From Actinomycetes bacterium (GTDB taxonomy: Bacteria; Actinomycetota; Actinomycetes; Nanopelagicales; Nanopelagicaceae), in assembly GCA_025363635.1 (NCBI GenBank), contig JANYDL010000037.1, forward strand, positions 1 to 33,639: a stretch of DNA of 33,639 nt, in the 5' to 3' direction. How positions within the stretch are numbered: position 1 is the stretch's first letter; every line of letters begins with the position of its first letter. The translations under genes and the position numbers were made by a program. Below, one piece after another: positions 1 through 33,639 of this stretch. The notes under the pieces are model-generated. The model saw nothing but the letters and a program-made list of their open reading frames with translations. It searched no databases and had not been told where the DNA came from.

Positions 1-36
1 TAGGTGGCGCAAATGCGCCCAGCGCTAAGATGAACT

Positions 37-714
37 TCATCTGCTAAGTCTAATCTGATTTTTGGGTCTCCAAGAATTATTCTTCGATATTTTTAAAAGA
101 TCTTTAAGAGAAAGAAAGTCACGCCCCTTTGCCATGCTTTCGCGCTCAATCTCCGTCGCCAATGCAAGGAACATTACGGCGGTTGTCATCGCATCACCAA
201 GTGCGTGGTGGGGAGAGTAAACGGGAAGGTGCATCCGCTTCGCTAGAGACTCGAGAGAAGGTTCACTTCCATTGAGCTCCGCGGCATATCCTGTTCGGCG
301 TGCGAGAGCGGCCGTATCCAATACTTTCTTCGAAAGTCTGCGATGGACTTGGCGAAAATGACCTTGCAAAAAGGCGGATTCAATCCATGCTGCATGTGCA
401 ATAAGAATTTTCCCGTCTACTGCAGACACAAGCTCAGGCAGCACAACTTCCAATCGATCAGCCTCCTCTAGGTCTATTCGCCTCAACCCATGAACTTTTA
501 TGGAAGAGAGTGAAGGGGTCACACGTGGATGCACCTTTCTATACAAGTTATCTTCCGTGACCACGCGGCCTTGACGAATTTGAACGACTCCAAATGAGAT
601 GATTTCGTCCTTGAGAAAATCTAGGCCTGTAGTTTCTAAGTCAACAGCGCAATATTCCACATCTCGCCAATTAACATCGCTGCTGAATTGCTCCATCCCA
701 AAGCGCCATTTCAT
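37..714 (-). CDS. DEDDh-family 3'-5' exonuclease (DNA polymerase III epsilon-like)
   Basis: Predicted 225-residue exonuclease of the DnaQ/epsilon superfamily, which removes nucleotides from 3' ends using two metal ions. The first motif is AVDLETTGLD, with Asp25 and Glu27 as metal ligands; the last is HHALGDA near residue 170, giving the His and Asp of the DEDDh type. It is too short for a polymerase or DinG fusion and lacks a polymerase-binding tail I recognise, so it may be a stand-alone repair or RNA-processing nuclease. Its ATG overlaps the TGA of the upstream cNMP/CBS/DUF294 gene by four bases, so the two are translationally coupled in one operon. This pairing is seen in other bacteria, but its physiological role is unknown to me. 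The family call is firm; the substrate is not known. Confidence 0.88.
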   Translation of the reverse strand: MKWRFGMEQFSSDVNWRDVEYCAVDLETTGLDFLKDEIISFGVVQIRQGRVVTEDNLYRKVHPRVTPSLSSIKVHGLRRIDLEEADRLEVVLPELVSAVDGKILIAHAAWIESAFLQGHFRQVHRRLSKKVLDTAALARRTGYAAELNGSEPSLESLAKRMHLPVYSPHHALGDAMTTAVMFLALATEIERESMAKGRDFLSLKDLLKISKNNSWRPKNQIRLSR

Positions 715-2528
715 ATTCCGAGCCTAGATTCCCACTCATTCTGAATTCGGGTTTGAATATTTGAAACGGCGCGAAAGGATTCCCTTAAATGGCGCCGTGT
801 GAGCGGATCCAATTTGTCCGGAGAAATCCAACTAGAACCGACTCTTGCTTCTCGAATGGCAGCAATCTCACGTTCAAAGACGAGTTGATAAATATCTGTG
901 AAGGCGCCCGCAAGCACATCCGCTTCCTCTACACGAAGAAGTCCAGCACTTGCCGCTCGCCCAAGGCGATCGAGAGTTCCGCCTCTGACATCGCCCTGCG
1001 CAATCGCCAACCATCGAGCCAGAGAGGAAATTGGCGTTAATCCTCCCTTCTTTAAATCCAACTCGCCACGATTTTCACCTGAGTGCTCGATTACAAAATC
1101 GCGGACGAATCCAATAGGTGGTTTGTTCGCAAGAGTGAATCGAAGCATGGCATCTAGAAACTCTCTACTTCGCGTCGTCTCTCGAATGGTGTCAGTAATC
1201 GTGCGACCCAAAGCCAGTTGAGTAAAGGGCTGACTATCAGCAGCTATCGAAGAAAGTAGTAATGCTCCCGCGCGAGAAGGATCTTGCATCCATCCACGGG
1301 AAACTTCTATCCACGAAGACCGCGAGCGAGTAAAAAGTAAATTTTCCGCATTTGCGCCGTTGGGACATCTTCGCAATCCACAAAATTCCATTCGATCCAA
1401 AACAGATTTTGCGCTCGATTGAATTTCTAGAGACGGATCAAATTCTTCATTCAGATCGGCCCACACGATGGCTGTATCGACATCAGATATCGGCAGTGGC
1501 TCTCCCCGAGCCATGGATCCAAGCACTAACCAGGAGTGGGTTATAGGAGTTTCAATCGACTCGGACAACTTTAAAAGTCGCACCAGAATTGAACTCACAA
1601 TCGCCGCCATCAATGATCCAACGTGCAGCGCCGGAATTCCAGTATCGTGTAATTCGACGAGGGAAGGTAAGAGCAATCTCGAAGCCTCGGAAAGTTCATT
1701 AATATTCTGTGCCGATTCGATCGCGGCTCGAATTAGAAGAGGATTTCGAAGTTCAACCGAAGCCAAATCCATAGCTCGCACTACCCCAATGGGTTTATCT
1801 TGGTCATCAGTTACAACAAGATGATGGACACCCGATTCGACCATTTCAAGAAAGGCAGAAGCCAGTGTCAGATTATGCGGAACGGTGATTATTGGGGAAC
1901 TCATAATCAGTCTCACTTCAGAGTCAATATTTATCTCTCCTGAACCCACGCGACGTCGAAAGTCACGGTCAGTTATAAGACCTAATTCATTTCCACTTCG
2001 AATGAGGGCACATGATTGTTCGTATTCGTTCATTGCGCGGGCTACTTCACGGATACTGTCCGAAGCATCGCACCAAACGATCTTGCGCATATATCTCGTG
2101 ACATTAGATTGAGTATCAGACATCACTGCATTTGCGGTGAGGCGACGTCTGGTAACAACGGTTCCGAAGTGTCCAAACTGAAGAGCCGAGGTGTCCTCTG
2201 CAACAGTACGTGGGTCCGGCATTCGATAACACAAACAATCCTCTGCTGCCCTAACAGAAAATTGAGGTGGGAGGCCCGTCAAAACAGAAATGTGGCCGAA
2301 TGTATCTCCCGGGCCCAATAGGTCGATTACGTTCCCACGATCAAGGACTTCGACCGAGCCAGTGCGAACAACATAAATATGATCTAGCGGTTCTGAGGCA
2401 GCCGTAACAATCACCGTTCCCAGACCGAAGTACTCAACTTCTATTTTCCCGGCCAATTTTTCGATGTCAGATGTCGACAGGGCATCAAAAGGCGATTGTT
2501 TTGCTAAAAAATCTGTGAACTCCTGCAC
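711..2528 (-). CDS. cNMP-binding / CBS-pair / DUF294 nucleotidyltransferase-like signalling protein
   Basis: A 605-residue multidomain regulator. Residues about 5-105 form a cyclic-nucleotide-binding fold, and about 140-262 a CBS pair that normally senses adenine nucleotides. Residues about 270-370 are a DUF294 nucleotidyltransferase-like domain with GS at 337-338 and the SDVD acid pair at 349/351. The remainder is the DUF294 C-terminal helical domain. The architecture resembles GlnD-like uridylyltransferases joined to ligand sensors, so a nucleotide-transfer or nucleotide-sensing role is plausible but unproven. The start is GTG with no Shine-Dalgarno; a strong promoter ends six bases upstream, which suggests a leaderless mRNA. 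It is the first gene of a two-gene operon with the exonuclease. Confidence 0.88.
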   Translation of the reverse strand: MQEFTDFLAKQSPFDALSTSDIEKLAGKIEVEYFGLGTVIVTAASEPLDHIYVVRTGSVEVLDRGNVIDLLGPGDTFGHISVLTGLPPQFSVRAAEDCLCYRMPDPRTVAEDTSALQFGHFGTVVTRRRLTANAVMSDTQSNVTRYMRKIVWCDASDSIREVARAMNEYEQSCALIRSGNELGLITDRDFRRRVGSGEINIDSEVRLIMSSPIITVPHNLTLASAFLEMVESGVHHLVVTDDQDKPIGVVRAMDLASVELRNPLLIRAAIESAQNINELSEASRLLLPSLVELHDTGIPALHVGSLMAAIVSSILVRLLKLSESIETPITHSWLVLGSMARGEPLPISDVDTAIVWADLNEEFDPSLEIQSSAKSVLDRMEFCGLRRCPNGANAENLLFTRSRSSWIEVSRGWMQDPSRAGALLLSSIAADSQPFTQLALGRTITDTIRETTRSREFLDAMLRFTLANKPPIGFVRDFVIEHSGENRGELDLKKGGLTPISSLARWLAIAQGDVRGGTLDRLGRAASAGLLRVEEADVLAGAFTDIYQLVFEREIAAIREARVGSSWISPDKLDPLTRRHLRESFRAVSNIQTRIQNEWESRLGI

Positions 2529-2534
2529 GTTGCC

Positions 2535-2563
2535 ATTATCCGCGTGCTCACAGACAGGTGCAA
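2535..2563 (-). promoter_or_regulatory. sigma-70-type promoter for the cNMP/CBS/DUF294 operon
   Basis: On the minus strand, TTGCAC (2558-2563), a 17-bp spacer and GATAAT (2535-2540) are followed by six bases and the GTG start. The spacing puts the transcription start at or next to the start codon, so the message is probably leaderless. The promoter lies between this gene and the end of the epimerase gene. Confidence 0.65.
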
Positions 2564-2573
2564 GCGGAGTGGA

Positions 2574-3431
2574 TTAGATCATGGTCCGATCAATCAAAAA
2601 TTGCGGATGGTATTTCATTTCATTCAACCAGAGGTCCGAAGAGACAGGGCTTTGAAATCCTGAAAAGTCTCCTTTCAGGATTGAATGCGAGTGATATTGC
2701 GCCAGGAGACTTTCAGTGCTTCTCGATGCCATTGTTTCGGGAGCGGCAAAGTTATAAGCCTTCGACCCTTTAAGGTCACTTCGAATTGTGAGTTCCAAAG
2801 CAATCGCGGCATCACGGCTATCAAGATAAGCCCAAAGGATCTTTGCTGCTCTTGGATTAAATACAGGATCTTCAGTTTTCAAAAGTCGTGCGCAATTCAA
2901 AAGATCTTCGGCGCTGTTTGTGTATGGAAATCTAAAACCAACAAAAGTTGTGTTCGAGCGACGCGACCAATCAAGTGCGGTGAGTTCAGCCACTTCCTTG
3001 CTTAATGCATAACTTTCCGAGTACACAAGCGGGTGCCCTTCGTCCACCGGAACATACTGAGGTGAAGTCCATTCAGGTGACCACGCGGTTCCGTAAATTG
3101 AAAGACTTGAAGCGTATGCAACGATTTTGCACTCCGCCTCCGCAGCCGCATTGAACACCGCAAAAGAACTTAAGACGTTGTTACGGAAAACCCCATATTC
3201 TTTTCCTGGGAGGGGATTCGGGATAGCGGCCAAATGCACCACTGCTTCTGCGCCATTTATAGTTTCCTGTACAAAACTCAAGTCTTCCAAATCTCCAACT
3301 CGAAGCTCAACTCCCTGCGGGACAGGTCCCACTGCGCGATCTACCGCCAACACCTCATGTCCAGAATCAACCAAACATTGCGTCGCCACTCTTCCGAGAA
3401 GCCCGATTGCACCCGTAATAACGACTCTCAT
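2574..3431 (-). CDS. NAD-dependent epimerase/dehydratase-family protein, possibly uronate dehydrogenase-like
   Basis: A 285-residue extended SDR. The N-terminus has the dinucleotide-binding glycine motif TGAIGLLGR after the first strand, and an acidic residue after strand two (LAVDR) favours NAD. The catalytic pair is in YSESYALSK, giving YxxxK. Length and layout fit sugar epimerases and short uronate dehydrogenases. Its ATG overlaps the stop of the mannonate dehydratase-like gene by four bases, so it is the second gene of that operon. With a lactonase on the other side, I infer oxidation of a hexuronate or related sugar to a lactone, but the sequence alone does not distinguish this from an epimerase. 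Confidence 0.8.
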   Translation of the reverse strand: MRVVITGAIGLLGRVATQCLVDSGHEVLAVDRAVGPVPQGVELRVGDLEDLSFVQETINGAEAVVHLAAIPNPLPGKEYGVFRNNVLSSFAVFNAAAEAECKIVAYASSLSIYGTAWSPEWTSPQYVPVDEGHPLVYSESYALSKEVAELTALDWSRRSNTTFVGFRFPYTNSAEDLLNCARLLKTEDPVFNPRAAKILWAYLDSRDAAIALELTIRSDLKGSKAYNFAAPETMASRSTESLLAQYHSHSILKGDFSGFQSPVSSDLWLNEMKYHPQFLIDRTMI

Positions 3432-4384
3432 GATTCTTTTTTCACCGCCTCAATCATCGCTTGAATATAGCCATTCGCAAATGCTCTGCCCCTATGACCC
3501 CAAGGGGTGTCTCCATGAGTGTGCGGAACATGATCATCGATAAAGAAACCATCAAATCCGACCTCGTGATAGATCTTCATGGCCCTATACATATCTACGT
3601 ACCCAGTATTTACAAATTCCTCGTAGAAAACTGGAACTTTTCCAGAAACATTTCTATAGTGAACGTAAAGAATCTTTTTTCGTTCACCGAAATATCGAAT
3701 CATTTCGTATATGTCTTCCTTCATCTCCGCGAAGGTTCCTTGACAAAATTCGATTCCGTTGGAGTCGCTGGGGTAGATCTCGACTAACCGCTTATATGCT
3801 TCAAAACTCCGCAATAGCTGCGGTATTCCGCCCAGCTTCTCCACTGGGGGATCGCACGGATGAATACCCAGACGAATGCCCTCTTCTTCAGCGATAGGCG
3901 TGATTATCTTGATCCAATATTCGAGGTTGGCCCACATCTCTTCCTCGCTGTATTCGCGGTCATGAGTTAAGGGGTAATTCTTTACAAGATTTTCATCAAA
4001 AGCGGTAGCAAGGGCTCCGCCCCGAATTGCTACGGGTGGGGTTCGCCATACATGCGATGGCATCCAGTTGTAACCAAAAATCGGAATCCCGGCGCGCGCA
4101 ATATTTCGAACAGTAAATATCATGTTTTCAATTTGCTCGTCACGTTTTGGACCACCGAGCATAATGTGATCGTAAAAATTAGGAGGTACATTTTCTAACG
4201 CTGTCAATGAAAGGCCGAACTGTTCAACTCGCAGACGCAATTTAACAAGATCTTGCAATTGCCAGCGGCCATTATCTCCCGGAATTAATGGTGTATTAAA
4301 GAGCACATCAGTTGCTCCGAATTGCTGAGCGAACAACAAGTACTCTTCACTTGCGACTTGAAATTGACCAAATCCTGGACGCAT
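3428..4384 (-). CDS. mannonate dehydratase (UxuA)-like protein
   Basis: A 318-residue TIM-barrel protein of the xylose isomerase-like / UxuA family, which dehydrates D-mannonate to 2-keto-3-deoxygluconate. Diagnostic stretches are HPCDPP (UxuA proteins have HPDDPP), IEFCQGTFAEM, VHYRNV and the C-terminal DDHVPH. An upstream ATG ten codons earlier is possible, but the chosen ATG has AAGGAG five bases before it. The protein is somewhat shorter than Escherichia coli UxuA. The Cys in HPCDPP replaces the first Asp of the usual motif, so the substrate could be another sugar acid. It is first in an operon with the epimerase/dehydrogenase and divergent from the SMP-30 lactonase operon. Confidence 0.82.
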   Translation of the reverse strand: MRPGFGQFQVASEEYLLFAQQFGATDVLFNTPLIPGDNGRWQLQDLVKLRLRVEQFGLSLTALENVPPNFYDHIMLGGPKRDEQIENMIFTVRNIARAGIPIFGYNWMPSHVWRTPPVAIRGGALATAFDENLVKNYPLTHDREYSEEEMWANLEYWIKIITPIAEEEGIRLGIHPCDPPVEKLGGIPQLLRSFEAYKRLVEIYPSDSNGIEFCQGTFAEMKEDIYEMIRYFGERKKILYVHYRNVSGKVPVFYEEFVNTGYVDMYRAMKIYHEVGFDGFFIDDHVPHTHGDTPWGHRGRAFANGYIQAMIEAVKKES

Positions 4385-4508
4385 TCTCTCTCCTTTTCTA
4401 GTAGATAAACTCAACCTTCATTATGGTGAGGCCGCAACCCTTTCCCAGATAAATTATTGATCTCCACCAGTGGCGTCGTCTTTTTATTAAAGAGTTCAGA
4501 AGTTAGAA

Positions 4509-5369
4509 TTGAATGTGACAATCAAGATTCATCCGATCTCTCAGGATCGTTCTGATTGCGGCGAAGGTCCCATCTGGAATTCAAGAACAGGCATTGTTTC
4601 TTGGGTCGACATTGCAGGTGGTAAATGGCATCAAGTTGGACTTAATAATGGCTCTGAATCAAGTACTTTTTATGTTCCCACCATTATTGGCGCGATCGTT
4701 GAGCGTAGAACTGGTGGTTATTTTGCCGCAGTAAAAGAAGGATTTGCGTCTCTGGATACGGTCGGAAATTATTCGACTGAGATTGAGTTTCTGCCAAAGG
4801 ATCAACGCATGAACGACGCGAAAGTTGATTCGCGCGGACGATTCTGGGCAGGCAGTAATGCAATCGACTTCTCTGACGGGGTAGGACAACTCCACCTCCT
4901 TCAAGTCGATTTTTCAATGCGCATCATGGAGACAGGGCTAACCCTTCCTAACGGGTTGGGATGGAGTCCGGATAATAAGAGTTTTTACTTAGTCGACAGC
5001 ATGCAACGCCTTTTGTGGCGTTACGATTTTGACGAAGACACAGCTGAGATAAGCAACAGGGTGGCGCTGGTGCGATTTCCTGATGATGGCTCGCTCCCAG
5101 ATGGCCTCACGATTACCGATGATGGGCTAATATTTGTTGCGATGTGGGACGGGGCTCGTTTAGAAGTATTTACTCCAGATGGAAATCCCTTCGCAACTAT
5201 TAACTTGCCCATCAAACGTCCGTCGTCGTGCACTTTTGCAGCCGACAAACTCATAGTGACCTCGGCCGCTGGCGAGCAAGATGTAGAGAAATACCCGCTC
5301 AGTGGATTGACATTGATAGTCGAGGGTTTGCCTTACTCTGGACCAGCGAGTGCCGCTTTCAATGGCTGA
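4509..5369 (+). CDS. SMP-30/gluconolactonase family lactonase
   Basis: A 286-residue six-bladed beta-propeller of the SMP-30/regucalcin family, metal-dependent enzymes that open sugar lactones to sugar acids. The N-terminal GEGPIW supplies the metal-binding Glu19, LPNGLGWSPD the Asn, and LPDGLTI the Asp, so the active site is intact. The start is uncertain: TTG at 4509 or GTG at 4515, the latter preceded by TAGAAT five bases upstream as in a leaderless promoter. The gene overlaps the next by eight bases and heads a three-gene operon with an aldose-epimerase-like protein and an MFS transporter. Context suggests it hydrolyses the lactone made by the neighbouring dehydrogenase. Confidence 0.88.
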   Translation: MNVTIKIHPISQDRSDCGEGPIWNSRTGIVSWVDIAGGKWHQVGLNNGSESSTFYVPTIIGAIVERRTGGYFAAVKEGFASLDTVGNYSTEIEFLPKDQRMNDAKVDSRGRFWAGSNAIDFSDGVGQLHLLQVDFSMRIMETGLTLPNGLGWSPDNKSFYLVDSMQRLLWRYDFDEDTAEISNRVALVRFPDDGSLPDGLTITDDGLIFVAMWDGARLEVFTPDGNPFATINLPIKRPSSCTFAADKLIVTSAAGEQDVEKYPLSGLTLIVEGLPYSGPASAAFNG

Positions 5370-6411
5370 ATTCTTCGAGACTCCAGTCAAGGCGAGAAAC
5401 TTTGGAGCTCGTGTGACGACTCGCCTTACGATCGGACGACTCTCTGCTGTCGTTTTAGAAAATGAACTCATTCGAATGACCGTGCTGGCAGGTCGAGGTG
5501 CGGATGTTGTTGAATTCTTGTACAAACCCTTAGATTTAGATTTTGCCTGGCAAACTTCAACTGGGGTTCGCGGCAACCCCCTCCCATTGGTTCCTAAAGA
5601 TGATGTCAACTCCTTCATGGACGAGTATCCAGGTGGATGGCAAACGATTTTCCCTAATGGTGGTCCCCCATCGCAATCTGAGGGAATGACGTTTGGACAG
5701 CATGCAGAGGTTTCAATTTTGCCTTGGAATTATGAAGTTTTGGAAGACGATTCAGACTGTGTGAGGGTTAAGTTTTTTGTGCTGACCAAGAAATTACCTT
5801 TTAAGGTGGAAAAAATCTTTACCCTCCGCAGTGGATCAACTAAATGTGAGATTCTAGAACGCATTACTAATTTGTCTAGTGAAGAACATAAAGCCATGTG
5901 GGGTTTTCACTTTACTTTTGGAGCGCCATTCCTTTCTGAAGATAGTAAAATTAGGGTTGGTGAACATTCAAGCGTGTTGCCTCACGATTACGGCCCGGAC
6001 GTTCCCGTTAGGCGAGTCGGATCCTCGGAAGAGTTTTCGTGGCCAACCGGTAAGAGCGCAAACGGTGAGCAGATTGACTTCTCGATACTCCCGCCTTTTG
6101 GTACTCCAGGCGAGATGCTCTACGTACACAATTTCCCATCGGGTTGGTATCGGGTCGAGACTCCAAGTAGATCCATGGCGGTAGAAGTGAGCTGGGATAA
6201 GACCATTTTTCCTTATCTTTGGTACTGGCAAGAATACGGATATTCAACAGAGGCACCGTGGTTTGGAAAGCACTACAACATAGGGCTTGAACCATTTTCT
6301 AGTTTTTCATCAGGCGGCATAGCAAAGGCAATTGAGAACGGAACCGCACTCTCTTTCGGACCAAGTGAAATAAAAACACAATCGTTAATATTTGAGCTCT
6401 TCACAATATGA
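5362..6411 (+). CDS. galactose mutarotase-like / aldose 1-epimerase-family protein (DUF4432-like)
   Basis: A 349-residue protein with the pattern of the galactose mutarotase-like supersandwich fold. The early segment LIRMTVLAGRGADVVEF is characteristic of the aldose-epimerase/DUF4432 group, and a central HFTFGAPF segment carries a conserved-looking His. These enzymes interconvert anomers or act on related sugars. The ATG lies inside the end of the lactonase gene, an eight-base overlap, and the stop overlaps the transporter start by four bases, so the three are translationally coupled. The substrate is unknown; a sugar acid or its precursor is the contextual guess. Confidence 0.75.
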   Translation: MAEFFETPVKARNFGARVTTRLTIGRLSAVVLENELIRMTVLAGRGADVVEFLYKPLDLDFAWQTSTGVRGNPLPLVPKDDVNSFMDEYPGGWQTIFPNGGPPSQSEGMTFGQHAEVSILPWNYEVLEDDSDCVRVKFFVLTKKLPFKVEKIFTLRSGSTKCEILERITNLSSEEHKAMWGFHFTFGAPFLSEDSKIRVGEHSSVLPHDYGPDVPVRRVGSSEEFSWPTGKSANGEQIDFSILPPFGTPGEMLYVHNFPSGWYRVETPSRSMAVEVSWDKTIFPYLWYWQEYGYSTEAPWFGKHYNIGLEPFSSFSSGGIAKAIENGTALSFGPSEIKTQSLIFELFTI

Positions 6412-7598
6412 CGCAAACTCGTGGCAAAACGAATATCTTCGCGCTCTTTTTCTTATTTGGTTTTAGCACTATGGGCTGGATCGCGCGGTTCCCTGAAGTA
6501 AAAGCAAACCTTCATCTTTCTAACGGGGAATTCGGAACGGTAATGAGCATTGGAGCAATCGGTGGGGTAGTTTCACTGCTGGTTGTCGGACATATAGTCC
6601 ATCGCTTCGGAACGACGTTTGTAATGATTATTGCATCGCTTGGCTATACCTCGCTCGTCGGGCTCATGGTGCATTTGGCATCAGTCTCCATCTTTCTCAT
6701 CTCAAATTTATTCTGCGGTATCTTCGTGGCCGCATTTCATATCTCCGTAAATGCACAAGCTCTACATGAACAAGAAAGAATTGGCAAAGTCCTCGTCCCA
6801 AAAGCTGCTGGTCTTTGGAGTTTAGGAGCGCTCCTAACTCTGCTTTTAAGTGGCGTTCTAACCGGGCACGTCCCGCTCGTTTGGCATATTGATCTCCTAG
6901 AAGGTTTCTCTTTCCTGGTCATGGCGGGGCTAATAAGGCAGATGCAACCTTTCTCATTACAACCGAATGCATCGACTTCTGACGAAAGCCCATTCACGAA
7001 AATCTTTCGGAATTTCCATGTGAACTGGCCCATCAGCATAGGAATGTTGATGGGTATTCAGCTTGAATTTTCTTCAGGCGACTGGGCAACGATTTATACA
7101 AAGGAAGATCTCCACTTCAATGCGGGACTGGCAACGATTCCTTACATCTGCTTTATGTTTGCAATGATCGCTGGACGCTTAACCATCCACCGATTTAGTG
7201 GCCATAATCCAATTGAGAAGTTGGTGCGTATTGCCGGAATCACTGGTGGAAGCTCATTCATTGCTGGTATCACGCTTAGCCACTTCTTCGGTAAGAGCCA
7301 TCCGTGGTTAGCATTCTTTTTCACATGCCTTGGCTTCCTTATTGGAGGATTTGGCTCATCGTTTCTTGGTCCTATATTCCTCAATGCCGCCAATCGAGCA
7401 TCGGATTCGCCTGGCGGAGTCGTGGTTGGCCAACTCGGCGTCGTAAATAATGTCTTAACTTTCGTCGTAAAAGCCATCATTGCCTGGACAGCTCAATGGC
7501 TCTCACTTTCCATCGCCTTGCTCATTCCGGGCGCAATGCTTATTGGTGTATCCCTATTCGCAAAGGTGATCGCTGAAGAGCCAATTACATCTTCTTGA
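6408..7598 (+). CDS. MFS transporter, YbjJ-like, probable sugar or sugar-acid transporter
   Basis: A 396-residue integral membrane protein with about twelve hydrophobic segments in two halves, as in the major facilitator superfamily. The opening segment FGFSTMGWIARFPEVKA resembles the YbjJ/FucP-like branch, where the first helix is followed by a WxxRxP stretch. The loop GHIVHRFGTT matches the conserved loop between helices 2 and 3. It is the last gene of the lactonase operon, with its ATG overlapping the upstream TGA. It presumably imports the sugar acid processed by its neighbours, but the direction of transport cannot be read from the sequence. Confidence 0.85.
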   Translation: MTQTRGKTNIFALFFLFGFSTMGWIARFPEVKANLHLSNGEFGTVMSIGAIGGVVSLLVVGHIVHRFGTTFVMIIASLGYTSLVGLMVHLASVSIFLISNLFCGIFVAAFHISVNAQALHEQERIGKVLVPKAAGLWSLGALLTLLLSGVLTGHVPLVWHIDLLEGFSFLVMAGLIRQMQPFSLQPNASTSDESPFTKIFRNFHVNWPISIGMLMGIQLEFSSGDWATIYTKEDLHFNAGLATIPYICFMFAMIAGRLTIHRFSGHNPIEKLVRIAGITGGSSFIAGITLSHFFGKSHPWLAFFFTCLGFLIGGFGSSFLGPIFLNAANRASDSPGGVVVGQLGVVNNVLTFVVKAIIAWTAQWLSLSIALLIPGAMLIGVSLFAKVIAEEPITSS

Positions 7599-7739
7599 AA
7601 TCCGCTTTTCTCCGACTCGGCGCAGGGGTCCATTCAGTTAAGGAAAGACTCACTCACAATGACATTTCCGTCACTCTTGAGATTTAGCGACATAATCAGT
7701 GCCGATGATAAGTAGTTGGTCGCAGGTCACGAGTGCGCC

Positions 7740-7775
7740 CGAAGGGATGAAACTGGGCACTGGGAATCAACGGTT
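7740..7775 (-). repeat. dispersed repeat copy A (partner at 31689-31723)
   Basis: Read on the minus strand, this block matches 31689-31723 with only a few differences and one or two single-base gaps. The shared core is CCCAGTTTCAT-N-CCTTCG. Both copies lie in gene-free DNA. In one frame both encode FP-x-PSFIPS, so this could be a dispersed repeat or the tail of a decayed gene. Confidence 0.5.
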
Positions 7776-7970
7776 GCCCTCTAGCAGAATGTCGTTCACG
7801 GCCATGCCACTGCCGCAATGAACACGTGAGCATTAACTTTTCCAATTATGGGCGTTTGATTCCCCGCTTTGAACGTTGATCAAATAGCCAAGTCGCACAG
7901 ATAAGCTTAGGAGTCCCTGAGACACAAACTATAAATTCAAGGATGTAATTTAAAGGTTACCGAGCTATAC

Positions 7971-7976
7971 TATAAT
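7971..7976 (+). promoter_or_regulatory. probable -10 element of the fic gene
   Basis: A perfect TATAAT lies about 49 bases before the likely GTG start, leaving a short leader that carries AAGGAGG at 8009-8015. No convincing -35 hexamer is seen at the expected distance. Confidence 0.45.
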
Positions 7977-8024
7977 TTGAACCTGTGGATTTATAGGACT
8001 TTAGCCCAAGGAGGCAAAAACCCT

Positions 8025-9194
8025 GTGGATATCTCTCAATTCACCTCGCCCGAGATGGGTTCTTTGGTCCAGATATCGGGTCACAACGCTAGAAGGGATG
8101 AGTACTACAACCACTACGCATTCGTGCCCAAAGATCTACCGCACGCTATACAACTCAGCAATAAAACGCACGCCCTAGTTTCAACAGCGTCTGTAGCAGT
8201 CGGCCAATTGCAACAGTGTGTCAAGAGATTGCCGAAGCCAGAAATCCTTTTAAAACCATCCCTGGCACGGGAAGCTAAAAGCACTTCGGCTCTTGAAGGT
8301 ACGTACGCTCCGCTACAGGAAATTCTTGAGGGCGATTTCGTCGACGAAACAAATATCTCGGCTGCAGTAAAGGAAATTCGAAACTACATTCGTGCAGCAT
8401 ATCGCGGACTCGAGCTTATTAAAACGAAACCAATATGTATCAGCATTCTCTCAGAACTTCAGGGGATAACAGTAGAAGGAACCACTGGCGGGAAAATTAA
8501 CCAAGGAGTAACCCGAACTGGCCAAGTAATTATCGGTGACGATTCAAAACCGGTGGAGATGGCGCGTTTCATCCCGCCGCCAGTAACACAGATGTTATGT
8601 GGATATAACGAATGGGAAAAATGGATCAATGAAACTGATGATCTCTCACCGATAATCATAATGGCCTTAGGACATTACCAGTTCGAAACTTTGCATCCTT
8701 ACGCTGATGGAAATGGGAGAATTGGAAGATTAGTTATATCTCTCCAATTTGTTGAAATGGGTTTGGTAAATCCCCCACTTCTAAATTTGTCTGAATGGTT
8801 CAATAACGACAAAGAGAAATACAAAAACGAACTATTGCTACTGTCACAAAAGGGGGATTTCGATCGATGGGTTTCATTCTTTGCCGAAGCCATAATCGGC
8901 CAAGTAGCGCACGAAATGCAAAGAATCGATGAATTGATGACATTCCAAAAGGAACTACTCCAAAAACTTAAAAATGCGAAAGAACGCGGCGTGGTGGTTC
9001 AACTCGCTGAAGAACTCATTGCCGTCCCGGTATTCACCGCCAAGACGGTATCCAATATGTACGGCGTCACGCCTCCTCCTGCAATTTCAGCAATTCAAAA
9101 ACTTATTGATCTTGGTGTCTTAAGAGAAGTGACAGGCGGTCGCTATAACCGCTTGTACGCATGCTTAGACGTAATCAATATCTTGGATAGGTAG
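8025..9194 (+). CDS. Fic family protein (probable AMPylase) with N-terminal inhibitory motif
   Basis: A 389-residue Fic protein. The core motif HPYADGNGRIGR at about residues 224-235 carries the catalytic His and the nucleotide-binding residues, so transfer of AMP (or a related group) to hydroxyl side chains is expected. An intact inhibitory helix motif, T87-S-A-L-E91-G92, precedes the core; this makes it a class II Fic protein whose Glu blocks ATP binding until relieved. The last 80 or so residues look like a winged-helix domain (VSNMYGVTPPPAISAIQKLIDLGVLRE, read in two parts), as in many chromosomal Fic proteins. The GTG start is preferred over the upstream TTG because AGGAGG lies ten bases before it. 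It is monocistronic, with no separate antitoxin beside it. Confidence 0.92.
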   Translation: MDISQFTSPEMGSLVQISGHNARRDEYYNHYAFVPKDLPHAIQLSNKTHALVSTASVAVGQLQQCVKRLPKPEILLKPSLAREAKSTSALEGTYAPLQEILEGDFVDETNISAAVKEIRNYIRAAYRGLELIKTKPICISILSELQGITVEGTTGGKINQGVTRTGQVIIGDDSKPVEMARFIPPPVTQMLCGYNEWEKWINETDDLSPIIIMALGHYQFETLHPYADGNGRIGRLVISLQFVEMGLVNPPLLNLSEWFNNDKEKYKNELLLLSQKGDFDRWVSFFAEAIIGQVAHEMQRIDELMTFQKELLQKLKNAKERGVVVQLAEELIAVPVFTAKTVSNMYGVTPPPAISAIQKLIDLGVLREVTGGRYNRLYACLDVINILDR

Positions 9195-9273
9195 TTATGC
9201 ACATTCACGCCGTATTCTCAAAGAGATCTTTCAATTCCTGAAATGAGTTCATCCGAACACGCCAATGAAAAAG

Positions 9274-9346
9274 TGCGCCCGGAGGGACTCGAACCCCCAA
9301 CCTTCTGATCCGAAGTCAGAAGCTCTATCCGTTGAGCTACGGACGC
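9274..9346 (-). tRNA. tRNA-Arg (anticodon UCG)
   Basis: The minus strand folds into a standard 73-base cloverleaf. The acceptor stem is GCGTCCG with CGGGCGC (one G-U pair), the D arm is GCTC/GAGC, and the anticodon stem is TCTGA/TCAGA around the loop CTTCGGA. That gives anticodon TCG, reading CGA. The T loop TTCGAGT is present, the discriminator is A, and no CCA is encoded. A short T run follows the 3' end. Confidence 0.95.
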
Positions 9347-9413
9347 ATGAAGCCCAACAATACTGTTAATCAACCTGGCAAATTCACGTACGAAAAACCA
9401 TTTATCACGCGAC

Positions 9414-9446
9414 TTGACAATGACATCATAGTGATGTCATTATGAT
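9414..9446 (+). promoter_or_regulatory. promoter with overlapping palindromic operator, RHH-DUF4097 operon
   Basis: TTGACA (9414-9419) is followed by a perfect inverted repeat, TGACATCA-tag-TGATGTCA (9421-9439), which fills the spacer. The -10 is either CATTAT (9438-9443, spacer 18) or TATGAT (9441-9446, spacer 21). A further half-site-like TGATGCCA occurs at 9443-9450. No Shine-Dalgarno precedes the first ATG, so the message is probably leaderless. Binding of the ribbon-helix-helix product here would block transcription; that autoregulation is an inference. Confidence 0.6.
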
Positions 9447-9449
9447 GCC

Positions 9450-9890
9450 ATGAAGATGTCGAAGTTTGTAGATCTACTTTCCAAGGATCTGGAGGCGCTC
9501 GGAAAGCTTGGTGGGTCGGAGTTGGAAACCGCTGTTTCACGCTTGATTCCCGCACTTTCGCCAGTTCTACGTGCCCGCCTAATGGAAGCGTTGACAGAAA
9601 TTGCTGGGGAATTGAAAGACCAAATTCCCGGCACCCATGTGGAAGCGCGCTTCACCGGAGATGATGTTGAGTTCGTTTATAGTCACGACGACTTCGCGGG
9701 CAAGGAAACATTCTCGGACTTGAATGCGCGAATCACCTTGAGACTCCCAGAGGATTTGAAATCACGAATTGAAAAGGCGGCGAGCAAAGAAGGTGTTTCT
9801 TTAAATTCTTGGCTTTTAAAAGCCAGTGAACGCGGAAGCGTGACCATAGCACTGGGTGGTCGCCAACTTAAAGGAAAGGGGAGAAGTTAA
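9450..9890 (+). CDS. ribbon-helix-helix (HicB C-terminal/Arc-like) DNA-binding protein
   Basis: A 146-residue protein. Residues about 1-57 are predicted helical and hydrophilic. Residues 93-128 form a clear ribbon-helix-helix domain: beta strand ARITLRLP, helix EDLKSRIEKAASKEG, then VSLNSWLLKASE. This matches the C-terminal domain of HicB-type antitoxins, but no HicA toxin lies next to it. A DUF4097 gene follows two bases after the stop region and is coupled to it. A palindrome in the promoter is the natural operator for such a dimeric protein. A second in-frame ATG at 9456 could also be the start. RHH proteins next to DUF4097 genes recur in actinobacteria as I recall, without a known function. 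Confidence 0.75.
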   Translation: MKMSKFVDLLSKDLEALGKLGGSELETAVSRLIPALSPVLRARLMEALTEIAGELKDQIPGTHVEARFTGDDVEFVYSHDDFAGKETFSDLNARITLRLPEDLKSRIEKAASKEGVSLNSWLLKASERGSVTIALGGRQLKGKGRS

Positions 9891-9892
9891 AG

Positions 9893-10573
9893 ATGAAAAC
9901 CACATATGCGAATGTCTTGCGAAGCGAAATTTTTCAGATAGAAAACCCAGAGGTCTCGGTGCAGACCACTTCTGACGATGTGAGAGTTTTAGAGTCTCCC
10001 GATAGCAGGTGCCACATAGAAGTTTCCGGAAACTCAGAGAAGGCTCAAGAATTCGCCGATCTGATAGAGATAACTGCTAATGGCAGAGGCATCGATATCA
10101 AGGTCGGATATGAGAACAAAAGGTTTTGGCGTAATTTCGCCGGACGCTCACACGATCTTAACATTTTAATTAAATTACCTAAAGCAAGCTCGCTCAAAGC
10201 TAGGCTTGTTTCGGCTAATATTGAAATTGCACAGCGCTTGGAGAATTTAAGGATTGAGTCAGTTTCTGGTGATATCTCAGTAATTCAAAATCCAACGAGT
10301 CATTGTGAAATAAAATCTATCTCTGGAGATATCACGACACGAACTTTTTCTAGTTGTCATTACTCGCTAAAGACCGTAAGTGGAGATATCACTGTACATG
10401 TTGCTCCGGGTTTGGAGATTGATATGGACGGAAAGAGCGTCAGTGGTGATATGGAATCTGAAATCGCCTTAGATTCACATGCATCACTTAGTGCAAGCGA
10501 TTCAGATGTTGTGGTCATCACCGCCACAACTATCAGTGGTGATTTCGTGTTGGCACGGAATTTGCAAGCATAA
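9893..10573 (+). CDS. DUF4097-family beta-repeat protein
   Basis: A 226-residue protein of the DUF4097 (putative adhesin-like) family. From about residue 115 it carries a regular repeat centred on S-G-D-[IMF]: VSGDIS, ISGDIT, VSGDIT, VSGDME and ISGDFV, spaced roughly 20-25 residues apart, as in a right-handed beta-solenoid. There is no signal peptide or membrane segment, so it is probably cytoplasmic despite the 'adhesin' label. Its ATG follows the RHH gene by two bases, with GGGGAG nine bases upstream, so both come from one transcript. Function is unknown; it may be the partner or effector of the RHH protein. Confidence 0.8.
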   Translation: MKTTYANVLRSEIFQIENPEVSVQTTSDDVRVLESPDSRCHIEVSGNSEKAQEFADLIEITANGRGIDIKVGYENKRFWRNFAGRSHDLNILIKLPKASSLKARLVSANIEIAQRLENLRIESVSGDISVIQNPTSHCEIKSISGDITTRTFSSCHYSLKTVSGDITVHVAPGLEIDMDGKSVSGDMESEIALDSHASLSASDSDVVVITATTISGDFVLARNLQA

Positions 10574-10661
10574 ATGAACTATGCCTCCCAAAGTGTACGG
10601 GCTTCAACCCTTTGGAAATCAGTGTTGGTTTGGTCACTGCCTGTAGACACATACCGAACAC

Positions 10662-10720
10662 ACGCCTAGCATTCAGGCGTAACTCCTAGCCATACAGTGG
10701 CTGGATTCTCTTGGTAGGAG
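10662..10720 (+). promoter_or_regulatory. structured leader of the CoA-transferase genes, Shine-Dalgarno in a stem
   Basis: Two hairpins lie just before the start. The first is ACGCCT (10662-10667) with AGGCGT (10675-10680). In the second, CTCCTA (10683-10688) is fully complementary to TAGGAG (10715-10720), which contains the AGGAG ribosome-binding site seven bases before the ATG. A competing stem, CTAGCCA with TGGCTGG around a five-base loop, would free the ribosome-binding site. The arrangement could allow switching of translation, but no known riboswitch class is recognised. Confidence 0.35.
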
Positions 10721-10727
10721 CGTATCC

Positions 10728-11444
10728 ATGGCTAAGGTGTATGAAGATATTTCGCATTCACTCGACGGTGTCCTAAGGAACGGCATGATTCTTGCAGTCG
10801 GAGGATTCGGTTTGTCAGGAATTCCATCGGATCTCATCGATATCGTGAAGGATTCAGGCGTAAAGGATCTCACAGTTGTATCAAATAACATGGGAGTTGA
10901 TGGAAAGGGCTTGGGCCTTCTTCTAGAAAATGGTCAAGTCAAGAAGGTCATTGCATCGTATGTTGGAGAGAACAAACTTTTTGCTGAGCAATTTTTAGCT
11001 GGCAAACTTGAAGTTGAATTCAGCCCACAAGGCACCTTGGCAGAACGACTTCGATGTGGTGGTTCGGGGATCCCCGCCTTTTATACCAAGACTGGCGTCG
11101 GCACACTCGTGGCAGAAGGCAAGCCTCACGAAGAGTTCGACGGCGAGCTCTATGTTCAAGAACGAGCAATAGTTGCAGATGTTGCGCTTGTTCATGCATA
11201 CAAAGCAGACTCTGAGGGAAATTTGGTTTATCGCTATACAGCTAGAAATTTCAATCCGCTTGTAGCAGCAGCGGGAATCATGACGGTTGCTGAGGCAGAA
11301 ATTATTGTTCAACCAGGCGAGATCGACCCTAATCATGTGATTACGCCAGGAGTATTCGTACAGCGCCTGATTCGAACAACTGATCGCGAGAAATACATTG
11401 AACAGCGCACCGTGCGCCCACGCCCCGTCGTCGTGACGTCGTAG
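10728..11444 (+). CDS. scoA: 3-oxoacid CoA-transferase subunit A
   Basis: A 238-residue alpha subunit of a class I CoA-transferase (succinyl-CoA:3-oxoacid or acetate:acetoacetyl-CoA type). The N-terminal [14 protein letters not shown] is the family glycine loop, and the [18 protein letters not shown] region is typical of subunit A. The enzyme activates acetoacetate to acetoacetyl-CoA. Subunit B follows 34 bases downstream, and a thiolase is encoded convergently just beyond it, so the three would convert acetoacetate from HMG-CoA lyase to acetyl-CoA. The start has AGGAG seven bases upstream, embedded in a possible stem. The CoA donor is not determined by the sequence. Confidence 0.92.
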
Positions 11445-11478
11445 TGTTCCCACTTTTACAAGTAAAAGGATAGAGACC

Positions 11479-12117
11479 ATGGCCTGGACAAGAGATGAGA
11501 TGGCAGCTCTCGCCGCAACTGAGCTAAAAGATGGCGATTATGTAAATCTCGGTATCGGCATCCCCACATTAGTTGCGAACAATTTGCCCGCCGGGGTCTC
11601 AGTCACTCTTCAAAGCGAAAATGGAATTCTAGGCATGGGCCCATTTCCCTTTGAAGGCGAAGAGGACCCAGATCTTATTAATGCTGGCAAGCAAACCGTT
11701 ACGCTCCTTAAAGGCGCTGCGATCTTCGATTCCTCGATTTCGTTTGCAATGATTCGCGGTGGACACGTTAAAGTTGCAATTCTCGGGGCCATGGAAGTAT
11801 CGGGCGAGGGTGACCTCGCAAACTGGACCATCCCGGGAAAGATGGTCAAAGGCATGGGTGGAGCGATGGATCTCGTTGCCGGAACACCACGAGTAATCGT
11901 CTTGACCGAGCACGTTGCAAAGGACGGCTCACCCAAGATCGTTAACAAGTGTTCGCTGCCACTGACTGGAGTAAAGGTGGTTGATCGAATTATCTCCGAT
12001 CTTGCAATGTTTGATATTACCGAGAACGGATTAGTTCTTCGGAAGCGAGCGCCCGGTGTGACTATCGAAGAACTTCGCGAGAAAACTCAACCAGAATTCG
12101 CGGTGGACGAAACCTGA
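11479..12117 (+). CDS. scoB: 3-oxoacid CoA-transferase subunit B
   Basis: A 212-residue beta subunit of the class I CoA-transferase. The catalytic Glu47 lies in [11 protein letters not shown]; it forms the glutamyl-CoA thioester intermediate. The motif [11 protein letters not shown] near the N-terminus and [10 protein letters not shown] towards the C-terminus are typical. AAAGGA lies nine bases before the ATG. The gene follows subunit A in the same direction and ends 11 bases from the end of the convergent thiolase gene, with no obvious terminator between them. Confidence 0.93.
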
Positions 12118-12128
12118 AATTTGAATAC

Positions 12129-13307
12129 TTAGCGCTTGAAAATAAGCGCATCGCCTTGCCCGCCACCACCACACAAAGCGGCAACTCCATAACCACTACC
12201 TTTATTTTTGAGCTTATAAGCAATGTGCAATGCGAGACGTGCCCCTGACATTCCAAGCGGATGCCCGATCGCTATCGCACCACCATCAATGTTCACTACC
12301 TCTGGACGAACCCCAAGGGCCTGAGTAGACGCGATTCCAATCGCGGCAAAGGCTTCATTGATCTCAACAAAATCAAATTTGTCGAGTCCAATACCTTCCT
12401 TCTGTGCTGCTAATTTAATTGCATTAGCAGGTTGCTCATGAAGAGAGGCATCCGGACCAGCGACCATCCCCTGAGCGCCAATTTCGCATAGCCAATCAAT
12501 CCCCAATTCGATGGCATTTTCCTTTAACATAACTACGACTGCCGCGCCTCCATCTGAAATCTGTGAAGAAGATCCGGCGGTTATAGTTCCGCTAGATGCA
12601 AAAGCCGGCTTAAGTTTTGTGAGAGTCTCTATGGATGTGTCTCCTCGAACACCCTCGTCTTGTGCAAAGAGCGTGATATTTCCTTTTCTATCTTTGAGTT
12701 CAACTGGGACAATTTCTTCAGCGATGACGCCATTGATTTGCGCTGCGACGGCTCGTTGGTGAGATTGATAAGCAAATTGATCTTGATCTTCGCGCGAAAT
12801 TGAATAGCGAGAGTTGTATCCCTCGGTGGCATCCCCCATACCTATTTGGTCGATACTGCAGAAAAGTCCATCAAAGGTCATCGAATCTTTCATAGTTACG
12901 TCGCCTAATTTGAATCCGGATCTCGAATTTAGTAGAAGATGTGGTGCACGCGTCATTGATTCCATTCCACCCGCAACAATCACATCAAATTCACCAAGGC
13001 GTATTAACTGATCTGCCAAGGCAATCGCGTTCAGTCCGGAGAGGCAGACTTTGTTAACAAGAATAGAAGGAATATCCATCGCTATGCCACCGTGGAGTGC
13101 GGCCTGACGTGCCGGACCTTGACCAGCCCCAGCTTGTAATACCTGTCCCATAATCACATATTGCACTTTGCTGGCACTTATTCCTGCGCGTTCTATGGCG
13201 GCTTTAATCGCAATGCCACCTAGTGCAGGAGCGCTAAATTCACTTAAAGCGCCGTTAAATTTCCCGATCGGAGTTCGGGCGCCCGCAACAATCACTGAAG
13301 TTCTCAT
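12129..13307 (-). CDS. acetyl-CoA C-acetyltransferase (thiolase)
   Basis: A 392-residue thiolase with all catalytic residues: nucleophile Cys88 in NKVCLSG, His349 in GHPLGMSG and Cys379 in ALCGGGGQG. Length and motifs fit biosynthetic-type or acetoacetyl-CoA thiolases. It probably splits acetoacetyl-CoA into two acetyl-CoA, the last step after the CoA-transferase encoded convergently. The ATG at 13307 is chosen over an upstream start because the protein then begins at [13 protein letters not shown], the normal family N-terminus, and because a promoter ends seven bases before it. Confidence 0.93.
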
Positions 13308-13314
13308 ATATGAA

Positions 13315-13343
13315 AGGTTAGCCACATTTCGATTGCAACCCAA
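13315..13343 (-). promoter_or_regulatory. promoter of the thiolase gene, probably leaderless
   Basis: On the minus strand, TTGGGT (13338-13343), a 17-bp spacer and TAACCT (13315-13320) are followed by seven bases and the ATG. No Shine-Dalgarno is present, which fits a leaderless message. Confidence 0.45.
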
Positions 13344-13465
13344 TAGATTTTCTCCTCACTTCTCTTTGGTGCTTTTTCGGCTATCTCAATGACTCGCGTC
13401 ACATTCGGCGTGTAAGTGTGATGGGATAGAAACCCCTGCGGCCTAGCCCTTCTTACTATGGCGAC

Positions 13466-13471
13466 TATTCT
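13466..13471 (+). promoter_or_regulatory. -10 element of the first Rieske gene, probably leaderless
   Basis: TATTCT (TANNNT type) lies six bases before the GTG start, and no ribosome-binding site is seen. The -35 is unclear. Confidence 0.35.
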
Positions 13472-13477
13472 TGGATC

Positions 13478-14032
13478 GTGCTCTTTATGAACAGGAAAAG
13501 TTTTCTCGCCCTATCAGGCGCTGCGCTCCTCCAGTTGGTTTCCCCATTCGCAAATGCCGCAACTGGCCCGACCCTGAAGCCGACCAAACTTGGGCAAATA
13601 ATCATTTGGCGAAAGAAAAAGTACACAGCAATTAAATCCGGCAAGAAACTCGTGTGGAACAAGGGTGTTGCGATTGCTAAGCCAAAACCAATTCCACCGC
13701 CAGAGGTGCACGGAACCTTCGACATAGATCTTGCCGCTTCGGAAGAAGTGCCTGAAGGGATGACGCAGGTCTTCTTTCCAAAAGATCCTCACGCCCAAAA
13801 TAAATCATTCTTTGTAACACGTAATGATTCGGTTCTGATTTCATTTGATTCAATCTGTACTCACGAAGGCTGCCAGGTGTGGATTGGCATGCCATTGCTC
13901 TTATGTGCTTGCCATTTGTCTGCTTATGACCCTAAGACTGGTATCCCCGTGAGTGGGCCTTCAGTTCGCCCTCTGAAAACTTACCCAGTACGAGAAGAGT
14001 TGGGTCGCATAATTCTTACAAATACTTTTTAG
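13478..14032 (+). CDS. exported Rieske [2Fe-2S] protein, paralogue 1
   Basis: A 184-residue exported protein. RKSFLALSG followed by a hydrophobic stretch and ANAA looks like a Tat-like signal with Arg-Lys in place of Arg-Arg. Residues about 29-65 form a small lysine-rich module (LKPTKLGQ, IIWRKKKYTAIKSGKK). A short proline-rich linker leads to a Rieske domain with C127-T-H129 and C143-x-x-H146 as cluster ligands, plus C132 and C145 for the disulfide, as in high-potential Rieske proteins. It probably carries electrons outside the membrane; the partner is unknown. It is not next to cytochrome b or c1 genes, so it is unlikely to be the main respiratory Rieske. GTG (13478) or ATG (13487) could be the start. 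Confidence 0.85.
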   Translation: MLFMNRKSFLALSGAALLQLVSPFANAATGPTLKPTKLGQIIIWRKKKYTAIKSGKKLVWNKGVAIAKPKPIPPPEVHGTFDIDLAASEEVPEGMTQVFFPKDPHAQNKSFFVTRNDSVLISFDSICTHEGCQVWIGMPLLLCACHLSAYDPKTGIPVSGPSVRPLKTYPVREELGRIILTNTF

Positions 14033-14080
14033 CAGACTCACATTTATTGATATGAATTGCTTGGAATAGGGGAACTCCAG

Positions 14081-14713
14081 ATGGCTGAGTTAAGCAGAAA
14101 GAGTTTCCTTTCAATTGCAGGGCTTCTTTTGCTTCAAGTGGGAATCTCCGGGGCATCTGCAGCCGTTGGTCCTTCACTCAAGCCAACCAAAGTGGGTCAG
14201 ACAATTATCTGGCGCGGAAAGAAGTACACCGCTTTAAAATCTGGTAAAAAGATAATTTGGAACAAGGGAGTTGCCTTGCCAACTCCTAAGGCGACGTCAT
14301 CTCCAAGCCCAAGTGCCACACCGCCACCATCTGCTTCGCCAACACCAACTCCCACCCCAACACAAACGGCTGTAGCGGTTAATTCTTTTGAAATTGATTT
14401 AGCAGCATCGAGTGATGTTCCTAATGGAGAGACACGTATTTTTTACCCGAGCGACTCACGGGCTAAGGGAAAGGGCTTTATTATCACTCGCGATAAAGGC
14501 AGGCTCATAGCGTTCGATGTTAACTGCACTCATGAAACCTGTCCCGTAGAACTCGAAGGTCCTAAGTTAATTTGCAATTGTCATAATTCAATTTTCAACA
14601 AAATTACTGGCGCTCCCGAAACTGGACCCGCTAGCGAACCTCTTCGCAATTACCCAGTGAGAGAGGCTTTAGGGCGCATAATTCTTACCGATTCGAATTC
14701 TTCCACGGCATAA
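14081..14713 (+). CDS. exported Rieske [2Fe-2S] protein, paralogue 2
   Basis: A 210-residue paralogue of the preceding gene. The signal region is SRKSFLSIAG, again Arg-Lys instead of a twin Arg. The lysine-rich module at residues 30-65 aligns with the first copy without gaps. A longer low-complexity linker of Pro, Ser and Thr (about 68-97) follows, then the Rieske domain with C149, H151, C165 and H168 as ligands and C154/C167 as the likely disulfide. The ATG at 14081 is chosen because AGGGGA lies seven bases upstream. The two genes are 48 bp apart and probably arose by tandem duplication. The 3' end overlaps the convergent PaiB-like gene by 29 bp. Confidence 0.85.
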   Translation: MAELSRKSFLSIAGLLLLQVGISGASAAVGPSLKPTKVGQTIIWRGKKYTALKSGKKIIWNKGVALPTPKATSSPSPSATPPPSASPTPTPTPTQTAVAVNSFEIDLAASSDVPNGETRIFYPSDSRAKGKGFIITRDKGRLIAFDVNCTHETCPVELEGPKLICNCHNSIFNKITGAPETGPASEPLRNYPVREALGRIILTDSNSSTA

Positions 14714-15338
14714 GTTTTGCAATTTCGCGTTCTTCCTGGTCATCTGAATTCAGCAAATCTGACCTCACCATTTCTTGATCGGCAAGGCTCCTGTTCTGGC
14801 TCAACTTGTACTTTGCCTCAACTGATGAGATGTGAAGTGTGACTGCGACAATTGCGCGCAATTGCGCTTGAAGATACTCGGGCTCTGCCATATCGATATC
14901 CCATGGCACATCCCTGTCATCTTCGTGGAAATGAGTTAGGTCAGCCACGATTTCTCGGAGCAAACTCACATCATCACTTATTTCAACAGTTCCGGATAAA
15001 TGCACGCTCTGATAATTCCACGTGGGAACCACTTTATGATCCGTATCTTTTCCTTCGTAATTTGAGGGTGAAATATAGGCTTGCGGTCCATGCACTATCG
15101 CTAGCCCGAGAGTGCCGAATTTGATCGATTTCCACTGCTCATTGCCTTTTGACATATGCATAACGAGCTTTCCCAACGAATGGTTCTCGATATCAAGACC
15201 CTTCCAAATGCAAGGTAAAAGAGTTGCTACCGGAAAGCCATCTGATCGCATAGTCACCAAATCCGCAGCTCGCACAGAACTGACGAATCGCGAAATCTCT
15301 GCAAGGTCAGTAACTTCAAAGGACTTCGGAACATACAT
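14685..15338 (-). CDS. PaiB-like FMN-binding protein
   Basis: A 217-residue protein of the PaiB (FMN-binding negative transcriptional regulator) family with a split-barrel flavin-binding fold. Family markers are the start MYVPKSFEV, the HMSKGNEQW region, AYISPSNYEGK and VPTWNYQSVHLSG. In Bacillus, PaiB is linked to repression of sporulation and protease genes. Many homologues have no DNA-binding evidence and may be flavoenzymes or haem-related proteins. The start follows GATACT by six bases without a ribosome-binding site, suggesting leaderless translation. It overlaps the end of the second Rieske gene convergently. Confidence 0.88.
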   Translation of the reverse strand: MYVPKSFEVTDLAEISRFVSSVRAADLVTMRSDGFPVATLLPCIWKGLDIENHSLGKLVMHMSKGNEQWKSIKFGTLGLAIVHGPQAYISPSNYEGKDTDHKVVPTWNYQSVHLSGTVEISDDVSLLREIVADLTHFHEDDRDVPWDIDMAEPEYLQAQLRAIVAVTLHISSVEAKYKLSQNRSLADQEMVRSDLLNSDDQEEREIAKLMPWKNSNR

Positions 15339-15344
15339 CTCTTT

Positions 15345-15350
15345 AGTATC
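15345..15350 (-). promoter_or_regulatory. -10 element of the PaiB-like gene, probably leaderless
   Basis: GATACT on the minus strand, six bases before the ATG, with no ribosome-binding site. It shows the same geometry as other starts in this window. Confidence 0.35.
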
Positions 15351-15398
15351 GCATTACTAAACAAGACTTGGGAAGAAGAGAATTCTCTCTGAAGGCAA

Positions 15399-15827
15399 TC
15401 AGGCAGTAGTACTTTTGCGCGTCTTTCTAATCTGGAGAAGAAGCGATCCACCTACAAAGAGCGTGAGTCCAGCGATTACACAGAGCACAATGATGTACAC
15501 ACTTTTAGGCGCATGCCGAGCAGAAACAAGTATGTAAAGTTGAGGAAGAATAAAACTTAGTGCTGCTGCCCATGCCCACTTCCGACTGACTTTCCATTCC
15601 TTCTTTATTACCGCCAGCAATAGACGTGCGGTTGAAATCCCATAAGTCCACGAGGTAACCGCGTCAATGACAAAGAAAGCTATTGAATTTACTCCATACT
15701 TGCTGAGAGTTCGCCACACAATGAACGTTGCGGCAATCGTGTATAACAAAATCGAACTGGCCCAGATTCTTTCCCAAAATCGCTGGCGTTTTGAAGTGAC
15801 CACAAACTCAGCGTACTCCGGGGCCAA
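15399..15827 (-). CDS. small membrane protein of unknown function
   Basis: A 142-residue protein with about four transmembrane helices: near residues 22-38, 47-75, 85-102 and 108-130. The ends are basic (KKEWKVSRKW in the central loop, KTRKS at the C-terminus). I do not recognise the family. The start is uncertain: TTG at 15827 gives the full frame, and a GTG lies a few codons inside. It follows the mandelate racemase-like gene by 21 bases in the same direction and may be cotranscribed with it. Confidence 0.6.
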   Translation of the reverse strand: MAPEYAEFVVTSKRQRFWERIWASSILLYTIAATFIVWRTLSKYGVNSIAFFVIDAVTSWTYGISTARLLLAVIKKEWKVSRKWAWAAALSFILPQLYILVSARHAPKSVYIIVLCVIAGLTLFVGGSLLLQIRKTRKSTTA

Positions 15828-15848
15828 ATATCTCAGAGCGGGATGGCT

Positions 15849-16952
15849 TTATGAGTAACTCGCAACTATCGGTCCAAGGAGGTTCTCGTTGACGGCAATT
15901 CCAAGACCGGGTCCTTCGGGAAGATAGCCGAGTCCGCCAGAGTTACGACATCCCCATTCGCTAATTCGCTCTTCGACCATCGAACCAGTGAAGAAACCAT
16001 TAACGAAATATTTTTCTGGGGTGCTTGCAGAGAGATGCGCCATTGCGGCAGTCACAATGTCGCCACCGCCGGAATCTTCGATGCTTAATCCGAGTCCAAG
16101 TTGCATGCACAGATCTCGCGCCTTTCTAATCGGAGTGATTCCACCAAATCTGGATATTTTCAGCATCACGGCATCCATTGCGTCAGATTCATGGGCTTTC
16201 AAAATGTCCTGACTGGTCAACAAACTTTCATCCAGAATGAAGGGCTGAAGCGCGTGTCGTCTTACACGAGCGCTCTCCTCCATTGACGCGCAAGGTTGTT
16301 CTATATAAATGTCGAGCCCCTGCAAAGCGGTGACAATTCGGATCGCTTCATGCTGAGACCAATTTCCGTTGGCATCAAAAATAGTTTTTTCTGCATCTCC
16401 CAAGACCTGCATGCAGGCGTGGACTCTAGATAAATCAGAAAGAAAATCTCCCCCGACTTTCATTTGGAAACGCTTGTAACCTTTTGCGATCCATTTCTCA
16501 CAATTTACTGCCATCTTTTCGGGAGACCCCATACTTATGGGGGCATAAAGCGGAATCTCTTTCCGATGAGTCCCTCCAAGCAGATCACTCAAAGACATGG
16601 CGACTGATTTCCCAAAAAGATCCCAGCACGCGATATCGATGGCTGCCTTTGCGTAGTAATGCCCCTTCATGGTCGATTCCATTTGCGCAAAAATCAATTC
16701 TGGTATCGCGGGATCCATCCCAATGACCGACGGGGCTAGTAAACCAATGGCAGCTCGAGCTCCTTCACCGTGTGCTACCAGATAGCTTGGAGAAAAGACG
16801 CACTGCTCCCCCCAACCTACCAACCCATCTTCTGTTTCAATTCGCACAATCGTGGAGTCTTGTTTCGTTGCGACTTTCCCACCAGAGATGACGAATTTTC
16901 CGCCAACCATCGAATAGGTCTTTTGAAACACATCGATTTTCTTGATCTTCAC
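15849..16952 (-). CDS. mandelate racemase / muconate lactonizing enzyme family protein (enolase superfamily)
   Basis: A 367-residue enolase-superfamily enzyme. The N-terminal capping domain runs to about residue 125. The barrel carries Asp193 (FDANGNW), Glu218 (YIEQP) and Asp241 (LDES) as Mg ligands, Lys165 (FQMKVGG) and Lys265 (MLKISRFGG). The usual KxK pair is QxK here, with Gln163, which I recall from the group containing proline-betaine and hydroxyproline epimerases or dehydratases; the assignment is tentative. The GTG at 16952 is preferred over upstream starts because GAGGA lies just before it and the family N-terminus begins there. These enzymes abstract an alpha-proton from a carboxylate substrate. 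The substrate is unknown. Confidence 0.85.
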   Translation of the reverse strand: MKIKKIDVFQKTYSMVGGKFVISGGKVATKQDSTIVRIETEDGLVGWGEQCVFSPSYLVAHGEGARAAIGLLAPSVIGMDPAIPELIFAQMESTMKGHYYAKAAIDIACWDLFGKSVAMSLSDLLGGTHRKEIPLYAPISMGSPEKMAVNCEKWIAKGYKRFQMKVGGDFLSDLSRVHACMQVLGDAEKTIFDANGNWSQHEAIRIVTALQGLDIYIEQPCASMEESARVRRHALQPFILDESLLTSQDILKAHESDAMDAVMLKISRFGGITPIRKARDLCMQLGLGLSIEDSGGGDIVTAAMAHLSASTPEKYFVNGFFTGSMVEERISEWGCRNSGGLGYLPEGPGLGIAVNENLLGPIVASYS

Positions 16953-17096
16953 TTTTCTTCCTCGTCCCCGAATGTAATGAGACATAAATATAGGCGTAAG
17001 AGGATAGGTAAGAGAATGAGCAAGCAGGAGAAGTTTTACGCTCAATCTCCCAATACTTGCCACGTAGTTACTATTCCCCTTTGAGTATGAGTGGAT

Positions 17097-17102
17097 TACA
17101 CT
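17097..17102 (+). promoter_or_regulatory. -10 element of the small secreted protein gene
   Basis: TACACT lies six bases before GTG at 17109, consistent with leaderless transcription. No clear -35 is seen. Confidence 0.3.
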
Positions 17103-17108
17103 TTTAGA

Positions 17109-17546
17109 GTGCGAAAGTTGATAGTAGTTTCAGCAATAAGTTGCGCTCTCGCGTTTCCTCTGGCCGTCCCAGCGATGGCCGCAAACTCAGACTTCGTAAA
17201 ACCGACGGTGTCCTGGCAATGTAACTTATCTAGAATTTTGGATCATCAAGGGACTGTGGTCTTTTTTAAGCCCAAAGCTGTCATGTCGTGGTATGGCAAA
17301 AAAGGATTTTATAAATTTTATGATATTTCGGATGAGACAAAGTCAATAGGTGAGAATCTAATCGGTAAAGGTGTAGTCCAAGGTGAAGACAAGAAAGTTA
17401 ATTCAAGTTCAATTTATTTGAACCGAAAATATCATAATTTCTTGAAGGCGACGCATTTGAAATTACTAGTCGTAGTTTCAGACGTAAAAAATCAAACTGC
17501 AAGGACCTCGTGTGAATGGAATGGCCCGGCGGCTTCTGGACTGTAG
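17109..17546 (+). CDS. small secreted protein of unknown function
   Basis: A 145-residue protein with a good Sec signal peptide: VRKL, a hydrophobic core, and AMA-A near residue 25. The mature part is about 120 residues, with one Cys near each end (SWQC and TSCEW), which could form a disulfide and close a single beta-rich domain. The frame can be extended to a GTG at 17091, but the inner GTG fits both the signal peptide and the upstream TACACT. It stands alone, between the racemase-like gene (divergent) and the Lrp-type regulator (convergent). No family is recognised. Confidence 0.6.
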   Translation: MRKLIVVSAISCALAFPLAVPAMAANSDFVKPTVSWQCNLSRILDHQGTVVFFKPKAVMSWYGKKGFYKFYDISDETKSIGENLIGKGVVQGEDKKVNSSSIYLNRKYHNFLKATHLKLLVVVSDVKNQTARTSCEWNGPAASGL

Positions 17547-17572
17547 ATACTTCTTTCAACCTGCACTGACTC

Positions 17573-18076
17573 TTAAGTAGTAGATGTGCCAGTCCGAGCG
17601 CTTCGCGGGGCAAGTTTAGATAATTGCTTCAACAATGTTTCGTCACGACGCGGGACTCTTTCACTCAACGCGATTTCAGAACGAGTTCGAACCACGCCTT
17701 CAAGATTCAGTATTGCTTGAATAACCGCCTCGAGGTCTCGATTGTCACGTGCGACCACACGACAGAGCACGTCCGCATCGCCGGTCATCGAATGAGCCTC
17801 CACAACTTGAGCAAGCGACACTAATTTTCTGGAAAAAGATTCGAGAATGCCCTGCTGTAATTGAATATGCACAAATGCAAGCACCGGAAATCCGAGGGCG
17901 GTGTGGCTGATTTGCGGCGCGTAATCTGCGATGACACCTTGCTCCGTCATCCGATCAAGTCTTGCTTGGACGGTTCCGCGGGCAAGTCCGAGAGTGCGGG
18001 CATAATCGCGCACACCGGCTCGCGGTCTTTGGAGCAGTTCACTCAAGATGGCGCAATCAATGTGGTCTAGTGACAC
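17573..18076 (-). CDS. Lrp/AsnC family transcriptional regulator
   Basis: A 167-residue regulator. The N-terminal AsnC-type winged helix is LDHIDCAILSEL then VRDYARTLGLARGTVQARLDRM. The C-terminal RAM ligand-binding domain starts near residue 65 (VLAFVHIQ) and includes VEAHSMTGDADVLCRV. The start is GTG with AGGGGG six bases upstream. It is transcribed divergently from the branched-chain oxoacid dehydrogenase operon, so regulation of that operon by a branched-chain amino acid or oxoacid is likely, as with BkdR in pseudomonads. This is inferred from position. Confidence 0.9.
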   Translation of the reverse strand: MSLDHIDCAILSELLQRPRAGVRDYARTLGLARGTVQARLDRMTEQGVIADYAPQISHTALGFPVLAFVHIQLQQGILESFSRKLVSLAQVVEAHSMTGDADVLCRVVARDNRDLEAVIQAILNLEGVVRTRSEIALSERVPRRDETLLKQLSKLAPRSARTGTSTT

Positions 18077-18121
18077 CTAAATCCCCCTTATACCGTCGCT
18101 ATTCTCTCCTTAAGTGCACCA

Positions 18122-18149
18122 TTGGCACAGTATAAGTGCTGGCTATTGT
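18122..18149 (+). promoter_or_regulatory. promoter and possible Lrp-type operator, oxoacid dehydrogenase operon
   Basis: TTGGCA (18122-18127), a 16-bp spacer and TATTGT (18144-18149) make a plausible promoter for the E1alpha gene. An inverted repeat GCAC-AGTATAA-GTGC (18125-18139) covers it. On the other strand its centre reads TATACT, a possible -10 for the regulator gene, so one bound protein could affect both directions. Confidence 0.35.
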
Positions 18150-18224
18150 ACCCCTGGGATAGTGAGAGTTAGCATCATCGGACCCTCAATCCCAGTTCTG
18201 ACGATGAACAATCTCGGAGGCAAG

Positions 18225-19319
18225 ATGGATCTGCAAGATCGCATCGTTCAACTAATTGACAGCACTGGCACTCTTATTTCAGATCCCCGATACCAATCGA
18301 CGTTGAACGACGCGGCACTCCTAAGCCTGTATCAAGACATGGTTCTGATCCGAAAACTTGATGAACAAGCGACCGCATTGCAACGACAGGGTGAACTTGG
18401 ATTATGGGCACCGTTGTTAGGTCAAGAAGCAGCACAAATCGGTTCCGGAAGAGCGCTCAAATCTCAAGATTATGTTTTCTCGACTTATCGCGAACATGGT
18501 GTTGCTTGGTGTCGCGGAGTAGATCCTGTTGAGATGCTGAGATTCTGGCGCGGAACAATGCATCAACCTTGGGATGCGAATTTTCACCGAATGTACGGAT
18601 ATCAAGTGATTATCGGGGCTCATGCATTACATGCAACGGGATACGCAATGGGTGCACATCTAGCGGGGCGGATTGGAACAGGTAACCCAGAAACCGATCA
18701 AGCAGTCGTGGCATATTTTGGCGACGGCGCCATGAGTGAAGGTGACGTTAATGAAGCATTTATTTTTGCTACGACTTACAAATCACCTATAGTCTTTTTT
18801 TGCCAGAATAATCAGTGGGCCATTTCCGAACCCACAAAACGTCAAAGTTCGATCCATCTGTCCGAACGAGCAAAGGGATTCGGACTTCCCGGAATTCGTG
18901 TAGATGGAAATGACGTGATTGCTTGTCACGCGGTTACGACGGAGGCGTTGGATCGCGCAAGATCTGGAGAAGGTCCCACTTTGATTGAAGCAGTGACATA
19001 TCGAATGGGCGCGCACACTACTTCTGATGACCCCACTAAATATCGAGCCGGAAGTGATGATGATTTTTGGCGGGAGAAAGATCCGATTGATCGCCTGAAA
19101 ATTTATTTACACAATAACGGCATCCTGAAAGTGGAATTTGAAACCGAGCTAGCCGCGAAGGCCGATTCCCTCGCCGAAAGAATGCGCGTGGAGTGTCGCG
19201 AGCTACCAAACCCGGATGCACTCTCGATGTTTAACCATGTTTATTCCGGCTCTGATGCTCGGATTGATGAACAAAAACGCGAAGTTGAAGTCATTCTCTC
19301 CGAGAGAGAAGTGCATTGA
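18225..19319 (+). CDS. bkdA1: branched-chain 2-oxoacid dehydrogenase E1 alpha subunit
   Basis: A 364-residue alpha subunit of a thiamine diphosphate-dependent oxoacid decarboxylase. The TPP motif runs from GDGAMSEGDVNEA to CQNNQWA, and YREHGVAWCRGVDP is typical of branched-chain or pyruvate E1alpha in actinobacteria. With E1beta it decarboxylates the 2-oxoacids of leucine, valine and isoleucine and passes the acyl group to E2. A longer frame upstream is open, but ATG at 18225 follows GGAGG by four bases and gives the normal N-terminus. A neighbouring complete leucine pathway and an Lrp-type regulator favour the branched-chain type over pyruvate dehydrogenase. Confidence 0.87.
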   Translation: MDLQDRIVQLIDSTGTLISDPRYQSTLNDAALLSLYQDMVLIRKLDEQATALQRQGELGLWAPLLGQEAAQIGSGRALKSQDYVFSTYREHGVAWCRGVDPVEMLRFWRGTMHQPWDANFHRMYGYQVIIGAHALHATGYAMGAHLAGRIGTGNPETDQAVVAYFGDGAMSEGDVNEAFIFATTYKSPIVFFCQNNQWAISEPTKRQSSIHLSERAKGFGLPGIRVDGNDVIACHAVTTEALDRARSGEGPTLIEAVTYRMGAHTTSDDPTKYRAGSDDDFWREKDPIDRLKIYLHNNGILKVEFETELAAKADSLAERMRVECRELPNPDALSMFNHVYSGSDARIDEQKREVEVILSEREVH

Positions 19320-19320
19320 G

Positions 19321-20304
19321 ATGTCAGAATTCACCCTTTTGAATGCAGTGAATCGGGGCCTCCGCCGTGCCATGGAGGCAGATTCCAAGGTGATTTTGAT
19401 GGGAGAAGACATAGGAAAACTGGGTGGAGTCTTTCGAGCAACTGAAGGTCTGCAAAAAGATTTTGGCGAAGGGCGAGTAATTGATACTCCGCTTGCAGAA
19501 TCCGGCATCGTCGGAACGGCGATTGGTTTGGCCCTTTATGGTTATCGCCCCGTTGTCGAAATTCAATTCGATGGCTTTGTATATCCAGCCTTTGATCAGA
19601 TTGTCGTGCAACTCGCAAGGATGCGCTATCGCTCGGCAGGCGCGCTCTTTCTTCCCATCACGATTCGCATGCCTTTCGGTGGTGGCATTGGGTCAGTTGA
19701 GCATCATGGCGAATCTCCCGAGGCTTACTTCGCTTCGACCCCAGGACTCAGAGTTGTCACCTGCGCTGACCCAAGCGATGCATACTGGATGATTCAGCAA
19801 GCGATTGTTAGTGATGATCCTGTTATTTTTCTAGAGCCGAAGCGACGTTACTATCAAAAGGGAGAAGTCGATACAACGTTAGATATCTCGGAAGCGCCTT
19901 CGATGTATAAAGCGCGAGTTGTGCTGGAAGGTTCAGATTGTACTCTCTTAAGTTATGGACCAACGGTCGCAACCTCTTTACAAGCCGCTCGAATGGCAGC
20001 AGTGGATGGTGTGTCGCTTGAAGTAATTGATCTCAGATCGCTTAGTCCTCTTGATCTTCCTACGCTCATCGAATCAGTAAAGAAGACGGGGCGGGCAATC
20101 GTTGTTCATGAAGCATCAAGCAGTGGAGGAGTCGGTGGAGAGATCGGCCTTTGTCTTATGCAATCTTGCTTCTATTACTTGCATGCTCCAATTCTGCGCG
20201 TGACTGGATACGACACTCCCTATCCTCCTAGTCGAATTGAGGATGATTATTTACCTGATGCTGATCGAATTTTGGACGCAGTCGAAAAGGTAATGGGGTA
20301 CTGA
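19321..20304 (+). CDS. bkdA2: branched-chain 2-oxoacid dehydrogenase E1 beta subunit
   Basis: A 327-residue beta subunit of the same E1 enzyme. Markers are GEDIGKLGGVFRATEGL, DTPLAESGIVGTAIGLA and GGGIGSVEHHGESPEAYF, where the His pair contributes to the active site. The C-terminal transketolase domain (ALL-type TLLSYGPTVATSLQAA) binds E1alpha. The ATG follows the E1alpha stop by one base, and the E2 gene begins one base after its own stop, so the three genes form a tight operon. Open frame further upstream overlaps E1alpha and is not part of this gene. Confidence 0.9.
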   Translation: MSEFTLLNAVNRGLRRAMEADSKVILMGEDIGKLGGVFRATEGLQKDFGEGRVIDTPLAESGIVGTAIGLALYGYRPVVEIQFDGFVYPAFDQIVVQLARMRYRSAGALFLPITIRMPFGGGIGSVEHHGESPEAYFASTPGLRVVTCADPSDAYWMIQQAIVSDDPVIFLEPKRRYYQKGEVDTTLDISEAPSMYKARVVLEGSDCTLLSYGPTVATSLQAARMAAVDGVSLEVIDLRSLSPLDLPTLIESVKKTGRAIVVHEASSSGGVGGEIGLCLMQSCFYYLHAPILRVTGYDTPYPPSRIEDDYLPDADRILDAVEKVMGY

Positions 20305-20305
20305 T

Positions 20306-21619
20306 ATGGACGAAGTAGATCGAGAAGTCTTTGAATTTCGTCTGCCTGACGTTGGCGAAGGTTTAGAGGAAGCGGAAATTGTTCAATGGAAAGTTTCCGT
20401 AGGCCAAAAAATTGAGGTCAACCAAATCATGGTTGAAATTGAATCGTCTAAATCCCTAGTTGAATTACCAAGTCCCTATGCCGGCACCGTCATTGAATTA
20501 CTTGCCCCAGAAGGAGAAATCGTCAAGGTAGGAAAATCTATTATTCGGATTCAGTTGGCGGAGTCGAAGCCCATACACGAGGTGAAAATTGAATCTGAAC
20601 GAACGCAAATACTTGTAGGGTCTGGTCCTCGCAATGTTGAGGAAAATACCCGCGGAAGAAGACAGCGCAATTTCGGTGCCGTTTTGCCGACCACTTCAGC
20701 GGTTTCGGTGCCAGTTATCGGTCTTATTCCTCACAACCCATCCACGCTAGCCAAGCCACTCGTCCGCAAACTCGCACGCGAACTTGGAATCGATCTCACT
20801 AGCTTGGTGGGGACAGGACCTGAGGGTTCGATTTCTCGATCAGATGTAGAGAAGGCGGCAGGCGCTCTCTCTGAGAATTTAGTAAATACCGCAACACGAT
20901 TCAAATCCCGATTTGAAGGTCCACGTGAAAACCGAATTCCGATTCGTGGAGTTCAAAAAGTCATGGCCGAAGCAATGGTGGCCAGCGCCTTTACCGCACC
21001 ACATGTCACGGAATTTATTACGGTAGATGTCAGCGCATCAATACAAATGCTTGCCAGGTTCCAGCAAGAACCAGATTTTGCAAACCTTCGACTTACTCCT
21101 CTGGCTTTGCTCGCACGCGCCATGTGCGTAGCGGCCCGCGAGACCCCCCAGATAAATAGTTCTTGGGATGACGCGTCTCAAGAGATCGTCTTCAAAAATT
21201 ATGTGAATCTCGGCATTGCTACCGCAACCGATCGCGGATTAATCGTTCCAAATATCAAGAACGCTGACGAATTGAGTTTTAAAGAATTGGCCCATTCCAT
21301 TGCGGAATTAGTAAATGTCGCTCGTGCGGGGAGGACTGAACCAAAATCATTGGCGGGTGGAACCCTCTCTATCACCAATATTGGCGTCTTTGGCGTTGAC
21401 GCAGGAACGCCTATCTTGCCTCCAGGTGAGTCGGCCATCATTGCTCTAGGTGCGGTCGCCCAACGCCCGTGGGTGGTCAACGGTGAAATTGTGGCTCGGC
21501 ATGTCGCGACGCTCTCACTCTCCTTCGACCACCGACTCGTCGATGGCGCTCAAGGTTCAAAATTTCTCACTGATGTTGCGCTAATACTGCGGGAACCTGC
21601 TCACATCAGTTGGATCTAA
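20306..21619 (+). CDS. bkdB: branched-chain 2-oxoacid dehydrogenase E2 (dihydrolipoamide acyltransferase)
   Basis: A 437-residue E2 core protein. A single lipoyl domain spans residues 8-88, with the lipoylated Lys49 in ESSKSLV (the usual motif is E-[ST]-D-K-A). A linker leads to the peripheral-subunit-binding domain at about 151-187 (KPLVRKLARELGIDL, GPEGSISRSDVEKA). The acyltransferase domain ends with His409 in DHRLVDG, the catalytic motif. It transfers the branched acyl group to CoA. No E3 (lipoamide dehydrogenase) gene follows, so E3 must be shared from elsewhere. It ends seven bases from the convergent enoyl-CoA hydratase gene. Confidence 0.92.
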   Translation: MDEVDREVFEFRLPDVGEGLEEAEIVQWKVSVGQKIEVNQIMVEIESSKSLVELPSPYAGTVIELLAPEGEIVKVGKSIIRIQLAESKPIHEVKIESERTQILVGSGPRNVEENTRGRRQRNFGAVLPTTSAVSVPVIGLIPHNPSTLAKPLVRKLARELGIDLTSLVGTGPEGSISRSDVEKAAGALSENLVNTATRFKSRFEGPRENRIPIRGVQKVMAEAMVASAFTAPHVTEFITVDVSASIQMLARFQQEPDFANLRLTPLALLARAMCVAARETPQINSSWDDASQEIVFKNYVNLGIATATDRGLIVPNIKNADELSFKELAHSIAELVNVARAGRTEPKSLAGGTLSITNIGVFGVDAGTPILPPGESAIIALGAVAQRPWVVNGEIVARHVATLSLSFDHRLVDGAQGSKFLTDVALILREPAHISWI

Positions 21620-21626
21620 GAACGCA

Positions 21627-22385
21627 TTAACGTCCTTGCCAATGTGGCGCCCGATTCTCCTTGAATGATCGCGGTCCTTCTTGTGCATCCTCACTCAGAT
21701 ACACAGGATCCCAAAGAACGTTTGCTTTCTGACGCGCATCTCCAAGCAGGTCTTCCAGGGTCTGATGCACCATAGCCTTCCCTGCCGCGACTGATAGTGG
21801 AGCGTTTGTCGCAATGTGTTGGGCAAGATCTTGACTGGCGCTTTGTAATTCTTCGGAACTAACAACATAGTTCACAAGTCCGACTTCATGAGCCCTAACC
21901 GCGGTTATCGGACGAGCAGTCAAAAGTAATTCAAGCGCGATTCGGGGCGGAGTCATGAGTGGCAAGTGAGCGGCCCATGGGGCACCTCGACCATAACGAG
22001 CTTCCGTTATGCCAAATGTAGCGTGAGTAGATGCAATAACGAGATCAGCTTGCTGCGCGAGAAAAAAACCTCCGCCAAGTGCAACACCGTTTACTGAGGC
22101 AATTACCGGCTTGTGTGTCTTTAGATCGGGGATGAAATCGTCCGGCGGTATTGTGAGTTTTTGATCTGACATCTCTTTGAGATCTGCACCCGCGCTAAAA
22201 GCAACATTTCCTGCGCCAGTAATAATGAGTACTTTTGCAGTGGCGTCATTTGTAAATAAATTAACAGATTTTCGGATTCCATCACGAACAATTGCATTCA
22301 TGGCATTGCGAGCGCTCGGCCGATTAATAGTAATAGTGGCGATTCCATCTGAGACTTCGTAGAGTAACTCCTCGTTGCTATTCAT
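21627..22385 (-). CDS. liuC: enoyl-CoA hydratase/isomerase family, probable methylglutaconyl-CoA hydratase
   Basis: A 252-residue crotonase-fold protein. The oxyanion-hole segments are NVAFSAGADLKEM and NGVALGGGFFLAQQADLVIAS, and ITEARYGRGAPWAA carries the Glu expected at a catalytic position. In leucine breakdown the hydratase adds water to 3-methylglutaconyl-CoA to give HMG-CoA. This role is inferred from its place as last gene of an operon with methylcrotonyl-CoA carboxylase and HMG-CoA lyase. The ATG overlaps the stop of the acyl-CoA dehydrogenase gene by four bases. Substrate specificity cannot be read with certainty. Confidence 0.85.
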   Translation of the reverse strand: MNSNEELLYEVSDGIATITINRPSARNAMNAIVRDGIRKSVNLFTNDATAKVLIITGAGNVAFSAGADLKEMSDQKLTIPPDDFIPDLKTHKPVIASVNGVALGGGFFLAQQADLVIASTHATFGITEARYGRGAPWAAHLPLMTPPRIALELLLTARPITAVRAHEVGLVNYVVSSEELQSASQDLAQHIATNAPLSVAAGKAMVHQTLEDLLGDARQKANVLWDPVYLSEDAQEGPRSFKENRAPHWQGR

Positions 22386-23548
22386 TCTGCATGAAGTCCC
22401 AGGCTGCGGGCTATCAGAATTTTCTGTACTTCACTGGTACCTTCACCAATTTCTAAAATCTTTGAATCACGATAATGTCGCGCAACAGAATATTCATCCA
22501 TAAATCCATACCCACCAAAGATTTGAGTCGCTGCGCGAGCATTATCCATTGCTGCTTCACTCGCCACTAACTTGGCAATCGATGCTGCAGTTTTAAAATC
22601 TTTGCCCTCACTCATGAGTTGAGCGGCGTGATAATACGCAAGACGGGCTATGTGCGTTCTTGTCTGCATCTCCGCAATCTTAAATGCGATTGATTGATGA
22701 TCTCCGATTGCCTTTCCGAAGGTTTTTCGCTCTTTGGCGTAACGCAGCGATTCATCTACGCATCCTTGTGCCGCGCCTACCGCCAGTGCTGCAATGGCAA
22801 TTCGACCCTCATCGAGAGCATGGAGGAAATTGGCGTAACCACGTCCTCTTTCACCTAAAAGATTGCCCGCTGGCACGCGAACGTTATTGAAGGAGAGCGG
22901 ATGGGTATCCGAGGCGTGCCATCCAACTTTGAAATACGAAGGTTCAACCGTGAACCCTGGTGTTCCGTTTGGCACGATAATCGTGCTCAACTCTTTCGAG
23001 CCATCAGCCTTAGTACCAGTTATACAAGCCACGATCACTAGTGAGGTAATTGAGGTTCCAGAGTTGGTGATAAAGGTTTTCGAGCCATTGATGACCCATT
23101 CTTCCCCGTCGCGTACCGCTGTTGTTCGAAGATGACCTGCGTCGCTTCCCCCATCAGGTTCTGTAAGCCCGAATCCTGCAAGCGCACTTCCGGCGATGAG
23201 ATCTGGGAGATATTTCTCTTTCTGTTCGTCAGTGCCGTATCGGAATATCAACATTGAACCTAAGCCAACTCCGGCTTCAACGGTGACAGCAACACTTTGA
23301 TCTACCCGCGCTAATTCCTCAATGGCAAGACAGAGCGAGAGAAAGTCTCCACCCATGCCTCCCGCCTCGAGTGGAAAAGGTAATCCGAAGATCCCTATAG
23401 CGCCCATTTTCTTTATAACTTCATAAGGAAAAGTTTGCTCTCGATCATGATGTGCAGCCACGGGGGCAATCTCTTTATTGGAAAAATCTCGTATTGTTTC
23501 CGCGAGTGTCTGATATTCCTCAGATAATTGCATTAGCGCCGAATTCAT
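22382..23548 (-). CDS. acyl-CoA dehydrogenase, probable isovaleryl/branched short-chain type
   Basis: A 388-residue FAD-dependent acyl-CoA dehydrogenase of normal length. FGLTEPDGGSDAG and WVINGSKTFITNSG are the family flavin and substrate segments, and IFGGYGFMDEY lies near the C-terminus. Glu369 in EIGEGTSEVQ is at the catalytic-base position used by short- and medium-chain enzymes; classical isovaleryl-CoA dehydrogenase lacks Glu there and uses one on another helix. Its place between HMG-CoA lyase and the hydratase genes suggests oxidation of isovaleryl-CoA to 3-methylcrotonyl-CoA, but a broader branched-chain or short-chain activity is possible. Its start shares one base with the stop of the lyase gene. 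Confidence 0.88.
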   Translation of the reverse strand: MNSALMQLSEEYQTLAETIRDFSNKEIAPVAAHHDREQTFPYEVIKKMGAIGIFGLPFPLEAGGMGGDFLSLCLAIEELARVDQSVAVTVEAGVGLGSMLIFRYGTDEQKEKYLPDLIAGSALAGFGLTEPDGGSDAGHLRTTAVRDGEEWVINGSKTFITNSGTSITSLVIVACITGTKADGSKELSTIIVPNGTPGFTVEPSYFKVGWHASDTHPLSFNNVRVPAGNLLGERGRGYANFLHALDEGRIAIAALAVGAAQGCVDESLRYAKERKTFGKAIGDHQSIAFKIAEMQTRTHIARLAYYHAAQLMSEGKDFKTAASIAKLVASEAAMDNARAATQIFGGYGFMDEYSVARHYRDSKILEIGEGTSEVQKILIARSLGLHAE

Positions 23549-24483
23549 TACTTGCCCACCATTCTCTTGTTATTGCCCAAAGCAATCGCTGTTTTGGAGC
23601 GATTTATTAATCCAGTTTTATCACGAAGCCAACGCCCCGTATCGAGCAAAGCTTGAAAATCTATTCCAGTAGAAATACCAAGTCCGTGCAACTGCCACAC
23701 AAGGTCCTCTGTTGCCAAATTGCCTGTTGCACTTTTGGCGAAGGGACAACCGCCTAAACCTGCAATGGAAGAATCAATCGTGGATATGCCTTCAAGCAAC
23801 GCCGTAAGTGTGTTGGAGAGCGCTTGTCCGTATGTATCGTGAAAATGCACGGCGAGGTGATCTTTCGAAATGCCACGTTTATCAAGTGCATCTAAAAGAT
23901 CTATGACATCGCCGGGAGTAGCAACTCCGATGGTGTCACCTAGAGAGAGTTCGTTAATGCCATACGCAAATAATTTTTCAGCAACATTGACTACTTGGTC
24001 AGGAGAAACATTTCCCTCCCAAGGGTCACCGAAACACATAGAAATATAACCTCGAACTCGTAAACCCAAACCTCTGGCTTGCTCTATAACGGGCCTATAA
24101 ATTTCCAATGAGCCTGCAATCGTGTTATTGAGGTTGGCCTTCGCAAAAGATTCTGTAGCGCTGGCAAAGACAGCGATTTCCTTCACGCCGACTTGCATCG
24201 CACGTTCAAGACCTTTTTGATTCGGTACGAGTGCACTCATTCGATTATTAGCTAATAAAGGGGTCAATTCCAATAACAATTCTTCAGCATCAGCAAGTGC
24301 GGGAACAAGATCGGGTCGGACAAAACTAGCCACTTCAATGGCAGGAATCCCGGAATTAATAAGTCTCTGGATCAGCTCTGCCTTCACGAGTGTGGGTAAT
24401 ACCAAACTCTCATTTTGCAATCCGTCTCGGGGCCCGACTTCAAAGACGGTGACTGATTTTGGAAGAGCGTTGCGGTCAAACAT
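23548..24483 (-). CDS. mvaB: hydroxymethylglutaryl-CoA lyase
   Basis: A 311-residue HMG-CoA lyase, a TIM-barrel enzyme that cleaves HMG-CoA into acetyl-CoA and acetoacetate. The N-terminal EVGPRDGLQNE supplies catalytic Arg and Asp. The loop GLGGCPFAKSATGN (from residue 242) carries the active-site Cys246; it has Ser where most family members have Gly. The central HFHDTYGQAL holds metal-binding His residues. Its start overlaps the end of the biotin carboxylase gene by eight bases. Acetoacetate released here would feed the CoA-transferase encoded at 10.7-12.1 kb. Confidence 0.94.
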   Translation of the reverse strand: MFDRNALPKSVTVFEVGPRDGLQNESLVLPTLVKAELIQRLINSGIPAIEVASFVRPDLVPALADAEELLLELTPLLANNRMSALVPNQKGLERAMQVGVKEIAVFASATESFAKANLNNTIAGSLEIYRPVIEQARGLGLRVRGYISMCFGDPWEGNVSPDQVVNVAEKLFAYGINELSLGDTIGVATPGDVIDLLDALDKRGISKDHLAVHFHDTYGQALSNTLTALLEGISTIDSSIAGLGGCPFAKSATGNLATEDLVWQLHGLGISTGIDFQALLDTGRWLRDKTGLINRSKTAIALGNNKRMVGK

Positions 24484-26326
24484 TTTCCACCACCTCTATT
24501 AGAAGTTCTCCCACTTTCACTTTGCCACCTATAACTACGTTGCATCGTGTAATTACACCTGCACGACGAGACCTGACAATGTGCTCCATCTTCATCGCTT
24601 CAATGACAACAAGCGCATCACCGATCTCCACATGGTCACCTGTTGCAACCTTTAGGGCGACGACCACTCCTGGCATTGGACTTACAATTGCATCATTCAT
24701 CGCATCCAATGACCTGCGCAAATCGCTTGCTTGCTTGATTAACCATGTACCAAGTGTTGGATGATGGAGCCAGATATCTCCATTGTTTTGATAGGTATCG
24801 ACCACTATCGATGAGGGGCCACTTATGAGTACCTCATAGCGTTTTCCTTCTATATATGCAGAGACCGTCGCCTTCGGCGTACCGCGTAGGCGCCACCCAT
24901 CGAGATTCCAAGAAAGAAATTTCGAATCAGGAAAGTTGATTGCGGCGTATGCCTCCAACAGTTCAATAGAAGGTTCTCTTCTTTCCATCAAATGAGTTTC
25001 TAAATACTTTGTGTCATAGCGTGAGCACTGAATATCATCTTGTTCTAGGAGGCGGATCAGAAAGTCAATGTTGGTGGTAATTCCAAGTACCACAGTACTT
25101 CCCAACGCATCATGCAACTGATTGAGGGCAGCGGTGCGATCTACCCCCCAACTAGAAATCTTGGCCAGCATTGGGTCGAAAGAGCCAGAAACATGCGTGC
25201 CACTATCAATTGCAGTGTCGATGATGGTGTGGCTATTTTCGGGGGGTTTAAATAAGCCAATCTCTCCTCCTGTTGGCAAAAAGCCATTGAAGGCATCCTC
25301 GGCATAAAGTCGTGCTTCGATAGCATGTCCTAAAAATGTTCGTTTAGGTATGACTTGCCCTAATGGCTCACCTGCGGCAATTCGCAGTTGGCATTCGACC
25401 AAATCTAACGATGTAATCATCTCCGTGACCCTGTGCTCTACTTGTAGGCGAGTGTTCATCTCCATGAAGTAGAAAGTTTTCGGCGAATTGGCATCTACGA
25501 GGAACTCAATCGTGCCTAAGTTTTGATATCCGATAGCGGAAGCAAGTGCAACGGCTGCAGCGCCCATCGTTTCCCTGTCTGCTTCCGAAAGTCCAGGAGC
25601 TGGTGCCTCTTCAATCACTTTTTGGTGGCGTCTTTGTAGTGAACATTCGCGTTCACCAAGATGCATTGTCTTACCTTGAGCATCAGCAATTACCTGAAAT
25701 TCAATATGTCGTGCGTGCTCCAGGTACCTCTCAACCAACAAGGTTCCATCGCCAAAGGCCGTCTCTGACTCTCGCCTCGCGACGGGAAGGATTTCGAGGA
25801 GATCGGCGAAATTATGAGCGACGTGAAGGCCTTTGCCTCCGCCGCCGGCCGCCGGCTTTACTAATAAAGGGAATTCCAAGTCCTGACATGCCTCAACTAA
25901 TTCTTCATCTGTCATGGAACTAGTACCAGCACCAGGAAGTACTGGTACACCTGCTTTAATCGCAAAGTCGCGAGCAGATATTTTTTCACCCATCGCAGCG
26001 ATTGCAACTGCTGATGGCCCAATGAAGATCAATCCAGCATCCGTGCAAGCTTTGGCAAATTGTGCATTCTCGGCCAGAAAGCCGTATCCAGGATGAATCG
26101 CTACCGATCTACTCGCTAGTGCTATTTCAATTATCTGCTCAATGTCTAGATATCCACTGCGTTCGGAATCTTGGAGGCAATAGCTCTCTGCAATCTTTTG
26201 AACATGCAAAGATTTACTCTCTTGTGCGGTATAGATGCCAACGGCAGTGATTGCAAGTCTCTCTAATGTTGAATTGATTCGGAGAGCCACTTCACCACGA
26301 TTAGCTATCAATACTTTTGAAAACAT
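24476..26326 (-). CDS. mccA: methylcrotonyl-CoA carboxylase alpha subunit (biotin carboxylase + biotin carrier)
   Basis: A 616-residue protein. Residues 1-445 are the biotin carboxylase with an ATP-grasp core (KPAAGGGGKGLHV; EMNTRLQVEH near residue 290), and the C-terminal 70 residues are a biotinyl domain with Lys579 in EAMKMEH as the biotin site. It carboxylates biotin using bicarbonate and ATP and passes CO2 to the beta subunit. The domain order and length match MccA and related acyl-CoA carboxylases. The adjacent beta subunit, HMG-CoA lyase and hydratase make methylcrotonyl-CoA the likely substrate partner. It starts two bases after the beta subunit stop. Confidence 0.9.
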   Translation of the reverse strand: MFSKVLIANRGEVALRINSTLERLAITAVGIYTAQESKSLHVQKIAESYCLQDSERSGYLDIEQIIEIALASRSVAIHPGYGFLAENAQFAKACTDAGLIFIGPSAVAIAAMGEKISARDFAIKAGVPVLPGAGTSSMTDEELVEACQDLEFPLLVKPAAGGGGKGLHVAHNFADLLEILPVARRESETAFGDGTLLVERYLEHARHIEFQVIADAQGKTMHLGERECSLQRRHQKVIEEAPAPGLSEADRETMGAAAVALASAIGYQNLGTIEFLVDANSPKTFYFMEMNTRLQVEHRVTEMITSLDLVECQLRIAAGEPLGQVIPKRTFLGHAIEARLYAEDAFNGFLPTGGEIGLFKPPENSHTIIDTAIDSGTHVSGSFDPMLAKISSWGVDRTAALNQLHDALGSTVVLGITTNIDFLIRLLEQDDIQCSRYDTKYLETHLMERREPSIELLEAYAAINFPDSKFLSWNLDGWRLRGTPKATVSAYIEGKRYEVLISGPSSIVVDTYQNNGDIWLHHPTLGTWLIKQASDLRRSLDAMNDAIVSPMPGVVVALKVATGDHVEIGDALVVIEAMKMEHIVRSRRAGVITRCNVVIGGKVKVGELLIEVVENV

Positions 26327-26328
26327 TG

Positions 26329-27942
26329 TTACATCCGAAATATTCCGAAAGAACTTGCTGGGAGTGGGGAAAAACCCGCTACAGATAACGCAAGGGACAA
26401 AACTTTTCGCGTATCTCGCGGATCGATGATTCCGTCATCCCACAATCTGGCAGTGGAAAAGTAAGCACTACTTTCTTCTTCATACTTTGCGCGAATTGGA
26501 TTCTTAAACTCCTCAATCTCGTCGAAGCGCCAATCCTCTCCTTTAGAGGCAAGTTGGTCGCCTTTTACAGTTGCAAGTACAGACGCTGCCTGCTCTCCAC
26601 CCATCACAGATATACGTGCATTTGGCCACATCCACAGAAAGCGCGGATCGTAGGCACGCCCGCACATCGAATAATTCCCTGCTCCGAAGGAACCTCCGAT
26701 AATGAAAGTGAATTTCGGAACGCGCGTGCAGGCTACCGCTGTGACCATTTTTGCTCCGTGTTTTGCGATTCCGCCCATTTCGTATTCACGCCCGACCATG
26801 AAGCCGGAAATATTCTGCAAGAAAACCAATGGAATTTTGCGTTGATCGCATATTTCTATGAAATTTGCGCCTTTCTGCGCGGATTCACTGAACAGAACTC
26901 CATTATTCGCAATGACCCCCACGAGATATCCGTCAATGCGCGCATACCCCGCAACTAAAGTGGGTCCGAACTCTGCTTTGTACTCGAGAAATCGACTTCC
27001 ATCAACAATTCGTGCAATGACTTCCCGAACATCGTAGGTTGTTCTTGTATCGGTTGGCACAATTCCCAACAATTCTTCGTCGCTGTAGTGAGGCGGCTCT
27101 ACTGTCTCTTCCGGCTTGAGCCAACTTTCCATTTGCGGAAGTGTCGAAACAATCGAACGAACTATCGTAAGGGCTTCTCCCTCACTCGCCGCTAGGTGGT
27201 CCGTTACTCCTGAGACTCGCGAGTGCATTGCGCCTCCGCCCAAATCTTCAGCAGATACTTCCTCTCCCGTTGCGGCTTTTACAAGTGGCGGGCCCGCTAA
27301 GAAAATATGACCTTGCCCCGCAACAATGACGTTCTCATCACTCATCGCTGGAACATAGGCACCGCCTGCGGTACAGGCACCTAGCACAGCAGAAATTTGA
27401 GCAACTCCACGTGCACTGAGTTGTGCTTGATTAAAAAATATTCGTCCAAAGTGATCTCGATCAGGGAAAACTTCGTGTTGCAGGGGTAAGAACGCTCCAC
27501 CTGAATCAACAAGGTAGATGCAGGGGAGATGATTTGCGAGCGCGATCTCTTGGGCACGAAGGTGTTTCTTTACTGTCATCGGGTAATAGGTACCACCCTT
27601 CACAGTCGCATCGTTAGCGATAATCATCGAAGGGTGTCCGCTGACGATTCCTACTCCGGTGATTAAGCCTGCGCCCGGGGCATCGTCGTTATACATTCCA
27701 AGAGCGGCTAATGGCGAGAGCTCCAGAAATGGAGAGCCACGATCAAGAAGATCATTGACGCGATTTCGCGGCAACAATTTGCCTCGTTCTTGATGGCGGG
27801 TGCGAGTGAGTTCTGATCCTCCGAGAGCGGCAGTTGACATTCGGTTTGAAAATTCTTCAATGATTTTTCTGAAGGAAGATTCTCTTTCTCGGAAAGTGAC
27901 ATCGCCAGTCTCTACATTGGAAGAAATCCGAGGTAAATACAT
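26329..27942 (-). CDS. mccB: methylcrotonyl-CoA carboxylase beta subunit (carboxyltransferase)
   Basis: A 537-residue carboxyltransferase with two crotonase-like halves. Typical MccB stretches are [37 protein letters not shown] and, in the second half, [15 protein letters not shown] and [20 protein letters not shown]. It carboxylates 3-methylcrotonyl-CoA to 3-methylglutaconyl-CoA. These segments distinguish it from propionyl-CoA carboxylase beta. It is first in a five-gene operon. The ATG has GGAGG three to four bases upstream, and operator-like repeats lie just before it in the gap to the divergent TetR gene. Confidence 0.93.
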
Positions 27943-27951
27943 GATCCTCCC

Positions 27952-27983
27952 ACATTGTTAGTGATCGTTAACATTGTTAGGAT
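27952..27983. promoter_or_regulatory. divergent promoter with repeated TetR-type operator, mcc operon / tetR
   Basis: ACATTGTTA occurs at 27952-27960 and again at 27971-27979, 19 bp apart (about two helical turns). The second copy sits in the odd palindrome TAACA-T-TGTTA (27969-27979). For the rightward tetR gene the repeats supply TTGTTA (27955-27960), a 17-bp spacer and TAGGAT (27978-27983), a good promoter. The mcc promoter on the other strand must lie in the same stretch. Repression of both directions by the TetR protein is the natural reading. Confidence 0.6.
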
Positions 27984-28041
27984 AGCCTTGCAGATAGCCC
28001 AACTGGAAGAGATTTCAAGGACTTTCTACTTCGGAGGAATC

Positions 28042-28590
28042 ATGGGAACTCGTGAGCGACTTCTTGAGAACGGGGCTGCTCTCTTTGCCGCCAAAGGCTT
28101 CCACGGGGTGGGCGTTGAGGAATTGGGCGACTCTGTTGGATTAACTGGCCCATCGATGTACCGACATTTCCCTAACAAAGCTGCTTTGCTCGCCCAAATG
28201 CTTATCACCGTAAGTTCTTCTCTGTTGGAGGGAGCGAAGGAGGTAATTTCAGAAAATAGCGACCCTAAAAAGGCCCTTTCCGCCTTAGTCGAGCGTCATG
28301 TCGAGTTCGCCACTACATATCCCGATCTCATTCGAGTTCATGAAAGAGACTTTGGCAATCTAGAAGCCGACGACTCCCGACATGTCCGTCGTTTACAACG
28401 AAAGTATGTCGAACTATGGGTTGATCAAATTCAACTTGTGCGACGAAACGACTCAGACGATATTGCGCGAACAATGGCTCATGCCGTCTTTGGTCTGCTC
28501 AACTCAACTCCGCGACTCCCTTCACTTGTCCAAAAAGAGGAATTCGACGGATTGATGCACAACATGGCCATGCGAGCGCTACTTCCTTAA
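28042..28590 (+). CDS. TetR family transcriptional regulator
   Basis: A 182-residue repressor. The N-terminal helix-turn-helix runs from about 1 to 48 (TRERLLENGAALFAAKGFHG, then SVGLTGPSMYRHFPNKAALL), with the typical YRHFxxKxxL ending. The rest is an all-helical ligand-binding domain. An open frame extends upstream, but the ATG at 28042 is chosen because GGAGGA lies directly before it and the domain starts there. It is divergent from the methylcrotonyl-CoA carboxylase operon and probably represses it and itself, responding to an acyl-CoA intermediate of leucine breakdown. The ligand is inferred, not seen. Confidence 0.9.
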   Translation: MGTRERLLENGAALFAAKGFHGVGVEELGDSVGLTGPSMYRHFPNKAALLAQMLITVSSSLLEGAKEVISENSDPKKALSALVERHVEFATTYPDLIRVHERDFGNLEADDSRHVRRLQRKYVELWVDQIQLVRRNDSDDIARTMAHAVFGLLNSTPRLPSLVQKEEFDGLMHNMAMRALLP

Positions 28591-28621
28591 TCGCACATGA
28601 ATTTTGAGAAGGGTAAGAATT

Positions 28622-29416
28622 ATGAGTACGACTCCAAGAACCTATGTGATCACTGGCTCTTCATCAGGAATAGGGGCCGCGACTTCGCACTTACTCATCG
28701 AGCGAGGTTCCAGAGTCATCGGAGTGGATCTCCATGATGCAGATGTCATCGCAGACTTAAGTACTTCTTCTGGACGAGCTAATGCCATAGCAGGAGTTCT
28801 CGAATCGACTAACGGAATTATCGATGCGATCATTCCTTGCGCGGGAATAATCCATGGAATCATTCCGACAGTTTCAGTGAATTTCTTCGGAGTCACTGAT
28901 TTTGTAAATGGACTTCTTCCGACTCTCAAGAATAGCTCTGCCCCAAGAGTTGCAACGATGAGTTCTGTCGCATCTTTGCTGCCTAATTCACCACAACTTG
29001 TTGACGCCATGCTTGATGCCGATGAACGAAAAGCGTTGGACATCGCCCAGGGACTCGTTAATGAAGGTCCAAAATCCGCTGGACTTATTTATTCCTCAAC
29101 CAAAAGAGCGATCTCTCGGTGGGTTCGACGTGAGTCTATTAAGCCAGAATGGGCGGGGGCTGGTATTCCACTCAATGCAGTAGGACCCGGGATAGTAGAA
29201 ACGCCAATGATGAGCAAGGTACTCGCTTCAGATAAATTACGCGCTGCTACGGACGCGATGATTCCAATGCCGCTAAATCACTACTTAAAACCAAATGAAG
29301 TTGCTTATTTGCTTGCGTGGCTTACAAGTAAAGAGAATTCACATATCACCGGTCAAACCATTTACATCGACGGCGGCTCAGATGCCGTTATGAGAGGTTC
29401 CAACATCTGGACTTAG
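28622..29416 (+). CDS. short-chain dehydrogenase/reductase, 3-alpha-hydroxysteroid dehydrogenase-like
   Basis: A 264-residue classical SDR. The cofactor motif is TGSSSGIGAAT, an Asp after the second strand (VDLHDADVIADL) points to NAD, and catalytic residues appear as Ser in MSSVAS and YSSTK (YxxxK). The shortened early region and the stretch between Ser and Tyr resemble the 3-alpha-hydroxysteroid dehydrogenase/carbonyl reductase group. The ATG at 28622 is taken as the start. It lies 31 bases after the TetR gene in the same direction and may be cotranscribed. Substrate unknown. Confidence 0.85.
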   Translation: MSTTPRTYVITGSSSGIGAATSHLLIERGSRVIGVDLHDADVIADLSTSSGRANAIAGVLESTNGIIDAIIPCAGIIHGIIPTVSVNFFGVTDFVNGLLPTLKNSSAPRVATMSSVASLLPNSPQLVDAMLDADERKALDIAQGLVNEGPKSAGLIYSSTKRAISRWVRRESIKPEWAGAGIPLNAVGPGIVETPMMSKVLASDKLRAATDAMIPMPLNHYLKPNEVAYLLAWLTSKENSHITGQTIYIDGGSDAVMRGSNIWT

Positions 29417-29418
29417 TT

Positions 29419-30798
29419 TCAACTACTTGCGGCTCGACGAACCGCTTCGACCGCGATCATGACGTCGTCAACATTGGTTGACCAATTGCTTACCGATACC
29501 CGAAGAACACTACGCCCACGCCATTTAGACCCAGATATCCAGATTGATTTATCAGAGATCAATCGCGCGCAAATTTCATCAGTTCTTTCATCATTCTCGA
29601 AAGCAAAACACACTTGGGTAAAAGCAATTGCATTAAGCACGTGACAGCCCTCTATTTTTGCTAATTCTCGCGCCATCAATCTGGCATTTCCGACGAGCTG
29701 ATCTACCAAGTCTGCAATTCCATTCCGTCCAAGCGAATACAGAGCAGCCCAGACGGGCACCCCCCGGGCTCTTCGAGAAAATTCAGGAACTTTCTCCGAT
29801 GGATCGCCGTGGTCACCGTCAGCAAGAATTAGATAACTCGCATGCACTCCAAAGGTGCTGCGAAGTACGGCGGGGTGCGCGACGATGGCCACGCCGCAGT
29901 CATATGGAACATTCAATGTTTTATGCGCATCTGTAGCCCAAGAATCTGCAAGCTCTATGCCGTCTAGGGCTGGTCGTAGTGCGGGAGAGGCCAGCGCCCA
30001 TAGACCGAAAGCGCCATCAACATGAACCCACGCATTGAATTTGTGAGCCATTTCGATCGCCTCACGAAATGGATCAAATGCACCCGAGTGAAGATTTCCG
30101 GCCTGCAAACAAAGAATTGTCGGACCGCTACTACCCTCAAGCGCTGATCGCAGAGCATCAATTGATATTCGCCCTTGATCATCAACTCCTACTTCAATAG
30201 GTTCACCCAGTCCGAGATAGCGAAGTGCACGATCGACCGTGTCATGTCTTTCTTGACCAACTAACACGCGCACAGCAGGTGCGCCGATAAGACCTTTCTT
30301 ATCTAGATCCCACCCAACATCCGTCAACACTTTTTGTCGAGCAGAAATAAGTCCCGTGAAATTAGCCATCATTCCACCGGTGGGAAATCCAACATCCGCC
30401 GTAGAAGGAAGCCCGAGGATATCTAGCAACCATTTTGCAGCAATCTCTTCAATCGCTGCAGTTGTTGGAGTTGCAATTCGACTTGCAGAATTCTGATCCC
30501 ACGTGCTGACCAACCAATCAGCACCCAAAGCAGCGGGGAGCGTTCCACCTATCACCCACCCGAAAAAGCGTCCCGATCCCATGGCCATCAAACCTGCTTC
30601 ACCGACTTCCGCGAGTTTTTCTACAACTTCTTTTGCGTCGGTTGGACCATCCGGTAAAGCAAAATTCATATCCAACTTAATTTCGTCAGCGTTCTTTTGT
30701 GGATTGACGTCACGCGAGGAAAGAGAGTTTAACCAAGCCCTAGAATGGTTCGCCGCGACCTCGAGTACCTCGGAATACATCTCACCATCAGCGCTCAT
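29419..30798 (-). CDS. pyridoxal-phosphate-dependent group II decarboxylase family protein
   Basis: A 459-residue fold-type I PLP enzyme of the aromatic-L-amino-acid/glutamate decarboxylase group. WVHVDGAFGLWA holds the Asp that binds the pyridine nitrogen. TDAHKTLNVPYDCG, near residue 300, holds the Schiff-base Lys. FPTGGMMANFTGLISAR is the phosphate-binding segment. Many such actinobacterial proteins act on aromatic amino acids or have been reassigned as aldolases or transaminases, so the substrate is open. The ATG has GAAAGG about seven bases upstream. It converges with the SDR gene, with two bases between the stops. Confidence 0.87.
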   Translation of the reverse strand: MSADGEMYSEVLEVAANHSRAWLNSLSSRDVNPQKNADEIKLDMNFALPDGPTDAKEVVEKLAEVGEAGLMAMGSGRFFGWVIGGTLPAALGADWLVSTWDQNSASRIATPTTAAIEEIAAKWLLDILGLPSTADVGFPTGGMMANFTGLISARQKVLTDVGWDLDKKGLIGAPAVRVLVGQERHDTVDRALRYLGLGEPIEVGVDDQGRISIDALRSALEGSSGPTILCLQAGNLHSGAFDPFREAIEMAHKFNAWVHVDGAFGLWALASPALRPALDGIELADSWATDAHKTLNVPYDCGVAIVAHPAVLRSTFGVHASYLILADGDHGDPSEKVPEFSRRARGVPVWAALYSLGRNGIADLVDQLVGNARLMARELAKIEGCHVLNAIAFTQVCFAFENDERTDEICARLISDKSIWISGSKWRGRSVLRVSVSNWSTNVDDVMIAVEAVRRAASS

Positions 30799-30852
30799 TG
30801 CACACCTTTCGCTATTTATGGACGAGAGCGTATTGGTACTTAGAAATGAAAT

Positions 30853-31209
30853 CTATATTTTTTGAAGAGATTCTTGTTCCGAATCATCCATAATTCGTCG
30901 GATCTCTTGAGCACATCTACATGCAACTGCAATCCGACGCGCCCACTCCACAGCCTCATTGTCAGTAGAAACTTCAAGGACCGCAAATCCGCCAATGTGA
31001 ACTGGGCTCTCAGCCAAAGGACCATCAGTTACTAAGCCATCCACGGCGACTCGGCGCGGCGAAAACCCTTGAAAGCCGCCCCCAACTATCCAGGCGCCCT
31101 GGCTCATTGCATCTCGCATTACCGCGTGGGCAGCTTCACTAACCGCAGAAAAATCTTCTTCTGGAAAATCCATATCTCCATCATTAAATGAGATTAAGTA
31201 TCTAGCCAT
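30853..31209 (-). CDS. YCII-domain (DGPF-type) protein
   Basis: A 118-residue single-domain protein of the YCII superfamily. The signature DGPLAESPVHIGGFAVLEV matches the DGPF-domain consensus, and WARRIAV plus CAQEIRRI follow as in relatives. The family has a ferredoxin-like fold with a conserved Asp-His pair in some members and poorly known functions; some are fused to sigma factors. It lies just upstream of, and in the same direction as, the PLP decarboxylase gene, separated by 54 bases. No function is assigned. Confidence 0.78.
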   Translation of the reverse strand: MARYLISFNDGDMDFPEEDFSAVSEAAHAVMRDAMSQGAWIVGGGFQGFSPRRVAVDGLVTDGPLAESPVHIGGFAVLEVSTDNEAVEWARRIAVACRCAQEIRRIMDDSEQESLQKI

Positions 31210-31311
31210 GCAATTATCCTAAATCAAAAAACGCTTTGACGCTCTTGGAACTTCAATATCGGAGGTCTACCCTTGTGATTCAGTAAATGACCTTGGTCCA
31301 AGAGGAGAGAC

Positions 31312-31668
31312 ATGGATACTTCTTCAAAGTCCGCTGCTTCGGTTGTTAGAGCTTTCAACGAAGCCTTCAACAGCCATGACATTAACGCCGTCATGGAACT
31401 CATGACTCATGACTGTATTTTTGAAAATACTTTCCCAGCACCTGATGGAGCGCTCCACGTTGGAGCACCCATGGTTCGACAAGCGTTGGCAGATTTTCTT
31501 GCTAGTTCGCCAATGGCGCACTTTGAAGAGGAGGAACTAATTTCCTGCGGAGATCGTTGTATCGTCCGGTGGAAATACACATGGGGCGAGGGGTACATCA
31601 GGGGAGTCGACCTAATGCGCACTCGAGACGGGAAAGTGAGTGAAAAACTTGCCTACGTTAAGGGTTGA
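31312..31668 (+). CDS. SnoaL-like / NTF2-fold protein
   Basis: A 118-residue protein of the NTF2-like SnoaL superfamily. The N-terminal VVRAFNEAFNSHDINAVMELMTHDC has the helix pattern and the DxxAxxxLxxxD spacing typical of the group. The rest is a curved sheet with RWKYTWGEG and a closing IRGVDLMRTRDGKVSEKLAY. Family members act as isomerases, hydrolases or ligand-binding proteins. AGGAG lies four bases before the ATG. It is divergent from the YCII-domain gene. Function is not predictable from this alone. Confidence 0.8.
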   Translation: MDTSSKSAASVVRAFNEAFNSHDINAVMELMTHDCIFENTFPAPDGALHVGAPMVRQALADFLASSPMAHFEEEELISCGDRCIVRWKYTWGEGYIRGVDLMRTRDGKVSEKLAYVKG

Positions 31669-31688
31669 GTCTAAATATTTTGTGGAGT

Positions 31689-31723
31689 CGAAGGTATGAA
31701 ACTGGGTGCTGGGAAACAAGGTT
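31689..31723 (-). repeat. dispersed repeat copy B (partner at 7740-7775)
   Basis: Second copy of the block described at 7740-7775, in the short gap between the SnoaL-like gene and the membrane protein genes. The shared core on the minus strand is CCCAGTTTCAT-N-CCTTCG, preceded in both by AACC and TTCCCAG. Confidence 0.5.
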
Positions 31724-31737
31724 CGAATTTGTTTGAG

Positions 31738-32505
31738 TTAGCGAATCTTTGGTTTTTTTCTCTGCAAGATAACCATGACCACAATTAACCCTGACAAGAT
31801 AAGTGCAGTACGCCCGAATCCGAATCCAAGTCCGCCCCTCACTTTGTCAGCTCCGACCCAATCAGCAAAGGAAGCTCCAAAGGGTCTCGTGATGATGTAC
31901 GAGAACCAAAAGGTTAAGATCGGGTTGTACTTGAAGATTAGGTAGCCAACACCTGGTAGAAAGAAAGTGATCCCGAAAACAATTCCTGACAATAAATAAC
32001 CCCAATTCAAGGTCCGAGCCGTCATATCTCCAGCAGCGGTTCCAAGTGCGAATGTGATCAAAACTGTCAACCAATAGAAAAACTCGCGCCTGGTAGTTGA
32101 GATACTCTCGATTGAAAGTGTTCCTTCAACTCGATACCAGAGCCAAAAAACAACCGCGAGAATAATCGAGAAAAAGACTGTCGAGACAATGTATGGAACG
32201 CCCAATCCAAGGTGCATAACGTCTGCTGCCATTGTCCCAAAGAGGCTGACCATGGCTACAGCAAACCAATAGACCCATCTGTTGTAGATGCGAAATCTAA
32301 ATTGCAAGTAGAGCCCCACTGCCAAAGCAAGAAGGCCGGAAGCAACTGCGGGGGCTTTACCAAATTGTTTAACAAGAAAGTCCGACGCGTCCTCCCCCAT
32401 ACCAGTGCTAAGGATTTTGATGATCCAAAACCCCATGGTGATTTCGGGGACTTTGCCTCTGATTGGCTCTTTGAAATGGCTTCTCACTAGTTGAAAAAGA
32501 GTCAT
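31738..32505 (-). CDS. COG4705/DUF347 family membrane protein, copy 2
   Basis: A 255-residue polytopic membrane protein with about seven or eight hydrophobic segments. It contains the repeated DUF347 pattern: KVPEITMGFWIIKILSTGMGEDASDF near the start, ALGTAAGDMTA in the middle and TRPFGASFADW towards the end, each with a conserved Gly and an acidic residue inside the membrane region. The C-terminus is basic. Function is unknown in this family. Its ATG lies directly against the stop of the homologous upstream gene, so both are on one transcript. The pair arose by tandem duplication. Confidence 0.82.
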   Translation of the reverse strand: MTLFQLVRSHFKEPIRGKVPEITMGFWIIKILSTGMGEDASDFLVKQFGKAPAVASGLLALAVGLYLQFRFRIYNRWVYWFAVAMVSLFGTMAADVMHLGLGVPYIVSTVFFSIILAVVFWLWYRVEGTLSIESISTTRREFFYWLTVLITFALGTAAGDMTARTLNWGYLLSGIVFGITFFLPGVGYLIFKYNPILTFWFSYIITRPFGASFADWVGADKVRGGLGFGFGRTALILSGLIVVMVILQRKKPKIR

Positions 32506-33330
32506 TTACTTAGGCGACAACCTTGAAAACTCTTCGTCACTCAAGGTGATCTGATCGCGCTTGGAGCGAACCAGATAAATGACCATTACAGCAATTGCAG
32601 AAAGAAAAATGACGCTGGTCATGGTCGTGCCAAGACCCCAACCTCCGTATTTGGGATCGCTCTGGGACATTTGGTCTCCGATCGATGCTCCAAGCGGGCG
32701 AGTAAAGACATAAATTGTCCAAAAAGCAAACACATGATTTATCGTATCGAACCTCCAAAGTAAACTGACAAAGGCGATAATTCCAGCAAAGATGAAGAAC
32801 GACACTGCGTAACCTAGATCAAATCGCTCCGCTACCAAGTCCCCGGTAGCCGTACCAAGTGCGAAAGTGAAAAGGATTGTGAGCCAGTAGAAAGACTCGC
32901 GAGTATTTGTATAAATCGAATGGATGGCAATTGTTTTTTCAGAGCTGTACCAGATTGCAAAAGTTAGAGCTAAGCAAATAGAGAAGACGACACTTGAGGT
33001 CATTAAGGACACATGGAAATTATCGGAAAGGTTGTCTGTGAACAGAGTTCCAGCAATCGAGATAAGGACAACGACAAGCCAATAGAGAATTGGTTTATAT
33101 GTCTTTGACTTAAATTGGAAAGTTAAGGCCGCCACCAGAAGCATGAGAGTAAAAAAAGTTGTTCCGTTTAGTCCAAATCCGAGTGTGGTATTCAAAAAGT
33201 CAGCGAAAGTTTCACCTACTGTTGTGCAAAGTATCTTGATGACCCAAAAAAAGATCGTAATTTGTGGGACTTTGACGAGAAGTTTGTTGTCGTGAAATGA
33301 TTTATGCACGTGGTCTTGAATATTTTCCAT
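32506..33330 (-). CDS. COG4705/DUF347 family membrane protein, copy 1
   Basis: A 274-residue paralogue of the gene that follows it. The same three motifs appear: KVPQITIFFWVIKILCTTVGETFADF, ALGTATGDLVAERFDLGY and TRPLGASIGDQM. About eight membrane segments are predicted, with charged tails at both ends and a longer C-terminus (RSKRDQITLSDEEFSRLSPK). The spacing of the motifs suggests an internally repeated channel or transporter-like fold, but no substrate is known. The start is ATG without a ribosome-binding site, a few bases after the predicted transcription start. It heads a two-gene operon close to the tRNA-Arg remnant. Confidence 0.82.
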   Translation of the reverse strand: MENIQDHVHKSFHDNKLLVKVPQITIFFWVIKILCTTVGETFADFLNTTLGFGLNGTTFFTLMLLVAALTFQFKSKTYKPILYWLVVVLISIAGTLFTDNLSDNFHVSLMTSSVVFSICLALTFAIWYSSEKTIAIHSIYTNTRESFYWLTILFTFALGTATGDLVAERFDLGYAVSFFIFAGIIAFVSLLWRFDTINHVFAFWTIYVFTRPLGASIGDQMSQSDPKYGGWGLGTTMTSVIFLSAIAVMVIYLVRSKRDQITLSDEEFSRLSPK

Positions 33331-33341
33331 TTACGAAACTT

Positions 33342-33369
33342 AATGTAAGCAATAAAAATAACTCAGCAA
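33342..33369 (-). promoter_or_regulatory. promoter of the COG4705 operon
   Basis: On the minus strand, TTGCTG (33364-33369), a 16-bp spacer and TACATT (33342-33347) precede the ATG by 11 bases. The leader would be only about five bases long. Confidence 0.45.
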
Positions 33370-33465
33370 TAATTTATTTTCTAAGCATATTCACAGACAA
33401 CGCGGCCGAGTTCCAATAATGGCGAAAGATCCGAATGAATTAACGTTCTTATACGAACAGTGCAA

Positions 33466-33508
33466 GAAAAGTTCGACCCCTCAAGTGAAAGGCGAGAGAG
33501 GTCGAACT
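33466..33508 (-). terminator. rho-independent terminator downstream of the tRNA-Arg fragment
   Basis: On the minus strand, AGTTCGACC (33500-33508) pairs perfectly with GGTCGAACT (33470-33478) around a 21-base loop, followed by a T-rich run (TTTTCTT counting the last stem base, 33464-33470). It begins three bases after the tRNA 3' end, as expected for the original tRNA transcript. Confidence 0.6.
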
Positions 33509-33510
33509 CG

Positions 33511-33552
33511 TGCGGCCGAAGGGATTCGAACCCCTAACCTTCTGATCCGTAG
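33511..33552 (-). pseudogene. 3' fragment of tRNA-Arg (anticodon ACG), probable attachment-site remnant
   Basis: The minus strand reads as the 3' part of tRNA-Arg(ACG): from the anticodon loop CTACGGA, through TCAGA, the variable region, a T arm with TTCGAAT, and the acceptor strand CGGCCGC with discriminator A. Upstream of CTACGG the sequence no longer fits: no matching anticodon 5' strand, D arm or acceptor 5' strand is present. The break falls at the anticodon loop, where tyrosine integrases commonly cross over. It is therefore a partial copy, not a working tRNA. Confidence 0.7.
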
Positions 33553-33639
33553 GTAGTCCCTTGGGTCAATTCGTCATTGTTACAAGTCTATTTTACACGA
33601 GAAACTCTTAAGAATGTGTCACTGTTTATCAGGGTGTTT

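Follow-up and report, generated by a model that had tools for sequence, protein, structure and literature searches.

The window analysed here, which is the whole stretch of 33,639 bases that makes up contig C43 in the draft genome of a freshwater Nanopelagicaceae bacterium (1.85 Mb, 104 contigs), ends in a displaced 3' half of a tRNA-Arg(ACG) gene, and the evidence supports the identification of this segment as the attR of an element that targets tRNA-Arg. The displaced half (33510..33552, minus strand; tRNA positions 32-74, from the anticodon loop to the acceptor) is accompanied by an identical intact copy in the same genome, its breakpoint lies in the anticodon loop, and relatives carry the same arrangement in complete form. 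Very probably, these features mark the edge of an integrative element (a temperate phage, a satellite or an island) with tRNA-Arg(ACG) as its attB, the fragment being the host-derived side of attR. As such, it is the standard att footprint of an element inserting into tRNA-Arg and belongs to ordinary biology.

The minus-strand sequence of 33510-33552 is CTACGGATCAGAAGGTTAGGGGTTCGAATCCCTTCGGCCGCAC. An earlier note made from the sequence alone had described 33511-33552 as an exact match to the 3' half of tRNA-Arg(ACG), reaching from the anticodon loop as far as the discriminator, and these 42 bases are indeed identical to the intact gene on contig C98 (C98:1622-1695), the agreement rising to 43/43 when 33510 is counted. 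Identity breaks off exactly on the 5' side of tRNA position 32, where the anticodon loop begins; the loop itself, CTACGGA (33546..33552, minus strand; anticodon 33548-33550), forms the left boundary of identity and would be the crossover (overlap) region. Toward higher coordinates, the similarity to the tRNA ends immediately at this point and ARAGORN calls no tRNA at the fragment, so that the 5' half is absent and, as the same note stated, unrelated DNA stands in its place. A BLAST comparison of the fragment with the C98 copy yields a match of 86 bp (33467-33552, 93%) that spans both the 3' half and the terminator. Only three places in the 1.85 Mb match, namely the fragment, the intact C98 copy and the paralogous tRNA-Arg(TCG), which is intact at 9273-9346 of the window; a chance match is thereby excluded.

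The sole intact tRNA-Arg(ACG) found in this genome, which would be the regenerated gene, is encoded on the minus strand of C98 (21,308 bases; ARAGORN). Thus, the complete tRNA with an identical 3' half that was expected further to the right does exist, on a separate contig. Upstream of it is fprA (C98:1772-3076), an order shared with many relatives. Downstream, toward the contig start, are an EryCIII-like/UDPGT glycosyltransferase gene (C98:309-1532), for which no match above 25% identity was detected in 20 congeners, and then the end of a 102-aa gene. The G+C content is 52.3% in C98:1-1577 vs 47.3% in the remaining 20 kb of the contig. Within the window, G+C is even (45-50%) and no composition shift was found, so base composition does not mark the window as the element. 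The intact tRNA and the fragment lie on different contigs; C43 breaks off rightward and C98 leftward, which are the sides where an intervening element must lie, and both the orientation of the copies and the contig ends agree with an element located between them. The argument from orientation that placed the element to the right of the fragment is therefore correct.

The proposed mechanism runs as follows. A tyrosine integrase would exchange strands in the anticodon loop, so that the tRNA 3' half and terminator brought by the element would join the host 5' half and rebuild a working tRNA on C98 (attL). The old 3' half of the host, together with its native terminator, would be displaced to the far end, where it would now form window positions 33464-33552. 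The element would fill the assembly gap between window position 33553 and approximately C98:1577, C43 and C98 presumably being joined through it, and C98:1-1577 would be part of the element.

On the lower-coordinate side of the fragment is the native rho-independent terminator of the tRNA gene (33464..33509, minus strand), a hairpin with a loop containing GCCTTTCAC and a fold energy of -22.7 kcal/mol (z -5.5), followed by TTTTCTT. The hairpin and T run reported earlier directly after the tRNA 3' end are thus present; the stem comprises 14 pairs, not 9. The intact C98 copy also has a terminator (C98:1576-1621), which is weaker (-12.5 kcal/mol). The terminator of the fragment is matched by those of the related genomes G010 (97.7% over the 86-bp terminator and 3' half) and G008 (40/40, terminator). 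The C98 terminator is mixed, the tRNA-proximal arm resembling those of G003 and G002 and the distal arm those of the window and G010, which suggests that recombination took place within the loop of the terminator at some time. The related terminator on the intact copy makes the repeat 86 bp, longer than the usual core, and this counts against the attR explanation.

The named relatives were retrieved through fprA and are Nanopelagicaceae or Planktophila-type freshwater actinobacteria. The complete arrangement is seen in the relative G060, in which a single contig (CAMCYS010000004.1) contains fprA, an intact tRNA-Arg(ACG), an integrase, small genes and a displaced 3' half. The latter lies 7606 bp downstream of the intact tRNA in the same orientation and begins at the same base as the window fragment. 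The G060 integrase is a tyrosine integrase of 379 aa (PF00589, PF14659, PF14657) with SAM-like and arm-binding domains. The rebuilt G060 copy carries a single substitution (TCAGTAGG) and the displaced one has the consensus sequence, a pattern that would follow from a rebuilt half brought in by the element. The G060 element itself (L311:567-8246; 7.6 kb) encodes the integrase, an HTH_17 protein, a DUF3631 protein and small genes; it is apparently complete and satellite-like in size. In G012, the same architecture and breakpoint are split between two contigs: C30 carries tRNA-Arg(TCG) followed by an integrase related to that of G060, and C57 carries the 3' half. The G012 flanks match both sides of the window tRNA-Arg(TCG) (9450-10573 on C30, 37-2528 on C57), so that window positions 9273-9346 represent the empty site of the G012 element. 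The pattern of an integrase using a tRNA gene, which the earlier note had read from the window, is thereby found in full. The window resembles the G060 element in its Nanopelagicaceae host, in the location of tRNA-Arg(ACG) downstream of fprA and in the identical breakpoint base; it differs in that the element-side core arm ends with AAAA in G060 and G012 and with GACTAC in the window.

Copies of the 3' half with the same boundary are present also in G015 and G062. In G006, a second, decayed tRNA-Arg adjoins fprA (L129:6330-6503) and is split by 74 bases at approximately the first anticodon-loop base, the intact copy being 16 kb away, and G061 contains a partial tRNA-Arg copy of 57 bases. Such decayed or partial copies, e.g., the split, mutated tRNA-Arg by fprA in G006 and the 57-base copy in G061, would also be compatible with duplication of the tRNA gene and deletion of the 5' half of one copy, without an integrase. 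This origin is nonetheless highly improbable for the window fragment, given that its 43 bases contain zero substitutions and that several genomes show, independently of one another, truncation at exactly tRNA position 32, which is also where phage attP cores have their boundary.

Among 50 related loci, 8 are on contigs that stop within 60 bases downstream of tRNA-Arg(ACG), which fits a site where insertions vary between strains. The same eight contig ends could be invoked for an assembly artefact, in which the true contig runs on into a whole tRNA-Arg gene and the final 87 bases were misjoined at the 43 conserved bases; assemblies often break or misjoin at tRNA genes, and C43 ends only 87 bases past the break. 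A misjoin, however, requires a real 3'-half fragment with these 87 bases elsewhere, and none is present in the bin. Moreover, the break base is identical in the single-contig cases of G060, G062 and G015, and the fragment is flanked by sequence of its own and followed by a stronger terminator than that of the intact copy, which leaves the artefact very unlikely.

Comparison with putative empty sites yields a mixed picture. In G010, tRNA-Arg(ACG) is uninterrupted, and the region comprising fprA and the next 16 kb is collinear with C98. The window gene for an SDR dehydrogenase (28604..29416, plus strand) has its sole clear match in this genome (66% identity, the next match being 29%) 8.2 kb from the tRNA, on the side other than fprA and on the same strand. 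The genes between tRNA-Arg(ACG) and the SDR gene differ, so G010 supports an empty site and does not prove it. In the closest relative, G003, the intact tRNA is followed by a terminator like that of C98, and the SDR-gene copy lies on a stretch without any tRNA-Arg; both observations count against the attR explanation. In G015, window genes 17573-29416, including a carboxylase block, are located far from tRNA-Arg(ACG), which leaves room for the fragment to belong to another, rearranged place. These observations bear on a variant of the attR explanation, the first half of which is compatible with it: the att scar would be real and C98 would not be its partner, the C98 locus being native and the fragment a remnant of a separate or older element elsewhere. 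The tRNA-proximal arm of the C98 terminator, which is the same in G003, and the G015 gene placement speak for such a remnant. Against it, no intact tRNA-Arg(ACG) other than that on C98 was found in the genome, and G010 combines the SDR gene with a near-identical terminator adjoining the fprA-linked tRNA. On balance, a non-partner C98 appears unlikely, and attR paired with C98 is the preferred reading. Also on the host side of the scar are two accessory genes for DUF347 membrane proteins (31738..33330, minus strand; Pfam PF03988), and homologues of the outer one are present in few relatives.

Because the window is the whole contig and ends there, only the first 87 bases of the supposed element (33553..33639; 38% G+C) are available. 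No similarity was found for them: they have no match elsewhere in the same genome or in the genus, none beyond the core in phages that use tRNA-Arg (BPs, cluster G and others), and a 22-mer from them has no exact match in IMG/VR. A search for possible arm-site repeats common to these 87 bases and C98:1-1640 revealed no shared 9-mer. The integrase search in the genome itself returned only a pair of XerC/D-like genes and, on contig C7, a C-terminal fragment, which is a further point against the attR explanation. The C7 fragment (L052:3072-3446, G000) lies near a tRNA-Phe/Asp/Glu cluster and is probably left over from a different element of this genome; being contig-internal and near a different tRNA cluster, it was rejected as the missing integrase. 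In G060 and G012, the integrase is next to the intact tRNA, unlike C98, where none is encoded within 1.5 kb, so that the element at the window end probably has an integrase other than the G060/G012 type. In Bipper and prophiGD43A-5, the integrase is located, relative to the core, where the sequence to the right of the window end would be; given the C98 gene content, this arrangement is, by analogy, the more likely one for the window element.

The segment matches 142 phage records at an E-value of 0.01, and the 43-mer alone matches 147, mostly from Mycobacterium and Gordonia phages. Window base 33552 is the end point of the match in the listed Corynebacterium phage records; for most of the remaining records, the end point is no more than a few bases away, or it comes up to 8 bases earlier. 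In many phage records, the match lies inside the immunity repressor gene. An attP in the tRNA-Arg 3' half, one feature of integration-dependent-immunity phages of the BPs type, is found here as well. Phage BPs and its relatives share a 35-bp common core with tRNA-Arg, which is rebuilt on integration (PMC9262239, PMC4557955). Mycobacteriophage BPs and cluster G, Bipper, Gordonia phages (UmaThurman and others) and Corynebacterium phage Poushou resemble the window in that the attP core is the same tRNA-Arg 3' half (PMC9262239, PMC4557955). The Islander database contains 2083 anticodon-centred islands (PMC4383910). The window arrangement is similar to these tRNA-targeted islands in the regenerated tRNA, the displaced 3' fragment and the putative anticodon-loop crossover (PMC4383910), and differs from them in that the two ends are on separate contigs, no integrase is visible and the repeat (86 bp) extends over the terminator. 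Searching the literature for islands located here in Nanopelagicales turned up no paper. Exact matches to the 43-mer in IMG/VR are complete tRNAs in 13 of 14 cases, probably host flanks of proviral contigs. The IMG/VR sequence 3300046616_000136 (L154:167-209) contains the exact tRNA-Arg 3' half without the 5' half; just beyond it, on the side equivalent to the right of the window end, is a frame judged by eye to be integrase-like, and this locus looks like a viral attP or attR.

The 9-base loop of the terminator, GCCUUUCAC, does not vary among 14 distinct family sequences that were selected for containing the motif core (33464-33509, C98:1576-1621, L055, L057, L064, L219 and others downstream of tRNA-Arg(ACG)), and the stem covaries, with 12 of the 14 pairs changed on both sides among these sequences. 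Of 78 distinct sequences downstream of tRNA-Arg(ACG), 26 contain the loop motif, as does 1 of 10 downstream of tRNA-Arg(TCG); it follows none of the other tRNAs seen. In G005, tRNA-Arg(TCG) (L054:833-906) is followed by the same terminator as the tRNA-Arg(ACG) of that genome, which may reflect transfer between the two loci. An Rfam search identified the tRNA as the sole match. Termination does not need a conserved loop, and in the genome of the window the terminator with its loop has been duplicated together with the tRNA half. Tentatively, and with more doubt than confidence, the terminator could have an additional role, either as a regulatory or protein-binding RNA or as an extended att site that would allow the rebuilt tRNA to terminate still.

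In streamlined freshwater actinobacteria, the tRNA-Arg(ACG) gene downstream of fprA repeatedly serves as an insertion site, and its exact breakpoint can be used for locating the prophages and satellites of these organisms. Insertion at this tRNA also explains why many Nanopelagicaceae draft contigs stop there.
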